This document shows positions 1 through 64,000 of a stretch of 64,000 bases of DNA, piece by piece (the first letter of the stretch is position 1; each line of letters opens with the position of its first letter). The position numbers were made by a program, and so were the translations under genes. The DNA is taken from assembly GCF_020150815.1 (NCBI RefSeq), contig NZ_CP083723.1:3162001-3226000 (forward strand), written 5' to 3'. Below the pieces are notes generated by a model. It had not been told where the DNA came from. It saw only the letters and a list, made by a program, of their open reading frames with translations, and made no database searches. This DNA is from Haloprofundus salilacus. Lineage in GTDB: Archaea; Halobacteriota; Halobacteria; Halobacteriales; Haloferacaceae.

Positions 1-580
1 TCTCGATGGGGACGATCTGGTCGTCGAAGTAGCCCTCGTCGGTGGCCGCCGCGGCGCGCTCGTGACTGCGAAGCGCGTACTCGTCCTGCTCCTCTCTGCT
101 GACGCCGTACTCCTCGGCGACTTTCTCGGCGGTCATCCCCATCTGGAGTTGGAAGATGTTGTACCGCTCGGAGAGCTCCGGGTGGAGGTGCTGGTAGGAG
201 TCGCCGTCCATCGGCACGCGCGACATGTTCTCGACGCCGCCCGCGATAATGGCGTCGCGGTTGCCCGCGGCGACGGCGTCGCTCGCACTGATGATGGCCT
301 GCATCGAGGAGGCGCACCAGCGGTTGATGCTCGTCGCCGGCGTCCCCTCGCCGAGTTCCGAGAGCAACGCGATGACGCGCGCGACGTTGTTGTCCTGCTC
401 GCCGCGCTGCTGGGCGACGCCCCACATCAGGTCGTCGATGTCGTCGCCGGAGAGCCCCGTCTCGTCGAGAATCGTGTCGATGAGTGGAATCGAGAGGTCC
501 TCGCTGCGGACGTCCTCGAAGACGCCGCCGCCCTTTCCTTGTGGGGTTCTGTACGCGGCCGCGATGACTGGTGTTGGCAT
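1..580 (-). CDS. Acetyl-CoA acetyltransferase (thiolase), N-terminal part
   Basis: The reverse strand encodes the first 193 residues of a thiolase, starting MPTPVIAAAYRTP at the ATG whose complement is 578-580. Thiolases join or split acyl-CoA and acetyl-CoA in the cytoplasm (beta-oxidation, ketoacyl-CoA or polyhydroxyalkanoate metabolism). The acyl-accepting cysteine is C89, in the motif INRWCASSMQ, followed by the family motif AGGVENMSRVPM. The window edge cuts the gene, so the C-terminal catalytic His and Cys are not visible. It is divergent from the AAA ATPase gene at 802. The family call is firm; substrate and direction cannot be read from this part. Confidence 0.93.
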   Translation of the reverse strand, partial: MPTPVIAAAYRTPQGKGGGVFEDVRSEDLSIPLIDTILDETGLSGDDIDDLMWGVAQQRGEQDNNVARVIALLSELGEGTPATSINRWCASSMQAIISASDAVAAGNRDAIIAGGVENMSRVPMDGDSYQHLHPELSERYNIFQLQMGMTAEKVAEEYGVSREEQDEYALRSHERAAAATDEGYFDDQIVPIE

Positions 581-770
581 ACCTTACCCTCCGGGACCGA
601 TCCTGATAAACGTGGGAGAACCGGGTGCCACCGGAGCGGAGTTTATCGTCGCCTCGTCCGCGACCCGTTCCAACGGACCGGGCGTCGTGCGGTGCCCGCC
701 GTCGAGCGATGTCGCACGCCGCGGTGCCGAAGGCGTCGGTTTCGACCCCCGCGGTCCGTTCTTCGACGGT

Positions 771-777
771 CTTAAGA
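771..777 (+). promoter_or_regulatory. TATA-like box for the AAA ATPase gene
   Basis: CTTAAGA lies 25-31 nt before the ATG at 802, the spacing expected for a leaderless haloarchaeal transcript. It supports 802 as the start rather than the longer open frame that begins upstream. Confidence 0.5.
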
Positions 778-801
778 TTCTGTGGCGGCAAGGTTGCGCG
801 G

Positions 802-2214
802 ATGAGTAGCCCGGCTCTCGAAGTCGTCGAATTCCTTCTCACGGCCCACATCTACACGGAAAACCGGGAGTTGGACGAGAACGACCTCCCGCCACGCTAC
901 CGACGCGTGTTCTGGGCCGAGCGCGACAGCGACGCACCCGACTCCGCCTCCGGCGAGGTGGAACCGCTCGGGGGCGTCGAACGTCCGCTCTCGGTGACCG
1001 AGACCGACGCTCGGACAGCGACCGGCGTCGAACACCCGTGGGAGGCTATCTCGGACCTGTTGTTTACCGACCGGACGGAGTTCTCCGGGACGCTCTCGTT
1101 TACGCAACCGGAGATGGCGCTGGAGTGGTTCCTCGCTCGCGCGGACCGCGACCGCCTCGTGACGAACCCGACTATCGCCTTCGCCGCCGAGGACCGCGAC
1201 GACGTCGATGTCACGCACGAGGAAGCCAGAGAACAGAACCGACCGATCCACGCCGATCGCGTCTGGATAGACAGCCTGCTCAAAGCGTACTTCGACGACG
1301 ACGAGGACGGCGACGCCGAGATGCTCGACCTCGTCCACGTCCGCGCGCCCGAGGAGATCGAGATGACGCTCGAGGATCTCGTGCTCACCGCCGACCAGGA
1401 GGGCGAAATCGCCAAGATCGTCAAAGCGATCGAACACCGCGACTATCTAGCCGAAATCGGCCTGCGCGAGATCGGCAAACTGCTGTTCGTCGGTCCACCG
1501 GGGACCGGTAAAACGACCATCTCGCGCGCGCTCGCACACGAACTCGGTCTCCCGTTCGTCGAGGTCAAACTCTCGATGATCACCTCGCAGTATCTCGGCG
1601 AGACCGCCAAGAACGTCGAGAAGACGTTCGAGGTGGCGAAGCGACTCTCACCGTGTATCCTCTTCATCGACGAGTTCGACTCGGTGGCGAAAACCCGCCG
1701 TAGCGACGAGCACGCGGCGCTGAAGCGCGCGGTCAACACGCTGCTGAAGAGCATCGACGATATCTCGCTCATCCGCGACGACGTGTTGCTCATCGGGGCG
1801 ACAAACCACCCCGACCAACTCGACGCGGCGGCGTGGCGGCGTTTCGACGAGATCGTCAACTTCCCGAAGCCCGACCGCCAGATGCGTGCGGACATCCTGC
1901 GCGTCATCACCCAGCGGATGGAGATCGCCGAGTTCGACCCCGAGTCGGTCGCTGACCGGACCGAAGGGCTCACTGGCAGCGACCTCCGGATGGTGCTCCG
2001 CGAGGCGGTACTGGAGGCGTTGACCGAAGAACGGATGTCGCTCACACAGGAAGACGTCCTCGACGCCGTCGAAGACTTCGAAGAGCGGGACAACCTGAAG
2101 AACATGGACATGATGGACGGCGACTCCGACTCGCTCATCGCGGGCAACGGCGAGTCGCCGGACACCTCGGACCACAGTCACGACCACGACCACGCGCACG
2201 ACCACCAGCACTGA
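802..2214 (+). CDS. AAA-family ATPase with histidine-rich C-terminal tail
   Basis: 470 residues. Residues 1 to about 190 are a family-specific N-terminal region. A single AAA module follows, with Walker A GPPGTGKT at 231-238, Walker B ILFIDE at 286-291 and a sensor/arginine-finger region (GATNHPD...WRRFDE). No protease or membrane segment is present, so this is not FtsH; remodelling of a protein partner is the likely role. The last ~20 residues are His/Asp-rich (HDHDHAHDHQH), a probable metal-binding tail. The open frame extends upstream to 625, but the TATA box at 771 favours 802. The stop codon TGA overlaps the next ATG by one base, so translation is probably coupled to the metallo-hydrolase that follows. 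Target unknown. Confidence 0.88.
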   Translation: MSSPALEVVEFLLTAHIYTENRELDENDLPPRYRRVFWAERDSDAPDSASGEVEPLGGVERPLSVTETDARTATGVEHPWEAISDLLFTDRTEFSGTLSFTQPEMALEWFLARADRDRLVTNPTIAFAAEDRDDVDVTHEEAREQNRPIHADRVWIDSLLKAYFDDDEDGDAEMLDLVHVRAPEEIEMTLEDLVLTADQEGEIAKIVKAIEHRDYLAEIGLREIGKLLFVGPPGTGKTTISRALAHELGLPFVEVKLSMITSQYLGETAKNVEKTFEVAKRLSPCILFIDEFDSVAKTRRSDEHAALKRAVNTLLKSIDDISLIRDDVLLIGATNHPDQLDAAAWRRFDEIVNFPKPDRQMRADILRVITQRMEIAEFDPESVADRTEGLTGSDLRMVLREAVLEALTEERMSLTQEDVLDAVEDFEERDNLKNMDMMDGDSDSLIAGNGESPDTSDHSHDHDHAHDHQH

Positions 2215-3038
2215 TGCGCGTCACGCTCCTCGGAACCGGCGACACAACGGGGACGCCCACCGTCGGCTGCGACTGCGACACCTGTCGAGCGGCGCGCGAC
2301 CGAGGCATCGAGCGCTCGCGCTTTTCGGTTCACGTCGAGAACGAACGCACCGGCGAGTCGCTGCTCGTCGATGTCAGTCCCGACTTCCGCAGTCAGTTTC
2401 TCTCCCACGACGTACCGCTCCCCGACGCGGTGGTCGTCACCCACATCCACTTCGACCACCTCGACGGTCTCGGCAACGCCTACCGCATCTTCGACGACCT
2501 CCCGGTGTACGCCGCCGACGAGACGGACCCGCAGACGGGCGAGAGCGTCGCCGACACGATTCGTGCCAAATTCGACTACCTCGACCGCATCAGCGTCCAC
2601 GAGGTGGCGCCGTTCGAGTCGTTTCGCGTCTGCGGATTCGACGTGACGCTCGTGCCCGTCGACCACCCGCCGCTGCTCTGTTACGGTCTCGTCGTCTCCG
2701 ACCCCGTGACGGGCGCAAAACTCTCGCTATCGGGCGACACCAGCTACGACGTGCCCGAAGACTCGCGCGCGGCGCTTTCCGATCCGGACCTCTTTCTCGC
2801 CGACGCCATCGTCCCGGCGGCGCTCTGCGAACACCACCCGGCAGGGGGTCGTCACTACGACCACGAGGGCGTTCCGCGGACGTTCGGTCACAAGCACATG
2901 ACCCGCGAGGGGGCGCTCTCGATGGCCGAAGAGCTGCACGCAGCGCAGACGCGACTCGTCCACACCTCGCACTTCTACCCCGTCGACGAGGCGTTCGAGG
3001 AGCCGTTAGCTGTCGATGGCGAGCAGTACGACCTCTAA
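2214..3038 (+). CDS. PhnP-like MBL-fold metallo-hydrolase (cyclic phosphodiesterase family)
   Basis: 274 residues. The N-terminus MRVTLLGTGDTTGTP and the Cys pair in GCDCDTC are typical of PhnP-type enzymes, which open cyclic phosphate esters such as ribosyl 1,2-cyclic phosphate. The metal site THIHFDHLDG places H77, H79, D81 and H82; further ligands are expected at the LVPVDH, SLSGDTSYD and LVHTSHF motifs. It is cytoplasmic, with no signal peptide. The start overlaps the AAA ATPase stop, so the two are likely co-translated, and the ATPase's His-rich tail could serve this metal enzyme (inference). No other phn genes are nearby, so the natural substrate may not be a phosphonate intermediate. 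Confidence 0.88.
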   Translation: MRVTLLGTGDTTGTPTVGCDCDTCRAARDRGIERSRFSVHVENERTGESLLVDVSPDFRSQFLSHDVPLPDAVVVTHIHFDHLDGLGNAYRIFDDLPVYAADETDPQTGESVADTIRAKFDYLDRISVHEVAPFESFRVCGFDVTLVPVDHPPLLCYGLVVSDPVTGAKLSLSGDTSYDVPEDSRAALSDPDLFLADAIVPAALCEHHPAGGRHYDHEGVPRTFGHKHMTREGALSMAEELHAAQTRLVHTSHFYPVDEAFEEPLAVDGEQYDL

Positions 3039-3057
3039 TCGCCGGTTTTCCCGTCCG

Positions 3058-4050
3058 TCACCCGAACCGGCTCAACCCGCTCTGTCGTCGTGCGACGCCC
3101 GACGGCTCCCGGACCCACGCCGACCGCTCGGCGCGAATTCCGTCTAACTCCTCCTTCTCCGGACCCGCTCCCGCCTCGAACCCCGCGCACGACTCGCCGC
3201 AGTCGCTGCCGGGGTCGACCACGCGGCCGAAGTGTTCGCAGTACGGGCGGCCGTCGTCGGTGAGGCTCAGCCGAGCACAGGGCGGCAGGTCGTACGTCCG
3301 CCAGCCTTTGCCGTAGGCGCGCTCGGCGATACGCCGCCGCTTTCGACACTTCTCGTCGGCGCCGACGATGGCTACGTCCGTCCGGAGCGGGCGCTCGTCG
3401 AGCAGTTCGACGCCGGGGCCGGTGACAGGAAGCGTCGTCGCCTTGCGGACGACTTCGCGTTCGCCGCTGTCGGGGTCGAAGCGCCAGACGCCGACCTCCT
3501 CAGGGATGCGGTTGAGGTGCGCGCGGGTGACGTAGCTCTCGGTGGCGAGCACAACCTCGTCGAACAGCGCGAGGCTCACGTCCGTCCGGAGCTGGCGTTC
3601 GAGGTCACCCGGCCGACCCAGATCGGGCTTGTTCTCGATGCCGACCAAGTGGGCGAACCAGTTCTCGGGATAGCGCGTCGTCCGACGGACGTACTCGCGC
3701 CCGCCGCGGCGCTCTCGTTCGAAGAAACCGAGGTCGACGGCGCGGTCGGCGACGCGGCGGGCCACGTCGGGATGGCAGTCGAAGGCGTCCTTCCAGTACG
3801 TCGCGCGGCCGACGCCCGCGCCGCTCTCGATTGCGAGCGCGGGGATGGAGTCGGGGGTGATTCGCGTTCGCGCGTCGAACTCGGGACCGGGTTCGACGAG
3901 GACGGTGTCGACGATCCGACTGCCGGGCGAGGCGACCGCCGCCCCGAGTTGGCGGGCGACGAGCGAGTCGGTCGCCTCTTCGAGGTGCGCACAGAGGGCT
4001 AACTCGAAACCGAACTCCTGCACGGGCGGAGGGAGGTGACGGGTGGGCAA
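3058..4050 (-). CDS. Conserved haloarchaeal protein (DUF5787-like), PD-(D/E)XK nuclease-like with inserted winged helix
   Basis: 330 residues, cytoplasmic. I remember this family as DUF5787, without an established function. The sequence shows nuclease-like features: an early E15 helix, SRIVDTVLVEPG (D48), then GIENKPD (E139, K141, an ExK motif) and a following Q153 helix and VVLATES strand. This order matches PD-(D/E)XK enzymes. Residues ~60-125 look like an inserted winged helix with Tyr/Arg-rich ends. A C-terminal region carries a CPxx-like cysteine group (C262, C272 and a GSDCGESC pair) that may bind zinc or a cluster. It is convergent with the metallo-hydrolase gene. The nuclease assignment is an inference from motifs. 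Confidence 0.7.
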   Translation of the reverse strand: MPTRHLPPPVQEFGFELALCAHLEEATDSLVARQLGAAVASPGSRIVDTVLVEPGPEFDARTRITPDSIPALAIESGAGVGRATYWKDAFDCHPDVARRVADRAVDLGFFERERRGGREYVRRTTRYPENWFAHLVGIENKPDLGRPGDLERQLRTDVSLALFDEVVLATESYVTRAHLNRIPEEVGVWRFDPDSGEREVVRKATTLPVTGPGVELLDERPLRTDVAIVGADEKCRKRRRIAERAYGKGWRTYDLPPCARLSLTDDGRPYCEHFGRVVDPGSDCGESCAGFEAGAGPEKEELDGIRAERSAWVREPSGVARRQSGLSRFG

Positions 4051-4193
4051 AAGACGACTGGTCGCCTTCGGCGCGGTGCGAACGCACCGCGTTCTCGGTT
4101 CGAGGCGGTTTTGAGTCGGATCGAGGCGAGTCCGAGACGAACCCGAGAGAGTTGTTCACACGCCGCGAACCGTTGGACGCGGTGAGAACAGCA

Positions 4194-4203
4194 ACTTTAT
4201 CAC
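4194..4203 (+). promoter_or_regulatory. TATA-like box for the aIF2-gamma cluster
   Basis: ACTTTATCAC predicts transcription starting near 4225. That leaves a short leader carrying a strong Shine-Dalgarno-like AGGAGGT (4238-4244) only two bases before the ATG at 4247. A GTG at 4250 is an alternative in-frame start with better spacing. Confidence 0.5.
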
Positions 4204-4246
4204 TCGCACGGGGCGAATCTTTCGCAAGATTGCTCTTAGGAGGTCA

Positions 4247-5476
4247 ATGGTGACACAAACACAACAACCGGAGGTGAACATCGGACTCGTCGGCCACGTC
4301 GACCACGGGAAAACGACGCTGGTGCAGGCGCTCAGCGGTTCGTGGACCGACCAGCACTCGGAGGAGATGAAGCGCGGTATCTCCATCCGACTGGGCTACG
4401 CCGACGCGACGTTCCGACGCTGTCCGGGTATGGACGAACCGGCGTGTTACACGGTCGAAGAGGAGTGTGAGAACGGCGAAACGAGCGAACCGATTCGCAC
4501 GGTGTCGTTCGTCGACGCACCCGGCCACGAGACGCTGATGGCGACGATGCTCTCGGGCGCGGCGCTAATGGACGGCGCGGTGCTCGTCGTGAGCGCCACC
4601 GAGGAGGTGCCGCAGGCACAGACCGAGGAACATCTGATGGCGCTCGACATCATCGGCATCGAGAACATCGTCATCGCCCAGAACAAGGTCGACCTCGTCG
4701 ACCGCGATCGCGCCGTCGAGAACTACCAGCAGATCAAGGAGTTCGTCGAGGGCACCGTCGCCGAGGACGCGCCCATCGTCCCGGTGAGCGCCCAGCAGGG
4801 CGTCAACCTCGACCTGCTCATCAACGCCATCGAGGACGAGATTCCGACGCCCGAGCGCTCCGAAAGCGACGACGCGCGGATGTTCGTCGCGCGCAGTTTC
4901 GACATCAACCGACCGGGGACGACGTGGGACAAGCTCTCCGGCGGCGTCGTCGGCGGCAGTCTCGTCGACGGGACGCTCAGCGTCGACGACGAGATAGAGC
5001 TGCGTCCCGGCCGCGAGGTCGAAGGAGGTGGCCAGTCGGAGTGGCAGCCGATCACGACGACGGTCCGGTCGCTGCAGGCGGGCAGTCAGATGCTCGATAC
5101 GGCGACGCCCGGCGGGCTGCTCGGCGTCGGAACTGGTCTCGACCCGAGTCTCACGAAGGGCGACGCGCTGGCCGGACAGGTCGCCGGAACGCCCGGCACG
5201 CTGCCGCCGACGCGCGACGCGTTCGAGATGGAAGTCGACCTCCTCGAACGCGTCGTCGGCGGCGACGACAAAATCGACGAGATCTCGACGGGCGAACCGC
5301 TGATGCTGACCGTCGGCACGGCGACCACCGTCGGCGCGGTCACGAGCGCCCGCGAGGGCGAGTGCGAGGTGTCGCTGAAGCGCCCGGTCTGCGCGGCCGG
5401 GGGCGCGAAAATAGCCATCAACCGCCGCGTCGGCGCGCGCTGGCGTCTCATCGGCATCGGGACGCTCGCCGAGTAA
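4247..5476 (+). CDS. eif2g: Translation initiation factor 2 subunit gamma (aIF2-gamma)
   Basis: 409 residues. This is the GTPase subunit of archaeal IF2, which carries Met-tRNAi to the small ribosomal subunit. G-domain motifs are GHVDHGKT (16-23), DAPGHE and NKVD. The zinc-knuckle loop typical of aIF2-gamma appears as CPG...C...C. Domains II and III follow, ending ..[12 protein letters not shown]. It is the first gene of a tightly packed cluster: the PIN-domain gene starts 3 nt after the stop. Length and motif order match archaeal orthologues. Confidence 0.97.
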
Positions 5477-5479
5477 CGG

Positions 5480-5869
5480 ATGGTCGTCGTCGCCATGGAC
5501 ACCAACGCGCTCATGATGCCCGTCGAACTCGACGTTCGCGTCTTCGACGAACTTGACCGACTGTTCGGTCTGGGGACAGTCGACCTCGTGGTCCCCGAGA
5601 CCGTCGTCGCCGAGTTGGAGACGCTCTCGGCGGGCAACGGCGAGGAGAGCGTCGCGGCGAGCGTAGGTGCGGACCTGGCGGACGACCGCTGTCGAACAGT
5701 CGAGACCGAGGCGACGTACGCCGACGACGCGCTGGTGGAACTCGGCGCGCGCGGCGACTGTGAGTACGTCGTCACGAACGACCAACCCCTTCGCGACCGG
5801 TTGCTCGAACGCGGCGTTCGGGTAATCGGTTTAAGGGGTCGGAACACACTCAGTATCACAGAACCATAA
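5480..5869 (+). CDS. PIN-domain protein, Fcf1-like (rRNA-processing nuclease family)
   Basis: 129 residues. Acidic PIN residues are visible in MDTNALMMP, ETVVAELE, TYADDALVE and VVTNDQPLRDR, forming a four-acid metal-dependent RNase site. Archaeal proteins of this group sit beside aIF2-gamma and are related to eukaryotic Fcf1, so a role in pre-rRNA cleavage is likely (inference from family and context). ATG at 5480 is used; a second in-frame ATG at 5495 would remove five residues. A TATA-like GGTTTAAGG at 5829-5837 inside the 3' end could give the RNA polymerase gene its own promoter. Confidence 0.88.
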   Translation: MVVVAMDTNALMMPVELDVRVFDELDRLFGLGTVDLVVPETVVAELETLSAGNGEESVAASVGADLADDRCRTVETEATYADDALVELGARGDCEYVVTNDQPLRDRLLERGVRVIGLRGRNTLSITEP

Positions 5870-5870
5870 T

Positions 5871-6443
5871 ATGTACAAGAGGGTACGACTCAAGGACACG
5901 GTCGAGGTGCCCCCGCGGCACCTCGCCGACGTGACGCCCGAACGGGTGAAGCGTCTGCTACAGGACAAGTTGGAAGGACGGATGGACGAGGACGTCGGCA
6001 GCGTCGTGAGCATCGCCGAGGTGATCGACATCGGCGACGGCTCGGTGCTCCCGAACCGCCCGGGGGTGTACTACGAGGCGGAGTTCGACGCGATAACGTA
6101 CGACCCGCACATGCAGGAAGTCGTCGACGGCATCGTCGTCGAAGTCGTCGAGTTCGGGGCGTTCGTCGGTATCGGACCGGTCGACGGCCTGCTACACGTC
6201 TCCCAGATTTCGGACGAGTACCTCGCCTACGACGGCGAGAACCAGCAGTTGGCGTCGACCGAGTCGTCGGACACGCTCGGCGTCGGCGACTCCGTGCGCG
6301 TCCGAATCGTCACCAAGAGCATCGACGAGCGCAACCCGCGCGACTCGAAGATCGGTCTCACGGCCAAACAGCCCGGACTCGGAAAACACGGCTGGCTGCA
6401 GACGGAGCGAGAGGAACGCCAGGCCACGACGGAGGGTAACTGA
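5871..6443 (+). CDS. rpoE1: DNA-directed RNA polymerase subunit E' (Rpo7)
   Basis: 190 residues. Starts MYKRVRLKDTVEVPP, the RNP-like N-terminal half of Rpo7. An S1-type OB domain follows (VVDGIVVEVVEFGAFVGIGPVDGLLHVSQ). Rpo7 forms the polymerase stalk with Rpo4 and helps open complex formation and RNA binding. The stop TGA overlaps the ATG of spt4 by one base, so the two are translationally linked. The C-terminal tail after the S1 domain is charged and probably flexible. Confidence 0.96.
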   Translation: MYKRVRLKDTVEVPPRHLADVTPERVKRLLQDKLEGRMDEDVGSVVSIAEVIDIGDGSVLPNRPGVYYEAEFDAITYDPHMQEVVDGIVVEVVEFGAFVGIGPVDGLLHVSQISDEYLAYDGENQQLASTESSDTLGVGDSVRVRIVTKSIDERNPRDSKIGLTAKQPGLGKHGWLQTEREERQATTEGN

Positions 6444-6640
6444 TGGCTAAACCCCGCCTCGCCTGCCGCGAGTGCCACTACATCAACGAACCGGACTCAC
6501 AGAGCTGCGACCACTGCGGGTCGTCGAGCCTCACCGAAGACTGGGCGGGGTACGTCGTCGTCACCCACCCGGAGGAAAGTGAGATCGCCCGCGAGATGAA
6601 CGTCGACGAACCCGGCGGCTACGCGCTGAAGGTCCGGTGA
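6443..6640 (+). CDS. spt4: Transcription elongation factor Spt4 (RpoE'')
   Basis: 65 residues. A four-cysteine zinc site (CRECHY...CDHCG) is followed by TEDWAGYVVVTHPEESEIA, matching Spt4, the zinc partner of Spt5 in processive elongation. The ATG shares its A with the Rpo7 stop, and the next gene begins 8 nt after the stop. Length is normal for archaeal Spt4. Confidence 0.96.
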   Translation: MAKPRLACRECHYINEPDSQSCDHCGSSSLTEDWAGYVVVTHPEESEIAREMNVDEPGGYALKVR

Positions 6641-6647
6641 GCCGCTG

Positions 6648-7178
6648 ATGCTGCGGCTCCCCGACGACCTCCGGGGAGCGTTCAAAGAGCCGCTGGGTCC
6701 GGTCTACACCGACCCGCAGCGACTGCTCTCCGACACTCGGGGTCCGATCATCGCCGTCGGCGACGTCGTCACCTACCACCTCCGAAACGCCGACCGCGAC
6801 CCCGACGTGGCCGTCGTCGACGGCAAGACGAAGCGCGAAGCCGTCGGCGACGAGATTCGCCGCGTTCTCTCAGGCGACAACCCGCGCATCGAAGTCGAAA
6901 ATCCGGCGGCGACCCTCTCTCGCGAGTTGCTCGCCGCGCTCCGCGAGGCAATCGAGCGCGACGAGAACACTGTCGTCGTCGTCACCGAGGGCGAGGAGGA
7001 CTTGGCGACGCTTCCCGCCATCGTGGCCGCGCCCGTCGGCGCGCTCGTCGTCTACGGCCAACCCAACGAGGGGATGGTCGGCGTGCCGGTCACGCCCGAG
7101 TCGAAAGCCGAGGCGCGCGACCTGATGGAGCGTCTGGAGGGCGATTCGGTCGCGGCGTTCGAGGCGCTCGGCGTCTGA
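6648..7178 (+). CDS. GTP-dependent dephospho-CoA kinase (DUF359 family)
   Basis: 176 residues. This is the archaeal DUF359 family, shown elsewhere to phosphorylate dephospho-CoA using GTP in the last step of CoA synthesis. Family motifs seen are GPIIAVGDVVTYHL, VVDGKTKRE (the conserved Asp/Lys region), NPAATLS and VTEGEEDLATLPAI, ending near VVYGQPNEGMVGV. Its place between spt4 and rps24e is conserved in many archaea. It probably belongs to the same transcript as the upstream genes. Confidence 0.92.
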   Translation: MLRLPDDLRGAFKEPLGPVYTDPQRLLSDTRGPIIAVGDVVTYHLRNADRDPDVAVVDGKTKREAVGDEIRRVLSGDNPRIEVENPAATLSRELLAALREAIERDENTVVVVTEGEEDLATLPAIVAAPVGALVVYGQPNEGMVGVPVTPESKAEARDLMERLEGDSVAAFEALGV

Positions 7179-7300
7179 GTTCGATTTTCGACCGCCGCTC
7201 TGCGCTCACTTGTCGTCCGTTCGTCGCCCATCTGCCGACTCCCGCCCGTCCCTTCGAAATCCTTTTACTTGCTTCGCCGGGATTTATGAGCAACTGAACT

Positions 7301-7612
7301 ATGGAAATCGAAATCATCGAAGAGGACGAGAATCCGATGTTGCACCGAACCGACGTTCGATTCACGATGACGCACGACGAGGCGACGCCCTCGCGCCTCT
7401 CGGTCCGCGACAGCCTCGCGGCGAAACTCGACAAGGACTCCGACGAAGTCGTCGTCCACGAACTCGACACGAAGTTCGGCATGCGCAAGACCGCCGGCTA
7501 CGCGAAAGTGTACAAGAGCCCCGAGTTCGCCCGCGACGTCGAGCAGGAGTACATGCTCGAACGCAACAAGATCACCGCAGAGGACGGCGACGCGGAAGCC
7601 GAAGAAGCGTAA
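7301..7612 (+). CDS. rps24e: 30S ribosomal protein S24e
   Basis: 103 residues. Starts MEIEIIEEDENPMLHRTDVRF and contains VHELDTKFGMRKTAGYAKVY, the S24e signature. The tail is acidic, as is common in haloarchaea. A 122-nt gap precedes it, with a TATA-like CCTTTTACTT at 7261-7270, so it probably has its own promoter. In other archaea, as I recall, the ~45-residue S27ae gene follows directly; here the Kae1 gene starts only 8 nt after the stop. Confidence 0.96.
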   Translation: MEIEIIEEDENPMLHRTDVRFTMTHDEATPSRLSVRDSLAAKLDKDSDEVVVHELDTKFGMRKTAGYAKVYKSPEFARDVEQEYMLERNKITAEDGDAEAEEA

Positions 7613-7620
7613 TTCGAGAC

Positions 7621-9306
7621 GTGCGCGTTCTGGGTATCGAAGGGACGGCGTGGGCCGCGAGCGCTGCGCTACACGATACCGAGCGCGACTCGACTGTTAT
7701 CGATTCCGACCCCTACCAACCCGATAGCGGCGGCATTCACCCACGCGAGGCGGCCGAGCACATGAGCGAGGCCGTTCCACGCGTCGTCGAGACCGTTCTC
7801 GACCGCGCCGCCGAGACGAGCGAGGGCGACGGCCCACCTATCGACGCGGTGGCGTTCTCGCGCGGTCCCGGTCTCGGTCCCTGCCTCCGCATCGTCGGCA
7901 CCGCCGCGAGAGCACTCGCCGGAGCGCTCGACGTACCGTTAGTGGGGGTGAACCACATGGTCGCCCACCTCGAAATCGGCCGCCACCAGTCGGGATTCGA
8001 TTCACCCGTGTGTCTCAACGCCTCGGGCGCGAACGCCCATCTCTTGGGCTACCACAACGGCCGCTATCGCGTATTGGGCGAGACGATGGACACGGGCGTC
8101 GGCAACGCCATCGATAAGTTCACCCGTCACGTGGGCTGGACGCATCCCGGCGGGCCGAAGGTCGAGCGAGCGGCCACAGACGGCGAGTACATCGACCTCC
8201 CGTACGTCGTGAAGGGGATGGACTTCTCCTTCTCGGGCATCATGAGCGCCGCCAAACAGGCCTACGACGACGGCGAGGCGGTCGAGGACATCTGCTTTTC
8301 GCTGCAGGAGCACGTCTTCGGCATGCTCACCGAAGTCGCAGAGCGCGCGCTCTCGCTCACGGGCACCGACGAACTCGTTTTAGGAGGTGGGGTCGGCCAG
8401 AACCAACGACTGAGAGCGATGCTGGCGTCGATGTGCGAGGAGCGCGGCGCGAACTTTTTCGCGCCCGAGCCGCGCTTCCTCCGGGACAACGCCGGGATGA
8501 TCGCCGTTCTGGGCGCGAAGATGTACGCCGCCGGCGACACCGTCGCTATCGAAGATTCGGCGGTCGACCCGAACTTCCGGCCCGACCAGGTGCCGGTGAC
8601 GTGGCGGGATGACAGCGAATCGGTCGCTCGCGCCGTCGACGTTCGCGGGAGTCCCGCTCCCGCGAGCCAACTGGGGCGGGGGAACCGTTCCGGTGACGCC
8701 GACGAAACCGTCAGGGGCGCGGAAGCGACCGTCGAATTTCACGAAAACCGCGTCGTGAAGCGCCGTCTCCCGAAAGCGTACCGCCATCCCGAACTCGACC
8801 GTCGGCTCCGCCGCGAGCGAACCGTGGCCGAAGCACGTCTCACCAGCGAGGCGCGGCGGGCGGGCGTGCCGACCCCGCTGGTACGCGACGTGGACGTTCG
8901 CGAGGCGACCATCACGTTCCAGCGCGTCGGCGACGCCGACCTCGCCGCCTCGCTCTCACCCGCCGTCGTCGCCGACGTGGGACGGCATCTCGCGGCGCTG
9001 CACGGGATGGGAATCGTCCACGGCGACCCGACGACGCGGAACGTCCGGGTCGCCGAACCCGCGGGCGAGGGCGGCGCACGCGACGAGGGACGGACGTTCC
9101 TCATCGACTTCGGCCTCGGCTTTCACACCGGCCACGTCGAGGACCACGCGATGGACCTGCACGTCTTCGAACAGAGCGTGGAGGGGACCGCCGCCGACCC
9201 CGACCCGCTCCTCGACGCCTTCGAGACGGGATACGCGGCCGCGAGCGACGACGACGACGTGCTCGCGCGCCTCCGCACGGTCGAATCGCGCGGACGCTAT
9301 CGCTGA
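7621..9306 (+). CDS. KEOPS Kae1-Bud32 fusion (tRNA t6A synthesis)
   Basis: 561 residues from a GTG start (7621) giving VRVLGIEGTAWAAS. Residues 1 to ~325 are Kae1, which transfers threonylcarbamoyl to A37 of ANN-decoding tRNAs; metal ligands are H112 and H116 in NHMVAHLE, with later DN residues in FLRDNAGM. Residues ~345-561 are Bud32, a small kinase/ATPase, with VVKRRLPKAYRHPELD (Lys region), GIVHGDPTTRN (catalytic loop) and FLIDFGLG (metal-binding Asp). A short Gly/Ser-rich linker joins them. The fusion is known in euryarchaea. The open frame runs further upstream through rps24e, but Kae1 proteins begin at this point. Confidence 0.95.
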   Translation: MRVLGIEGTAWAASAALHDTERDSTVIDSDPYQPDSGGIHPREAAEHMSEAVPRVVETVLDRAAETSEGDGPPIDAVAFSRGPGLGPCLRIVGTAARALAGALDVPLVGVNHMVAHLEIGRHQSGFDSPVCLNASGANAHLLGYHNGRYRVLGETMDTGVGNAIDKFTRHVGWTHPGGPKVERAATDGEYIDLPYVVKGMDFSFSGIMSAAKQAYDDGEAVEDICFSLQEHVFGMLTEVAERALSLTGTDELVLGGGVGQNQRLRAMLASMCEERGANFFAPEPRFLRDNAGMIAVLGAKMYAAGDTVAIEDSAVDPNFRPDQVPVTWRDDSESVARAVDVRGSPAPASQLGRGNRSGDADETVRGAEATVEFHENRVVKRRLPKAYRHPELDRRLRRERTVAEARLTSEARRAGVPTPLVRDVDVREATITFQRVGDADLAASLSPAVVADVGRHLAALHGMGIVHGDPTTRNVRVAEPAGEGGARDEGRTFLIDFGLGFHTGHVEDHAMDLHVFEQSVEGTAADPDPLLDAFETGYAAASDDDDVLARLRTVESRGRYR

Positions 9307-9378
9307 CGGAAAAACCGGATCGCGTCACACGGGCGGATCTGTGCGCGGATTCGCACGCGCGACGACGCAGCCAAAACG

Positions 9379-9388
9379 ATTTATCACA
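9379..9388 (+). promoter_or_regulatory. TATA-like box before the DUF5808-like gene
   Basis: GATTTATCAC lies 21-30 nt before the ATG at 9409, consistent with a leaderless transcript. Confidence 0.5.
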
Positions 9389-9408
9389 GGCGAGCGTACC
9401 GTTCTGCC

Positions 9409-9684
9409 ATGGCGGACAAACCCGAGACCGGCGAACTGTTCGGCGTCCCGTACAACTTCGAACGCCCGAGCGCCGGTCGGATGCTGTCCTCGTACTGGCA
9501 ACCCGGTGACCGAATGCTGGTGAAGAAACCGTTCGGCGTCGGCTACACGCTCAACCTCGCCAACTGGCGCTCGTGGATTGTGCTACTGGTCGCCGCCGGA
9601 CTGCTGTACCAGGAGCGCAAGAGTCGCGAAAACTCAGAGCACGAAGACGACGGTCCGGTCGAAGTCGTCGTCGACGACGACTGA
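9409..9684 (+). CDS. DUF5808-like small membrane protein
   Basis: 91 residues. The N-terminal half has LFGVPYNFERPS and the motif KKPFGVGYTLNLANW, which I associate with DUF5808. One hydrophobic segment (WIVLLVAAGLLYQ, ~residues 58-71) suggests a single membrane pass, followed by a charged tail ending in acidic residues. Function unknown. It stands alone, with a TATA-like box at the right distance. The conserved motif before the membrane segment makes a real gene likely. Confidence 0.75.
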   Translation: MADKPETGELFGVPYNFERPSAGRMLSSYWQPGDRMLVKKPFGVGYTLNLANWRSWIVLLVAAGLLYQERKSRENSEHEDDGPVEVVVDDD

Positions 9685-9721
9685 CCCCTTTCTTCCCACC
9701 TTCTCGACGGACGTCGGTCGA

Positions 9722-9973
9722 TTACTGGTTCGAGCGCGCGAGCGCCGTCGCGCGCCAGACGTTGCCGCGCGTCCCGACCGGCCGCAGTTCCAGCGGAACC
9801 GACGCCCCGGCAGGCAGTTGCTGCAGCGTCGACTGCAGTTGCGGGGTTTCGTACTCCGCGATGTGGCGCGTGGCGTTCGATTCGACCGCTTCCACGGTCA
9901 TCGCGCCGTGCGCATTCATCTCCTTCCTGACCGTCACCAACTCCGTCGCGTGCTGTTGCCGTGCCCCGGACAT
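9722..9973 (-). CDS. Small conserved-looking protein, function unknown
   Basis: 83 residues, MSGARQQHATELVTVRKEMN... ending in ..NVWRATALARSNQ. It has no cysteines, membrane segment or motif I recognise. It looks like a compact alpha/beta domain (ETPQLQSTLQQLPAGASVPLELRPVG) with normal haloarchaeal codon use. An AT-rich stretch with a TTTTAAG box (about 9999-10005, read on the reverse strand) lies 26-32 nt upstream of the ATG, which supports expression. It is convergent with the DUF5808-like gene. No function is assigned. Confidence 0.6.
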   Translation of the reverse strand: MSGARQQHATELVTVRKEMNAHGAMTVEAVESNATRHIAEYETPQLQSTLQQLPAGASVPLELRPVGTRGNVWRATALARSNQ

Positions 9974-10171
9974 ATCCGGCTTATTTGATCCGAATGGCTT
10001 AAAACCTGATATTTTTCTTACGTCCTGATACCGAGCGCTATGTAGTTCTCAGGTCACGACAAACAGTATCTGGGTTTCTCGCGGGACGTGTGTGCTCGGG
10101 TCTGACTGGTTTTCGACAGTTCCGGGCGGGGAGACCGACGGCTCTTTGCGACCGGCGACCCCTCCTCGACT

Positions 10172-10804
10172 ATGCTCCACTACGTGACGACGAACGAGGG
10201 AAAAGTCTCGGAGGCGACGACGTATCTCGGCGAGTCGGTCGGACAGGTTGACTTCGACTACACGGAGATTCAGAGCGACGACCTCGGGCGCATCGCCGCC
10301 CACGGCGCGCGCGAGGCGTACCGCCACGTGGGCGAACCCGTCCTCGTCGACGACGCTGGACTGTTCGCCGACGCCCTCGGCGGCTTTCCGGGGCCGTACT
10401 CCTCGTACGTCGAGGACACCCTCGGAATCGAACGCGTCTGGCGCGTCGGTGAGAACGAAGAGAACCGGAAGGCGGCGTTCCGCTGCGTGCTCGCCTACTG
10501 CGACGGCGACTCCTTCGCCGCGTCCCCGGACCCGGTGGACCGCGACGACCGAGTTACGGCCGCGGCGACGGGCGCTGAGCCGGACACCGAAGAAACCGAA
10601 TCGCTTCCGGTCAAACTGTTCGAGGGCGTCGTCCGCGGCCGCCTCGTCGCCCCGCGCGGCGAGGGCGGGTTCGGCTACGACCCAATCTTCGAGCACGACG
10701 GGAAGACGATGGCCGAGATGAGTACCGAGGAGAAAAACGCCATCTCGCATCGGGGTCGCGCGTTGGCGAAGTTCGGGGAGTGGTATCAAACGCGAACGGA
10801 GTGA
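10172..10804 (+). CDS. rdgB: XTP/dITP pyrophosphatase (Ham1/RdgB family)
   Basis: 210 residues. Removes pyrophosphate from non-canonical purine nucleotides (ITP, XTP) to keep them out of DNA and RNA. Family motifs: VTTNEGKVSEA at the N-terminus, EPVLVDDAGLFADALGGFPGPYS, GGFGYDPIFE and ISHRGRALAKF. A stretch of about 35 residues (roughly 112-147, rich in Asp, Ala, Thr) interrupts the usual fold after AYCDGDSFAA and looks like a halophile-specific surface loop; the average family length is somewhat under 200. Cytoplasmic, single gene. Confidence 0.94.
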   Translation: MLHYVTTNEGKVSEATTYLGESVGQVDFDYTEIQSDDLGRIAAHGAREAYRHVGEPVLVDDAGLFADALGGFPGPYSSYVEDTLGIERVWRVGENEENRKAAFRCVLAYCDGDSFAASPDPVDRDDRVTAAATGAEPDTEETESLPVKLFEGVVRGRLVAPRGEGGFGYDPIFEHDGKTMAEMSTEEKNAISHRGRALAKFGEWYQTRTE

Positions 10805-11101
10805 GCGTTTGATGCCTCGAAAATCAGAGATTTTCGGTGGTTTCGGGAGCAAACGGAGTGAGCGACTGAACCTCGATGGACTCACTGCGCTCGTCCATTG
10901 GCGGTATCACGAACGAAGTGAGTGATCGCTCGTCGGGCACGAAGCATCCGACGGCGGTACGCCGAGCGGTACCGAAGCCAAACTCGGACGGTATCCGACC
11001 ACCGGAATTCTACTGTAGAATACGGCACTTTCGATATTGCAGAACTCCGCAGCCGTTTTCTATCATCGTCGAATCAACAGTCTCGCGCGGCTACGCGACC
11101 C
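10805..11101. other. Intergenic stretch with perfect hairpin and GTGAGTG-type repeats
   Basis: I see no gene here. A perfect inverted repeat CGAAAATC-AGA-GATTTTCG lies at 10818-10836, shortly after the rdgB stop, and could end transcription or be a dispersed repeat. Copies of a motif like AACG(G/A)AGTGAG(C/T)G occur at about 10795-10807, 10851-10863 and 10910-10924. The rest, towards 11101, is unremarkable. Confidence 0.5.
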
Positions 11102-11605
11102 CTACGCTTGGGGGTCGCGATCCGGGCCGGGGTACTCGCCGCCCTCGACTTCCCGATACAGGCTCTCGGCGTCGAACAGCGTCGCGAACGCCTTCGGATG
11201 GCGGACGCTCAGCGAGACGCGCTTTCGGAGCGTCGCCCCCGCCTGCGCCGTCTGGAGTCGCGGGTCGAGCGTCAGGAGGTGCATCGCGCCGCCGTGGTAC
11301 GCCGACGCCAGCGCCGGGTGGTCGCCGTCGGCGTGGTCGACCGGTTCGCGCAGCGTCTCGATTTCCGGTCGCCAGTCGGCAGCCAGTTCGGCGTCGGCGA
11401 GAGACGAGACGACCGCTTCGGCGTCGTCCAACAGTACGTCGCTGGCGACGAGCGTCGTCCACGAGTGTTCGCGGAGACAGTCGAGCGCCCGCCGGGCGTT
11501 GCCGCCGACGAGCAGGTCCGCCGCGAGCACGTCCGCGTCGGCGACGACCCGCGCTGGAGACGCGTCGGGCCGCTCGGCCGCTCCAGGTCCGTCAGCCATC
11601 GTCAC
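11102..11605 (-). CDS. PIN-like domain protein (DUF7384-like)
   Basis: 167 residues. The first part reads ARVVADADVLAADLLVGG, with the acid pattern of a PIN nuclease strand (D23, D25), followed by VASDVLLDDAEAVV and HLLTLDPRLQTA, where further acids sit. I recall related haloarchaeal proteins as DUF7384. The role is probably RNA cleavage (inference), and the fourth acid is not certain. A tiny gene encoding 32 residues overlaps its start by 14 nt, which suggests one transcript. ATG at 11605 is used; a second ATG two codons on is possible. Confidence 0.72.
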   Translation of the reverse strand: MTMADGPGAAERPDASPARVVADADVLAADLLVGGNARRALDCLREHSWTTLVASDVLLDDAEAVVSSLADAELAADWRPEIETLREPVDHADGDHPALASAYHGGAMHLLTLDPRLQTAQAGATLRKRVSLSVRHPKAFATLFDAESLYREVEGGEYPGPDRDPQA

Positions 11606-11690
11606 TCCGCCTCCGTTCGAGTTCGTCGCGCACGTCGCTCTCGGTTACCTCAAACTCGGTCGCCCGCTCGAAGAGGTCGGCCCACGTCAT
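11592..11690 (-). CDS. Tiny 32-residue protein overlapping the PIN-like gene
   Basis: 32 residues: MTWADLFERATEFEV followed by a charged helix with TESDVRDELERRR. The stop lies inside the start region of the PIN-like gene (14-nt overlap), so translation is likely coupled. A TATA-like CCGATAAGCG (about 11717-11726) lies 27-36 nt before this ATG, making it the first gene of the pair. The layout (tiny charged protein plus PIN) resembles an antitoxin-toxin or regulator-nuclease pair, but that is inference; the peptide is short enough to be a helical cofactor. Confidence 0.5.
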   Translation of the reverse strand: MTWADLFERATEFEVTESDVRDELERRRSDDG

Positions 11691-11721
11691 ACTCGGTGAT
11701 GACGGCGCGACCACAAGACGC

Positions 11722-12825
11722 TTATCGGTCGCCGGTCCCGGCGGCGCCGAACTTCGTCGCCAGAAGCCACGCCGCCGCACCGACGACGAACGCGACGCCG
11801 ACGTTCGTCGCGACCCCGACGACGCCCACGCCGACGGTCAACACGAGCGACTCCGTCCGTATCGCACTCCGACCCAACTGGACCGCGACGAGCACCAGGA
11901 GCACGCCCAGAAGCGCCATCGGGAACGCAAGCACGACCTCCGCGAACAGCGCAGTGACGACGTAGAGCACGCCGAGCACGACGTTCGCGCCGCCGGTCCG
12001 CGCGCCGAAGGCGTACTTGCCGGCGAGGCCGCCGCTTCCGTGGCACATCGGTAGGCCGCCGAAGGGGACGGAGAGAAGCGTCATCACGCCCATACTCGTC
12101 GAGAGGTCGTCGGCCGACACGTCCGCGTCGAAGAGGTCCGAGCAGAGAAGCGACGTAGCGACGGCGGCGTTGCCGACGGTCATCGCCAACTGTGCCGTCG
12201 CACCCTCTACCGAACCGAGGGTGAGCGCGGGACCGCCTGCAGGGAAGACGCCGAGAGCCAGTATCTGCGGCGTCGGTACGCCGACTGTCGCGGCTGCCAT
12301 CGCCCCGCCGACGCCGAGGACCGCGAGCGTCGCCGCCCGCGGTTGCCCCGCCGCGGCGACGCCGAGCGTGAGCGCCACCGCTAGCGCCGCGAGCGCGAGA
12401 TTCCCGAGACCGAGTTCGACGCCGGTCTGGGCCAAGAGGAGCGCGACGGCGAGTTGGACGCCGCGGACGACCGGTTCGCCGACGTAGCGTTCGAGCGACG
12501 AGATAGCGTTCGTCCGGCCTGCCAAGAGCAGCACCGCGCCGGCGACGAGACCGGCGGCGACGAGTTCGCCGTAGCTCAGCGCCCCCGCGATGGCCAGCGC
12601 GGCGAGCGCCTTCATCGGTTCGACCGACAGCGGGAGACCGTAGACGACGCCCCAGACGATCTGGAAGAGGCCGAAGGCGACGAGGACGTGCGGGAGCGAC
12701 ATCGGCGTCAGCGCGCCGAGCGCGACGACGATGGGGAGAACCGTAACCGAATCTCCCAACGCGCCGGATAGCTCTCCGACGTCGAACCGAAGCGCTCGAT
12801 TGCTCCGAACGCCCGCGAGTGCCAT
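11722..12825 (-). CDS. MOT1-like molybdate/tungstate transporter
   Basis: 367 residues, about ten hydrophobic segments. Family motifs of MOT1/SulP-related oxyanion carriers: ELSGALGDSVTVLPIV near the N-terminus and FGGLPMCHGSGGLAGKYAFGARTG in the C-terminal half. It would move molybdate, tungstate or a related oxyanion across the cell membrane. It is divergent from the tungstate-type ABC transporter genes beginning at 12959, with a 133-nt shared upstream region that contains an inverted repeat. Having both systems side by side suggests uptake at different affinities, or import paired with redistribution. The oxyanion specificity is inferred. Confidence 0.88.
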   Translation of the reverse strand: MALAGVRSNRALRFDVGELSGALGDSVTVLPIVVALGALTPMSLPHVLVAFGLFQIVWGVVYGLPLSVEPMKALAALAIAGALSYGELVAAGLVAGAVLLLAGRTNAISSLERYVGEPVVRGVQLAVALLLAQTGVELGLGNLALAALAVALTLGVAAAGQPRAATLAVLGVGGAMAAATVGVPTPQILALGVFPAGGPALTLGSVEGATAQLAMTVGNAAVATSLLCSDLFDADVSADDLSTSMGVMTLLSVPFGGLPMCHGSGGLAGKYAFGARTGGANVVLGVLYVVTALFAEVVLAFPMALLGVLLVLVAVQLGRSAIRTESLVLTVGVGVVGVATNVGVAFVVGAAAWLLATKFGAAGTGDR

Positions 12826-12875
12826 TGTCGGTGGCTGTACCTCGGCGCTGATGAGTGTTCTCAGTAATCGTCCGC

Positions 12876-12897
12876 TCTCACGTCTCGCGCTGTGAGA
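12876..12897. promoter_or_regulatory. Inverted repeat TCTCAC-N10-GTGAGA, candidate operator
   Basis: The arms TCTCAC (12876-12881) and GTGAGA (12892-12897) are perfect inverted repeats between the divergent MOT1 and tupA genes, about 30 bp upstream of the tupA TATA box. It is a candidate site for the ModE-like regulator encoded at 15684. Six-base arms can occur by chance. Confidence 0.3.
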
Positions 12898-12927
12898 AAC
12901 CGAACGAGGTTACGCCACGTGGGTAAC

Positions 12928-12935
12928 ACTTAACC
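12928..12935 (+). promoter_or_regulatory. TATA-like box for the tupABC operon
   Basis: ACTTAACC lies 24-31 nt before the ATG of tupA (12959), consistent with a leaderless start. Confidence 0.55.
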
Positions 12936-12958
12936 ATCCGCTCTCCATCGATGAATCC

Positions 12959-13996
12959 ATGCCGATACAACGGAGGCGGTTCCTCCACGCCGCAGGTGTC
13001 GGAGCGATTCTCGGGCTGAGCGGATGCTCGCAGACGAGTTCGTCGGGGGACGGCAGGAACGGCTCGACGGCAGACCAGAGCAACAGCGGTGGCCAAAGCG
13101 GCGACGTCGGCGGGGACGGCCGACGGCAACTCACGCTCGCGACGACGACGAGCACGTACGACACGGGCTTGCTCGACGAACTGAACCCGATGTTCGAAGA
13201 GAAGTTCGCCGCTCGAATCAAGACCGTCCCGCAGGGAACCGGCGCGGCCATCGAGACAGCGTCGAACGGCGACGCGGACGTGATTCTCGTCCACGCTCGC
13301 GGCGCGGAGGACGAGTTCCTCCGGCAGGGTCATGGCGTCAACCGTCGCGACGTGATGTTCAACGACTTCGTCGTCGTCGGTCCCGAGAGCGACCCCGCGG
13401 GCATCAACGGGATGGGAAGCGCGACGGAGGCGTTCTCGACCATCGCCGAGACGCGGTCGACGTTCGTCTCCCGCGGCGACGACTCGGGGACGAACAAGAA
13501 GGAACTGCTCGTCTGGCAGGAGGCGAGCGTCGAACCCAGTGGCCGGTGGTACCGCGCCATCGGCAAGGGGATGGGCGACACGCTCAATCAGGCGAGTCAG
13601 TCGAGCGCGTACACGCTCGCCGACCGGGGGACGTACCTCTCGATGCGGAGCGAAATCGACCTCGTTGTCCACGTGCAGGGGCCGCTGAAGGACGGCCCGG
13701 TCATCCTGAAGAACCCCTACGGCGTCATCCCGGCCAACCCCGCTCGACACGACGACGTCGAGTACGAACTGGCGATGGCGTACGTGGGCTTCCTCACGAG
13801 TCCCGAGGGACAGGAGACCATCGACGGCTACACCGCCAACGATTCGCAGCTGTTCTTCCCGAACGCGCTCTCGGAGGAACCGCAGTTCGGCCAGTACATC
13901 CCACAGGGGTACAGCGCCCGGGAGAGCCAGTCGCTCTCGCGGCGCGACAAGCGGTACCTCTACTGGGTCGACCAGCAGGTCCCGGCAGACTATTAA
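12959..13996 (+). CDS. tupA: Tungstate/molybdate-type ABC substrate-binding lipoprotein (TupA-like)
   Basis: 345 residues. The N-terminus [20 protein letters not shown] is a Tat signal with a lipobox; C23 would be the lipid-modified first mature residue, so the protein is anchored outside the membrane. A low-complexity Ser/Gly linker (~24-55) precedes the binding domain. The motif [16 protein letters not shown] (~58-73) is the hallmark of tungstate-binding TupA-type proteins. Later motifs: [21 protein letters not shown] and FNDFVVVGP. First gene of a three-gene ABC operon. Tungstate is favoured over molybdate by family, not proven. Confidence 0.92.
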
Positions 13997-14025
13997 TTCG
14001 GCTCACCCCCATACCATATCGAACC

Positions 14026-14712
14026 GTGATTCCGGCGCTCAGCGACCTAAACCTGAACTACCTCGTCAGCGTCACCATCGTGTCGCTGTACATCAGCACC
14101 GTCGCCGTCGGCATCAGCACGCTCGTAAGCCTCCCCGTCGCCGTCGGCGTTGCCTTCGGCGACTTCCCCGGCAAGCGCGCGCTCACCGCCGTCATCAACA
14201 CTGGGATGGGGTTTCCGAGCGTCGTCGTCGGTCTCGTGGTCCTCCTTGCGCTGTCGAACTCCGGACCGCTCGGCGATCTCCAACTGCTGTTCACGCCGCA
14301 GGCGATGATCATCTCCCAGACCATCCTCGCGACGCCCGTCGTCCTCAGCGTCTCCATCTCCGCCGTCGAGAGTGTCGGCGGCGACCTGCGCGACGCAGCC
14401 TTCGCCGCGGGCGGGACGAACAGCGACGTGGGACTGCTCGTCCTCCGCGAGGCGCGCTACGGCATCGTCACGGCCGTCCTCGCGGGGTACGGCCGCGCCA
14501 TCAGCGAGGTCGGCTCCGTGCTCATCGTCGGCGGCAACATCGTCTTCCCGCCCGAACAGACCTCGTTCACCCGGACGCTGACGACCGCCATCACCGTCGA
14601 GGCGCGTCGCGGCAACTACGAGACGGGTCTCGTGCTCGGCGCGTTACTCCTCGTCCTCGTTTTCGCTGTCAACGCGCTCGGCGGACGCATTCGCGACGGA
14701 GGGCGAGCGTGA
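14026..14712 (+). CDS. tupB: Tungstate-type ABC transporter permease (TupB-like)
   Basis: 228 residues from a GTG start at 14026. About six hydrophobic segments are visible, and the ABC-permease coupling loop reads [35 protein letters not shown]. The open frame continues upstream over tupA, but the sequence there is out-of-frame tupA. It lies 29 nt after tupA, and its stop overlaps the GTG of the ATPase gene (GTGA), so translation is coupled. It forms the membrane channel for the substrate delivered by the lipoprotein. Confidence 0.92.
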
Positions 14713-15629
14713 CACCCCGCGACGGAGACGTGCGCGAGCGCGGTAAGCCTCCCCGCGAGGCGGATGCGGCGACCGCCCGACTCCGCCTCGTCGCCGACGG
14801 CGTCTCCCACGGCTTCGACGGCGAGTGCGTCCTCGACGACGTCTCGCTCACCGTCGAACCCGGCGAAGTGCTGGCCGTCGTCGGTCCCTCGGGAACCGGG
14901 AAGACGACGCTGCTGCGTCTGCTGGCACTGTTCTCACCGCCGGACGAGGGTCGCATCGCGCTCGCCGACTCCGACGCCCGCGGGACCGCTGCCCGAGACG
15001 AGTTGCCGCTCGTCGACGCGCGGGCGAACGGCCGAGGCGAAACCGACGCCCGCGACGCGTGGACGCTGCCGGACGACGAGCGACTCCGACTCCGCCGACG
15101 CATCGGCCTCGTCGCGCAGGACCGCTCGCTGTTCTCGGCGTCGGTCGCGTACAACGCCGCCTACGGACTCGAAGTCAGACGGGCGCGGTCGACCCGCCTC
15201 CGCGCCTCGCTCGCGCGAGCGGTCGGCCGCTGGTCGCCCCCGGCGGCGGCGCTCGACGCGCTCGAAACCGTCGGGATGGCCGAGATGACCGACAAGCGCG
15301 CCGAGTCGCTCTCCTCGGGTGAGGCTCAACGCGTCGGCGTCGCGCGGGCGCTCGCCGTCGACCCGGACGTGCTCCTGCTCGACGAACCGACCTCGAATCT
15401 CGACCCGCGGAACACCGCCGTCATCGAGGACGCCGTCCGCGAGGCCAAGGAGCGCGGCATCGGCGTCGCGCTCGCCACGCACGACATGGCGCAGGCGCGT
15501 CGCGTCGCCGACAAAACGGCCGTCGTTCTCGACGGGACCTGTATCGAGCACGGGCCGACCGAGCAGGTGTTCGAGTCGCCGCGCGACGACCGCGCCCGGC
15601 AGTTCGTCGCGGGCGAACTCGTGTACTGA
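14709..15629 (+). CDS. tupC: Tungstate-type ABC transporter ATP-binding protein (TupC-like)
   Basis: 306 residues from a GTG start that overlaps the permease stop. Walker A GPSGTGKT at 59-66, Q-loop in [10 protein letters not shown], signature [16 protein letters not shown] around 200-214, Walker [10 protein letters not shown] about 221-229, then the H-loop in LATHDMAQA. An insert of some 35 residues after [12 protein letters not shown], rich in Asp/Arg/Glu, lengthens it beyond the usual ~240 residues. It energises the transporter. The regulator gene follows after a ~54-nt gap. Confidence 0.93.
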
Positions 15630-15683
15630 CGGAGTGGTTTGGATGACTGGTGGACTGATTACGAGGGCCCTCGAACAGGAGGT

Positions 15684-16406
15684 ATGGACGGCGCGTTCGA
15701 GGCGTATCTCGCATCCGACGACGTCACGTTCGACGACGACGACACCGAACTGCTCCGGGCGGTCGACGACCACGGTTCCGTGAGCGGTGCGGCCGCCGCC
15801 CTCGGACGCTCGCGCGCCCGCGCACTCGCGCGACTCGAAACGCTCGAATCCGCGTTCGGCTCGCTCGTCGAACGTCGACGCGGCGGGGCCGACGGCGGCG
15901 GGAGCGAACTCACCGCCGAAGCCAAGGAACTACTCGACCGATTCGCCCGCCTCCGCGCCGCGCTCTCGGGCACCGCGGGTGCGCGCGAGACGGTTCTCTA
16001 CGGGCGTCTCGCCGGCGTCAACGGCGAACTCGGCGTCGTCGACACCGACGCGGGACCGGTCCGCGCGCTCGTCGTCGGCGCAGACGGACGGGTGGCCGAG
16101 AACGCCGACTCCGGCACGCCGGTGCAGGTGAGCGTTCGCGCCGACGCCGTGACACTGCACGCGCCCGACGACGCCCCGCCGTCGGCGGCGACGAGCGCTC
16201 GCAACCGCTTCGACGGCGTCGTCTCCGCGCTCGACCGCGGAGAGACCGTCGCCACCGCCAGCGTCGACGTAGGGGCGGACGCGTCGCTGTTCGCGCTCGT
16301 GACCACGGAGAGCGCCGAGCGACTCGGACTCGACGAGGGTGCGAGCGTCGTCGCGTCGTTCAAGGCGACGGCGACCCGGGCGACGGTGGTCGACGCCGAA
16401 AATTAG
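15684..16406 (+). CDS. ModE-type regulator with C-terminal molybdate-binding (MOP/TOBE) region
   Basis: 240 residues. The N-terminal winged helix has the ModE pattern LLRAVDDHGSVSGAAAALGRSRARALARLETLE. The C-terminal half ends in a MOP-like domain, ARNRFDGVVSALDRGETVATASVDVG...TTESAERLGLDEGASVVASFKAT, which binds molybdate or tungstate. It probably senses the oxyanion and controls the adjacent uptake genes. The ATG at 15684 has GGAGGT directly before it; a TTG at 15639 would add 15 residues, but the ATG form begins where ModE proteins normally do. Confidence 0.88.
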   Translation: MDGAFEAYLASDDVTFDDDDTELLRAVDDHGSVSGAAAALGRSRARALARLETLESAFGSLVERRRGGADGGGSELTAEAKELLDRFARLRAALSGTAGARETVLYGRLAGVNGELGVVDTDAGPVRALVVGADGRVAENADSGTPVQVSVRADAVTLHAPDDAPPSAATSARNRFDGVVSALDRGETVATASVDVGADASLFALVTTESAERLGLDEGASVVASFKATATRATVVDAEN

Positions 16407-16424
16407 CGCGTCCTTCGACCCGTT

Positions 16425-17282
16425 TTACAGTTCCGCGACCAACGCTTCCAGTTCTTCTCGCACCTCGTCGTTCACCGGCCGGTGGGGCGCGCGGGCGTAT
16501 CCGGCGGGCGCGCCGCGGGCGCGCATCGCGGCTTTCAGTCCGGGAATACTGTGGACTGTCGTCACTGCGCGGTTCAACTCCACGAGGTCGGCGTTCAGTT
16601 CGCGCGCCCCTTCGGTGTCACCTTCGCGGTGGCGTTCGTACATCTCGGCGCACGCCTCGGGAGCCACGTTGGCGAGGCCCAAGATTCCACCGTCGGCACC
16701 CGCGTCGAACGCGTGCGCGGCCACGCTCCCCGCGCCGACGAAGAACTTGAACCCGTCGCCCGCGAGTCGGCGAGTGCGGCCGAACGCTTCGAGGTCTCCG
16801 CCCGAGTCTTTCATCCCGGCGATGTTCGGGTGTTCGGCGAGACGCCCCGCGACGGTCGGCGGGAGGGTGACGTTCGTGTACGGGGGGACGCTGTAGAGGT
16901 AGACCGGAACCCCGGCATCGTCTGCGATTTCCCGATAGTAATTTTCAATCGCGTCATCGTCGTACGGGAAGTAAAACGGCGTGACGACGAGCGCGCCGTC
17001 TGCGCCCGCGTCCGCGGCCAACTGGGTCTGCCGCTTCGTCTCGCGGAGACCCGGATGACCGGTTCCGGCGAGCACCGGCACCGACGCCTCCTCGACGACG
17101 AGTTCGACGACGCGGGCGCGCTCTTCGACGCTCATCAGTTCGGCTTCGCTGTTCGACCCGCAGGGGACGAGAAAGTCGACGCCGCGTTCTTCGACCCAGC
17201 CGACGAGCGCTCCGAGCGACTCCTCGTCAAGGTCGCCGTCTTCGGTGAACGGTGTCGCGAGCGGCGGTGCGATTCCTTCCAT
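16425..17282 (-). CDS. Dihydrodipicolinate synthase/KDG-aldolase family lyase
   Basis: 285 residues, a (beta/alpha)8 barrel of the DapA/N-acetylneuraminate lyase family. The Schiff-base lysine is K158 in GMKDSGGD and the catalytic tyrosine is Y130 in VYLYSVPPYT. The substrate-carboxylate loop, usually GTTGE, reads CGSNSEAE, so the substrate may differ from that of classic DapA; a 2-keto-3-deoxy sugar acid aldolase or DHDPS are both possible. No lysine-pathway genes flank it. A TATA-like AAAGTTACAT (17306-17315, read in reverse) lies 24-33 nt upstream of the ATG. Confidence 0.85.
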   Translation of the reverse strand: MEGIAPPLATPFTEDGDLDEESLGALVGWVEERGVDFLVPCGSNSEAELMSVEERARVVELVVEEASVPVLAGTGHPGLRETKRQTQLAADAGADGALVVTPFYFPYDDDAIENYYREIADDAGVPVYLYSVPPYTNVTLPPTVAGRLAEHPNIAGMKDSGGDLEAFGRTRRLAGDGFKFFVGAGSVAAHAFDAGADGGILGLANVAPEACAEMYERHREGDTEGARELNADLVELNRAVTTVHSIPGLKAAMRARGAPAGYARAPHRPVNDEVREELEALVAEL

Positions 17283-17612
17283 GGCGGGCGGTCACGCGCG
17301 ACGAGAATGTAACTTTGGGTCGGGGTGGCACGCCCCGCTTTCTCCGTCATCACGGGGGAACGTTTCACGCGACCGATCCGTCCGAATTCGCCGTCGTACG
17401 GCAGTCACACGTCCGTCTGACGCGGGTTTAAGTTCGTCCGTGAGGTTCGTCTACTCGGGCGCGCAGACGGCATCTGTTCCCATCCTCCCACCCGTTCGCG
17501 CCCGGATGCACGCCGAACCCCACCCGACTGCATCCGAGTTCGCTCGGGGCGACCGTCCCCCGCGGTCGAACCCCTGCGAACGCTCGTTTCTCCCGGTTTC
17601 GTCCGGCGGCGC
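17283..17612. other. Intergenic region without a convincing gene
   Basis: GC-rich, 330 nt between the aldolase and trkA. It holds the aldolase promoter at 17306-17315, a small hairpin CGGGG..CCCCG (17321-17337), and a forward TATA-like GGGTTTAAG at 17424-17432 with no credible reading frame after it. A short open frame on the reverse strand is Arg/Ser-rich and looks like chance. Confidence 0.5.
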
Positions 17613-18287
17613 TCAGACGCTCTCCACCGACGCGTCGCCGAGCAGACGCCGCCGAACATCTTCGAGCGACTCCTGTTCGACGATGAGCGCGACCCTGTCG
17701 CCCGCTTCGACTGTCGTCTGCGGGAGCGGAATCGTCATCGCCTCTCGCTGGTCGCCGTGGGCGTAGATGCGAGCGGTCGACGGCAGGTCGATTTCGCTGA
17801 TGCGCTTGCCGACCACCGGTGACCCCTCGGGGATGGTGACCGCCGACAACTGGAGACTCTCAGTGAGTTCGCTGATGGCGTTGAAGTTCCCGCCGAGCAG
17901 CGCGGTCTTCGCGCCCGCCGCGCCGAGACGCTCGGGGTAGATTATCTCGTCGACGTCGTCGGCGTACTCCTTGTAAATCTCCTCGCGGTAGTCCGCGTCG
18001 ATACGGAGCACGGTCCGACAGCCGTACTCCTTGGCTATCATGCACACCGCGTAGTTCGTGTTCAGGTCGCCGGTGACGCCGCCGACGGCGACGGCGTTGT
18101 CCAAACCGGCGCGTTCGAGAACGGCCTCGTTGCTTCCGTCGCCCTCGACGACCTCGAAGCCCGCCTCTCGGGCGCGCTCGACCTTCTCCCGGTTGTTCTC
18201 GACGAGAACAACCTCGTGACCCTCCTCCTTGAGGATGCGCGCGGTTCGAGAGCCGACCCGACCGTACCCGACGATAACGAATCTCAT
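17613..18287 (-). CDS. trkA: TrkA-type potassium channel/transporter regulatory subunit
   Basis: 224 residues. The RCK/TrkA-N Rossmann domain opens with MRFVIVGYGRVGS (glycine loop at 7-12) and VVLVENN, where the acidic residue sets NAD(H) preference. The motif DNAVAVGGVTGDLNTNYAVC follows. Residues ~140-224 are a TrkA-C domain (SAVTIPEGSPVVGKRISEIDLP..). Such proteins gate K+ uptake, which is central to the salt-in strategy of haloarchaea. No membrane subunit is adjacent, so the partner is encoded elsewhere. A TATA-like element (TCAAAAAGC complement, 18311-18319) precedes the start. Confidence 0.9.
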   Translation of the reverse strand: MRFVIVGYGRVGSRTARILKEEGHEVVLVENNREKVERAREAGFEVVEGDGSNEAVLERAGLDNAVAVGGVTGDLNTNYAVCMIAKEYGCRTVLRIDADYREEIYKEYADDVDEIIYPERLGAAGAKTALLGGNFNAISELTESLQLSAVTIPEGSPVVGKRISEIDLPSTARIYAHGDQREAMTIPLPQTTVEAGDRVALIVEQESLEDVRRRLLGDASVESV

Positions 18288-18381
18288 GGCGCTCTATAGC
18301 ACGCTCCGCCTCAAAAAGCTACGTCCCGTCGTAAACTGTTCACCTTCGGCGCACCGGCTCGCTCGTCGATGGCGCGCCGAC

Positions 18382-19014
18382 TCACCGCCTGCGCCTCCGT
18401 TCGAGACGGCCGACGAGCGAGTCTACCGTCGACGACAGCCGCCGGGTTCCGAACAGCGCGACGAGTGCCGCTCCGACGGCGTCGAAGACGAGGTCAGTCA
18501 GCGTGTCTTCGAGGCTGTACTGGATGAGGACGGCCCGAATACCCAAGAGGTCGGTCACGCCCCGAACGCTGAACTCCATGACCTCCCAGAGCACGCCGAA
18601 CGCGAGCGTCACGACGAGGATGAACATCGAGAGAAACTGTGGGGGGAGCACCACCGCGTGACTGTGCTCGTCGACCGCGCGCGCCGTCGCGTACCCGACG
18701 CCCGCGACGATAGATGCCGACAGCGTGTGCGTGAGGTTATCCCACCACGGTACCGCGGTGTAGAGACCGAGCATCCCCAGCGAGTGCAGCGAGACGGCGA
18801 GCGTCACCCACAGCGTGACGCTAGCGCTGAGGCGGATATCGGCGTCGCGTTCGAGAAGCGCCGGGAGGAACGTCACCGCGAGTGCCATCGTCGCGTTGAC
18901 GACGACGCTGAGATTCCGTCGGGCGACGCCGACGAGGAGAACGAGCGCTATCACGACCTGCAGTCCGCGACCGAGCAGTCTTTGGCGGCGAGACGTCAGC
19001 CGATACAGCGCCAT
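18382..19014 (-). CDS. Membrane protein resembling DUF2238/YjdF
   Basis: 210 residues with about six hydrophobic helices. Motifs WWDNLTHTLSASIVAG and LAFGVLWEVMEFS..YSLEDTLTDLVFDAVGA match the Asp/His and Glu/Asp-rich pattern of the YjdF/DUF2238 group, which is of unknown function. The ATG at 19014 is chosen because GTTTACC (19032-19038 read in reverse) lies about 20-25 nt upstream as a TATA-like box; an ATG at 19062 would add 16 residues. It is divergent from the DUF457-like gene. Confidence 0.72.
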   Translation of the reverse strand: MALYRLTSRRQRLLGRGLQVVIALVLLVGVARRNLSVVVNATMALAVTFLPALLERDADIRLSASVTLWVTLAVSLHSLGMLGLYTAVPWWDNLTHTLSASIVAGVGYATARAVDEHSHAVVLPPQFLSMFILVVTLAFGVLWEVMEFSVRGVTDLLGIRAVLIQYSLEDTLTDLVFDAVGAALVALFGTRRLSSTVDSLVGRLERRRRR

Positions 19015-19144
19015 CGTACTGAGTTCCGTCTCCGCGAGGTAAACGTTGTTCCGAAGACACACGCTTCGCCGCCACGAAGATCCAGTCGTACTCGACGCAC
19101 CTCTCCCGATACGGTTTTGGCCTCATACACCATACTCAAGGGGG

Positions 19145-19747
19145 ATGATGGCCACCACGCACGCCCTGATAGGGGTCGTGCTCGCGCTCGTCGTCGCCCC
19201 CGACGGCGGCCTCCTCCCGGTTGCGGCCGCCGGTCTCGGCGGACTCTTTCCCGACTTCGACCTGTACGCCGGTCACCGAAAGACGCTGCACTTTCCGGTG
19301 TACTTCTCGCTCGCGGCGTTCGTCGCCGCCGGCGTCGCCGCATTCGTCGCTTCGCCGGTAGCGCTCGCCCTCGCGCTGTTCTTGGCGGCGGCGGCGATTC
19401 ACTCGGTGATGGACGTCGTCGGCGGCGGTCTCGAACTCAAGCCGTGGGAAGCGACCTCCGACCGAGCGGTGTACGACCACTTCAACGGGCGGTGGCTCGC
19501 ACCAAAGCGGTGGATTCGCTATGACGGCGCGCCCGAGGATTTCCTCCTCGGCGCCGCCTTCGGCGTTCCGGCGCTGCTGGTGCTCTTGGGTCCCGCGCAG
19601 ACCGCCGTCGGCGTCGCCCTCGCCGTCTCGGCGGTGTACACGCTGCTGCGTAAGACACTCGTTCCCGTCGCCGAACGCCTCGTCGACGCGACGCCCGCCG
19701 AACTGCTCGCGTACGTCCCCGAACGGTTCGTCGAGGACTTCCGGTAG
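19145..19747 (+). CDS. Membrane-bound metal-dependent hydrolase-like protein (YdjM/DUF457 family)
   Basis: 200 residues. Starts MMATTHALIGVVLALVV, with the early His of the family, then GGLFPDFDLYAGHRKTLHF, a D..H..H cluster typical of DUF457/LexA-induced YdjM proteins, and AAAIHSVMDVVGGG. Four or five hydrophobic segments put it in the cell membrane. The substrate is unknown. A second ATG at 19148 is an equally good start. C-terminal residues ~150-200 look soluble. Confidence 0.82.
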   Translation: MMATTHALIGVVLALVVAPDGGLLPVAAAGLGGLFPDFDLYAGHRKTLHFPVYFSLAAFVAAGVAAFVASPVALALALFLAAAAIHSVMDVVGGGLELKPWEATSDRAVYDHFNGRWLAPKRWIRYDGAPEDFLLGAAFGVPALLVLLGPAQTAVGVALAVSAVYTLLRKTLVPVAERLVDATPAELLAYVPERFVEDFR

Positions 19748-19848
19748 CCGTCAATCGCTGCGGGGGTCTCGGCTCCGATCTCTCCTCACTCGTCGGCTTC
19801 CGTCTCCGGGATGCGAAAGCTGAAACGCCGATACCGTCTGGTTCCGAC

Positions 19849-21159
19849 GTGGGTCTCAGTACGCGACTGTTCGGCGACGACGCAGCGCTTCTCTCGAACC
19901 GGAGTTTCCAACTTCTGTTGCTCGCCAGCGTCAGTTCACCGCTCGGTTCCTCCGTCGTCTCGCCGGTCCTCGATTCGCTGCGCGGACCGCTCGGCGCGAC
20001 GGAGGCGCAGGTCGCGCTGCTCATGGCCGCCTTCACCGCACCCGCTATCGTCTGCATCCCCCTCGTCGGGATGCTCTCGGATCGATACGGCCGAAAACCC
20101 GTCCTCACGGCGGGGCTGACGCTGTTCGGTCTCGCCGGTATCGCGATTCCGCTGACGACGGAGTTCCGCGTCGTCGTCGGTCTCCGACTCCTGCAGGGAG
20201 TCGGCTACACCGGTATCGCGCCGGTGCTCATCACCAGCGTCGGCGACCTGTTCGACGGCGACCGCGAGGCAGCGGCGCAGGGACTTCGGTTCACGACGGT
20301 AGGCCTCTCGCTGACGGTGTTTCCACTTCTGGCTGGCGCGCTCGTCGCCCTCTCGTGGCGCTACCCGTTCTACCTGTTCGCGCTCGCGCTCCCGACGGCG
20401 CTCGCCGTCGCGCTCTTCTTCGACGACCCGACCTTGGACTCCGAGGGTGCCGGCGACACCGTCGAGACGGCAACAAACGGTGGCGAAGCGACCGAAGACA
20501 CCTCGCCCCCGGACGACGACTCGCCCTCGACGCTGCAGGCTCTCTCGGTCGTGCTCCGGAACCGTCGCGTCGCGGCGACGCTTCTCGGCCGGGCCGTCCC
20601 GTCGTTTCTCTGGTTCACCTTCCTCACCTACGTCTCCATCGTCGTCGCCCGCGTTCTCGGCGGGTCGGCGGGCGAGGCGGGCGTGCTCGTCGCGCTGGCG
20701 AGCGTCGCCTCCTCGGTGAGCGCGACGCAGGTCGGTCGCCTGACGGCGGCGTTCGACCGGCGGGCGATTCCGCTGTTCGCCACGCTCGTCTGCACCGCTG
20801 TCGGCGTCGCCGCGCTCGGTCTCTCGCCGTCGCTTCCGGTCGCCGGTCTCGGCTCCGTCGCCGTCGGCGCGGGGTTCGGCGTCGTTCTCAGCCTCTATCG
20901 GAGCACCATCTCGACGTTGGCGACCGACGAGTTGCGGGGGAGTCTCGTTAGCGTGGGCGAGTCGCTCGGGCGCGTCGGCAGCACCACCGCGCCAATTCTC
21001 CTGGGCGGAACGGTCGCGCTCTTGGAGCCGCGTCTGGGCAGCGTCGTCGCGATTCGCTCGATGCTCGTCGGTGTCGCGGTGCTCACCGTCGTCGTCGGCG
21101 GGTTCTTCCTCTACCTCGGCGAGACGGGCGACGGGCGAAGCGTGACGGGTGAAGCGTGA
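19849..21159 (+). CDS. MFS transporter
   Basis: 436 residues from a GTG start, with about 12 hydrophobic helices. The MFS loop-2/3 signature GMLSDRYGRKPVLTAG is clear, and motif C-like LLQGVGYTGIAPVLITSVGD follows. The central cytoplasmic loop (~200-230) is acidic and Ser/Thr-rich (DTSPPDDDSPS). The second half repeats the fold. The substrate cannot be told; drug efflux and sugar export are both plausible. The last bases, together with the downstream junction, recur at 24734. Confidence 0.88.
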   Translation: MGLSTRLFGDDAALLSNRSFQLLLLASVSSPLGSSVVSPVLDSLRGPLGATEAQVALLMAAFTAPAIVCIPLVGMLSDRYGRKPVLTAGLTLFGLAGIAIPLTTEFRVVVGLRLLQGVGYTGIAPVLITSVGDLFDGDREAAAQGLRFTTVGLSLTVFPLLAGALVALSWRYPFYLFALALPTALAVALFFDDPTLDSEGAGDTVETATNGGEATEDTSPPDDDSPSTLQALSVVLRNRRVAATLLGRAVPSFLWFTFLTYVSIVVARVLGGSAGEAGVLVALASVASSVSATQVGRLTAAFDRRAIPLFATLVCTAVGVAALGLSPSLPVAGLGSVAVGAGFGVVLSLYRSTISTLATDELRGSLVSVGESLGRVGSTTAPILLGGTVALLEPRLGSVVAIRSMLVGVAVLTVVVGGFFLYLGETGDGRSVTGEA

Positions 21160-21284
21160 CTGATTCCCTGACTACCCGATCTCCCGCTCGCAGAACGTGA
21201 ACCGCCAGCGTTCGCCCTCCGAGAGTCGCTGTCCGCCGACCACCCACTCGTCGATCGATTCGTCGGTGAGCGGCCGGGCGACGA
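21151..21284. repeat. Source copy of a partial duplication (MFS end/GNAT 3' end)
   Basis: This block covers the last codons of the MFS gene, the 12-nt gap and the 3' end of the GNAT gene. It matches 24734-24867 in the same orientation: very closely over the first ~95 bases (GAAGCGTGACTGATT..), then with more differences. See the second copy for the consequence. Confidence 0.8.
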
Positions 21285-22308
21285 GGTAGTTCGGACTCGT
21301 CACCCGCGAGAGTGGTCCCTCGTCGTTTCCGACGAAGCCGTACTTCTTGAGCAGTCGTTTGGGGAGCGCTTCGCCGAACACCGCCAGCAGGTCGGCGTCC
21401 TCGTTGTCGGCGACGACGCGCGCGAGCAGCGCGTCCACCGCGTCGATCCACGCCTCGCCGCCGGTGAGCGGGGAGACGTCGGTTACGTGGACGACGGTCG
21501 AATCGAGACCCAACTGCGTCCCGACGACGAACGCGGCGGCGGGACTGCCGCCCCGCTCGGCGAGGAGCGTCTCGTACTCGAACCGCGGGTTCGCGTACCG
21601 CCACGCGTAGAACTCGGCGTCCCTGTCGGCGTGGACGTGCGAGAGCGATGACGCGGCGGTGAGCGTCGCTAACTCCTCGGCGGGGACGCCCGTCTCTCGA
21701 CGAACGCTCACGTCGGCGTCTGTGGGCGTGCCGGTCCGGAGCGAGAGATACCCCCGAGTCGCCGCCGTCGCGAGTTTGCCGAGCGGCTTCGACGTTCGTT
21801 CACCGCCGAGGGAGGTCAACGCGGTCGGATTCTGTACGCGGTAGTACACCGGAAACTCGCGCGTGACGCCTCGGTGCAGCGACAGTCGTTCCCCCAGTTT
21901 GTCGAGCGCGCCGAGTACCGCCTCGTTGGGAAACCCGATGGAGACCCCCGGCTCGCGGGTCGCGTAGTGGTCGTAGACGTAGGTCACCATCTTCGAGAAC
22001 AGCCCCCGTCGGCGGTGGTCGGGGTCGACCATCGGGTCGACCTGCACCACCGCGAGGACGCGCTCGTCGCCGACGCGGAGCGGAATCGGAACGCTCGGGC
22101 GCGCTCCGACGAGTTCGTCGTCGCCCTCGGTTTCGGCGACGGCGATGGGAACTTCGTCGAGGTACGGGTTCTCGACGTAGCGCCAGTCGAACCAGTCCGG
22201 GTCGGTACGGTCGAACACCGTCTCGTAAAGCGACAGTACCGCCTCTCGGTCCGCCGGTTCGTACTGTCGTACGCGGTAGCTCTCGCGCTCGTCGTCCTCG
22301 TCGTCCAT
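21172..22308 (-). CDS. GNAT-family N-acetyltransferase
   Basis: 378 residues. The acetyl-CoA-binding motif A is VVQVDPMVDPDHRRRGLFSKMV, with the R/Q-x-x-G-x-G/A-like RRRGLF loop. An early YEPADREAVLSLYETVF strand-helix is typical of GNATs. The C-terminal ~200 residues may form a second, degenerate GNAT domain (FYAWRYANPRFEYETLL..). The protein ends VGGQRLSEGERWRFTFCEREIG, and this tail is repeated in a gene scrap 3.6 kb away. ATG at 22308 is used; one 13 codons earlier gives an unlikely Cys/Arg-rich start. Substrate unknown. Confidence 0.85.
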   Translation of the reverse strand: MDDEDDERESYRVRQYEPADREAVLSLYETVFDRTDPDWFDWRYVENPYLDEVPIAVAETEGDDELVGARPSVPIPLRVGDERVLAVVQVDPMVDPDHRRRGLFSKMVTYVYDHYATREPGVSIGFPNEAVLGALDKLGERLSLHRGVTREFPVYYRVQNPTALTSLGGERTSKPLGKLATAATRGYLSLRTGTPTDADVSVRRETGVPAEELATLTAASSLSHVHADRDAEFYAWRYANPRFEYETLLAERGGSPAAAFVVGTQLGLDSTVVHVTDVSPLTGGEAWIDAVDALLARVVADNEDADLLAVFGEALPKRLLKKYGFVGNDEGPLSRVTSPNYLVARPLTDESIDEWVVGGQRLSEGERWRFTFCEREIG

Positions 22309-22471
22309 CTCGTGTCGCCAGTACGACGACTGCCGACATAGTTGCACGGTGCGACTACCGCATCGGTCCGGGAGTAGAGGCCCGCTATTGGCGTAAATAT
22401 CACATTTAAACTACTCCTCGGATAGCGAACGCTCGCGGAATTCGTGTCATAATCCTGTAACTGACGCCGCG

Positions 22472-22478
22472 CTTTTAC
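22472..22478 (+). promoter_or_regulatory. TATA-like box for the acyl-CoA ligase gene
   Basis: CTTTTAC lies 25-31 nt before the ATG at 22503, consistent with leaderless transcription. Confidence 0.5.
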
Positions 22479-22502
22479 CCGACTTCGTCGAACCAGAGTT
22501 CG

Positions 22503-24101
22503 ATGCACTCTGGCGCGTTCTCTCCCGCTGCACGATCCGGCAACGCGGCGCGCGTGTACGACGAAACCGCCGCCAAGCGCGGTGACGCCCTCGCCCTCGA
22601 AACCGGGGACACGCAGTACAGCCACACCGAACTCAGCGACCGGTCGGCGCGGCTCGCCGGAGCGCTTCACGAACGCGGCCTCGAACCCGACGACCGTCTC
22701 GGTCTCTTTCTCTCGAACCGCCCCGAACTCGTGCTCACGGCGCTGGCCGCGCTGAAGTCCGGATTGCCGTTCTCTCCGGCGAACCCGCAGTTCACGGCGC
22801 GCGAACTCGCCTTCCAGTTGGACGACAGCGACGCCGAGGCGCTCGTCACCGAACTGTCGCTGCTCCCGAAGGTAGAAGACGCGCTCGACTGCCTCGACGC
22901 CGATCCGCTGGTGATTCTCGTCGGCGACGAGCAACCACCCGACGTCGACTCCACCGATGCCGATCCTACCGATGTCGACTCCACCGACGTCGACACCGTT
23001 GCCTTCTCGTCGCTCGACGCCGACCCCACGATGATCCACCGCGAGGACGACGACGTGGCGATGCAGCCGTACACGAGCGGGACGACCGGAGAACCGAAGG
23101 GCGTGCTGCTGACGCACCGAAACCTTCGCGCGCAGTCGTTCATCGCCTTCGAGCGCTCGGCGCTCCGCGCCGACGAGGAGCGCTTCCTCTCGGTGTTGCC
23201 GCTGGCACACATTGCGGGGTTCGTCAACCGGACGTGGCAACCGCTGATTCGCGGAGCCGCCGTCTACCTGCGCGACCCGGGCGAGTGGGACCCCAAGGTC
23301 TCGATGGAGACCATCGAGCGCGAGCGAATCACGAAGTTCGGCGCGGTGACCGCCATGTACGTCGACGTCGTCAACCACGAGCGCTTCGGGGAGTACGACC
23401 TCTCCAGCCTCGAAGAGGTGATGGAGGGCGGCGACCGGATGCCATCGGCGGTCCAGGAGCGGTTCGAGGAGACGGCGGGCGTTGAACTGTTCGAGGCGTA
23501 CGGCCTGACCGAGACCGGCGGTGGCACCCACGTCGGTTTCGGGTCGACGTTCGGACCCCGCCCCGGCACTATCGGACAACCGCTGCGCGCGACCGACTGC
23601 AAAATCGTCGACGACGAGGGTCGCGAGGTGCCGCCGGGCGAGACGGGCGAACTGCTCGTCCGCGGCCCGCACGTGATGAAGGGCTACTACGACCGACCCG
23701 AGGAGACCGAGGCGGCGTTCACCGATGGTGGCTACTTGCGCACCGGCGACGTAGCCCGCCGCGACGACGACAACTACTACGAACTCGTCGACCGGAAATC
23801 CGACGTCATCGTCACCGCGGGCTACACCGTCCACCCACGCGAGGTGGAGAACGTGCTGTACGAACATCCGGACGTCGTCGACGCCGCCGTGGTGGGCGTA
23901 CCGGACGAACGCCGGACCGAGACGGTGAAGGCCTACGTCGTCCGCAGACAGGGGTCGACCGTCGACGGCGAGACGCTCCGGGAGTTCTGCCTCGAACGGG
24001 TCGCGCCGTACAAACACCCGCGGACGGTGGAGTTCGTTGAGGAACTCCCCCGGACGCACAACAGCAAAGTTCGGCGTGTGGAGCTGCGAGAGGGGACGTA
24101 G
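22503..24101 (+). CDS. AMP-forming acyl-CoA synthetase (class I adenylate-forming ligase)
   Basis: 532 residues. Activates a carboxylic acid with ATP and joins it to CoA. The P-loop is TSGTTGEPKG at 191-200. Later motifs: EAYGLTETGG, the hinge YLRTGDVARRDDDNYYELVDRKSD, and the conserved C-terminal lysine region PRTHNSKVRR, where the lysine that helps adenylation is expected. An Asp/Thr/Ser repeat (~residues 140-165, DVDSTDADPTDVDSTDVD) forms an unusual surface loop before the P-loop. The substrate is probably a medium- or long-chain fatty acid. A hairpin follows the stop. Confidence 0.92.
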   Translation: MHSGAFSPAARSGNAARVYDETAAKRGDALALETGDTQYSHTELSDRSARLAGALHERGLEPDDRLGLFLSNRPELVLTALAALKSGLPFSPANPQFTARELAFQLDDSDAEALVTELSLLPKVEDALDCLDADPLVILVGDEQPPDVDSTDADPTDVDSTDVDTVAFSSLDADPTMIHREDDDVAMQPYTSGTTGEPKGVLLTHRNLRAQSFIAFERSALRADEERFLSVLPLAHIAGFVNRTWQPLIRGAAVYLRDPGEWDPKVSMETIERERITKFGAVTAMYVDVVNHERFGEYDLSSLEEVMEGGDRMPSAVQERFEETAGVELFEAYGLTETGGGTHVGFGSTFGPRPGTIGQPLRATDCKIVDDEGREVPPGETGELLVRGPHVMKGYYDRPEETEAAFTDGGYLRTGDVARRDDDNYYELVDRKSDVIVTAGYTVHPREVENVLYEHPDVVDAAVVGVPDERRTETVKAYVVRRQGSTVDGETLREFCLERVAPYKHPRTVEFVEELPRTHNSKVRRVELREGT

Positions 24102-24115
24102 TCGGCGACCAGCAA

Positions 24116-24152
24116 CCGGCTTTGGAGGCCGGCAGCTTCCGGCGGGCTTTCT
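24116..24152 (+). terminator. Candidate terminator after the acyl-CoA ligase gene
   Basis: GCCGG (24128-24132) pairs with CCGGC (24139-24143) and can also pair with CCGGC at 24116-24120. A T-rich stretch (CTTTCTTT) follows. It sits 15-50 nt after the stop at 24101. Confidence 0.45.
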
Positions 24153-24211
24153 TTGGGAAATGTAGGGCCATTCAGTATTTTGAATTGACCAGTCAGTGAG
24201 TACAAAAACAA

Positions 24212-24218
24212 CTTTTTA
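24212..24218 (+). promoter_or_regulatory. TATA-like box for the response-regulator gene
   Basis: CTTTTTA lies 25-31 nt before the ATG at 24243, in an AT-rich stretch that stands out from its surroundings. Confidence 0.55.
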
Positions 24219-24242
24219 GCACATTGTCGGCTATCCAATTCA

Positions 24243-24692
24243 ATGGCCCCCGCAGACCAACAACCGAGTAATCCAATCGAGATCCTATTAGTCGAACCGA
24301 ATCCGGGTGACGTACGTCTGTTCACCGAATCGTTCAAGGAGGCGCAAATCTCGAACCACGTCCATACCGTCTCCGACGGCGATTCCGCGCTCGACTTCCT
24401 CTACCAGCGGGGCGAGTACAGCGACGAATCCTGCCCCGACCTCATCCTCCTTGACCCGCAACTACCCGGAACGAGCGGCATGGACGTGTTAAGGGAACTG
24501 AACAACGAACCTGCGCTGAACAATCTCCCCGTCGTCGTTCTCACGAGTTCGGATCTCGGCAAAGAAATCGTGAAATCACAGGGCCTTGACGCGGACACCT
24601 TTATCCAGAAACCCGTCGAAGTTGACGAATTCGTTGAGTTTGTCCAATCTGTCGAGGAGTTCTGGCTGACGATTACCCGGCAGACGGCCTAA
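24243..24692 (+). CDS. Single-domain response regulator (receiver only)
   Basis: 149 residues, one receiver domain with no output domain, like the Rcp1/CheY-type stand-alone regulators common in haloarchaea. The phospho-acceptor is D71 (LILLDPQLPGTSG); the switch Ser/Thr lies in VVVLTSSD, and the conserved Lys in FIQKPVE. The acidic pair that binds Mg2+, normally E-D in LLVEDNPGD, reads E18-P19 here (LLVEPNPGD), so D23 or another acid must compensate if phosphorylation occurs. No histidine kinase is encoded nearby. Confidence 0.9.
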   Translation: MAPADQQPSNPIEILLVEPNPGDVRLFTESFKEAQISNHVHTVSDGDSALDFLYQRGEYSDESCPDLILLDPQLPGTSGMDVLRELNNEPALNNLPVVVLTSSDLGKEIVKSQGLDADTFIQKPVEVDEFVEFVQSVEEFWLTITRQTA

Positions 24693-24733
24693 GGGTCGGG
24701 TGACTCGGCGCAGTTGCTTCTCACGCGGCAGGC

Positions 24734-24867
24734 GAAGCGTGACTGATTTCCTGACTACCCGATTTCCCGCTCGCAGAACGTAAACAGCCAGCGTTCGCCC
24801 TCCGAGAGACGCTGTCCGCCGACCGACGATTCGTCTCTTGCTTCGTCGGTGAACGAGTGGGCGACGC
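24734..24867 (-). pseudogene. Remnant of a duplicated GNAT 3' end
   Basis: Read on the reverse strand, this encodes VGGQRLSEGERWLFTFCEREIG and stop, nearly identical to the end of the GNAT gene at 21172, preceded by the weaker match HSFTDEARDESS. The duplicated block even includes the junction with the MFS gene end. The frame remains open upstream for about 50 more codons, but that part is unlike a GNAT and has no convincing start. Best read as an old partial duplication, possibly left by recombination around the response-regulator gene. Confidence 0.7.
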
Positions 24868-25113
24868 CCGCGAAGAAACCAGTGTTGCTGTATCTGAAAG
24901 TATAGATCAATTGAGCGTTTATCTCCTCGTCTCTCGGTAATGGCGGAACGGCCGACGGAGACGACTGGGCAGGAGGCGTCTGCTCGTTCGAACCACGAAC
25001 GCAGTCCGAAAACCACCGCATGTGGGCAGTATATTTCCGGGGACGAGTGTGCGCCCGTCGACCCCGCTTGGGCGTGAAAACCGCACATCTGGTTCGGCGG
25101 CTTCGCGTCCGAA
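24868..25113. other. Intergenic stretch before the deacetylase operon
   Basis: Apart from the gene remnant that precedes it, I see no gene here. Base composition is more AT-rich than average in places (AGTATATTTCC near 25030). It ends in the promoter of the deacetylase gene. Confidence 0.45.
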
Positions 25114-25121
25114 ATACTTAA
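25114..25121 (+). promoter_or_regulatory. TATA-like box for the deacetylase-formyltransferase operon
   Basis: ATACTTAA lies 22-29 nt before the GTG at 25143, supporting that GTG as a leaderless start over the ATG at 25182. Confidence 0.5.
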
Positions 25122-25142
25122 CGGTCGAATAAATCAACATAA

Positions 25143-26213
25143 GTGACATCTAACAAAGTAACACTCTTCCAACATTTGGATATGGTTGGCACTATTACGA
25201 TAAGCATCGAAATCGAACTCGCGTGGGGTGTCCACGATCTCGGCGAGTACGACCACCTGAGCGAGGGTTGTCAGCAAGAACGCGTCTACCTCCGCAAACT
25301 CCTCGACAAATGCGACGAGTTGGATATCGCTATCTCGTTCGACATCGTCGGCCATCTCCTGCTCGACAGCTGTGACGGACACGAGTGTAGCTCCTACCCC
25401 TCCCAGTGGTTCACCGAGGACCCCGCCACCGATCACGTCACAAACCCCGAATTCTACGCACCCGATATCGCCGACGAGATACTGTCGCGGCCGACCGACC
25501 ATGAACTCTGCACTCACACTTTCTCGCACGCGCTCAGTAACCAGATGGACGCGGCGCTCATCTCGGAGGAACTCGCGCGGTCGCAGCGACTCCACGAACG
25601 GGTTGTCGGCGAGCCGACGGTGTCACTCGTCCCGCCACGCCACCACTTGCCGCCGGAGACGGCACTGAAAGCGAACTCCATCGAAATCGTCCGGCAGGCC
25701 GTGCAGACGAGAGGCCCGACGCCCCTCCACCGATACAAGGAACTGCTGTTGGGCCAGTCGTTTACGCGCAAGCCTCGACTCGTCGACGGCATCGTCGAGA
25801 CCTACTGCACGTACTACCCGTCGCTGACCGCGCCGGCGCTCCCAGCGGGCCAGCGAGAGACGCATGCGCTCTTCAAATGGCAGCCACTGCGACTCCGCCA
25901 GCGACTCCACGAGCGCCGTCTCAAAGCGACGGTCGAGTCAGTCGGCGCGGACGACTCGTACCTGCACCTGTGGTGTCACCTCTACGACCTCTCGAACGAG
26001 CACCAATGGCGTCCGCTCGCAGCGTTCCTAGAGGCGCTCGCCAAATACCGTGACGACGGCTCTGTATCGGTCGAGACGATGGAACAGTTGAATGCACACG
26101 TCCGAAAAGAAGCGGTTGACCGCCGCCACGCCCTCTTGGAAGTCGACGGCGCATCCGAACCCGACGACGCGCCTGAAGCCGACGACGTACTCAAAGAGGT
26201 GGTGAACACGTGA
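25143..26213 (+). CDS. Polysaccharide deacetylase-family (NodB-like) protein
   Basis: 356 residues. A divergent NodB fold: strand 1 reads ISIEIELAWG (E23 or E25 in place of the usual Asp pair), the metal motif HTFSH gives H125 and H129, and the PRHHLP motif (R166) corresponds to the PRN-type strand seen in related deacetylases. Such enzymes remove acetyl groups from N-acetyl sugars. There is no signal peptide, so it acts in the cytoplasm, perhaps on nucleotide- or lipid-linked sugars. The stop overlaps the GTG of the formyltransferase gene (GTGA), implying coupled translation. The C-terminal ~40 residues are acidic and low in complexity. Confidence 0.82.
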   Translation: MTSNKVTLFQHLDMVGTITISIEIELAWGVHDLGEYDHLSEGCQQERVYLRKLLDKCDELDIAISFDIVGHLLLDSCDGHECSSYPSQWFTEDPATDHVTNPEFYAPDIADEILSRPTDHELCTHTFSHALSNQMDAALISEELARSQRLHERVVGEPTVSLVPPRHHLPPETALKANSIEIVRQAVQTRGPTPLHRYKELLLGQSFTRKPRLVDGIVETYCTYYPSLTAPALPAGQRETHALFKWQPLRLRQRLHERRLKATVESVGADDSYLHLWCHLYDLSNEHQWRPLAAFLEALAKYRDDGSVSVETMEQLNAHVRKEAVDRRHALLEVDGASEPDDAPEADDVLKEVVNT

Positions 26214-27010
26214 GCGACGAAATGCGCGTGTGTCTCCTCGCTGAGGAGTCGATGGCAGCGTGGCAGCGAACAGCGCTTCGACGCGCAGTTGAGGAGACGA
26301 ACGCGACTGTCGAGTGCGTCATCGTTAACCGGTCGCCCGGTCGGACGCGCGCCGAGCAACTCCGCCGCGCCGTCGAGCTGCGCGAGTGGACAGCCGTCAC
26401 GGCGCTGTTGGCGCTCGAACGGCGCGTCGCGGGCGACATCCCCGAGTCAGAGTCGTACGCGCTCGACGAAATCCCGCTCCTCGACGAAGCCGAGCGAATC
26501 GAATGCGTGCCGACCGTCGTCGATGGGTGGAAGTACGAACTTCCGCAGGACGTGGTGGCGAAGGCGGCACGTTCAGCCGACGTCGGCGTCCTCTTCGGTT
26601 TCGGGTTCATCACCGGACCCATCCTCAATGCCTTCGACAACGGGATACTGAGCTTCCACCACGGCGATCTCCGTGAGTACCGCGGACAGCCGATGGGGTT
26701 CTGGGAGTATCTCAACGACGAGGACGAGGCCGGCGTCACGCTCCAGCGTCTGACCGAGACGCTCGACGGCGGCGAGATTATCTGCCTCGATCGAATCGAC
26801 ATCAGCGACCAGCGACGGTGGAAGGGTGTAAAATCACGGCTGTTGGCGGCTTCCGAGGACACCCTCGCCGAAGGGATAAGACGAATCCAGGATGACTCGT
26901 TCACACCGCAAAAACCCGCAACGACCGGCGACCTCTACACGATTCCGAGAGGCAAACCGGTTGCGCAGTTCGTAGGTAAAACGCTCTCACGCTCGCTGGT
27001 GGGTCGCTGA
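26210..27010 (+). CDS. Formyltransferase-family protein (sugar N-formyltransferase-like)
   Basis: 266 residues from a GTG overlapping the deacetylase stop; ATG at 26222 is an alternative. The core shows GVLFGFGFITGPILNAFDNGILSFHHGDLREYRG, the formyltransferase motif in which catalytic H108 of E. coli Fmt corresponds to H150 and the usual Asn is S148; the last catalytic Asp is D187 in LDGGEII. It lacks the C-terminal tRNA-binding domain of methionyl-tRNA formyltransferase, so a small amine such as an amino sugar is the likelier acceptor. Paired with a deacetylase, it could replace N-acetyl by N-formyl groups (inference). Confidence 0.82.
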   Translation: MSDEMRVCLLAEESMAAWQRTALRRAVEETNATVECVIVNRSPGRTRAEQLRRAVELREWTAVTALLALERRVAGDIPESESYALDEIPLLDEAERIECVPTVVDGWKYELPQDVVAKAARSADVGVLFGFGFITGPILNAFDNGILSFHHGDLREYRGQPMGFWEYLNDEDEAGVTLQRLTETLDGGEIICLDRIDISDQRRWKGVKSRLLAASEDTLAEGIRRIQDDSFTPQKPATTGDLYTIPRGKPVAQFVGKTLSRSLVGR

Positions 27011-27217
27011 GTCCCGTCGCTTCGTCGAACCCATTCGCGCCGACTCCAGTTTTGTCGGGAGTCTGATTTTCACCCGACGGAGATTGTTCGCAGTGTTCGG
27101 CCTCAAGATAACTCTTGGCAGTCGATACTCGCAAAAAGTACTAAAAGGCAGTCTCGGTAGCGCTTTTTGAGAAATCGCCAGATATTGTGTTCTACTCACC
27201 AATAGAGGCCAGATCGT
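27011..27217. other. Intergenic region after the formyltransferase gene
   Basis: About 200 nt with no convincing gene. The composition becomes AT-rich towards the TATA-like box at 27217-27223 that precedes the structured segment. Confidence 0.45.
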
Positions 27218-27410
27218 TTTATACGCTACACGCTGGCTGAAGAGTACAATTATCGCAAGCCAGTAGACGCTGTGGAATGGTTGTACTCCTGGGGTATTCT
27301 TCGCTGTCGTGCGAAAGCGGCGATTCCCGCCGTATGGCGGGTGGGAGTCTCACTGCTAATCGGTGGAAATCATACTAGAAGGACGCAGTCTGGGAACTCC
27401 AGTCTGCGCC
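27218..27410 (+). ncRNA. Candidate structured non-coding RNA or mobile-element remnant
   Basis: A TATA-like TTTTATAC (27217-27223) is followed by a run of inverted repeats: CTGGCT (27234-27239) with AGCCAG (27259-27264); GAGTACAA (27243-27250) with TTGTACTC (27282-27289), perfect; CCCGCC-GTAT-GGCGGG (27326-27341), perfect; and near 27380-27408 an imperfect GACGCAGTCTGG/CCAGTCTGCGCC pair. There is no protein-coding frame of note. This density of hairpins fits a structured RNA, or the ends of a small IS200/IS605-type element without its transposase. The first two stems overlap and may be alternatives. It points towards the 3' end of tRNA-Thr. Confidence 0.35.
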
Positions 27411-27420
27411 ATCGACAGAA

Positions 27421-27492
27421 AGCCTAGGCCGGGATTTGAACCCGGGCTCTCGTCCTTACCAAGGACGCGCTTTACCGCTAAGCTACCCAGGC
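27421..27492 (-). tRNA. tRNA-Thr (anticodon GGT)
   Basis: The reverse complement folds as a cloverleaf. The acceptor GCCTGGG pairs with CCTAGGC (one G-U pair), the anticodon stem CGTCC/GGACG encloses loop TTGGTAA with anticodon GGT, and the T arm is CCGGG-TTCAAAT-CCCGG. The T at the 3' end (base 27421 of the + strand) is the discriminator. No intron and no encoded CCA. Confidence 0.95.
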
Positions 27493-27547
27493 GCTTGATG
27501 CGCAATCAGTCGTTTGCCCGATTCGTCTTTAGGAGTTTCGATTCGAC

Positions 27548-28261
27548 TCAGCTATCGGTAGGCGATGGCACGGGGTCGTCGCCGCCGCCGCCGGCCAATC
27601 GGTCGGCCGCCGCGTCGGGGAGCGCCGTCGGCGCGGGCGGAAACGCCGTCCCGTACTCCGCGGCGAGGTCGGCGGCGTAATTCGACAGCGACTCGGGAAC
27701 CTTCTGTCCGACCGCCGTCGCGCCCGCGAGAACCGCGAGATCGAGCACGTCGGCCTCTAGTCTCCGGTTGAACGTCTCGGCGTCGCGGCCGGATTCGCCG
27801 TCGGCGGCGTCCGGTGCGGGCCGCCGTCCGAGCGTCTGGTCGCGGCCGAACGCTCGAACGGTGTCGACCGCTCGCGCTGCGGCCTCGGTCCGAGCGAGAA
27901 CGAAGAAGCCGCGTGCGACGAGCACGTCCGCCGCGAGCACCTGCATATCCGCGTCGATGCCCGCGATGAGGTCGTTCGTCCCGTTCCGGCGGTGCGCCTC
28001 GGCGTCGGCCCACGGTTCGTCGCGGGCGAGATCGCGGGTGAGGCGGAGTCCCTCGTAGATCAGCTGGACACCGGCGGCGCGTTCGGCGAGCGCGTCGGCG
28101 TCCACGCCGGGGTCGAGCGCCCGCGCGCTCACGAGCGCGAGCGCTCCTGGCAACATCGACGCCTCCGCGAGGCGCGCATCTAGCGCGTCTAACAGTTGCG
28201 GAGGGTCGATATCGGAGAGCGCTTCGCGCGCGGCATCGCGGGTCCGCACGGCGTCGTCCAT
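27548..28261 (-). CDS. Conserved haloarchaeal helical protein (DUF7114-like), function unknown
   Basis: 237 residues, almost entirely alpha-helical and rich in Ala and Asp. I recall this type as DUF7114. The segment VQLIYEGLRLTRDLARDEPW and DMQVLAADVLVARGFFVLARTEAA resemble helices of isoprenoid-synthase-fold proteins, but the metal-binding DDxxD motifs are missing, so catalytic activity of that type is unlikely. It is divergent from the enoyl-CoA hydratase gene with a 59-nt gap. The C-terminus is Gly/Asp/Pro-rich. Confidence 0.65.
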   Translation of the reverse strand: MDDAVRTRDAAREALSDIDPPQLLDALDARLAEASMLPGALALVSARALDPGVDADALAERAAGVQLIYEGLRLTRDLARDEPWADAEAHRRNGTNDLIAGIDADMQVLAADVLVARGFFVLARTEAAARAVDTVRAFGRDQTLGRRPAPDAADGESGRDAETFNRRLEADVLDLAVLAGATAVGQKVPESLSNYAADLAAEYGTAFPPAPTALPDAAADRLAGGGGDDPVPSPTDS

Positions 28262-28320
28262 CAGTAAATGGTTGCGACGGCAAAGGCAAAGACCTTTGGA
28301 AACTCGGTCACAGAGCGGGT

Positions 28321-29022
28321 ATGGTTCGCTTCACCGACCGCGACCGTCTCCGGGTGGTCACCCTCGACCGCCCCGAACGGCGTAACGCGCTCCGCCCGGC
28401 CGACCTCGACGCGCTGGAGGCCGCGGTCACTGGTGCCGCCGCCGCCGACGTGCCGGTGGTTTACCTCCGCGGTGCAGGGTCGGCGTTCTGCGCCGGGGCC
28501 GATTTGGACGTGGTCGCCTCACTCTCGAATCCGGAGGCGTTCGCCCGCCACGGCCAGCGCGTCGCGAACGCTATCGAAACCACCGACTGCGTCGTCATCG
28601 CCGGCGTCGACGGCGCGGCCCGCGGCGGGGGCGTCGAACTTGCGCTCGCATGCGACCTCCGAATCGCGACGCCTGAGGCGACGTTCGCCGAACCCGGCGT
28701 CCGCCTCGGCCTGTTCGGCGCGTGGGGCGGCACGGTTCGCCTCCCGCGCGTTATGCGCGAGGGCGACGCGCTCGACTTCGCGCTCTCCGGGCGCACCATC
28801 GACGCCGAGGAGGCGCTCCGGACCGGTCTCGTCTCCCGGGTCGAACCGGACCCGCTCGCGGTCGCCGAGTCGCTCGCGACCAACGAACCGGACGCGCTCG
28901 AAGTGGTCAAGGCGCGGATGCGCGACCGGCGGGGGAGAGAAGAACAAGAAACCGCGGAGGCGGCGGCGTTCGGCGAACTCGTGCGGGCGCACGCCGCCGA
29001 CATCGCGGCGGATAGGGACTAA
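28321..29022 (+). CDS. Enoyl-CoA hydratase/isomerase family protein
   Basis: 233 residues, crotonase fold. Oxyanion-hole motifs are GAGSAFCAGADLDVV and DGAARGGGVELALACDLRIA; the hydratase Glu is expected near ATPEATFAEPGVRLGLFGAWGGTVRLPR. It probably hydrates or isomerises an acyl-CoA double bond in fatty acid or amino acid breakdown. It is slightly shorter than the usual ~255 residues, with a reduced C-terminal helical part. The gene is convergent with nadE, ending 2 nt before the nadE stop. Confidence 0.88.
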   Translation: MVRFTDRDRLRVVTLDRPERRNALRPADLDALEAAVTGAAAADVPVVYLRGAGSAFCAGADLDVVASLSNPEAFARHGQRVANAIETTDCVVIAGVDGAARGGGVELALACDLRIATPEATFAEPGVRLGLFGAWGGTVRLPRVMREGDALDFALSGRTIDAEEALRTGLVSRVEPDPLAVAESLATNEPDALEVVKARMRDRRGREEQETAEAAAFGELVRAHAADIAADRD

Positions 29023-29024
29023 AA

Positions 29025-29858
29025 CTAAAACTCCAGCGCATCGGGCGCGGGCGGCATCGACCGCTTGTGGGCGCTCTGGGCGACCAACTGCTCGACGCGC
29101 TCTATCTGTTCTCCGGCTACGTCGAGGTGGCGCGCCGTCGCCGCCGTCGACAATGGGCCGTCGATATTTAGCGCGAGAATCGCGTCGAGCGTGTCGTAGG
29201 TGATGCCCATCTCGTCCTCATCGGTCTGTTCGAGCCACATCTCCGCCGACGGCGTTTTCATCACGAGGTCTTCGGGGACACCGACGTGAGCGGCGAGCTG
29301 GCGAACCTGCTGCTTGTACAGGTTGCCGATGGGGTTGCAGTCGACGGCCTGGTCGCCGTATTTGGTGAAGTAGCCCGTCATCGCCTCGCTGCGGTTGCCC
29401 GTCCCGAGGACGATGCGGTTCTTGTGGTTGGCGACGAAGTAGCCCAGTACGCCGCGGGTGCGGACGTAGACGTTTCCGGCGGCCGTGCGGTCCTCGGCTG
29501 CCTCAGGGAAGGCGTCGAAGAACTTCTCGGCGATGGGCTGAATTTCGACCACGTCGTACGAGATGCCGAGCATCTGCGCGACGCGTTCGGCGTCGCTCAT
29601 GTTCTCTTCGGTGTTGACGGCACTCGGCATCACGAGGCCGTGAAGCCCGTCTTCGCCGAGCGCTTCGACGGCGAGGTGGGCGGTCAGCGTGCTGTCGATA
29701 CCGCCGGAGAGGCCCAACACCGCGCCTTCGGCTCCGGCGTCGTCGACGACGCTCCGAATAAATTCGACGATGTGCTCGCGCGTCGCTTCGAGTTCGTCCG
29801 CCGAGAGGCGGAGGTCCAGCGGTGCAGTGTCGTCGAGAATCGGCGTATCGCTACTCAT
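29025..29858 (-). CDS. nadE: NAD+ synthase
   Basis: 277 residues. The PP-loop is LGLSGGIDSTLTAHLA, with the ATP/NaAD-binding region LGTGNRSEAMTGYFTKYGD and the C-terminal helical part PSAEMWLEQTDEDEMGITYDTLD. It amidates nicotinic acid adenine dinucleotide to NAD+. No glutaminase domain is present, so it uses ammonia or a separate amidotransferase. Length is typical of the archaeal ammonia-dependent form. Confidence 0.95.
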   Translation of the reverse strand: MSSDTPILDDTAPLDLRLSADELEATREHIVEFIRSVVDDAGAEGAVLGLSGGIDSTLTAHLAVEALGEDGLHGLVMPSAVNTEENMSDAERVAQMLGISYDVVEIQPIAEKFFDAFPEAAEDRTAAGNVYVRTRGVLGYFVANHKNRIVLGTGNRSEAMTGYFTKYGDQAVDCNPIGNLYKQQVRQLAAHVGVPEDLVMKTPSAEMWLEQTDEDEMGITYDTLDAILALNIDGPLSTAATARHLDVAGEQIERVEQLVAQSAHKRSMPPAPDALEF

Positions 29859-29989
29859 CGGGTAATCGTAGACGCGTCAGTGACTAATAGGCATCTCTCT
29901 GCGAGATTCGGTGGACGCGCGTCCACTTCCGCGAAACGCTATCTTGAAGTGATTCCCTCTGGTATTTTTGGGTACACTCAACGCAGTGA

Positions 29990-30060
29990 GCGCCGATGGT
30001 CCAATGGTAGGACAGTGGCTTCCCAAGCCACCGGTCCGGGTTCGATTCCCGGTCGGCGCA
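29990..30060 (+). tRNA. tRNA-Gly (anticodon CCC)
   Basis: The acceptor GCGCCGA pairs with TCGGCGC and the discriminator is A. The anticodon stem GTGGC/GCCAC encloses TTCCCAA (anticodon CCC), and the T arm is CCGGG-TTCGATT-CCCGG. A TATA-like TATTTTTGG around 29963-29971 is the probable promoter. No intron, no encoded CCA. Confidence 0.96.
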
Positions 30061-30118
30061 CTCCCTTTCGGTCGTTTGCCGACCGACGTTCACCTCGTTT
30101 CTCTCGCCGAACGCCCGA

Positions 30119-30634
30119 TCAATCCGTGTACGGCTTCTCGATGTCGGGATCGACGGTGATGAGTGCGTTCATCCGTCGAGTTATCGCGTCAAACAGCGTG
30201 ATGACGGGAGAGAGTGCGCGTTCGACGAGCCGAACGGGAGACGCGATGCGTAGCGACCAGTTCTCGGCGTTCCCGAGACCGTAGGCCTTCGGTACGATCT
30301 CGCCGAATATCAGGACGAGACAGCTCGTGAGTACCGTCGTCGCCACGACTGCGAGTCCGGACGGGAGGTAGCTGGCGATGAGGACGGTCACGATGCTCGA
30401 AATCGCGATGTTCACGACGTTGTTTCCGACGAGAAGCGTCACCAACAGCCGATGCGGGTCGTCGCGCAGCTCCTGCAGCAACTCCGCCCGGGGGTCTCCC
30501 GTCGTCGCCTGCCGCTCTATCCACTCTGTAGACAGCGAGAAGACGGCCGTCTCCGAACTCGAAAAGAACGCGCTACACAGCAACAGTACGGCCGTCGCTA
30601 CGACTCCGACGAGAGCCACTATCGAACTATCCAT
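30119..30634 (-). CDS. DUF21 (CNNM-type) membrane protein lacking CBS domains
   Basis: 171 residues with four hydrophobic segments. The DUF21 motifs are SAFFSSSETAVFSLS near the N-terminus, LLVGNNVVNIAISSIV, and the conserved FGEIVPKAYGLGNAENWSL. CNNM/CorC proteins use this domain for Mg2+ or Co2+ transport, but they also carry cytoplasmic CBS and CorC domains. Here the protein stops after the membrane domain, which seems to be a regular short form, since the reading frame ends cleanly. It lies downstream of tRNA-Gly on the other strand. Confidence 0.85.
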   Translation of the reverse strand: MDSSIVALVGVVATAVLLLCSAFFSSSETAVFSLSTEWIERQATTGDPRAELLQELRDDPHRLLVTLLVGNNVVNIAISSIVTVLIASYLPSGLAVVATTVLTSCLVLIFGEIVPKAYGLGNAENWSLRIASPVRLVERALSPVITLFDAITRRMNALITVDPDIEKPYTD

Positions 30635-30688
30635 GCGCCACTCTTTCAGTCGAGCGTGAAAGAGCCTATCGTCCGGAGAGCGGAGGAC

Positions 30689-30751
30689 GGAGTCGACGTC
30701 GCCGAGGGGACCTCGGCGGGCCGACAGACCGCGTCTGTCGACGTCGTCTCC
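30689..30751. repeat. Compact three-way-junction inverted-repeat structure
   Basis: The outer arm GGAGTCGACGTC (30689-30700) pairs with GACGTCGTCTCC (30740-30751), 11 of 12 positions. It encloses two perfect triloop hairpins: GCCGAGG-GGA-CCTCGGC (30701-30717) and CGACAGAC-CGC-GTCTGTCG (30722-30740, sharing one base with the outer arm). The 9-mer GTCGACGTC also occurs as a direct repeat (30692-30700 and 30737-30745). It lies in the divergent spacer between the DUF21 gene and the DUF1801-type gene. Function unknown: recombination site, structured RNA or protein target are all possible. Confidence 0.6.
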
Positions 30752-30882
30752 GCTACCCGTTCTGGAATACAGAGGATGTATTTAGTACGGAGAGCGAATC
30801 TGATTCAGACCGATCTGACTGAAACCGGCGTTGTGAGAACCGCGGTAATGTTGATACTCCCAAACTCACATTGGTACTTAGT

Positions 30883-31689
30883 ATGAGCGTGTCCAGCCCA
30901 CTAACGCCCCAGCGGGTCTCCGAACTCGTGATAGCTAATCGAGCAATCAGAGCACCGTACTACCAAGCTGACCATGACGAGGCGGTTCGTTTCACGGATC
31001 TGGAAAGGGGACTCCAATGGGGTGCAGACGCTATTCCTGCCTTACTGGATCTGTTCCGGGTTGAGCAAGACACCCGAGACGACCATCCTCAGGGCTTCGT
31101 GGGCTTTGCTCGCCACTGGCGAGGAGATACGTTGCGGCTGGACTTCGACCTATTTTCTGAACCCAAGGAGTCAGACCCAATCCTGGTCGTGACGGCGATA
31201 TCAGGCCGAGGAGGAGAGAACACCATCGTGGACGAGGAGTTCGGGGAAATTGAGTTGTCAGACCAGGTTCCGACGCAGGAGGAGTGGGAGGAACGGAGTA
31301 AACGGTACCAGGCGGCGCGGAGGAAGGATGACACCGATGGATCGGCAGCGGTGAAGGCGTACATTGCAGCGCTGCCGGGTTGGAAGAGCGAGGTTGCTAC
31401 ACAATTCGACGAGATTATCCAACGCGAAGTGCCCCCGGTGCGCCGCGCCGTGAGGTATCACCAGCCGTTCTATGGTGTCGAGGACCAGGGCTGGTTCGCG
31501 TCGTTCAGTGCCTTCTCAAAACACGTGAAACTGGCATTCGTGTGCAAATCGTACCTCGAGCCGAAGCCACCCAGCGGGACGGCTCCGGATAGACAGGCCC
31601 TGGACCTCAAGCAGACGGACACGCTGGACGAGGAGCAAGTCGCTTCCTGGGTGCGGCAAGCCGCCGACACTCCGGGGATGAACTGGTGA
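30883..31689 (+). CDS. DUF1801-domain protein with atypical codon use
   Basis: 268 residues. The C-terminal ~125 residues form a DUF1801/YdhG-like domain: AAVKAYIAALPGWKSEVATQFDEIIQREVPPVRRAVRYHQPFYG..GWFASFSAFSKHVKLAF. Proteins of this fold have no settled role. The N-terminal half (~1-140) is a separate region I do not recognise. Codon use is less G/C-biased than in neighbouring genes (frequent AGA/AGG, TTA, ACT), which suggests acquisition from elsewhere. ATG at 30883 is preferred to the GTG at 30871. The three-way-junction repeat lies 130 nt upstream. Confidence 0.75.
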   Translation: MSVSSPLTPQRVSELVIANRAIRAPYYQADHDEAVRFTDLERGLQWGADAIPALLDLFRVEQDTRDDHPQGFVGFARHWRGDTLRLDFDLFSEPKESDPILVVTAISGRGGENTIVDEEFGEIELSDQVPTQEEWEERSKRYQAARRKDDTDGSAAVKAYIAALPGWKSEVATQFDEIIQREVPPVRRAVRYHQPFYGVEDQGWFASFSAFSKHVKLAFVCKSYLEPKPPSGTAPDRQALDLKQTDTLDEEQVASWVRQAADTPGMNW

Positions 31690-31895
31690 GAAAGCCCGCG
31701 CATGTGTAATGGCCCATAGGGCAGCTACGACTCCTAGACGCAGGTGTGCATCACTGCCAACTCTGTATTGATTGATTTCAAGGGCGACTTTCTTGAGTTG
31801 CGTCCCTGCGAGACACGTGCCCTGTATTCAGCACGGTTTCGACAAACGATCAGTGATCGAGGGTTTCAACAGAGCCACCGAACCCGATGATTCGC

Positions 31896-32468
31896 TCACT
31901 GAACGGCGTACCCATCGTCTTCCAACGCTCCGACGACCAGTTCGTCGAACGCCGCCGCCATCTCGGGAGCGAGTCGGTCCACCACGGGGTCTTGGTCCTG
32001 GTGTTCGACCGTTCGGCCCACGTCGTCGACGAAGCGGTAGCGACGGCCGTACTTCTCGCCGTTATCGCCGTAGGCGACGACGGTCACGTAGGGGTCGCGT
32101 CCGCCGTGACCGCCTACCTCGTGGACCAGCACCGTCGCGAACTCGGTGAGGTTCGTCGCGTAGTTGCCGACGATCAACCCGCGTTCGAGCGCTTTGCGGT
32201 CCCACTCGCGGCGCTCTCCTGTTTTGATGCCGCGTCCGACCACCGTCTCGGGGGTTATCTCCTCGACTTCCCACTCGTCGATGCGCGCGGAGGCCACGTC
32301 GCGGTCGGCGTTCTTGATTCGGTCGCCGACTCGGACGCCGAGGTACACCGCCCGTCCGGGACGCCACTGGACGCGAATCTCGTGCGGGTGGAGGTAGACG
32401 CGCGCCTCCCGTCCGGCGATTGTTCGTCGCTCGATTCTCGTGTGGCTGTCGATGTCTCTCAGTGCCAT
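31896..32468 (-). CDS. Hypothetical protein, function not recognised
   Basis: 190 residues, MALRDIDSHTRIERRTI.. to ..GALEDDGYAVQ. The first ~65 residues look like a beta-rich domain (ARVYLHPHEIRVQWRPGRAVYLGVRVGD), followed by helix-strand segments such as LIVGNYATNLTEFATVLVHEVGGHGG. The HEVGGH string resembles a zinc-peptidase HExxH, but the spacing (H-E-V-G-G-H) is one longer and the context is unlike a peptidase, so I do not call it one. Codon use is normal. It is not in an obvious operon. Confidence 0.6.
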   Translation of the reverse strand: MALRDIDSHTRIERRTIAGREARVYLHPHEIRVQWRPGRAVYLGVRVGDRIKNADRDVASARIDEWEVEEITPETVVGRGIKTGERREWDRKALERGLIVGNYATNLTEFATVLVHEVGGHGGRDPYVTVVAYGDNGEKYGRRYRFVDDVGRTVEHQDQDPVVDRLAPEMAAAFDELVVGALEDDGYAVQ

Positions 32469-32562
32469 GGAGCTTCGGAGGCGCGCTGAGGAGTTAACCC
32501 GTGCGCCGGTCCTGATTCGGGGCCGTCAGTTTCGTCGTTCCCGCCTCACCGACGCGACGGCG

Positions 32563-33297
32563 CTACTCGAACCACGACGCGTCGGCCGCGTCTCGGCCGT
32601 CTCCGTCGACGATGGCTCGAAGCTCCGCCGTCGCCGACTCGTCGAACCAGAAGCGCCGACGCCACCACGGTCCCTTCCCGGAGTCGTTCGAGAGTTCCGT
32701 GACCACCCGATTTGCCGTCGCGCCAGCCTCCCGCGCGCTCAGTGGGACGACGCGCTCGAACAGCCTCGACTCGTTGCCCCCTTCGACGAGCACCTTCGCG
32801 TCGAACGGGTCGCGCTTGACGTGGGCGTTCCCGGCGAACCGCTCGCGCTCGGCCGACGAGAGTTCGCGGTACTGCTCGCCGGTCACCGTGCGGCGGACGC
32901 GGAACTCGCCGATGAGGTAGGTCCCCCAGTCGTCGCGGACGACGCGGTTCGAACGTCGTTTCTCGCCGTGCAGACTCAGCGTCGCGTAGAAGAACAGCGA
33001 GTCGCCCGACTCCAACTCCGAGAGCGGTCCGGCTTTGACGCCGTGTTCGTCGCCGTAGGTGTGGCGGGTCGCGCCGTGGACGCCCGAAAACGCTGGGTCG
33101 AGGTGGACCGGCGTGTCGAGCACTGACGCCGGGAGGTCGAAGCCGAACGAGAGGTCGCCGTACGTCGGCACCCGCTCGCTCGTCTCCTTTCGCTCCGGAA
33201 TCGGGACGTACTCGAACCGACCGTCGGGGTAGACCGGTCCGCGAAAGCCGGGGAGGTTCGTGTTCGCGGCGACGTTTATCGCGATGCTTCGGGCCAC
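32563..33297 (-). CDS. Nmad3-like protein (predicted nucleotide-modification-associated domain)
   Basis: 244 residues. Several anchors fit the Nmad3 domain described in predicted nucleic-acid modification systems: GPVYPDGRFEYVPIPE near the N-terminus, PTYGDLSF, HLDPAF, and EHGVKAGPLSELESGDSLFFYATL. The domain has a PUA-like look and could bind or modify a base. The remainder (AHVKRDPFDAKVLVEGG..SRLFERVVPLS) matches the family's second half by eye. No phage or restriction genes surround it, so the role in this chromosome is open. Identification is from memory of the family. Confidence 0.6.
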   Translation of the reverse strand: MARSIAINVAANTNLPGFRGPVYPDGRFEYVPIPERKETSERVPTYGDLSFGFDLPASVLDTPVHLDPAFSGVHGATRHTYGDEHGVKAGPLSELESGDSLFFYATLSLHGEKRRSNRVVRDDWGTYLIGEFRVRRTVTGEQYRELSSAERERFAGNAHVKRDPFDAKVLVEGGNESRLFERVVPLSAREAGATANRVVTELSNDSGKGPWWRRRFWFDESATAELRAIVDGDGRDAADASWFE

Positions 33298-33339
33298 GTC
33301 GTCGCTACGGACTACGGCGGCAAATCGGCGGCGCTTCGC

Positions 33340-33672
33340 TCACGCGAGTCGTTGAGCGCAGTTTCGACAGAACGTGAACGTCGTGTCCGGTTCGTTCTCG
33401 ACGCCGCAGTGCGGACAGACGCGTTCAGTCGTCGACTCGCGGAGCGCCTCCGCTCTCGCCGCCGCCATCGGCGGACCGACGTTCGCGGCCCCCGGTCGGT
33501 CGCGGACGACGTCGCGGTCCGCGGATTCGTCGCCTCCGCCGCCGCGTCGCGCGACAGCGCTGTCGGCCTCGGCAAACGCGCCGCCGTCGCCGCCGAGATA
33601 CCGGTAGACGAGCAGTTGGAGGACGACCAACCCGAGTACGTACGCGAGTATCCACCCCCACAGTGCGCGCAT
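33340..33672 (-). CDS. Membrane-anchored zinc-ribbon protein (DUF7577-like)
   Basis: 110 residues. One N-terminal hydrophobic segment (WGWILAYVLGLVVLQLLVY, ~5-23) is followed by a low-complexity acidic/Gly linker and a C-terminal zinc ribbon CPHCGVENEPDTTFTFCRNCAQRL with four cysteines. The ribbon would face the cytoplasm or outside depending on orientation. I recall such ribbons as DUF7577. Function unknown; a protein-interaction role is likely. Confidence 0.75.
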   Translation of the reverse strand: MRALWGWILAYVLGLVVLQLLVYRYLGGDGGAFAEADSAVARRGGGGDESADRDVVRDRPGAANVGPPMAAARAEALRESTTERVCPHCGVENEPDTTFTFCRNCAQRLA

Positions 33673-33812
33673 ACTATGCTATTTGTCACCACTGCACTTG
33701 TGTCTTCGGTTGGTCCCCGAGAACCCGGTCGAGCGACGCTGTTCCGTTCGTCGAGGGCCGTCGAGCGCAGGAGATAGAAGGGTACATTTTCACGCACGAA
33801 CGCGGGAGCTGC

Positions 33813-34976
33813 TTACTCGTTCTGGGGGAAGAAACGAAGCACTCTGTCGTCGCCGTCGCGGGGGTCGCCGCGACCGTCGCGGTTGCTCGTCACGGCGTAC
33901 AGATGGTCGTCGGGTCCGGTGAACACCGTCCGAAGGCGACCGAACTCGCCCTCGTACAGCGGTTCGTCTTCGACTACCTCCGTGCCGTCGAAGCGCAGGC
34001 GTCGAATGTGCTCACCTGCGAGCGTTCCGAAGAAGAAATCGCCTCGCCACTCGCGGTACGGCCCCCGATAGAACGTCGCGCTCGCGGGGGCGATGGTCGG
34101 CGTGTACTCGGTGATCGCCGCCGTGTACTCGTCGGTGCTCTCGGTGCCGCCTACGTCGGGCCAGCCGTAGTTGTTGCCCGCTTCGAGCACGTTCACTTCG
34201 TCGTTCTTGTCGGGACCGTGTTCGGTCGAGAAGATGGTTCCTCGGCGAGACGCAGTCTCGCTGCCCGACGAGCCCTGCTCGCCGACGTCGCGGAAGGCGA
34301 GCCCCTGTGGGTTGCGGTGGCCGTAGGTGAACACCTCGTTGTCGAACGGATTCTCCGGGTGCGGTTGGCCGTCGAACGTCAGCCGAAGCACCTTCCCGTT
34401 GAGCGAATCGGTGTTCTGCGCACGCTCCCGGTTGTTCGCGTCGCCGACGGTGGCCAGCAGGCTCTCCTCGTAGACGGCGAGTCGGCCGCCGTCGTGGATG
34501 ATGTCGCCGGGAATCCCGTCGACAATCGGCTCCCACTCCCAGCCGTTTTCGAGGTCGTGGCGGACGATACGGTTGACGAACTCCGCCTCGTCGCTCTCGT
34601 AGGTGTGGTAGGTGAACGCCGCCGGTTCGCTCGGGTGAAAGACCAACCCCAGTAGACCGCCTTCGCCGTCGTCGACGATGTCGGGCACGCTGAGAACCTC
34701 CTCGGGGTCGCCCCGTCCGCCGGGGATGCGGACGATGCGTCCGAGGCGTTCGGTGAGATAGAGGTCGCCGTCGCGCCACGCCGCCCCCCACGGGATTTCG
34801 AGACCCGTGACGACCGTCTCGTGTTTGATGGTCTGTGGAGGCGGGGAGGTTGTCCGGGCGTCGGTCGACGGGTCGGAGGTGTTGTCGTTTCCGGGCGGGT
34901 CGGAGGTGGTCGGGGCGTCGAGGCAACCGCTGGCGGCGGCGACGCCGACGAAACCGAGATAGGTCCGGCGGTCCAT
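33813..34976 (-). CDS. PQQ-type aldose sugar dehydrogenase, Tat lipoprotein
   Basis: 387 residues. The N-terminus MDRRTYLGFVGVAAASGCLD is a short Tat/lipobox signal with Cys18, so the enzyme sits outside the membrane. A Thr/Pro/Asp linker follows. The six-blade beta-propeller of the GDH-B/Asd family begins VVTGLEIPWGAAW. Conserved segments are GLLGLVFHP, YGHRNPQGLAFR, EHGPDKNDEVNVLEAGNNYGWPDVGG and ATFYRGPY, where PQQ and calcium contacts lie in known members. It would oxidise sugars and pass electrons to the respiratory chain. The frame is open further upstream, but the signal peptide fixes the start at 34976. Confidence 0.9.
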   Translation of the reverse strand: MDRRTYLGFVGVAAASGCLDAPTTSDPPGNDNTSDPSTDARTTSPPPQTIKHETVVTGLEIPWGAAWRDGDLYLTERLGRIVRIPGGRGDPEEVLSVPDIVDDGEGGLLGLVFHPSEPAAFTYHTYESDEAEFVNRIVRHDLENGWEWEPIVDGIPGDIIHDGGRLAVYEESLLATVGDANNRERAQNTDSLNGKVLRLTFDGQPHPENPFDNEVFTYGHRNPQGLAFRDVGEQGSSGSETASRRGTIFSTEHGPDKNDEVNVLEAGNNYGWPDVGGTESTDEYTAAITEYTPTIAPASATFYRGPYREWRGDFFFGTLAGEHIRRLRFDGTEVVEDEPLYEGEFGRLRTVFTGPDDHLYAVTSNRDGRGDPRDGDDRVLRFFPQNE

Positions 34977-35062
34977 ACGTCCGTCATTCGGCTTCGCTAA
35001 CCAAAAGGTATCGCAAAAAACACGTTTTTCGACGTTCGAACCTCTCGGCTCTCGTACGGGTC

Positions 35063-35962
35063 TCAGCTCGGCGGTTGCCTGTCGCGGTCGAACTCGTCGA
35101 ACTCGTCGACGTCGTCGGGGAGATCGTACTCGATTTCGCGCTCGGCCTGTCGATTCTCGCCGCCCGTCTCCAGTGGCCCGGCCTCCTCCTCCCACCCGGG
35201 TTTGATCTTCACGCTCTTGGCGGGCGTGCCGACGGCGACGTGGTGAGCGGGCACGTCGCCCTGGACCACCGACCGCGCGCCGACGACGCTGTTCTCGCCG
35301 ATTTTACAGCCCGCCCGAACCATCGCGTCGTAGGTGACGCGGGCGTCGTCCTCGACGACAGTGTGGAAGTTCTTGACGGCGGTTTGGTCGACGATGTCGT
35401 GGTCGTGGCTGTAGAGGTGGACGCCGTCTGAGATGGAGACCCGATTGCCGATGGTGAGTCTGCCCCTGTCGTCGAGGTGGACGTCGTCGTGGACGACTGT
35501 GTTGTCGCCGACGCGGATGTTGTGGCCGTACGTCATCGTGATTCCCTTGAACAGACGGAGGTTCTCGCCCGCCTCCTCGAACAGGTGGTTCGCGAGCATC
35601 TGCCGGAACCGGAGCGCGAACTCCACGTTGTCGGCCATCGGCGTCGCGTCGAACTGCCGCCAGAGCCACTGGAGGTGCTTCGAGCGTTTGAACTTCTCCT
35701 CGTCCTTCTCGGCGTAGTACTCCGACTCCAGGGTCGAATTGCATGGGTCGTACCCCTGCAGTCGCACGCGCTCGGCGTTCGACACGTCCTCGCCGGCCTG
35801 CCAGCGCTCGTACGCCCCCCGATCGCCGTAGAGATCGACGAGCACGTCCTGGACGACGTCACAGGTGTCCTCTTCGCCGGAGAGTCGCTCGTCAACCTCG
35901 TCGATGAAGGCTCGAACCCCCTCCTCCGCTATCGGGGGGAGCGAGACGTGACGCTTTGTCAT
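35063..35962 (-). CDS. Acyltransferase with left-handed beta-helix (maltose/galactoside O-acetyltransferase-like)
   Basis: 299 residues. Residues ~105-225 show hexapeptide-repeat turns (ITMTYGHNIRVGDNTVVHDDVHLDDRGRLTIGNRVSISDGVHLYSHDHDI) and the catalytic His context SHDH. The ending VVQGDVPAHHVAVGTPAKSVK is typical of sugar O-acetyltransferases using acetyl-CoA. An N-terminal helical region of ~100 residues is longer than in bacterial MAT/GAT, and the acidic tail is halophilic. ATG at 35962 is used; a GTG two codons earlier is possible. The acceptor may be a glycan or small sugar. Confidence 0.86.
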   Translation of the reverse strand: MTKRHVSLPPIAEEGVRAFIDEVDERLSGEEDTCDVVQDVLVDLYGDRGAYERWQAGEDVSNAERVRLQGYDPCNSTLESEYYAEKDEEKFKRSKHLQWLWRQFDATPMADNVEFALRFRQMLANHLFEEAGENLRLFKGITMTYGHNIRVGDNTVVHDDVHLDDRGRLTIGNRVSISDGVHLYSHDHDIVDQTAVKNFHTVVEDDARVTYDAMVRAGCKIGENSVVGARSVVQGDVPAHHVAVGTPAKSVKIKPGWEEEAGPLETGGENRQAEREIEYDLPDDVDEFDEFDRDRQPPS

Positions 35963-36072
35963 TGGCACGAATTAGCCATCGCCAGTCAAATCCGTTCGGG
36001 TGTGCGCGCGTCGGGTCAGACCACGCCAAAACGGGAGATACACTCTTGTCGGGCCGATTCCCCATCGGAACT

Positions 36073-36515
36073 ATGCTCAGGCGACGGTTCTCGCGGCGCG
36101 TCGTATCGGTGGCGGTCGGTACGGTTCTCGCCGGGTGCGTCGACGGCACTGCGACGGACGAACCGACCCCAGTCGCACGTGAGAGAGCACCACCTTCAGA
36201 GAAATCTCAAAAATATTGCTTTCGAACGCCGATTCCAGTCGCCATTCTCTCTCGCTCTCCGTAACGTACGCCGACGAAACGGTACTGGACACCCCCTACG
36301 AGATAGAACCTGCCGAGATGCGGAACGACAATAGAATACTGGGAACGGACGAGACGGCTGCGTTCGTCGACGCGACGGGAACGTACCGAATCGACGCCGA
36401 AACGGAGTCCGCGTCGGAGCAGTGGGAGTGGTTCGTCTCGAACAAATCGAGAAACGGACTGCTACGCATCACTGAAGGCGGCGAACTGACGTTCTCGGAA
36501 GTCCCGCAAATGTAG
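36073..36515 (+). pseudogene. Lipoprotein gene interrupted by a 2-base frameshift
   Basis: The first frame encodes a Tat/Sec-type lipoprotein start, MLRRRFSRRVVSVAVG then TVLAGCVDG with the lipobox Cys, as far as ..TPVARE (36183). The continuing protein lies in another frame: STTFREISKILLSNADSSR... to ..LTFSEVPQM, stop at 36515. Removing one GA unit from the GAGAGAG run at 36181-36187 restores a single 146-residue reading frame. The second part looks like a small beta-sandwich (RIDAETESASEQWEWFVSN). It may be a mutation, a phase-variable repeat or a sequencing error. Confidence 0.72.
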
Positions 36516-36569
36516 CCTCCACCGAGAACTATCGGGAACACTTAGAACCTGCGTTCGCCTGCCTCCACT

Positions 36570-37880
36570 ATGCAAGACGACGCAGTGCGAAACGCCTCCA
36601 ACGAGGACGCTGGCCGTCGCACTCCCGCGTGGACCCGCGACCACGCCGCCGGAATCGAACGCTCCGAGGACACCGTCGCGCCCATCATCTACCCGCCGGA
36701 GGCTCCAGTCGATTCGGACCTCCACATTTGGGACACGTGGTTCCTCCGCGAACGCGACAACTCCCTCGCCGAAATCGACGGCTACCGCGTCATCTTCGCG
36801 CTCACCTCCTCCTCCGAACTCCTTCCCGGCAAACGCCACGACGTGGCGACCATCCGCTACTTCTACTCGCGCGACGGCAAGGAGTGGGAAACTGGCGGAC
36901 CCGTCTTCGACGTCGACGAGAAAGGACCGCTCGGGTCGCGGCAGTGGGCCGGGTGCGCGCTGTACGACCGAGGAGAAGTCTTCTCGTACTACACCGCGTC
37001 CGGTCGCCGCGGCGAGGAGGAACTCACCTACACGCAGCGGCTCGCCGTCGGCCACGGCGGCGCGATAGAAACGGACGAAAACGGCCTTCGAATCGAGGGG
37101 CCGTGGACCCACGAAGTCCTGTTGGAACCCGACGGCGAGTATTACGAGACCGAAGCGCAGTCGCGCGGGATGATATACACCTTCCGCGACCCGTGGTTCT
37201 TCGAGGACGACGGCACCACCTACCTCCTGTTCGAGGCGAACACGCCGGTTTCCGAGGGCTCGGACGCCTGTGGCGGCGACCCCGCCCAACAGGAGTTCAA
37301 CGGCAGCGTCGGCATCGCCGAGTCGCCGACGGGCGATCCGACGGAATTCGAACTCCGAGCCCCCTTACTCGATGCCGTCTGCGTCAATCAGGAACTCGAA
37401 CGCCCGCACGTCGTCCGTCGCGACGGCCGTTACTACCTGTTCATCTCCAGTCACGACCACACGTTCGCGCCCGGTCTCGACGGCTACGACGCACTGTATG
37501 GTTTCGTCGCCGATTCGCTTCGCGGCGAGTACGAACCGCTCAACGGCTCCGGACTCGTCCTGACGAATCCGTCGAACGCGCCGTTCCAAGCGTACTCGTG
37601 GCTCGCGTTCGACCACGGTAACGAACTTCTTGCCACCTCCTTTTTCAACTACTTCGAGTTCGGCCGGCCGAGTCTCGACGAAGTCGCAGTGCTGCCCGAA
37701 GCCGAACAGCTGCGGCGCTTCGGCGGGACGCTCGCGCCGACCGTGCGGCTAAAACTCGACGGCAATCACACGAGAATCGTCGGCACCCTCGAACACGGCC
37801 ACCTCCCGCTCCCCAACGAAAAGCTGCCGGAGCCGTGGTGGGGACGCGGCGAGAGATTGCCGGACGAAGGCGAGTACTGA
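36570..37880 (+). CDS. Glycoside hydrolase family 68 enzyme (levansucrase/beta-fructofuranosidase)
   Basis: 436 residues, five-blade propeller. GH68 landmarks: nucleophile D55 in LHIWDTWFL, transition-state Asp D207 in TFRDPWFF, and acid/base E277 in QELERPHVV. It would split sucrose and either transfer fructose to make fructan or release it to water. No Sec or Tat signal is visible in the first 30 residues (MQDDAVRNASNEDAG..), which suggests a cytoplasmic location, unusual for a levan maker and more like an intracellular sucrase; a non-classical export route is possible. A GH32 enzyme lies 2 kb downstream on the other strand. Confidence 0.9.
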   Translation: MQDDAVRNASNEDAGRRTPAWTRDHAAGIERSEDTVAPIIYPPEAPVDSDLHIWDTWFLRERDNSLAEIDGYRVIFALTSSSELLPGKRHDVATIRYFYSRDGKEWETGGPVFDVDEKGPLGSRQWAGCALYDRGEVFSYYTASGRRGEEELTYTQRLAVGHGGAIETDENGLRIEGPWTHEVLLEPDGEYYETEAQSRGMIYTFRDPWFFEDDGTTYLLFEANTPVSEGSDACGGDPAQQEFNGSVGIAESPTGDPTEFELRAPLLDAVCVNQELERPHVVRRDGRYYLFISSHDHTFAPGLDGYDALYGFVADSLRGEYEPLNGSGLVLTNPSNAPFQAYSWLAFDHGNELLATSFFNYFEFGRPSLDEVAVLPEAEQLRRFGGTLAPTVRLKLDGNHTRIVGTLEHGHLPLPNEKLPEPWWGRGERLPDEGEY

Positions 37881-37908
37881 CGAGACGGACGAAACGTCCG
37901 AATTCGGC

Positions 37909-38076
37909 CTAAACGTCCTTCGCTATCCGTTCGACGTGTTCGCGCGATACCGACACGCCGTGGGTCTCCTCGGCGTGTCGCTGGACGAACTCGATTAGCT
38001 CCGTCTCGTTCTCCGAGCGGACGAGGAACGCGCAATCTTCGAACCCGGCGTGGATACAGCTCACCTCTTTGACCAT
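37909..38076 (-). CDS. DUF1059-family small protein
   Basis: 55 residues: MVKEVSCIHAGFEDCAFLV, then RSENETELIEFVQRHAEETHG. This matches the DUF1059 pattern (two Cys, with His in the helix ending ..H..ETHG), a short conserved haloarchaeal and bacterial domain of unknown role that may bind a metal through the Cys/His set. Codon use is haloarchaeal. It ends 28 nt from the GH68 stop (convergent). Confidence 0.8.
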   Translation of the reverse strand: MVKEVSCIHAGFEDCAFLVRSENETELIEFVQRHAEETHGVSVSREHVERIAKDV

Positions 38077-38161
38077 TATTCGTCGCCTTCGGACGCGGTC
38101 GGTACGTCACGGCCGAGCATAGCCGTTTTCTCGCTCGCGTCCGCAAAGTTCTCGACGTCGC

Positions 38162-38986
38162 TCACTGATTCGCCAACGCCTCCCGAACTCCGTTCTTCGT
38201 AAAATTTTCGAGAAGGACGGCCTCGGACTCAAACGCTTCGTACGTCGCTTCCGCCCACTCGCGAGCGACGGAGGAGTCGGAGTCGACGAACGCCGTGAGC
38301 GCGTTCGTCTCCGGGTCGCGGACAGCGACGCCGACTCGGTCGTCGAAGACGGCCAGTCCGAACGGCAGCGAGTCGTGGAGTCGAATCGTGAGATGTCCGC
38401 TCACGCACACCTCTACGCACCGCTCGGGGTAGTTCTCCATCACGTCCTCGACGACGGCAAGGGGGTCGACGAGCGTCGTCTCCATGCCGTCGAGAATCCG
38501 CTCTTGAATCTCGCCCATGTAGGTCGGTGCAATGGCCCACGTGTCGAATCCGCGGAGCGTTTCGGTCTCTCGAACGAGCGAGACGTAGCGGTTCATCGGC
38601 CCGTGCGGGTCGCCGCGGCCGGGCGTCGTCACCGTCGCGTCGGCGAACGCCGAGAGCGGAACCGGCGGTACGGCGTCGTCGGCGTCGTCAGCCGCATCGA
38701 GCACAGGCGCGAGCAACAGCGCGGCGGTCACTTCCGATTTAAAACTCACGAGCGCCGTCGCTACTGCGCGTCCGGTCTCCGTGAGGCGGAACTCGCTGTC
38801 GACGCGCTCGACCAACCCTCGGTCCTCGAACCACCTCGTCAACCGGTGGCTGGTCGCCCGCGAAATCTCCAACTCGTCCTCCAACTCTCGCCTGTCGGCC
38901 GCTCCATCTCGGAGCGCTTCCAGCATGGGTGCGCGCCTGACGAGTTCGAGGAACCCGCCGGGGTCCGCCAGTGGCGCGGTGGTCAT
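38162..38986 (-). CDS. HTH transcriptional regulator, FilR1/MarR-like, divergent from OsmC
   Basis: 274 residues. The N-terminal winged helix (LEALRDGAADRRELEDELEISRATSHRLTRWFEDRGLVERVDSEFRLTETGRAVA) is followed by a ~190-residue ligand-type domain of the kind I associate with FilR1 archaeal regulators (DTWAIAPTYMGEIQERILDG.., VCVSGHLTIRLHDSLPFGLAVFDDRVGVAV). It probably represses or activates nearby genes in response to a small molecule or stress. A TATA-like GGGTTATGC lies ~30 nt before its start. It is divergent from osmC, a natural candidate target (inference). Confidence 0.8.
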   Translation of the reverse strand: MTTAPLADPGGFLELVRRAPMLEALRDGAADRRELEDELEISRATSHRLTRWFEDRGLVERVDSEFRLTETGRAVATALVSFKSEVTAALLLAPVLDAADDADDAVPPVPLSAFADATVTTPGRGDPHGPMNRYVSLVRETETLRGFDTWAIAPTYMGEIQERILDGMETTLVDPLAVVEDVMENYPERCVEVCVSGHLTIRLHDSLPFGLAVFDDRVGVAVRDPETNALTAFVDSDSSVAREWAEATYEAFESEAVLLENFTKNGVREALANQ

Positions 38987-39184
38987 ACGAGAACTACTGT
39001 CGGGCCGAGCATAACCCTATCTCGGGAGCGTCGACTTTCGAACGGGCCACCGTCTCAGCGGGTGAGACGCGCTCACCGTCCGCGAAAATATCTCAGATTA
39101 ATTATAGATTCGGCCGCGCCGTACGGGAACCTGTCCGTTGCAGGATGCGACGACCGGGGGACGACCCCGAAGAGGTGTCTTACC

Positions 39185-39802
39185 ATGGCAACAGAATCCC
39201 AACAGGAAGGAACCGTAACGCAGGGCGTCGACGTGGAGAAACTGAAGGCGTTCCTTGAGTTCGCCGAGGCTAACCCCGACGACGTCCAGTTCGGTCTCGA
39301 AGCGAAGGGCGTCTACGAAGGTCGGGCGATTCACACGAAGGCGACGACCGGACCGTACACGCTGGGCGGTCAGCGAATCGACCGCACCGCTCGCGAGTAT
39401 GTCCACCACCTCGGCGGGCACAGAGAGGTCGAAGATGCCGTGGGGTTCGTCGACCCGACCGACCGACAGGAGGTCATCGAACTCGCGCTCGCCGCGCTCT
39501 CGGGGTGCATTAACGCCGCCGTCAGCATGAGCGCAATTGCGGCGGGCATCGAACTCGACGAACTCGAAACCAGGGTTCGAATCGCCTGGGACCCGTTCGT
39601 CTTCCTCCACCTCGAAGAGATTACGACCGAAGACGGCGACCCAGTCGACATGTTCGGCGACCTCGAAGTTGATATCGAGGCCGACGGAGACGGCCTCGGC
39701 GAAGACGAACGCAGCTACCTCGAAGAGTCGGTTGGACGCTCGGCGGTGTACAACCTCGTGACACTCCCACACCGTTGCCGACCGTCAGTTCGCCGTCGGT
39801 AA
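39185..39802 (+). CDS. osmC: OsmC-family peroxide-detoxifying protein
   Basis: 205 residues. OsmC/Ohr fold: the redox Cys lies in ALAALSGCINAAVSMSAIAAG, followed by IELDELETRVRI and the downstream strand FLHLEEITT. Many members reduce organic hydroperoxides with paired cysteines; only one Cys of the active pair is obvious here (the other may be the Cys near the C-terminal PHRCRPS). ATG at 39185 follows a GAGGTG ribosome-binding-like site. A TAATTATA box at ~39100-39107 gives a leader of ~50 nt. The frame is open upstream, but OsmC proteins begin here. Confidence 0.85.
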   Translation: MATESQQEGTVTQGVDVEKLKAFLEFAEANPDDVQFGLEAKGVYEGRAIHTKATTGPYTLGGQRIDRTAREYVHHLGGHREVEDAVGFVDPTDRQEVIELALAALSGCINAAVSMSAIAAGIELDELETRVRIAWDPFVFLHLEEITTEDGDPVDMFGDLEVDIEADGDGLGEDERSYLEESVGRSAVYNLVTLPHRCRPSVRRR

Positions 39803-39881
39803 CCATCTGTAACCATCGGTAACCATCGGGCGAGTCGATCAGGTGGCACTACTTTTGGCGACGCTTTCGAGGGAGGTCCGC

Positions 39882-42035
39882 TCAGTCGCCGTCCGGGCGT
39901 CGGTTCCGACCCGCCGGGAACGTCGCCTCCAGTTCCCACGCGTTCGCCGAGCGAAGCGCCACGCTGCCGCCGATCGCCGACAACGACACGCCTTCGGCGT
40001 CCTCGCAGGTCGGGTACACCCGACTCGTGAGACACCGACGCTCGTTCGCGAACAGTTCTAGCACCGAGCCGTCGACGAAGGCGCGAAGCGAGAGCGCGTC
40101 TCCCTCGACGGGCATTCGCTGCTCGTCTTTCGCGGGTGCAGAGTCGTGACTCGACTCCGAGCGGTCGACGACGACGGACTCGCCGTCGTATCTGACGGCC
40201 GTTCGCTCCGAGAGCGCGGGCGACTCGAACAGGCCGAGTTCGAACGTCGCGTCCGCACCGAGTTCCACCTCGAAAGCCAGTTCGTAGCTGTTACCTGCGA
40301 GGTCGAGCGTTCGGCGCTCGCCCGCCGCCAGCGACGCGTCGCCGGAGAGTGCACTTCGTTCGCGCAGCGCCGCCAGTTCGGCGGCCGGTCGCTGGACAAT
40401 CTCGCCCTCGGCGACACTGAGCTCCCGCGGAAGCGACATCGCCCCCGACCAGCCGGCGCGCCACTGCGCGTCGAGGTCACGGGCCTCCGGAAGCCATCCC
40501 CACGTCAGCACGCGGCCGTCGGGCGCGCGCAACGACTGCGGGGCGTAGTAATCGCCGTAGTCGAGCACCCCCTCGTTCGTCGGGTCGAAGGCGGGTGCGT
40601 CGAGGTCCGCCTCGCCGACGAAGTAGATGGTCTCGTCGTAGTTCGACACCTGCAGTAACTGCGTGTCTCCGAAGTCGAGCAGTTCCGGGCACTCCCAGAC
40701 CGTTCCGGGGTCGGGTTCCTCGCGGCCGAACAGCGGGCCGACGTACTCCCACTCATCGAGAAGCTCGCCGCGGTAGAGGAGGACGACGCCTCCGCCGCCC
40801 TGCGCGCCCGCGCCGACGAGGTGGTACCAAACACCGTCCTGCCGCCAGACGCAGTGGTCGCGGAACTCGGCGTCCCAGTCGTTCGTCGCGAGCACTGGCG
40901 GGTCGGTCGGCGCCTCCTCGATGACCGGGTTGTCGCCGTGTTTTATCCACGTCCGGAGGTCGCCGTCGGCCGCCGTCGCCAGACACGGGAGTTGCACGCG
41001 CCCGCGTCCACCGGTGTAGAGCAGGGTCGGCGTCCCGTCTTCGTCGAGGACGGTACACCCGGACCAACAGCCGTCGCGGTCCGGGCCGTCCGGCGACGGC
41101 GAGAGCGCGACCGGTTCGTCGCGCCAGTGGACGAGGTCCTCGCTCGTCGCGTGCCCCCAGTGTATCGTCCCGTGAAATGGGCCGGCGGGGTTGTACTGGT
41201 AGAACAGATGGTAGCGCCCGTCGTAGTGGACGAGACCGTTCGGGTCGTTCAGCCAGTTCGCGGGCGCGGCGAGGTGGTAGCCCGGTCGGTGGTGGTCGTC
41301 GGAAAGTGCCGCTCGGACGTCGGCGAACCCCTCGGGGTCGGCAGGGCGGTCGGTGAACGTCGGCCGGCGGTCGGCGGCGAGCGACGCCAGCAGATTGCGC
41401 ACGAACCCGTCTCGGGCGTGCATCTCGTCGTCCCGAGCGTCGAACCGGAGGTGCTCGCCGACGCCGACGACGCTCCCCGCTCCGACACGCCACGAGATGA
41501 GCGACTTGTGGCCGACCAACAGGTCGTCGCCGCGGAGCGAACTGCCGAGAACCTGCCCGCGTTCGGGGAGGAGTGTCTCGTAGCGGGCGAACGGTCTTTC
41601 GTCGTCCGGCGACGCGACGTGGAACCGCTCGCCGAACGACTCGAACGCCGGGTGGTCGGCGTAGAGGGCTTTGGACGCGAATCCACTCCGCTCGTGAATC
41701 TCTTCGACGCCGGTCGCGTCCGGCCGGACGCCGTCGATACCGAGAGAGTCGACCGCCGAGAGCGCGTGCAGCGAGAGTAGCAGTCCGCCGCCGTCTTCGA
41801 GAAATGCGTGGACGTGTCGGGCGCTGTCTCGGACCGCGGCGTTCCGCTCGAACGGGGCGTCGCGGTGCCACCAGACGGCGTCGTAGGCGTCGAGGTCGAC
41901 GCCACCGTTGGCGACGGCGGCGAACGAGACGATATCGGCCGTCGCTGCCGTCGCCGCGCACCACTCGTACGCTGCTCGCTGTTCGGGCGAGCGGTCGGCC
42001 ACGTACAGACACGCGACGCGTACAGGGATATCCAT
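39882..42035 (-). CDS. Glycoside hydrolase family 32 enzyme fused to an amidotransferase-like domain
   Basis: 717 residues. Residues 1 to ~225 form a class I glutamine amidotransferase-like (ThuA/DUF4960-like) domain without an obvious catalytic Cys-His pair in the usual spacing. Residues ~250-560 are the GH32 propeller: nucleophile D264 in WLNDPNGL, transition-state D393 in EFRDHCVW (His after Asp instead of the usual Pro), and acid/base E448 in VWECPEL. Residues ~570-717 are a GH32 C-terminal beta-sandwich ([14 protein letters not shown]). It would release fructose from sucrose, inulin or levan. No signal peptide. A TATA-like GCTTAATCG (42060-42068 read in reverse) precedes the ATG. Confidence 0.9.
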
Positions 42036-42321
42036 CCTCTACGACTGGCGTCGCTGAGCGATTAAGCGTTGCCGACTTCGCAGGGATTGCAGCGGAGGCG
42101 ACTTCGAGCGCTCATATCCGATTTCGTATCGCATTCAACCGTTTATCGACTCACCATCGCGGGTCGGCGAGTGGCCACCTATCGGCGAACGAGACGCGCG
42201 GACGCCGTGGATGTCAAGTACGCCTCGGATACCGCGTACGCCACCCACGTACCGCTTCTCCTCCGGCCGATTCGACGGTCGAACCGGTTCCGATAAGTGT
42301 CGTCTCGCCTTAGCGCGCGGT

Positions 42322-43374
42322 ATGAACTACCGAACGCTGGGTGATTCGGGAGTGGAAGTGAGCGAAGTCGGCTTCGGCGCGTGGGTCGTCGGCACCGACT
42401 GGTGGGGTGACCGGACCGAAGATCAGGCCGTCGAGATGGTCGAGTACGCCCTCGAGCAGGGAATCACGTACTTCGACACCGGCGACGTGTACGGTCACGG
42501 CGACAGCGAGAAACTCCTCGGGAAGGCGTTGGCTGACCGCCGCGACGAGGTGACGCTGTCGACGAAGATCGGCTACGACTTCTACAACCACCCGCAGGCG
42601 GGCCACGGCGAGTTGCCCAAGCGATTGGATCCCGAGTGGATTCGCACCTGCGTCGATCGGAGTTTGGAGCGCCTCGACGCCGATTACCTCGACTTCCTCC
42701 AACTGCACAACGCGAATGTCGACGAGGTGACGCCCGAGGTGGTCGAGACGCTCGAATCGCTCAAGGAGGAGGGCACCGTCGACGCCCTGGGGTGGGCGCT
42801 CGGTCCCTCCATCGGCTGGCTCGCGGAGGGTGACCGAGCCGTCGAACTCGACTTCGACGCCATCCAGACCGTCTTCAACGTCTTCGAACAGACGCCCGGT
42901 CGACACTTCCTCGACACCATCGCGCACGAGGGCGCGGACACGTCCGTCATCGCCCGCGTTCCGCACTCTTCGGGGCTGTTGAACGAGCAGGTTACGCCCG
43001 ACACCGAACTGGACGCCGGCGACCACCGAGGGTTCCGTCCGGACGAGTGGTACGAGACCGGCTGGGAGAAAGTTGAGGCGCTGCGCTTCCTCGAACGAAA
43101 CGACGAGCGAACGATGGGTCAGGCCGCCATCCAGTGGTTACTCAGCCACGACGCCGTTGCGTCGGTGACGCCGACGTTCCGAACGACGGCGGACATCGAC
43201 GAGTGGGCCGCGGCCTCGGAGACCCCGCCGCTCTCGGACGAAGAAGTCGAACGCGTCGAGGAACTTTATCAGGATAACTTCGGAATCAGCCGCGACGACG
43301 GGATGGACAGCCTCCGGTCCTCCGTCGACGGCGCGGACCTGGTCGGCACCGGCAAGCAAAGCGCGGGCTTGTAA
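42322..43374 (+). CDS. Aldo/keto reductase
   Basis: 350 residues, AKR barrel. Motifs: FDTGDVYGHGDSEKLLGKAL, with catalytic Asp and Tyr, and LSTKIGYDF with catalytic Lys. The position where most AKRs have His reads DYLDFLQLHNANVDE, with His in LQLHN. The NADPH-site region near the C-terminus is TPTFRTTADIDEWAAA. Likely reduces an aldehyde or ketosugar with NADPH in the cytoplasm. A GATAAG box at 42293-42298 lies ~25 nt before the ATG (leaderless). Substrate unknown; proximity to GH32 may be coincidence. Confidence 0.9.
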   Translation: MNYRTLGDSGVEVSEVGFGAWVVGTDWWGDRTEDQAVEMVEYALEQGITYFDTGDVYGHGDSEKLLGKALADRRDEVTLSTKIGYDFYNHPQAGHGELPKRLDPEWIRTCVDRSLERLDADYLDFLQLHNANVDEVTPEVVETLESLKEEGTVDALGWALGPSIGWLAEGDRAVELDFDAIQTVFNVFEQTPGRHFLDTIAHEGADTSVIARVPHSSGLLNEQVTPDTELDAGDHRGFRPDEWYETGWEKVEALRFLERNDERTMGQAAIQWLLSHDAVASVTPTFRTTADIDEWAAASETPPLSDEEVERVEELYQDNFGISRDDGMDSLRSSVDGADLVGTGKQSAGL

Positions 43375-43639
43375 ACCACCAACCGCGATACGAAATACTC
43401 ACTCGTTTTCTCACAGAGGTTAGCAGGTTGCGATTGTACGAACCGCATCAGTTCTGATATCTACAGTTGACTTTTACTGGATTCGCTACTACGATCGAAT
43501 AAAATAACTCGGAACTCGCGGCGTAGGGACAGGGAGACTCTACTGCAACCTACAGAGGGTACGTATCGAGGTTGTAGGTGCGCTCGCGGTACTCGGCGTG
43601 GTACGCGGTCGACTGCGACTGAAGCGCATCCCCACTACT
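43375..43639. other. Intergenic region before the DUF7344-type operon
   Basis: About 265 nt with no gene I can support. It is more AT-rich than its neighbours (for example TCGAATAAAATAACTCGG near 43494). It leads into two tandem TATA-like boxes and a palindrome. Confidence 0.45.
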
Positions 43640-43685
43640 ATTTATACCCCATTTCGTTCAAGGCCTCAATTATATATTGAAGGCC
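43640..43685 (+). promoter_or_regulatory. Two TATA-like boxes with a palindrome over the second
   Basis: Box 1 ATTTATAC is at 43640-43647. Box 2 is in AATTATATATTG (43668-43679), inside the near-perfect palindrome GGCCTCAAT-N5-ATTGAAGGCC (43662-43685), where one T is missing from the left arm. Box 2 is 30-38 nt before the ATG at 43708. A regulator bound to the palindrome would block the TATA box, a classic archaeal repression layout. Confidence 0.5.
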
Positions 43686-43707
43686 ATAGTTGTATCCATT
43701 TGACAGT

Positions 43708-43803
43708 ATGTCACTCATCCTCCATCGCAGGCCGCCGGTCGCCGCTTCGCCGGTCGAGTGCCCCGAACAGCCCTCACTCACCTCCCTCCGCACAACAGAG
43801 TAA
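43708..43803 (+). CDS. 31-residue leader peptide overlapping the wHTH gene
   Basis: 31 residues, MSLILHRRPPVAASPVE.. to ..LTSLRTTE. Its TAA overlaps the ATG of the next gene (TAATG), so it can couple translation. A TATA-like box sits at the right distance for a leaderless transcript beginning at this ATG. The sequence has no known domain. It may be a true small protein or a leader whose translation sets expression of the regulator. Confidence 0.5.
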   Translation: MSLILHRRPPVAASPVECPEQPSLTSLRTTE

Positions 43804-44144
43804 TGTCTTCAGACACACCACAACGCTCGCTCGCGCCGTCGAAAGCTTTCCAACTGCTCGCCGACCCGTGTCGACGTGCCGCACTGTACGTGCTGTTCGA
43901 CACGAACGAACCTCTCGGCTACGAGCAACTGGTCGACCGGATGCTCCGCCGGGAGACGACGCCGTTTCGCGACCGGCACCGACTCGCTCTCGAACTGCAC
44001 CACACGGTGCTACCAAAACTGACCGAGTCGACGTTCGTCCGCTACGACGAGCAGACTCGACGTCTGCGCTTCTGCGACCCCGACTCGGAACTCGAACCGT
44101 ATCTCACGTTCGCACAGTCGATGGATTCCGAGAGGGACCGATAG
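43803..44144 (+). CDS. DUF7344-like winged-helix regulator
   Basis: 113 residues. The wHTH region SLAPSKAFQLLADPCRRAALYVLFDTNEPLGYEQLVDRMLRRET resembles ArsR-type helices of the haloarchaeal DUF7344 group, and HHTVLPKLTESTFVRYDEQTRRLRF supplies helix and wing. It is probably a DNA-binding regulator and may act on the palindrome upstream of its own gene (inference). The start at 43803 overlaps the leader stop; an in-frame upstream ATG at 43758 lies within the leader and is unlikely. Confidence 0.78.
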   Translation: MSSDTPQRSLAPSKAFQLLADPCRRAALYVLFDTNEPLGYEQLVDRMLRRETTPFRDRHRLALELHHTVLPKLTESTFVRYDEQTRRLRFCDPDSELEPYLTFAQSMDSERDR

Positions 44145-44310
44145 CGCCGTCCCCCGCGACCCGTCTACCGGCGCAGCCGCCTCTCGTCACTCCCCGTTTC
44201 CCTTCGAAATCGGCCGTCGTCCGGCCGTCTCTCCGCGCTCGGCCACTTCCGCCTCGAACTCTCGACAGCCGTCGGTAACTAATACGTTCATCGACGTCGT
44301 CAGATGTGGT

Positions 44311-44688
44311 ATGAACGAGCAGAACGTCCACGTGTCAGTTTCGGTCGTCGCCGACGGAGAGACCGTCGGCCGCTTCGACTCCGCCGCCCAATCGTCGGAT
44401 ACTTCGGAATCGACCGCACAGTCGTCGGGCGCTTCCGACTCGGCTGCTCACTCACGGGCTGAATCGGATTCGGTCGACCGGACGGCGGCGGGTGACGCCG
44501 AAGCTTCCAGCGCAGCGACCTTCGAGCTGTATCGCGACCAAGCCGACGAGTGGCGCTGGCGGCTCCGCCACGACAACGGCAACATCATCGCCGACGGCGG
44601 CGAGGGCTATTCCTCGAAAGCAGCGGCAAAAAAAGGCATCGAGAGCGTCAAAAAGAACGCGGCGGGTGCGTCGGTCGTGACGCACTGA
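44311..44688 (+). CDS. HVO_2922-type protein with DUF1508 (YegP-like) domain
   Basis: 125 residues. An N-terminal 60-residue low-complexity region rich in Ser, Asp and Ala precedes a C-terminal DUF1508 unit: FELYRDQADEWRWRLRHDNGNIIADGGEGYSSKAAAKKGIESVKKNA. This small alpha/beta domain is conserved in haloarchaea and bacteria; its role is not settled. The Ser-rich segment could be a flexible tether. No export signal. Confidence 0.82.
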   Translation: MNEQNVHVSVSVVADGETVGRFDSAAQSSDTSESTAQSSGASDSAAHSRAESDSVDRTAAGDAEASSAATFELYRDQADEWRWRLRHDNGNIIADGGEGYSSKAAAKKGIESVKKNAAGASVVTH

Positions 44689-44696
44689 AGGGGTGT

Positions 44697-46235
44697 TCAG
44701 GCGAGGAAGACGTGTCGCGGTCGGTCTGCCAGCACGTCTCGACCCCACTGCACCGTCTCGCGGAACTCGTCGCTGCGGAAGAAGCCCATGGCGTCCTCCT
44801 TCGAGCGCCACTGGCTGGCGATGAACATGTCGTCTTCGTCCTCAACGTTCACCATCAGGTCAGTCTCTTGGTGGCCGTCCATCTCGTCTAAGAGGCCGCC
44901 GACGGTGGCGAACTTGTCGACGAACTCCTCGCGGTAGTCGGATTTGACGGTGTAGAACATCCCCATGGTACCGAACCCGGACTCTTCGCCCGCGCGCGAA
45001 ACGATCTCGGGAAGTTCCGAGAGGAACCCGGCGGCCGTCTCGGCGGCGCTCTGCGTCTTCCAGATGCTGACGACGGCCGAACGACCCCGCTCGTTCGCCT
45101 CGTAGACGGCGGTCTTGACGTGCGTTCCGTAGTGTTCGAAGTTGCCGCGGAGGCCGTCGACCTCGTCGAACAACTCGTCGGTGTCCGCCTCCGAGTACAG
45201 CACCGTCGCGTACACGTCCTCGCCGTGCGGCTTTCCGGCGTAGATGTTCAGGTCGGTGAGTTCGCCGCGGATGGTCTCGCTCTCGTCGGCGTCGCCTCCG
45301 TCGCCTCCGTCGTCTCCGCCGCTTCCGTGATGGCTGTCGCCTTCGTGGTGGCTCTCGCCTTCGTGGTAGCTCCCGTCACCGTCGCTGCCGTGTCCGTGGT
45401 TTTCACCGCTCTCGCCGTGGTTGTGGTGATGGCCGACAGCGTCGCCGTGTTCGCTCGTCGGCACCGACTCCCCGTCGAGGTACGCGCTGAGGTCCGTCGG
45501 GGGAAACCGCCGCCCGACGTAGAACTGCCCGAACTCGCCGTACCGCGAGGACGCCTCGTCGAAGCGCATCTCGTAGACGATATCTTTGATGTCGGTCGGG
45601 TCGCTGCCGAACAGCGTCACGCCCCACTCGTAGTCGTCGAAGCCGACGCTGGAGGCGATGACCTGCTTGATCTTGCCCGCGTACTTCCGCCCCACGTCGC
45701 CGTGGCCGGACATCAACTCGGCGCGCTCCTCGAAGGAGAGGTCGTACCAGTTGTACTGCTCGCCGCGGCGCTTGCTCATCGGGTAGAAACTGACGTACTC
45801 GTCGTCGGGAATGTCGGGCTTCATCTTCCCCTCAATGTAGCGACGAAGTCCCTCGTCGACGGCGTCCGCGCCCTCCTTGAAGTACTCGTCGGAGACGTAG
45901 CCGCTGACTTCGGTCACCGAGACGTACGACGTCGGTTGGTCGGTGAACCCGGCGAACGCCGTCCGCTCGAAGCGACGCTCCGCCGTCGAGAGCGCGTCGA
46001 GCGTCGGTCGGAAGTGGAGTATCAGGAGGTCGGCCTTGTGGCCGACGACGGAGAACACCGCGGAGGCACCTGCGTCTGCATCCTCGACGGCCTCGTGCGA
46101 CCGGAGGTGGTCGACCGCTTCCTCGACGGCGCGTTCGCGCTCCCGCTGGGGCGCGTCGCGCCAGGCGTCCCAGTCGATGCTCCGGAAGTCGTGCAGCGCG
46201 TACCACCCTTCCTCGGTCTGCGGCGCTCGTGGCAT
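44697..46235 (-). CDS. pitA: PitA-type chlorite dismutase-like haem protein fused to an antibiotic-monooxygenase-like domain
   Basis: 512 residues. Residues 1-250 are a chlorite-dismutase/HemQ-like domain (YALHDFRSIDWDAWRDAP.., FYPMSKRRGEQYNWYDL..). In coproheme decarboxylases this fold finishes haem b. Residues ~265-315 are a histidine/acid-rich linker (GHHHNHGESGENHGHG, HEGESHHEGDSHHG), a known trait of haloarchaeal PitA. The C-terminal part contains ABM-like beta-alpha segments (VYATVLYSEADTDELF.., MFIASQWRSKEDAM..). The linker could bind zinc or copper. The longer upstream frame is Arg-rich out-of-frame DNA, so 46235 is the start. Confidence 0.92.
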   Translation of the reverse strand: MPRAPQTEEGWYALHDFRSIDWDAWRDAPQRERERAVEEAVDHLRSHEAVEDADAGASAVFSVVGHKADLLILHFRPTLDALSTAERRFERTAFAGFTDQPTSYVSVTEVSGYVSDEYFKEGADAVDEGLRRYIEGKMKPDIPDDEYVSFYPMSKRRGEQYNWYDLSFEERAELMSGHGDVGRKYAGKIKQVIASSVGFDDYEWGVTLFGSDPTDIKDIVYEMRFDEASSRYGEFGQFYVGRRFPPTDLSAYLDGESVPTSEHGDAVGHHHNHGESGENHGHGSDGDGSYHEGESHHEGDSHHGSGGDDGGDGGDADESETIRGELTDLNIYAGKPHGEDVYATVLYSEADTDELFDEVDGLRGNFEHYGTHVKTAVYEANERGRSAVVSIWKTQSAAETAAGFLSELPEIVSRAGEESGFGTMGMFYTVKSDYREEFVDKFATVGGLLDEMDGHQETDLMVNVEDEDDMFIASQWRSKEDAMGFFRSDEFRETVQWGRDVLADRPRHVFLA

Positions 46236-46362
46236 ACGCCGACGTTGAACCCCGCCGACTAAGGGCGTTTTGAGTCGCGGGCGGATCTGAGGCGAAGCCG
46301 GGTCGCTCCTCGCCGCCCCAGTGGTTTTCCCCGCGGGGAACGTCCGTCGACACGACTGATCG

Positions 46363-47232
46363 ATGCCATCGACGACAGACGACCCCTCGGGCGCGACGCT
46401 CTCGTACCGCAACATCATCGAGCGGGAGATGGAGAACGCTCTCACGGAGATGAATCGACCGCCGAAGGGCGTCGCCATCTCCGGGTTCGCCGCGGGTCTC
46501 ACCGTGAGCTTCGGCGCGCTGTTCATGGGGATGGTGTTGACGTTTCAGCCGAACTTCTCCTCGACGCTCGTCAAACAGCTCACCCTGGGCGGCGTCTCCG
46601 CCGTCGGCTTTCTGTTCGTTATCATCGGGCAGACCGAACTGTTCACCGCGCACACGACGATGGCTGTCCTCCCCGTCCTGACCGACCGCGCCTCAATCCG
46701 CGACCTCCTCGAACTCTGGAGTATCGTCCTCGCCGCTAACCTCGTTGGCTGTGTGTGCTTCGCCGGTCTCATCGCCGTCATCGGTCCGGCGATGGACATC
46801 GTCGACCCGGCGGCGTTCGGGTCGATGGCGTCGGCGCTGCTCCCGTTTCCGTGGTGGGTCATCACCGCCAGCGGCGTCGTCGCCGGGTGGCTGATGGGGC
46901 TTCTGACGTGGCTCGTCGCGGCGAGTCGCGACACCATCGCCCGCGTCGTCATCGTCCTCGTCGTGGCCTCGACCATTGGGTTCGCACCGTTTCACCACGC
47001 GCTGTTGGGAACGACCGAAGTGCTCGCCGCGATGTTCCTCGGACAGGGCGTCACGCTCGGACAGTTCGCCCACTTTCTCACGTGGACGACGCTCGGCAAC
47101 GCCGTCGGCGGCGGCGTCTTCGTCGCGATACTCAACTACGGCCACGTCGCGCTCGCTGGCGACGACGTAGACGTCGATTTCGAGGCCGGGGCGACCAGCG
47201 GCTTCGGCGACGACACGACGGAGGAACCGTGA
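46363..47232 (+). CDS. Formate/nitrite transporter (FNT) family channel
   Basis: 289 residues with six hydrophobic helices. FNT features: RPPKGVAISGFAAGLTVSFGALFMGMVL in the first helix, IIGQTELFTAHTT (the family motif), LGTTEVLAAMFLGQ and the final helix LTWTTLGNAVGGGVFVAILNYGHV. It moves formate, nitrite or hydrosulfide across the membrane as a pentamer. The acidic C-terminal tail is a halophile trait. It is divergent from pitA and next to a PadR regulator. Confidence 0.9.
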   Translation: MPSTTDDPSGATLSYRNIIEREMENALTEMNRPPKGVAISGFAAGLTVSFGALFMGMVLTFQPNFSSTLVKQLTLGGVSAVGFLFVIIGQTELFTAHTTMAVLPVLTDRASIRDLLELWSIVLAANLVGCVCFAGLIAVIGPAMDIVDPAAFGSMASALLPFPWWVITASGVVAGWLMGLLTWLVAASRDTIARVVIVLVVASTIGFAPFHHALLGTTEVLAAMFLGQGVTLGQFAHFLTWTTLGNAVGGGVFVAILNYGHVALAGDDVDVDFEAGATSGFGDDTTEEP

Positions 47233-47311
47233 GCAGGTCGGGCGCAGTCGCCTCAGACGGCGGACTCGGGTAACCGAAACGCTTTCACAGCGCCCCCCTG
47301 ATGGGCAACCA

Positions 47312-47833
47312 ATGCGGAAAAGCGGCCCACCGAAAGGCCTCATCTCGTATCTCGTCCTGGAGTTACTCGGCGAACGACCTCGATACGGCTACGAGATTCT
47401 CAAAGAGATTCGCGAGATAAGCGGCGGCCACTGGGAGCCGTCGTACGGCTCGGTCTACCCCATCCTCTACAAGTTCGAAGAGAAAGGATGGGCCGAGCGG
47501 GTCGAACGCGAGGACGAACCCGACCGGAAATACTTCGCGCTGACCGACAGCGGCCGCGAGGAACTTCGCGAAAAGCGGGTCGAAACCGGCGGCAAAGCCG
47601 AGGAGTTCGCCGACATCATCCTCGGATTCTACCACGTCTACGTCGCCTTCGCCACCGACGGCCGCTTCGACGTGGCGAGTCCCGAGGAAGCGTGGCGGTT
47701 CGACGAGACGTTCAGTTCGTGGATAATCGAGCAGTTGATCCGCCACCACGAGCGCGACTTCGGTCCGTTCGAGCCAATCGCTGACTCGCCCGAGGAGTTC
47801 TACGACCGTCACGGAATTGAGTTCGATTCGTAG
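47312..47833 (+). CDS. PadR-family transcriptional regulator
   Basis: 173 residues. The winged helix LISYLVLELLGERPRYGYEILKEIREISGGHWEPSYGSVYPILYKFEEKGWAERVEREDEPDRKYFALTDSGREELRE is a clear PadR pattern, followed by a C-terminal helical dimerisation part. It lies 79 nt after the FNT gene in the same direction and may respond to membrane or phenolic stress. A TATA-like box is not obvious. Confidence 0.9.
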   Translation: MRKSGPPKGLISYLVLELLGERPRYGYEILKEIREISGGHWEPSYGSVYPILYKFEEKGWAERVEREDEPDRKYFALTDSGREELREKRVETGGKAEEFADIILGFYHVYVAFATDGRFDVASPEEAWRFDETFSSWIIEQLIRHHERDFGPFEPIADSPEEFYDRHGIEFDS

Positions 47834-47923
47834 GCGACGCGCACGCCGCCGCTCGCGGAGTCGCTACCGTCCACCGTCGAGACGACACAGCTCTCTCTCC
47901 GAGACGAAGCCGCTGCCCGCCAG

Positions 47924-49711
47924 TTAGGCGAGCAGTTGCGGTCCGAACAGCAGCAACAGCAGACTGACGAGCATCACGAGGCCGATGCTCGTCGTGATCG
48001 CGCTCGTCAGCTCCTGCCTCCCGTCGACCGGCAGCCGCGAGACGACCGCTTCCGTCGACGTGCGGAGGATGCGCCCTCCGTCGAGCGGGAACGCCGGGAT
48101 GCAGTTGAAGAACGCGAGGTTGAGATTTATCCAGCCGGTCCAGAAGAGAACGTTTGCGAGGAGGAACACGCCGCCGCCGAGCGCCGCGAGCGGTCCGCCG
48201 ACCGTGTAGAAGTTCGCGTTTGCCGCAACGAATCCGGCGAAGTTCACGTCCAGTCCTGGGACCACAGTGCCCGCGAAGGGCAGAAAGAGGATGAAGAGCA
48301 CCTGCGAGAACAGCCCACCCTGGACGTCGCCGCCGAGGATACCGAGGAACTGCTGGGCGGGGTACGGTATCACCCCGAGGCTGTTGACAGAGATGCCGCT
48401 GTATCCGGGACCCTGCGTCACACCGAGGAGGCCGCGTCCGGTACCATCGTTGGCCTCGCCGAGCGTCGCGTCGTACGTCTGCAACTGTCCGTCGACGTAG
48501 GCGGTCACGCTCACTTCGTCGCCGGGTTCGCCGCCGTCGAGGGCCGCCTGCACGTCGGTGTAGTCGAGCGTCCGCTGGCCGTCGATGCTGGTGACGACGA
48601 CCTGTTCACCGCCGGGGACGTTCGTCTGCTGGCTCAGTGCCCCGTCCGGCGAGACGCCGAGGAGGACGCCCATCGGTCCGGTCACCGTCGACTCCTCCCC
48701 GCGCTGATTCTCGACGGTAAGCGTGGCGATGGGTCTGTCGACCACGGCCTCGCGAAGTCCGGATTCGGTGTTGACCGTCGTCCCGTTCACCGCGACGACG
48801 GTATCGTTCGTCTCCACCCCGGCGGCACCGTCGGCGGCAAGCGGCGAGTTAGGCGACATCGCCGTCACCAACAGCGACCGCTGGACGGTCCGCTCGGTCC
48901 CGTCTGCGAGCGTCACCGTCGCGTTCGCGGCATCGCTTTCTCCGAGCGCGTTCTGGAGGTTTTCGTTCGAGGTGACGTTCGCGCCGTCGAAGCCGACGAT
49001 GCGGTCGCCGGCACCGATGCCCGCGTCGGCGGCCGCCGAGTTCGGGAACGTGCTGCCGACGGCCGCCCCGGGTGACGCCGCGATAGCGCCTGTTACGGGG
49101 CCGAACAGCAGCGCCAACGCGATGGCCGTGACGGCGAGGTTGTTCGTCACGCCCGCGGCGAACATCCGGGTTCGGCCCCCGCGACTCGCCCGCCGCTGGC
49201 TCTCTTCGTCGGGTTCGACGAACGCGCCGATCGGAAGCACCGTGAACAGGACGACGCCCATCGACTCGATGTCGATTCTTTCGACCCGACAGAGCAACCC
49301 GTGGCCGCCCTCGTGGACGACGAGTCCGACGAGCAGTCCCAGAAGAATCTCGGGGGCGACCGACAGCGGCAGAAAGTCGTTGACGCCGGGTATGACGAGG
49401 ACGTTTCGCGGGGCGTTCACCGCTGTCGGCGCAGGCGGATTCTGGACGATCTGGACGCCACGGACGACGAGGAGGGCGAAGGTGCCGACCATGATGACGA
49501 GCGTGACGCCGACGCCGACGTTGCTCCACGCCCGCCAGAACCGTTTGGGTCCAGCGAGCCAGTTGAGAAACGCCCGGCCGCGACGGGTGTGTATCGTCAG
49601 CAGCGGGCCTTGCACCTTGATCGAACTCGGGAGCAACCCGCGCTGTCGCAAGACGAGGACCAGTACCGTGTAGAGGATCACGCCGATACCTATCCACAGC
49701 AGCGTGTTCAT
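47924..49711 (-). CDS. Site-2-type membrane metalloprotease with two PDZ-like domains (M50)
   Basis: 595 residues. Active site H133-E-G-G-H137 in VVHEGGHGLLCRVE, inside a membrane helix. The second metal motif is FPLDGGRILR near residue 555. Two PDZ-like domains lie between (SPGAAVGSTFPNSAAADAGIGAGDRIVGFDG and AADGAAGVETNDTVVAVNG, with a third region VTSIDGQRTLDYTDVQ). It would cut substrates within the membrane to signal envelope stress, as RseP does. Four to six further hydrophobic helices are visible. It is larger than the second M50 protein at 54923. Confidence 0.9.
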   Translation of the reverse strand: MNTLLWIGIGVILYTVLVLVLRQRGLLPSSIKVQGPLLTIHTRRGRAFLNWLAGPKRFWRAWSNVGVGVTLVIMVGTFALLVVRGVQIVQNPPAPTAVNAPRNVLVIPGVNDFLPLSVAPEILLGLLVGLVVHEGGHGLLCRVERIDIESMGVVLFTVLPIGAFVEPDEESQRRASRGGRTRMFAAGVTNNLAVTAIALALLFGPVTGAIAASPGAAVGSTFPNSAAADAGIGAGDRIVGFDGANVTSNENLQNALGESDAANATVTLADGTERTVQRSLLVTAMSPNSPLAADGAAGVETNDTVVAVNGTTVNTESGLREAVVDRPIATLTVENQRGEESTVTGPMGVLLGVSPDGALSQQTNVPGGEQVVVTSIDGQRTLDYTDVQAALDGGEPGDEVSVTAYVDGQLQTYDATLGEANDGTGRGLLGVTQGPGYSGISVNSLGVIPYPAQQFLGILGGDVQGGLFSQVLFILFLPFAGTVVPGLDVNFAGFVAANANFYTVGGPLAALGGGVFLLANVLFWTGWINLNLAFFNCIPAFPLDGGRILRTSTEAVVSRLPVDGRQELTSAITTSIGLVMLVSLLLLLFGPQLLA

Positions 49712-50007
49712 TGGCCGAAGAATGGGATGCGAGCGGGAAAGACGTTCGGATTGCGTCGGCGACGTTACGTCGACTCCTCGGAGGTTACGGCGTCAGTTCC
49801 GTCGGTTCTGACCGGCACCGGACGACGCCGCCGTCGTCGTTGAGTCGGTCCGCGTCCGTCTCGCCGACGTATCGTTCGACGATGGGCGTCGGGGTTTCCG
49901 CCGTGCGTCCGCCGACGCGTGTCGACGCCCGCACCGATGGCCTTCGCTACGCGCGTCGGCGGTATTGCTCTACGTTCGAGGGGGACGACTGGAGCGCCCT
50001 CCCGAAG
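49712..50007. other. Spacer holding a possible small gene
   Basis: Apart from the small reverse-strand reading frame at 49785-49934 (listed), I see no gene in this GC-rich divergent spacer. A TATA-like GCAATACC read in reverse (about 49964-49971) could serve that small gene. Confidence 0.4.
49785..49934 (-). CDS. Possible 49-residue small protein
   Basis: GTG start at 49934. The sequence includes RTAETPTPIVERYVGETDADRL and then VVRCRSEPTELTP. Codons have haloarchaeal G/C-ending bias over most of the length, which favours a real gene; there is no known domain. A TATA-like box lies ~30 nt upstream. Random GC-rich DNA can mimic this, so confidence is modest. Confidence 0.35.
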   Translation of the reverse strand: MRASTRVGGRTAETPTPIVERYVGETDADRLNDDGGVVRCRSEPTELTP

Positions 50008-50015
50008 AGATATAT
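50008..50015 (+). promoter_or_regulatory. TATA-like box for the LURP-one-like gene
   Basis: AGATATAT lies 24-31 nt before the GTG at 50039, supporting that GTG as a leaderless start. Confidence 0.5.
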
Positions 50016-50038
50016 CCGTACTCTGTGACACGACGGTC

Positions 50039-50587
50039 GTGTTCGACTCGAACTCCTACGAGGTCAGCCAGAAGTTGGGCATCGGGAACAAGTACAACGT
50101 CTACGAAGCGGGTGGCTCCGAGCCGATTCTGACCTCCAAACAGAAGAAACTCCGCCTGAAGGAAGATTTCCGGTTTACTGACCCCGAAACCGGCGAGGAA
50201 CGGATTCGAGTCCGCGCGAGCCAGGTGCTCGACGTGAACGCCGCGTACGACATCGTCGACAGCCAGACCGACGAACCCATCGGTGCGGTCAAGCGTCGTG
50301 TCAGCTCGTTTCTGAAACACGAGTACGAACTGCACGATGCCGACGGTAACCTCGTCGCGCTCGTCAAGGAGGACAACCACCTCATGGCGGCGGTTCGCCG
50401 ACTCGTGACGACGCTGCTTCCCTTCTCCTACTCGGTCACCTCGCCGGACGGCAGCGAGACGTACGGCACCATCTCCGAGCAGTTCTCCTTTCGCGACAAG
50501 TACGACATCTCCCTGTCGACCGGCGCGCTTGACCCGCGTCTCGTCGTCGTCGGCTCCGTGGTCATCGACGCCATAGAGGACAACTAA
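50039..50587 (+). CDS. LURP-one-related (DUF567/tubby-like) protein
   Basis: 182 residues from GTG. The LURP-one/tubby-like beta-barrel pattern is seen: FDSNSYEVSQKLGIGNKYNVYEAGGSEPILTSKQKKLRLKEDFRFTD, then YDIVDSQTDEPIGAVKRRVSSFLKHEYELHDADGNLVALVKED and a final hydrophobic helix (VVVGSVVIDAIE). Related proteins may act as lipid-binding membrane tethers or scramblases, but function is unproven in archaea. Confidence 0.82.
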   Translation: MFDSNSYEVSQKLGIGNKYNVYEAGGSEPILTSKQKKLRLKEDFRFTDPETGEERIRVRASQVLDVNAAYDIVDSQTDEPIGAVKRRVSSFLKHEYELHDADGNLVALVKEDNHLMAAVRRLVTTLLPFSYSVTSPDGSETYGTISEQFSFRDKYDISLSTGALDPRLVVVGSVVIDAIEDN

Positions 50588-50827
50588 CCCACCTTTTACC
50601 CTGCGCTCGGTGAAATCTCTCGTCGCTCTCTTCAGTCGTTTTGTGACTTTCGTTCACTCCTCGGCCCGCTCGCTCGTTCCACTCGCTCGCGGTACAGAAT
50701 ATCGTAGAAGCGACCGCCTCCGCGCCATAGCAAGCTGTTACTTCACTTCGTTCGTGACGAGCCTTCGGCGCTCGCTACGCTTCGCGCCGAAGACGCCGGG
50801 AAAGCGAAGCTCTCCCGTGCCTGCGAC
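50588..50827. other. Spacer after the LURP-like gene
   Basis: No gene is seen. It contains CGCTCGCTCG and CACTCGCTCGCG stretches and the string GAGCCTTCGGCGCTCGCTACGCTTCGCGCCGAAG, whose parts TTCGGCGC and GCGCCGAA are inverted repeats; these resemble the GTGAGTG-type repeats elsewhere in this window. Confidence 0.4.
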
Positions 50828-52498
50828 TCACTCTGTTCGTCGCAGACGCTTCACCACGAACTCTTCTTCGAGTTCGCCGAGGAACTCGCCGAGGCGCGGT
50901 CCCTGCGTCTGGTCGAAGAACAGCAGATAGCCCGCCTGAAACAGGTCGCCGGTCTCCACGCCGCGTTCCTTGGCGGCTTCGTAGATTTCGCCCTGAATCT
51001 CCTCGCCGCTGTGACCCTCCTCGACGAAGTCGGCGAGGTCGGAGAGCGCCGCGGCCACATCGTCGGCGAGGTCCACGTCGGGCATCTCGGTCTGGAGGCG
51101 GTAGTTGTACTCGTTGTCCATCCGCTCGGCCCACGTGCGGGCCTTCTCGACGCGCTCCATCGCGTCTTCGACGGCCCACTCGGGCGTATCGTCGGTGATG
51201 TGGCCCTCGTTCTTCGCCATCTGGACTCGAAGTTCTGGGTCGTCGACCATCCCGAGCACCGCGGCGAACGTGTACGGCAGGCGAACGCGCTCCTCTCGTA
51301 CTTCGTCGACCAGGAAGGGGTACGCACGGTCGGCCAGCGGTCTGAGGTTCTCGTCGGTCTCCTCGCCGAAGTAGATACGCTCGAAGCGGTCGAAGTCGTT
51401 GACGAGGAGGTCCAGACGCCGGAGGTCGAAGTCGCGGGCGCGGCGCGGGTTAAGCGCGAAGAAGTACCGGAGCACCTCGGGTTCGGCGAGTTCGAGCACC
51501 TCGGCGACGGTGACGATGTTACCCGCGGACGACGAGAGCGGTTCGCCGTTGAGCGTGAACCACTCGTACGTCATCGGCACCGGCGGTTGGATGCCGAGCA
51601 CGTTTCGCGCGATGTCGTTGCCGCTGGGCCACGAGCCCTCGGCGTGGTCCTTGCCAAACGGCTCGAAGTCGACGCCGAGCACCTGCCACTGGGCGGGCCA
51701 CTCGAAGCGCCACGGCAGTTTCCCCTTGCGGAACGTCGCGGTCCCCTCGTGGCCGCAGCCGGAGATGGTGTTGTCGCCGGCGGTCATGTCGGTGCAGACG
51801 TAGTCGACGGTTCCGGCGTCGAGGTCGATGTCGGTCACCGTCTCGGTTATCTTCCCGCAGTTCCCGCAGACCGGATTGAACGGGACGTAGTCGTCGTCGA
51901 CCTTGCTCTGGTACTCGGTGAGCACCTCGCGTGCGGCGTCGGCGTTTTCGAGCAGGTGCCGAACAACCGGTTCGAACGTCCCGTCCGCGTAAAGTTCGGT
52001 GTTCGATATCATCTCGACCGGGACGCCGAGTCGCTCCGCGTCAGCTTCGATGAGCGCCGCGAAGTGTGCCGCGTACGACTCCGCCTCGCCGAAGGGGTCG
52101 GGGATGTCGGTGTACGGCTTGCCGAGGTTCTGCCCGAGCGCACCCGCGTCGACGTCGCCGAGACCGACGATGGTGCCGTCCCTGTCGGCGAGCTTTCGCG
52201 GGAGTTTTCGGAGCGGGTCCTTGTCGTCGCTCGTGAACACTTGCCGAACGTCGTAGCCGCGCTCCCGGAGCACCTCTGCGACGAAGTAGCCGCGGAGAAT
52301 CTCGTTGAAATTTCCTAGATGAGCGACGCCCGACGGGGAGATGCCGCCCTTGATGACGATGGGGTCGTCGGGGTCGCGCGCTAGAATCTCGTCGGCGACG
52401 TCGTCGGCCCAGAACGCGTGATGCGTCTCGCCGCCGTCTCCCTGACCACTCTCGTCGGCGGCCGTCGATGTCGAGTCGGCGCCGTCGTCGACGCTCAT
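50828..52498 (-). CDS. lysS: Lysyl-tRNA synthetase, class I
   Basis: 556 residues. Class I (archaeal) LysRS: the HIGH-like motif is SGVAHLGN (in KGGISPSGVAHLGNF) and the KMSKS-like motif is SSSAGN. A zinc-binding Cys set CGNCG..C..C is present in the middle (PVCGNCGKITETV, GCGHEG). The C-terminal helical domain binds the tRNA anticodon. It charges tRNA-Lys. The first ATG (52498) overlaps the pyrH stop by four bases (ATGA), so this gene is downstream of pyrH in one operon. The longer upstream frame is out-of-frame pyrH sequence. Confidence 0.96.
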   Translation of the reverse strand: MSVDDGADSTSTAADESGQGDGGETHHAFWADDVADEILARDPDDPIVIKGGISPSGVAHLGNFNEILRGYFVAEVLRERGYDVRQVFTSDDKDPLRKLPRKLADRDGTIVGLGDVDAGALGQNLGKPYTDIPDPFGEAESYAAHFAALIEADAERLGVPVEMISNTELYADGTFEPVVRHLLENADAAREVLTEYQSKVDDDYVPFNPVCGNCGKITETVTDIDLDAGTVDYVCTDMTAGDNTISGCGHEGTATFRKGKLPWRFEWPAQWQVLGVDFEPFGKDHAEGSWPSGNDIARNVLGIQPPVPMTYEWFTLNGEPLSSSAGNIVTVAEVLELAEPEVLRYFFALNPRRARDFDLRRLDLLVNDFDRFERIYFGEETDENLRPLADRAYPFLVDEVREERVRLPYTFAAVLGMVDDPELRVQMAKNEGHITDDTPEWAVEDAMERVEKARTWAERMDNEYNYRLQTEMPDVDLADDVAAALSDLADFVEEGHSGEEIQGEIYEAAKERGVETGDLFQAGYLLFFDQTQGPRLGEFLGELEEEFVVKRLRRTE

Positions 52499-53214
52499 CG
52501 CTGGGACCAGTACGTCGGTTCGGTGCCCGCGCCCGCGGGGACGATGTCGGTCCCCTCGTGTTCGCCGTGGAGCACCGCACGTTCGAGCCGTTTCGGTTCG
52601 GTGCCGTCGAGGACGATGGTGCGCATCCCCGCGCGCTCGATGAGTTTCGCCGCTAGCAAATCGACGGGAGCCGACGACCCCGCGTCCGTGCTCATCGGCG
52701 CGATGACGCCGACCAGTTCCTCGGGCGTGAGTTCCTCGAACTTCTCGGCAGTGTCGTCGCTCCGGGGGTCGGCGCTGTAGACGCCGTCGACGCTCGTCGC
52801 GTAGACGAGCAGGTCGGCGTCGACGTACTCGGCGAGGGCGGCGGCCACCGCGTCGGTGGTCTGGCCCGGGACGACGCCGCCCATCACGGAGATGTCGCCG
52901 CGGCGGATGGCCTCGCCGGCGTCCTCGTAACTGTGCGCCGGCGCGGGGTTGACGCCCGCGCCGAGGCCGGCGATGAGCAGACGCGCGTTGATGCGCGTCA
53001 CGTCGATGCCGATCTGGTCCAACTGGACCTCGTTCGCGCCGAGACCGCGCGCGGCGTCGATGTACTCGCGGGCGACGCCGCCGCCACCGACGACGGTGCC
53101 GAGTTCGCAGCCCTCGCGGGCGAGTGACTCGATTGCGGCGGCGTGTGCCTCGACTCGACGGGCGTCGAGCTCCGGCGCGAGGACGCTCCCGCCGATAGAA
53201 ATGACGACTCTCAT
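52495..53214 (-). CDS. pyrH: UMP kinase
   Basis: 239 residues. MRVVISIGGSVLAPELD opens the amino-acid-kinase fold, with GTVVGGGGVAREYIDAA (nucleotide loop) and TTDAVAAALAEYVDADLLVYATSVDGVYSADPR (UMP and Mg2+ region). It converts UMP to UDP for pyrimidine nucleotide synthesis. The stop overlaps the lysS start. A TATA-like CCCTTAAGA (53240-53248 read in reverse) lies 26-34 nt before the ATG. Confidence 0.96.
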   Translation of the reverse strand: MRVVISIGGSVLAPELDARRVEAHAAAIESLAREGCELGTVVGGGGVAREYIDAARGLGANEVQLDQIGIDVTRINARLLIAGLGAGVNPAPAHSYEDAGEAIRRGDISVMGGVVPGQTTDAVAAALAEYVDADLLVYATSVDGVYSADPRSDDTAEKFEELTPEELVGVIAPMSTDAGSSAPVDLLAAKLIERAGMRTIVLDGTEPKRLERAVLHGEHEGTDIVPAGAGTEPTYWSQR

Positions 53215-53370
53215 TGCAACCGGGTTGCTGGGATTCGGTCTTAAGGGTTATCAACTCCGCCACGTTCTCGCGGCTCGAGAACATCTCTCTCGCGCCCCCC
53301 GAACCGCCCCACGCGCTCCGGACGTCCGGCTGAGCAACACTAAAGCCGCTCGGTCCCCCGTCTTTCGGGT

Positions 53371-54183
53371 ATGCGAACACTCTGCGTCGTCGGTCCGGGT
53401 GCAACGGCGCTCACCGAGCGACTCGCAGCGCGACTCGACGGCCGCGTCGCGACGGTCGAACGACTCCCCGACGGCAGCGACCCCGAGCCCGACTCGGCAG
53501 CGTCGTACGGACTTGCCGACGACGGCGTCTGGGTCGGCGCGGGCCGCGACCGCTCGCGCGACGACCTGCTCGACCACCTCGCCGCCGACTACGACTTCGC
53601 GCTCCTCGCGGGATTCGAATCGACCCGCTTGCCGACGGTACGACTCGGCGACGCCGGTACGAAGTCCGACGAGAGCGAAAACGGAGACGTGGCGAACGAG
53701 CCGCTGCTCTCGGCTCAGTCGGTCGACGAAGTGGAGTTGGACGACCTCTGCGCCCGCGTCGAGGCGTTCGACCCGTACGTCACCTTGGAGGCGCTGGTCG
53801 AGCGGATAAAGCAGTCGCCGCGCGCCGAACGCGCCGGAGCCATCGCGACGTTTACTGGGCGCGTCCGAGCGAAGGACGGCGACGACGACCCCCGGACGAC
53901 TCGGCTGACGTTCGAGAAGTACGAGGGCGTCGCCGAGGAACGGCTCTCGGAGATCAGACGCGACATCGAGGCTCGCGACGGCGTCGAACGCGTGCTGATG
54001 CACCACCGAACCGGCGTAATCGAAGACGGCGAGGATATCGTCTTCGTCGTCGTTCTCGCCGGACATCGAACCGAAGCGTTCCGTGCCGTCGAAGACGGCA
54101 TCAACCGCCTGAAGGACGAGGTTCCCATCTTCAAGAAGGAGACGACCGTCGAATCTGACTTCTGGGTCCACGACAGACAGTAG
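53371..54183 (+). CDS. moaE: Molybdopterin synthase large subunit (MoaE) with N-terminal MobB-like domain
   Basis: 270 residues. Residues ~135-265 are MoaE: FTGRVR, LTFEKYEGVAEERL, and the catalytic lysine region PIFKKE. MoaE and MoaD insert sulfur into precursor Z to form molybdopterin. Residues 1-115 look like a MobB remnant (MRTLCVVGPGATALTERLAARLDG..) in which the Walker A lysine is lost (GPGATALTE in place of GxxxxGKT), so GTP binding there is unlikely. It serves the same metal pathway as the tungstate/molybdate import genes at 12 kb. Confidence 0.9.
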   Translation: MRTLCVVGPGATALTERLAARLDGRVATVERLPDGSDPEPDSAASYGLADDGVWVGAGRDRSRDDLLDHLAADYDFALLAGFESTRLPTVRLGDAGTKSDESENGDVANEPLLSAQSVDEVELDDLCARVEAFDPYVTLEALVERIKQSPRAERAGAIATFTGRVRAKDGDDDPRTTRLTFEKYEGVAEERLSEIRRDIEARDGVERVLMHHRTGVIEDGEDIVFVVVLAGHRTEAFRAVEDGINRLKDEVPIFKKETTVESDFWVHDRQ

Positions 54184-54437
54184 CCGGTTTCGCATTCCGG
54201 AGAATATTTCCTTCTTTATCCACCGTTTCGTGACGGTTAGTCGAGCAGAAACCCGCTATCGTTGCGCTAAAACAGTCTATCAGCAGGATACTATTAGAGT
54301 TTATATCAAAAATTCAAACCCGGATAAATCGCTTAGAGACGTTTGTGAAATATCTAACACCCGGAGAAAACGTCGCAAAAAGAACTCTTTTACTCTCTTC
54401 AGCCTGAAAGAGGCCGAATTGTGACTAACGTTCCTGC
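54184..54437. other. AT-rich intergenic island
   Basis: About 250 nt that are clearly more AT-rich than the rest of the window (for example ATTAGAGTTTATATCAAAAATTC near 54292). A 64-codon open frame exists here on the + strand, but it has Lys/Arg/Ser-rich composition and poor codon bias, so I leave it out. No RNA gene is evident. Confidence 0.5.
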
Positions 54438-54446
54438 CTTTATAAC
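54438..54446 (+). promoter_or_regulatory. TATA-like box for the DUF7123-type gene
   Basis: CTTTATAAC predicts a start near 54468, giving a ~18-nt leader with a purine-rich GAGGTC site before the ATG at 54486. Confidence 0.5.
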
Positions 54447-54485
54447 ATCTCCACCGACCATTGGGAGAGCGAGGTCAGAAGGAAA

Positions 54486-54734
54486 ATGAGCGCAACAGCA
54501 AACCCCTCCACCGACGGACGCTCGAAAGAAGCCCGACTGAAGCAGTACCTCGTCGACAAGGCGCAAGACGGCGAACTGTACTTCAAAGGCAAGTTTATCG
54601 CGGACGAAGTCGGCCTCTCACCCAAAGAGATCGGCGCGCTGATGGTGAAGCTTCGCGACTCTACCCACGAACTCACCATCGAGAAGTGGTCGTACACGAG
54701 CGCAACCACGTGGCGCGTCGCCCCGTCGTCGTAA
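54486..54734 (+). CDS. DUF7123-like small winged-helix protein
   Basis: 82 residues: SKEARLKQYLVDKAQDGELYFKGKFIADEVGLSPKEIGALMVKLRDS then a wing-like THELTIEKWSYTSATTWRVAPSS. I recall such haloarchaeal proteins as DUF7123; the pattern is a short winged helix, so DNA binding is likely. It stands in an AT-rich upstream context, hinting at strong or regulated expression. Confidence 0.75.
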   Translation: MSATANPSTDGRSKEARLKQYLVDKAQDGELYFKGKFIADEVGLSPKEIGALMVKLRDSTHELTIEKWSYTSATTWRVAPSS

Positions 54735-54887
54735 GCGGGCCCCTCCGTCCCCGCGACACCGGTCCTCGCCGTGCTTGCCTACTCGCGAACCATGCAACCC
54801 CGCATATCCCCCACGACTGCCCTCTTCGCTCGAATCCGTTGACGACGTAGATCCGTCGATACCACCCGTTGACCGTTTCGACACCGG

Positions 54888-54895
54888 ATTTATAC
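54888..54895 (+). promoter_or_regulatory. TATA-like box for the second membrane protease gene
   Basis: ATTTATAC lies 28-35 nt before the ATG at 54923. Confidence 0.5.
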
Positions 54896-54922
54896 CCTTC
54901 TGTGCGGTAGACGTAGTATCTG

Positions 54923-56083
54923 ATGGACGAGGCCGACAGCCCTCCGTACGGCCCCGCGACCGACCCCGCAGACGGCCCCTCGCTCGAACGACTCGGTTCC
55001 GTGTTCTACGTTCGCGAGGTACGTACGGATGACGACCGACTGCTCTACTACGGCGAGTCGCTCGTCTCGCGCCGCTCGTTGCTCGAAGAGGTGTGGCCCT
55101 CGTTCCGCCGGACGGGATACGACGTTCGCCTCGCGCGGACGAACGACGGTCTCGACGTGCTCGTCGCCGAACCGGTGTCGGTCGGCGTCGAGGGCGTCCC
55201 GTGGAAGAACCTCCTCCTGCTGGCGGCGACCGTCGCCTCGACACTGCTCGTCGGCGCGTACGCGTGGTACTACATCCCGATAAGCCGGATTCAGGAGAAC
55301 CCCTTCGTCGCCCTCGAAGCGTGGCCTTTCACCGCCGCCGTTCTCGGCGTCCTCTGCGCGCACGAACTCGGTCACTACGTGATGGGCCGCTACCACGGCG
55401 TCGACGTGTCGCTGCCGTATCTCATCCCCTTCATCTTCCCGTTCGGGACGATGGGGGCCATCATCCGGATGCGCGGGCAGATGCCTGACCGGAAGGCGCT
55501 GTTCGACATCGGCGTCGCCGGACCGCTCTCCGGCTTGGCGGCGACGATTCTGGTTACCGCCATCGGGCTCTCGCTCGACCCGATCACGATACCCGAGCGC
55601 GTGTTCGTCGGCAGCAGCGAGGTCATCCGATTCAACAATCCGCTCCTTTTGGACCTCATCGCGACGTTTCTGGGGCAGCCCAGCGACTACAGCTATCCGC
55701 AGACGGTGAACCCGGTCATCATCGGCGGCTGGGTCGGGATGTTCTTCACCGTGTTGAACCTGCTGCCGGTGGGACAGCTCGACGGCGGGCACATGGTTCG
55801 GGCGATGCTCGGCCGCAGACAGGAGACGGTCGCGACGCTCGTTCCCCTAGGCCTGTTCGGTCTCGCGGGCTACCTCTACTACGTCCGCGACCTCGGCCTT
55901 CAGGAGTCAGTCGGCCTCTGGGCGTTCTGGGGGCTGTTCTCGCTCTTCATCGCCTTCAACGGTCCCGCCCACCCCATCGACGAGTCCAGCATCGGCTGGA
56001 AGCGACAGCTCGTCGGCGTGTTCACCTTCGCGCTCGGCCTGCTCTGCTTCATGCTGGTGCCGATTCAGCTGATGAGCGCGTGA
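54923..56083 (+). CDS. Site-2-protease-family membrane metalloprotease (M50)
   Basis: 386 residues. Residues 1-90 are a soluble N-terminal domain (FYVREVRTDDDRLLYYGESLVSRRSLLEEVWPSFRRTGYDVRL). The membrane region carries H147-E-L-G-H151 (HELGHYVMG) and, later, NLLPVGQLDGGHMVRA, the second zinc motif. No PDZ domain is present, unlike the other M50 protein at 47924. It resembles the chloroplast/cyanobacterial S2P-like type with six to eight helices. The substrate is unknown. Confidence 0.9.
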   Translation: MDEADSPPYGPATDPADGPSLERLGSVFYVREVRTDDDRLLYYGESLVSRRSLLEEVWPSFRRTGYDVRLARTNDGLDVLVAEPVSVGVEGVPWKNLLLLAATVASTLLVGAYAWYYIPISRIQENPFVALEAWPFTAAVLGVLCAHELGHYVMGRYHGVDVSLPYLIPFIFPFGTMGAIIRMRGQMPDRKALFDIGVAGPLSGLAATILVTAIGLSLDPITIPERVFVGSSEVIRFNNPLLLDLIATFLGQPSDYSYPQTVNPVIIGGWVGMFFTVLNLLPVGQLDGGHMVRAMLGRRQETVATLVPLGLFGLAGYLYYVRDLGLQESVGLWAFWGLFSLFIAFNGPAHPIDESSIGWKRQLVGVFTFALGLLCFMLVPIQLMSA

Positions 56084-56122
56084 CCGCAAAGGCGACAGTA
56101 TCCGGCGGATTCGACGGCGCCG

Positions 56123-57004
56123 CTACGCCGAGTGCGTGTAGCCCCGGTCCGGCAGGGGGTCGCCGTCGAGCGTTATCCCCGACACCGACTCGGTGACGCG
56201 TCCGACGCGCGAAATCGGCGTCGGCGACGCCGCCCGCGCCGTTTCGAGTGCCGATTCGGGGAGCGTGAACACCAACTCGAAATCCTCGCCGAAGTGCAGC
56301 GCCGACTCCCAGTAGTCAGCCTCGTTGTCGGTCACGTCGTCGACGGCGTCGTCGACCGGAACGTTGTCCGACTCGACGGCGAATCCGCAGTCGCTCGCCT
56401 CCGCGAGTTGGTGGACCGACCGCGCGAATCCGTCGCTCGAATCCATCATCGCCGTCGCGTCCGCGGCGAGCGCTCGCCCGGCGGCGACCCGCGGTTCGAA
56501 CCGGAAGAGGTCGTTGCCGCGTTCGGCGTCGCCGCGTTCGAAGAAGCGGAGCGCGGCCGCCGACCGCCCGAGCGTTCCGGTGACGCAGAGGACGTCACCC
56601 GGCTCCGCGCCGGAGCGAAACACCGGGTCGTCCGTCCGACCGATAGCCGTCGTCGCCGTCGTGAACTCGTCGTGGTCGTCGAGGTCGCCTCCGACGTACT
56701 CGGCGTCGACCGCCTCACAGACCTCGCGCGCCCCTCGGACGAACGCCGCGAGTTCCGCCTCTTCGAACGAGGGGGCCGCGTACGCCGCGACGGCCGCAAC
56801 CGCGGACGCACCCATCGCGGCGACGTCCGAGAGCGACGCGCCGACTGCCCGCCACCCGGCGGTGTAGCGCGTCGTTCCCGGCGGGAAGTCGGCCGTTTCG
56901 TGGAGCATATCGGTCGTAACGACCAGTTCGTCGACGACTGCCGCGTCGTCACCGGCCGCCGGAAGCTCCGCCGCCAACGTTCGCAACGCCGTCCGTTCGT
57001 CCAT
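56123..57004 (-). CDS. thiL: Thiamine-monophosphate kinase
   Basis: 293 residues. PurM/ThiL fold: AAGDDAAVVDELVVTTDMLHETADFPPGT gives the Mg2+-binding Asp cluster, RAVGASLSDVAAMGA is the conserved substrate loop, and GDVLCVTGTLGRSAAAL plus ATAMMDSSDGFARSVHQLAEAS (D-S-S-D) complete the signature. It phosphorylates TMP to thiamine diphosphate. No other thi genes are adjacent. It is convergent with the M50 protease gene. Confidence 0.95.
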   Translation of the reverse strand: MDERTALRTLAAELPAAGDDAAVVDELVVTTDMLHETADFPPGTTRYTAGWRAVGASLSDVAAMGASAVAAVAAYAAPSFEEAELAAFVRGAREVCEAVDAEYVGGDLDDHDEFTTATTAIGRTDDPVFRSGAEPGDVLCVTGTLGRSAAALRFFERGDAERGNDLFRFEPRVAAGRALAADATAMMDSSDGFARSVHQLAEASDCGFAVESDNVPVDDAVDDVTDNEADYWESALHFGEDFELVFTLPESALETARAASPTPISRVGRVTESVSGITLDGDPLPDRGYTHSA

Positions 57005-57145
57005 GTTCGGCCTTTCGGCGTCCGCGCGAAAAAGTCACCGAGGTGTTCCACGGGGCGTTCTCGTGCGAGTTGGGTGCACAGTAACACGGCTACTCGACTG
57101 CGAGGCGGACGTAAGCTATCGCTACCGCTGCTGTCGATTCCGGTG

Positions 57146-57153
57146 GCTTAATG
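57146..57153 (+). promoter_or_regulatory. TATA-like box for the flippase-like gene
   Basis: GCTTAATG lies 25-32 nt before the ATG at 57178, so that ATG (not the one at 57151, inside the box) is the likely start. Confidence 0.5.
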
Positions 57154-57177
57154 CCGTCAGTGGCTGTCCAGGTGAGT

Positions 57178-58206
57178 ATGGCCAGAGAGAACCTTCGAGC
57201 CACCATTCTCGGCTTCGCGGGTGCGGTGGTAGTGTTCGCGGTTCTCTTCTCGTTTATCGGCGTCGGCGATCTCGTCGCCCAGTTGCGGAACGCCGACCTC
57301 CGGTTCGTCGCGCTCGTCGTCGTGGCGACGCTGGGGTGGCTGTTCGCGTGGGGACTGGCGTTACGAACCGTTCTGTCGGTTCTCGGCGTCCACATTTCGG
57401 CGTTGAAGGCGTTTTTCGTCTTCTCGGGCGCGATGTTCTCGAACAACATCACGCCGTTCGGGCAGGCGGGGGGCGAACCGGTGTCAGCGCTGCTCATCTC
57501 CCAGACCTCGGATGCCGAGTACGAAACCGGTCTCGCGGCCATCGCCAGCGTCGACACGCTCAACTTCGTCCCGTCGATATCGCTGGCGCTCGCGGGGGCG
57601 GTGTACTTCGCGACGGAGACGACGCTCGGACAGAACCTCGAGATCGCGGTCATCGGCGTCGTCGTGCTCGCGACGGCGGTGCCCGGTCTCGTCTACGTCG
57701 GTTGGCAGCGACGCTACCAGCTCGAACATCACGCCGTCCGGCTGCTCACTCCCGCAATTCGCCGCGTCGCGGATTTCGTTCCCCGGATTTCGAAACCGAC
57801 CACCGAGAGCATCGAAGGTCGGATTAGCCGCTTTTTCGCCGCCATCGAACGCGTCGCGACGAACCCGCGCGGGCTGGTGTTGGCTGTCTCGCTCTCGGCG
57901 GCCGGGTGGCTCGCACAGATGCTAGGTCTCTGGTTCGCCTTCCACGCCGTCGGCACGCCGGTATCGCCGTCAATTATGCTGTTCGTCGTTCCCATCGGCG
58001 CTATTGCCGGTGTGACGCCGCTCCCGGGCGGCGCGGGCGGTATCGAGAGCGTTCTGCTCGTCTTACTTCTGGCGGCTACGGGTCCCGCCGTCACGCAGTC
58101 GGCGATTCTGGCGGCCATCGTCATCTACCGCGGGATGGTGTACTGGCTGCCGACGCTCATCGGCGGCATCGTCGTCAGCGTGCTCGGTCTCAATAACGGG
58201 GCATGA
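57178..58206 (+). CDS. Lysylphosphatidylglycerol synthase-like/AglD-type flippase domain protein
   Basis: 342 residues with about eight hydrophobic helices. The UPF0104/LPG-synthase membrane domain is seen: VVVVATLGWLFAWGLALRTVL, FFVFSGAMFSNNITPFGQAGGEP (family motif), GAIAGVTPLPGGAGGIESVLLVLLLAATG (second motif) and YRGMVYWLPTLIGG. Such proteins assist lipid or glycolipid flipping and, in haloarchaea, late steps of S-layer N-glycosylation. No glycosyltransferase is adjacent, so the specific role is open. Confidence 0.85.
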   Translation: MARENLRATILGFAGAVVVFAVLFSFIGVGDLVAQLRNADLRFVALVVVATLGWLFAWGLALRTVLSVLGVHISALKAFFVFSGAMFSNNITPFGQAGGEPVSALLISQTSDAEYETGLAAIASVDTLNFVPSISLALAGAVYFATETTLGQNLEIAVIGVVVLATAVPGLVYVGWQRRYQLEHHAVRLLTPAIRRVADFVPRISKPTTESIEGRISRFFAAIERVATNPRGLVLAVSLSAAGWLAQMLGLWFAFHAVGTPVSPSIMLFVVPIGAIAGVTPLPGGAGGIESVLLVLLLAATGPAVTQSAILAAIVIYRGMVYWLPTLIGGIVVSVLGLNNGA

Positions 58207-58263
58207 TCGCCGTTCTCGGCTATTCGCAAACGTACACGGACGGTTGTCGACGACGCTAATACG

Positions 58264-58272
58264 ATGCTTTTA
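58264..58272 (+). promoter_or_regulatory. TATA-like box for the S19e operon
   Basis: CTTTTAAAC lies 27-35 nt before the ATG at 58299; strong similarity to the haloarchaeal consensus. Confidence 0.6.
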
Positions 58273-58298
58273 AACAGCGCTACGCAGAATTCGAAGCC

Positions 58299-58754
58299 AT
58301 GGTAACCCTCTATGACGTTCCGGCGGACGACCTCATCCAGGAGGTCGCCGACCGACTCGAGGACCGAATCGAACAGCCCGACTGGATCCAGTTCGCGAAG
58401 ACCGGCTCGAACCGAGAGCTTCCGCCACAGAATGACGACTTCTGGTTCGTCCGCGCGGCCAGCGTGCTCCGCAAACTCGCGACGAAAGGCCCGATCGGCG
58501 TCGAACGCCTCGCCGTCGAGTACGGCGGCCGCAAGCGCGGTTCAACCCGCTACCGCGTCGCGAAGGCGCACACGAGCACGGGCAGCAAAAAGATCGTCCG
58601 CGTCATCCTCCAGCAGCTCGAAGCGGAGGGCCTCGTCGAGAGCGCCGGCGGCGACGGTCGCCGCATCAGCGACGAGGGACGCGCCTTCCTCGACGACGCG
58701 GCCGCCTCGGCCTTCGAATCGCTCGACCGACCGGAACTCGAACGCTACGCGTAG
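58299..58754 (+). CDS. rps19e: 30S ribosomal protein S19e
   Basis: 151 residues. S19e family: MVTLYDVPADDLIQEVADRLE, the Trp motif PDWIQFAKTGSNRELPPQNDDFWFVRAASVLRKLATKGPIGVERL and YGGRKRGSTRYRVAKAHTSTGSKKIVRVILQQLE. It is a small-subunit protein present in archaea and eukaryotes. The following genes for a PDCD5-like protein and a PP-loop ATPase are probably on the same transcript. Length and conserved residues are as expected. Confidence 0.97.
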   Translation: MVTLYDVPADDLIQEVADRLEDRIEQPDWIQFAKTGSNRELPPQNDDFWFVRAASVLRKLATKGPIGVERLAVEYGGRKRGSTRYRVAKAHTSTGSKKIVRVILQQLEAEGLVESAGGDGRRISDEGRAFLDDAAASAFESLDRPELERYA

Positions 58755-58841
58755 AGGGCACACACGCTTTTCCGTTCGTCCGAACGGCTGAGCCATTGGT
58801 TCGTCCGTAATCGTTTTCTGCCGCGCGCGAAAAGTCTGGGT

Positions 58842-59201
58842 ATGAGCGGCAATCCAGACGACGAACGACTCGACGAACTCCGTCGCGAGCGACTCCAGGA
58901 GCTACAGGAACAGGCCGACGGCCAGCAAGAACAGGGCAACGAGGAGGCCCAGCAGGCCGCCGAAGAACAGGCCCAAGCCCAGAAGGACGCCCTACTGCGC
59001 CAGTATCTCACCGACGGCGCGCGGCAGCGACTCAACGCCGTCCAGATGAGCAAACCCGAGTTCGCCGAACAGGTCGAACAGCAACTCGTCGCGCTCGCCC
59101 AGAGCGGGCGTATCCAGTCGAAGATCGATGAACAGCGGATGAAACAGCTGTTGAAGGAACTTCAGCCCGACAAAAAGCGCTTCAACATCCGGCGTCGCTA
59201 A
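58842..59201 (+). CDS. DNA-binding protein of the PDCD5 family
   Basis: 119 residues. N-terminal helix [19 protein letters not shown] with an extended Gln/Glu/Ala-rich segment, then [59 protein letters not shown], the PDCD5 helical core, ending KKRFNIRRR. The partner S19e gene next to PDCD5 is a conserved archaeal pairing. The stop TAA overlaps the ATG of the next gene. Confidence 0.95.
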
Positions 59202-59794
59202 TGGAACTGGCCCTCCTGTACAGCGGCGGGAAGGATTCGACGCTCGCCACGCTCATGCTCGATTCTTTCTACGACGTGCGTCTCGTAACCGCACACTTCG
59301 GACTCACCGGCGACTGGAAGCACGCGAAGGCGGCCGCCGAGACGCTCGGCTATCCGTTCGAGACGGTCGAACTCGACGACGACGTCGCCGCCGACGCCGT
59401 CGAACGGATGCACGACGACGGCTACCCTCGAAACGGCATTCAGCAGGTCCACGAGGCGGCGCTGGAGGCCGTCGCGGGGCTCGGTTACGATGCCATCGCC
59501 GACGGGACACGCCGCGACGACCGGGTGCCGACCATCTCGCGCGCGCAAGCGCAGAGCCTTGAAGACCGGTACGACGTCGACTACCTCGCGCCGCTGTCGG
59601 GGTTCGGCCGCCGGGCGGTCGACCGACTTGTCGACGCGACGCTCGATATCGAAGTCGGACCGAGCGAGACGGTTCCGAAGGCCGACTACGAGGGCGAACT
59701 CCGGCAGTTGCTCGCCGAGACGCACGGGGCCGACGCGGTCGGACACGTCTTTCCCGAACACGAGCAGACGTACGTCCGCGGGCTGCTCGACTGA
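59201..59794 (+). CDS. PP-loop (N-type) ATP pyrophosphatase, COG2117-like
   Basis: 197 residues. The PP-loop LYSGGKDSTLATLML (SGGKDS) is clear, then LVTAHFGLTGDWKHAKAAAETLGYPFETVELDDD and DAIADGTRRDDRVPTIS, the second ATP-contact region. It belongs to the enzymes that adenylate a carbonyl or thiolate of RNA or small molecules; a tRNA-modification role is plausible. The start overlaps the PDCD5-gene stop (TAATG), so they are co-translated. The exact substrate is not known. Confidence 0.88.
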   Translation: MELALLYSGGKDSTLATLMLDSFYDVRLVTAHFGLTGDWKHAKAAAETLGYPFETVELDDDVAADAVERMHDDGYPRNGIQQVHEAALEAVAGLGYDAIADGTRRDDRVPTISRAQAQSLEDRYDVDYLAPLSGFGRRAVDRLVDATLDIEVGPSETVPKADYEGELRQLLAETHGADAVGHVFPEHEQTYVRGLLD

Positions 59795-60112
59795 ACGCTG
59801 TCCGGACCTGTCGAGTTCGCCGGAGCCTCACGTCACCTCGATATCCTCTCGAATCTTCGACTCGCCGACATCAAGGTCGGGATGGTGTTCGTCGCGATGT
59901 CGAAGCGCCTCGTCGACGACGCCGTCCTCCGTGTCCGCAGTCGTCTCGAACTCGCAGTCACCGACGACGCAGCCGTATCCGTACGACGTGACGAGTCAGG
60001 TTCGGAGCGCCGTCGGAGAGGGTCTTCTGCCTGTACCTACCAGCGTCCGGAATCCGAGCAACGCACGGTGGCAATCGAACCGCTCTTGTCGCCGCAACCG
60101 CGAGCGGTAGGC
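59795..60112. other. Spacer containing a decayed small zinc-finger gene
   Basis: The reverse strand carries the remnant described separately (59828-59995). Otherwise this 318-nt GC-rich spacer has no gene I can support; long open frames across it belong to out-of-frame reading of GC-rich DNA. Confidence 0.45.
59828..59995 (-). pseudogene. Small C2H2-like zinc-finger protein gene that has lost its start
   Basis: The frame encodes SYGYGCVVGDCEFETTADTEDG..RHRDEHHPDLDVGESKIREDIEVT and stop. The pattern C-x4-C...H-x3/4-H looks like a genuine small zinc-finger domain of the type seen in short haloarchaeal proteins. But between the in-frame TGA at 59996-59998 and the first conserved residue there are only CTC, GTC and ACG codons: no ATG, GTG or TTG. 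So the start has been lost, or a non-standard start is used. Confidence 0.55.
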
Positions 60113-61036
60113 GTGAATTCGGGAATCTCGTACTCGCTCGTCGCCGCCATCGTCTGGGGCGTCTACCTGTTCGTCCTCAAACGGTACTTCGACGGGATTC
60201 CCGGTTCGGTCCTCACCGTCCTCGTCAACGTTGCAGCAATTTCGTGGTATCTCCCGGTTCTTCTCACGTCGGTCTCGCTCTCGGAGACGCCGTCGGTTAC
60301 GTCGTTGGGGTTCGAGGCGCTCGCCATCGTCGTCGGGACCGTCTGTGCGACGGGTGCGGCGTTTCTGGTGTTTCTCCGGGCGCTCGACGCGGGCGACGTC
60401 TCCTACGTCGCCCCGATTAACAAGGTGGTCCCGGTGTTCGTCCTCCCGATAGAGATTCTGCTGCTGCACGAGCGACTCGCGCCGATTCAGATTCTCGGCG
60501 TCGTCGTCGCGACGTTTGCCGTCTACGTCGCGAACTACCGGGGCGGCCGCCTCTCCGATCCGATACGCGCCGCTTCGTCGTCGACGGCGGCGCAACTCGC
60601 GCTGCTGAGCGCCGCCTGTTACGCGGTCAGCGACGTGGGAAAGCGAGTCGCTCTTCAGGAGTTGAACCTACAGCCGGAGCTCTGGGTCGTCGTGCTCCTC
60701 GGCGGCGTCACCGTCGTCGTGCTGCCGTTCGCCGCCAGGTCGTGGCCCGACGGCACGCTCACGCGGCGGACGGTCGGCGAACTCGCCGTCGGCGGCTTTC
60801 TCGTCGCGCTCGGCGAGCACGTCACGTCGCTGGCGTTCGCGGCGGTTCCGGCGAGCATCGCCTCGCCCATCATCAACACGCAGGCGGTGGTCGCCGTGGT
60901 TCTCGGTGGCGTACTCCTCCGCGAGGAGTTCTTCGGGACCCGGCTTGTCGCCGCGGCGCTGGCGGTCTGCGGCGTCGGTCTCATCGCACTCGATTCGACG
61001 AATCTAAGCGCCGTTCTCGACTGGTTCTGGGGCTAA
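60113..61036 (+). CDS. EamA-family (DMT) membrane transporter
   Basis: 307 residues from GTG, with ten hydrophobic helices in two EamA halves: ISYSLVAAIVWGVYLFVLKRY ... VSYVAPINKVVPVFVLPIEILLLHERL ... SIASPIINTQAVVAVVLGGVLLREEFFGTRLVAAALAVCGVGLI. Members export or import amino acids and small metabolites. The upstream open frame reads through the spacer with unlikely Arg-rich sequence, so the GTG at 60113 is preferred. It is convergent with nothing; hisS follows after ~195 nt. Confidence 0.85.
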   Translation: MNSGISYSLVAAIVWGVYLFVLKRYFDGIPGSVLTVLVNVAAISWYLPVLLTSVSLSETPSVTSLGFEALAIVVGTVCATGAAFLVFLRALDAGDVSYVAPINKVVPVFVLPIEILLLHERLAPIQILGVVVATFAVYVANYRGGRLSDPIRAASSSTAAQLALLSAACYAVSDVGKRVALQELNLQPELWVVVLLGGVTVVVLPFAARSWPDGTLTRRTVGELAVGGFLVALGEHVTSLAFAAVPASIASPIINTQAVVAVVLGGVLLREEFFGTRLVAAALAVCGVGLIALDSTNLSAVLDWFWG

Positions 61037-61230
61037 CAGGCGACGAGTCGAATCCGTTCTCGCGTTCGCAAGCGGCGCGTCGCGCTCCCGCCTCGGCCGC
61101 GTTGCGTCGATGAGTCAGCGCACGCACGGTGTTGGCCCCGCTCCCGTATTTGAACGTACGGCGTCGCTCGAAACGCTCTCCGCCCGTCGAAAGGACAGGG
61201 TTCAAGCGACCGCTCCGCAAACCACCGTGC

Positions 61231-62526
61231 ATGTACGACCACCTCAAGGGATTTCGTGATTTCTACCCCGACGAGATGGCTCCCCGACGGGAGGTCATCG
61301 ACACGATGGAAGGCGCCGCGAAGCGCTACGGCTTCCGCGAAGTCGGCACGCCGGCGCTCGAACGGACGCAGATGTACGTCGACAAGTCCGGCGAGGAGAT
61401 AGTCGACGAGCTGTACGCGTTCACCGACAAGGGCGGCCGCGATGTCGCACTGACGCCCGAACTGACGCCGACCGTCGCGCGGATGGTCGTCGCCAAGCAA
61501 CAGGCGCTGTCGAAACCCATCAAGTGGTTCTCGACGCGGCCGTTCTGGCGCTACGAGCAGGTCCAGCAGGGTCGCTTCCGGGAGTTCTACCAGACTAACG
61601 TAGACATCTTCGGCTCCGCCGAACCCGAGGCGGACGCCGAGATTCTGGCGTTTGCGGCCGACGCACTCACCGACCTCGGTCTCACGGCCGACGACTTCGA
61701 GTTTCGCGTCTCCCACCGCGACATCCTCGGCGGTCTCCTCACGGCGTTCCGCCCCGATGTGGATACCCGCGACGCCATCCGTGCCGTCGACAAACGCGCG
61801 AAGGTCGACGAGACGGAGTACCTCGGACTCCTCACCGACGCGGGTCTCTCGTGGGACGACGCCGAGCAGTTCGACAGCCTCGTCGCGGGCGGCAACCTCG
61901 ACGAGATAGCGGAGTTCGGCGGCGACGACGTGGAAGCCGCCGTCGAGAACCTCCGCGAGGTGCTGGCGGCAGCCGAAGATTTCGGCGCGCGCGACTACTG
62001 TACCGTCTCGCTGACGACCGCCCGCGGACTGGACTACTACACCGGCGTCGTCTTCGAGTGCTTCGACTCGACCGGCGAGGTCGGGCGCTCGGTGTTCGGC
62101 GGCGGCCGCTACGACGACCTCATCGAGAGCTTCGGCGGCCAGCCCACTCCGGCGGTCGGCGTCGCGCCCGGCCACGCGCCGCTGAACCTCCTGCTCCAGC
62201 GCGCGGGCGTCTGGCCCGAGGGCGCAGCCTCGACCGACTACTACGTGCTCTCGGTCGGCGACACCCGGTCGGTCGCCAGCCGCGTCGCCCGCGAGCTCCG
62301 TGCGGCGGGTAACACCGTCGAGACCGACGTCTCGGGTCGCAGCTTCGGCGCGCAGATGGGGTACGCCGACAGCATCGGGGCGTCGACGGTCGTCATCGTC
62401 GGCGAGCAGGACCTCGAAAACGACGAGGTGACGGTAAAGGACATGGAGAGCGGCGAGCAGACGACTGCGCCCGTCGACGAGTTCCCCGGCGACCTTGACG
62501 TGCCGACGTACGACGACTACGTCTGA
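61231..62526 (+). CDS. hisS: Histidyl-tRNA synthetase
   Basis: 431 residues. Class II synthetase: LKGFRDFYPDEM start, motif 2 around RPFWRYEQVQQGRFREFYQTNVD, the HisRS loop DYYTGVVFECF and GGGRYDDLIESFGG (HisA/HisB motifs), and the anticodon-binding C-terminus (YYVLSVGDTRSVASRVARELRAAGNTVETDVSGRSFGAQMGYADS). It charges tRNA-His. The ATG at 61231 fits the family start, though the frame extends upstream. Confidence 0.97.
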   Translation: MYDHLKGFRDFYPDEMAPRREVIDTMEGAAKRYGFREVGTPALERTQMYVDKSGEEIVDELYAFTDKGGRDVALTPELTPTVARMVVAKQQALSKPIKWFSTRPFWRYEQVQQGRFREFYQTNVDIFGSAEPEADAEILAFAADALTDLGLTADDFEFRVSHRDILGGLLTAFRPDVDTRDAIRAVDKRAKVDETEYLGLLTDAGLSWDDAEQFDSLVAGGNLDEIAEFGGDDVEAAVENLREVLAAAEDFGARDYCTVSLTTARGLDYYTGVVFECFDSTGEVGRSVFGGGRYDDLIESFGGQPTPAVGVAPGHAPLNLLLQRAGVWPEGAASTDYYVLSVGDTRSVASRVARELRAAGNTVETDVSGRSFGAQMGYADSIGASTVVIVGEQDLENDEVTVKDMESGEQTTAPVDEFPGDLDVPTYDDYV

Positions 62527-62583
62527 GGCCGCAGTCCGCCAGGGCGTTCGAGGTCGACGAGCGAAGTTATCGTCTGCACAATT

Positions 62584-62590
62584 ATTATAC
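62584..62590 (+). promoter_or_regulatory. TATA-like box for the CopD-like gene
   Basis: ATTATAC lies 25-31 nt before the ATG at 62615, in a short AT-rich stretch. Confidence 0.5.
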
Positions 62591-62614
62591 ATACTTGATA
62601 CGTAGCGTCGGGAA

Positions 62615-63079
62615 ATGGTCCTCTCGCACCCGACCGCCCTGCTCGTCCGCCTGCTCCACGTCACCGGCGTCGGCGTTGCCGTCGGCGGTGCCGTCCTGAC
62701 GTGGGCGGCGAGTCACCGAGCGGTTTCGACCGGTCGCGCCGACGCCGTCGATGGCGCCCTCGTCGTCGCGGAGACGTACGAGTGGCTCTTCTGGGGCGCT
62801 CTCGGTGCAGTCGTCGCCAGCGGCGTCGGCAATCTCGGATCGCTCGGACTCGGCGTCTCCGGTCCCGAAACGGCGTGGGGGACGACGCTCGCGCTCAAAC
62901 TGACGGTGCTCGCGGCGTTTCTCGCGGGGTCGGCGGCCCGGACACTGTCGGTTTCGTTCGCGGCGGCGCGGTCCAATGCGGACGCCGCCACCGCGGGCCG
63001 TCTTCGGGCAACGTACGCCGTTACAACCGTCGTGCTGCTCGCGCTCGTCGGATTCGGGGAGGTGCTGGCGCATGGCTGA
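62615..63079 (+). CDS. CopD-like membrane protein
   Basis: 154 residues with four hydrophobic helices. The N-terminal LLVRLLHVTGVGVAVGGAVLTW and the later LALKLTVLAAFLAGSAARTL resemble the CopD/YebZ copper-resistance fold, with a His in the first helix (LLHVTG) and Lys/His late. It may handle copper or a haem-like ligand in the membrane. It overlaps the next gene by 8 nt, so the two are an operon. Confidence 0.72.
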   Translation: MVLSHPTALLVRLLHVTGVGVAVGGAVLTWAASHRAVSTGRADAVDGALVVAETYEWLFWGALGAVVASGVGNLGSLGLGVSGPETAWGTTLALKLTVLAAFLAGSAARTLSVSFAAARSNADAATAGRLRATYAVTTVVLLALVGFGEVLAHG

Positions 63080-63617
63080 GTCGCCGGCGGACGACCACGG
63101 ACCGGAGCGGCGCTCCGAGCGATGTCCAGACGCGCGGGCCGAAGACGGACGGCCGCTCCCGGCGCTGGCCGTCTGGGGACTCGCGACGTTTCACGTCGCC
63201 GCGCTGGTGGTCTCGCTCGTCGTCGCCCTCCACGTCGGCGGGTCGCTGGGAGAACTCCTCTCGGGGCTGAACACCGCCGTCGGACTCGGCGTCTTCGCGT
63301 ACCTCTGGGCGCTCACGTGGTGGACGAACCGCCGCGCGCTCACCGACGCCTGGCGTGGGGACGGGTTCGACCCCCGAGCGGCGGCGACGCGGGCGACGCT
63401 CTGGGGCGGCGTCACCGGCGTCTGCTTCCTCCTCGGACCGCTCGTGCTCTTCTCGGTCCTGCTGGTCGTGCAGGGCGCATCCGTTCTCGCGGTACTCGCT
63501 ATCGCTTTGCTCGGGGCGCTCGTCGCCGCTATCGTCGGTGCGGTGATCGGCGGCGCGTTCGGCGTCGTCGACGTGGCGCTGCTGCGCGCGGTCGATACTG
63601 TCCGGAGAACGCCGTAG
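63072..63617 (+). CDS. Membrane protein of unknown function, paired with the CopD-like protein
   Basis: 181 residues. A charged 35-residue N-terminus precedes four hydrophobic helices: ALAVWGLATFHVAALVVSLVVALHVGG, NTAVGLGVFAYLWALTWWTNRRAL, GVCFLLGPLVLFSVLLVVQG and VLAIALLGALVAAIVGAVIGGAFGVVD. No motif I recognise. Overlap with the CopD-like gene suggests joint function. The frame upstream of 63072 is out-of-frame CopD sequence. Confidence 0.75.
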   Translation: MAESPADDHGPERRSERCPDARAEDGRPLPALAVWGLATFHVAALVVSLVVALHVGGSLGELLSGLNTAVGLGVFAYLWALTWWTNRRALTDAWRGDGFDPRAAATRATLWGGVTGVCFLLGPLVLFSVLLVVQGASVLAVLAIALLGALVAAIVGAVIGGAFGVVDVALLRAVDTVRRTP

Positions 63618-63726
63618 CGACCGAGAGTTCGACTGTCGACGGCTACTCCGCGTAACAACTCACCTCAACGGCCACTCCGCCCAACACACACGTAGCATCG
63701 CCGTGTAGCTCTACGCGGTGAACCCC

Positions 63727-64000
63727 ATGTACGACAGTATCCTCGTCGCGACCGACGGCAGTGGCCCATCCGAGGCGGCGGTCGACCGCGCGCTCGACCT
63801 CGCACAGCGGTACGGAGCGACGCTCCACGCTATCTCGATCGTCGACACGAGAGTGTACACCGACGTCGACGTTCGGTCCGAACCCGTCCTCGACACACTC
63901 GAAGAACAGTCGCAGAACGCCGTCGACGCCGTCGCCGAGGCCAGCGCGGCCGCGGACGCGGACGTTCCCGTCGTCACGGACGTCGTACACGGGTCGCCCG
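63727..64000 (+). CDS. Universal stress protein (UspA family), N-terminal part
   Basis: The first 91 residues are in the window: MYDSILVATDGSGPSEAAVDRALDLAQRYGATLHAISIVD. This is the UspA start, with the ATP-binding Asp and Gly region (ATDGS); the G-2x-G-9x-G(S/T) loop lies beyond the window. Single-domain Usp proteins are numerous in haloarchaea and respond to stress. Cut by the window edge. Confidence 0.93.
   Translation, partial: MYDSILVATDGSGPSEAAVDRALDLAQRYGATLHAISIVDTRVYTDVDVRSEPVLDTLEEQSQNAVDAVAEASAAADADVPVVTDVVHGSP

Follow-up and report, generated by a model that had tools for sequence, protein, structure and literature searches.

In the window, by which we mean the whole 64,000-nucleotide stretch of DNA analyzed here, a CNNM/DUF21 gene on the minus strand (30119–30634; Pfam PF01595) and a DUF1801 gene on the plus strand (30883–31689; Pfam PF08818) diverge from an intergenic region that contains a 63-bp inverted repeat (30689–30751, assigned to neither strand). 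Two perfect 7-bp stems closed by triloops, hairpin A (GCCGAGG-GGA-CCTCGGC; 30701–30717, plus strand) and hairpin B (GACAGAC-CGC-GTCTGTC; 30723–30739, plus strand), are separated by the spacer GGGCC (30718–30722, plus strand), which reads GGSCN in the consensus of the aligned copies described below. GACGTC is present on either side of the hairpin pair and, together with the terminal GGAGTC and GTCTCC, forms a 12-bp outer arm with one mismatch that encloses the structure. The predicted RNA fold of the 63 bp has a free energy of −40.9 kcal/mol (z = −3.6). Only one of 200 dinucleotide shuffles folded as well, confirming that the inverted repeat described in the initial annotation is real and non-random. 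An Rfam scan of the window at the gathering score revealed only two tRNAs and no family match for this structure.

Comparison with related genomes placed the structure in variable DNA. Two congeners harboring the locus (G001 and G004) align to the window up to approximately position 30671, including the conserved CNNM/DUF21 gene, and resume at 31819–31893 with nothing matching in between. The strain-specific stretch thus delimited (30674–31818) contains both the structure, hereafter copy 1, and the DUF1801 gene; copy 1 is absent from both congeners. The position of the DUF1801 gene there would be consistent with the atypical codon use that the initial annotation remarked for the next gene. At the corresponding spot G001 has 91 bp, and G004 carries a different insert of 2 kb. 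The closest named relative of the copy 1 locus is Haloprofundus marisrubri. In five other genomes, a homologue of the DUF1801 gene is present with no element upstream. Copy 1 and the gene therefore arrived separately, or the element entered the stretch at a later time, and the idea that copy 1 belongs to a DUF1801 gene module was ruled out on this basis.

The initial annotation had proposed a search of relatives for further copies, and both blastn and a covariance model found unlinked ones. Using 311 bases around copy 1, blastn gave matches in 19 of 99 related genomes, some of them solely at the neighbouring gene. In G001 and G004 the match fell on the CNNM gene, and a hairpin core of about 50 bp was matched at many unlinked places in other genera. 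A local functional structure of the intergenic region, such as a terminator, a cis-regulator, an att site or a ribozyme, would be in keeping with a stable fold between divergent genes, but it would be expected neither to be missing from both congeners with the locus nor to recur as the same 45-nt unit in scores of unrelated genes. As Rfam provided no match either, we regard this explanation as extremely improbable; the cis-regulatory and att-site versions are ruled out by the empty congeners and the unlinked copies. The integration-site, silencing-structure and ribozyme readings of the initial annotation were wrong or found no support, and its mention of recombination was right only insofar as the element itself is mobile.

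A covariance model was built from 14 copies found by sequence alone (blastn). At E≤0.01 it matched in 236 of 293 Halobacteria genomes, a count that is model-selected and includes some chance matches, as several weak matches in the window's own genome did not resemble the element; about 140 Halobacteria genomes had a best match with E≤1e-6 according to a manual count. With full scoring at E≤0.001 and both strands counted, G011 and G037 gave 54 and 56 matches, those of G011 corresponding to about 37 distinct places by count of the matches listed. Two genomes of the same family, G014 and G023, gave no matches at E≤1e-4 with the same full scoring, which shows that GC-rich haloarchaeal DNA alone does not suffice to trigger the model. 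Copies are also carried by plasmids. Searches for carriage by viruses returned no exact-pattern match in IMG/VR contigs and phage matches at chance level only.

Copy 1 matched the model over 51 nt (30695–30745) with 75 bits and an E-value of about 1e-15. Its 45-nt mobile unit, GTC-hairpin A-GGGCC-hairpin B-GAC, extends from 30698 to 30742 on the plus strand, with boundaries taken from the empty sites of other copies. Nearly all strong matches were exactly 51 nt long in the model and some were 57 nt long. In the 57-nt variants (L136, L140, L166, L167, L181, L183, L184, L191 and L199), a hairpin is apparently lengthened by 3+3 nt and the frame is kept. Tandem copies with a 90-bp period were observed inside genes at four places (L143 1531–1761, L156 1490–1630, L185 1499–1639 and L190 8–148). 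A genome of the genus Halorubrum (G323) displayed many short matches to a GAGGCGC-type subfamily, partly caught by the model, which suggests a genus-specific burst.

The consensus unit of the family comprises 45 nt: 5′-GTC-(7-bp stem, 3-nt loop)-GGSCN-(7-bp stem, 3-nt loop)-GAC-3′. In the 14 blastn-selected copies, the hairpins were 98–99% paired and 26 cells of the alignment carried two-sided changes, compared with 9.4 in shuffles. This set and the empty sites described below are free of model-selection bias. The 82-copy alignment and the in-gene counts were, like the genome count above, obtained from copies selected by a model that rewards pairing and GNC flanks, and their statistics are inflated accordingly. 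In that alignment of 82 distinct copies, 98.1% of the cells were paired in hairpin A and 98.8% in hairpin B. Compensatory changes occurred at 13 of the 14 hairpin pairs (7/7 in hairpin A, 6/7 in hairpin B) and were lost when the partners were slid by 1–3 columns. Two-sided change affected 222 cells versus 74 in shuffles, a difference that is harder to explain by model selection than the pairing percentage. The outer helix paired in only 75% of the cells and column pair 2/50 was unpaired in 59 of the 82 copies, demonstrating that the outer arm of copy 1 is not a family feature. From the three-way junction originally described, two adjacent hairpins with short GAC/GTC flanks are thus conserved, and the outer arm is peculiar to copy 1. 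The initial annotation had also suggested examining stem covariation and had tied its reading to conserved or compensated stems in relatives sharing the locus. Those relatives lack the element altogether, but both hairpins are compensated among unlinked copies elsewhere.

According to a codon-usage score of our own making, 82 of 129 distinct copies are clearly located inside coding sequences. Among these 82 model-selected in-gene copies, 79 are in sense orientation and 77 in sense phase 0. One of the three apparent antisense copies (L198) scored nearly equally in the other orientation (49.7 vs 52.5 bits), and the other two have ambiguous flanks. A copy inserted in frame lengthens the protein by 15 amino acids and leaves the gene intact. 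The resulting peptide (DVDERSSSASQTQSDDV) is acidic and serine-rich. Translated in sense phase 0, the element is acidic (mean +2.3), hydrophilic and contains stops in 5% of the copies. The remaining frames are basic, hydrophobic or often interrupted, or weakly acidic with stops in 27%. Hence, although copy 1 itself is intergenic, the lack of a coding explanation stated in the initial annotation does not apply to the family, since most copies reside in frame inside genes.

Residues 3 and 8 of the peptide are coupled. In 92 peptides the combinations Asp-Ser (34), Ala-Ala (29), Val-Thr (15) and Glu-Ser (7) were found, and the mutual information between both positions was reached by none of 5000 shuffles. 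As the codons of these residues lie on opposite sides of hairpin A, nucleic-acid pairing dictates the coupled amino acids. In this stretch of protein the sequence is set by the fold of the nucleic acid and not by the protein.

The window itself provides an example of an in-gene copy. Copy 2 (34242–34286, minus strand; model match 34241–34289, 34.6 bits) is a decayed 45-nt unit adding VGEQGSSGSETASRR to a gene on the minus strand (33813–35123), which encodes a sugar dehydrogenase-like beta-propeller, a name assigned from sequence and not by a family scan. Homologues of this gene are present in 34 of 40 genomes of the family. None of the 16 homologues aligned at this position, among them those of the same-genus genomes G001 and G003, contains the 15-residue insert. 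In the AlphaFold model of the window protein, the insert forms an unstructured loop joining two beta strands of the propeller, with pLDDT values below 50 at residues 284–292. The insert in MerA lies opposite a gap in the solved MerA structure 5x1y.

Filled and empty alleles differed by almost exactly 45 nt in merA, leuC, acs, thiI, a trpE/pabB-like gene and an fdh-like gene; apart from merA, which is annotated, and the window genes named by Pfam, all gene names are our reading of the translations. On plasmids, merA measures 1500 nt in Halorubrum trapanicum (filled) and 1455 nt in Halobacterium sp. BOL4-2 and Haloplanus rallus. Within Halorubrum, filled and empty forms of acs, leuC and the fdh-like gene differ by 45 nt. 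In the genus of the window, G003 alone carries the element in the trpE/pabB-like gene and G000 alone in an MBL-fold gene; the thiI-like gene is filled in both G003 and G004, and one further gene in both G000 and G003. These differences amount to 42–45 nt. Presence and absence of the element thus vary between congeners. The empty-site pairs include one for the L040 gene. The L135 joint gave 42 nt, and the comparisons for L199 were noisy.

From all joints combined, the unit emerges as 45 nt long (GTC-hairpin A-GGSCN-hairpin B-GAC) and as lying between GNC-type codons. Such codons flanked 67 of 74 copies on one side and 62 of 74 on the other compared with a background of 26%, an enrichment that is partly built into the model and is also present in the empty alleles. 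Since the target usually supplies GAC, insertion with a 3-nt duplication is indistinguishable from insertion without one. In the merA genes of Halorubrum trapanicum (L235) and Halomarina sp. BCD28 (L329), the element occupies the same site in two families. The elements are identical at 50 of 51 positions and the flanking merA sequences are about 79% identical, a pattern that suggests gene conversion or more than one insertion at this site. Different elements reside at apparently the same codon position in the leuC-like genes L206 (Halorubrum) and L168 (Halolamina).

At several loci (L091, L093, L094, L146, L148–L150, L153 and L019, belonging to several haloarchaeal families), the element was found at the 3′ end of tnpB genes of IS605/IS1341-like elements, and the tnpB stop codon lies within it. 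In haloarchaea, omegaRNA is encoded in the tnpB 3′ region (PMC12558985), and the insertion site in tnpB is probably located within the omegaRNA. The copies could be leftovers or components of the omegaRNA end of IS605-type elements, considering that tnpB 3′ ends of at least seven genera contain the element beside the right-end hairpin. As for the omegaRNA of the IS200/IS605 TnpB in Halobacterium, a structured RNA is possible. However, copies in host genes possess neither the right-end hairpin nor the TTCAC end. Moreover, tnpB genes in G228, G122, G005 and G207 exist either with the element or with a clean joint (GCGCGT/CGTGGAAAC; difference 46 nt), the empty joint reading GCGCGT/CGTGG, and many tnpB genes have the clean empty site GCGCGTCGTGG. 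These element-free tnpB relatives contradict an origin from tnpB or omegaRNA and show that the element inserted into tnpB and did not come from it. We consider the omegaRNA explanation very improbable.

The family thus has a defined 45-nt unit with compensated hairpins, is dispersed over unlinked sites, occurs in filled and empty alleles and is used in genes in sense orientation and in a single frame. Judged from these sequence comparisons, copy 1 is very probably (probability of about 0.85) an intergenic copy of a non-autonomous mobile palindromic element of Halobacteria. For its movement, the folded strand with two adjacent triloop hairpins, either single-stranded DNA or RNA, would be recognized by a putative trans-acting enzyme. 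Insertion would take place between GNC-type codons, with no target duplication or with a 3-nt GAC duplication. With its 45 nt and the acidic, serine-rich and nearly stop-free peptide of its sense frame, the element may be tolerated in the acidic proteins of haloarchaea. As the peptide probably forms an exposed loop, insertions in genes could survive. Antisense or out-of-frame insertions, giving basic, hydrophobic or stop-containing products, would be removed by selection. The element appears to be selfish; alternatively, the host might profit from the peptide.

The sense bias might also arise from the mechanism and not from selection, if the element moved as RNA or as a single strand exposed by transcription. 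The orientation of 79 of the 82 in-gene copies is compatible with such sense-only insertion, as is the tnpB copy, which is also in sense although its frame is wrong and the element ends the ORF. Furthermore, the GNC/GNC target reads alike on both strands, so that target choice alone cannot give a strand bias. Selection also explains the bias, however, because the antisense frames are hydrophobic, basic or stop-rich, and in the tnpB case the insertion sequence may have spread a single event. An RNA- or transcription-based route appears rather unlikely to us. We also deem unlikely a more comprehensive version, in which a class-wide archaeal element would move as folded RNA or as a transcription-exposed strand, would insert sense-only between GNC codons and would consist of 15 codons evolved for two codes, namely a fold for movement and an acidic peptide that does no harm to halophilic proteins.

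The best-known examples of selfish repeats lying in frame within genes come from Rickettsia. The mobile element reported here indicates that a far shorter system with behaviour like that of the Rickettsia palindromic elements (RPEs) runs through most sampled Halobacteria, where it reaches conserved enzymes such as MerA, an apparent LeuC and an apparent acetyl-CoA synthetase. Its polymorphism between congeners makes movement testable in culturable and genetically tractable archaea. Annotators should be aware that 15-residue inserts in haloarchaeal proteins and some TnpB C-termini may derive from a mobile element. In the open-access literature, which excludes most subscription papers and might therefore miss an earlier account, we found no earlier description of the element.

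Among known systems, miniature inverted-repeat transposable elements (MITEs) resemble the haloarchaeal element in being non-autonomous, short, palindromic and mobile. Unlike them, the element has terminal inverted repeats of only 3 bp (GTC/GAC) and is much shorter than usual. The partner search, limited to Y1 transposases, identified no IS relative, and a possible 3-nt GAC duplication is inseparable from target choice.

REPINs are inverted pairs of short hairpins with short conserved ends that spread as non-autonomous units (PMC3116915). The haloarchaeal element matches this plan with its two short inverted hairpins, its GTC...GAC ends and its inferred single-strand recognition, and it could accordingly be a REPIN, i.e. 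an inverted pair of REP hairpins moved on single-stranded DNA by a RAYT/Y1 (IS200-type) transposase. Several features disagree with this assignment. No PF01797 (Y1/RAYT) match was detected in G011, G037, G139 and the congener G003, all of which harbor the element, G011 and G037 being among the genomes with the highest copy numbers, whereas the copy-free genomes G014 and G023 do contain Y1. REPs carry a conserved GTAG tetranucleotide, which is absent from the element. Moreover, REPs are extragenic, and at least 82 of 129 haloarchaeal copies are located inside genes. As Y1 presence and copy number do not agree, a RAYT/Y1 driver is not supported, although an earlier driver may since have been lost; altogether, we judge the REPIN explanation to be quite unlikely.

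We know of no mobilizing enzyme for RPEs. These are palindromic repeats dispersed in frame in unrelated genes, to which they add a conserved peptide (PMC10969869). The haloarchaeal element is likewise a palindromic repeat dispersed in many unrelated genes with a preferred reading frame (77/82 in sense phase 0 among the model-selected copies, and a 45-nt gain in most empty-site pairs). It differs from the RPEs, which are about 150 bp long and belong to Rickettsia, in being archaeal and only 45 nt long, and further in its two adjacent triloop hairpins, its acidic serine-rich peptide, its GC-richness and its single stereotyped frame. A sequence relation is not known. RPEs are closest in behaviour and REPINs closest in anatomy. 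With the behaviour of the former and the structure of the latter, but with neither the length and lineage of RPEs nor the extragenic location and RAYT association of REPINs, the element is a member of neither family and is best filed as an archaeal variant of the palindromic elements in coding genes.
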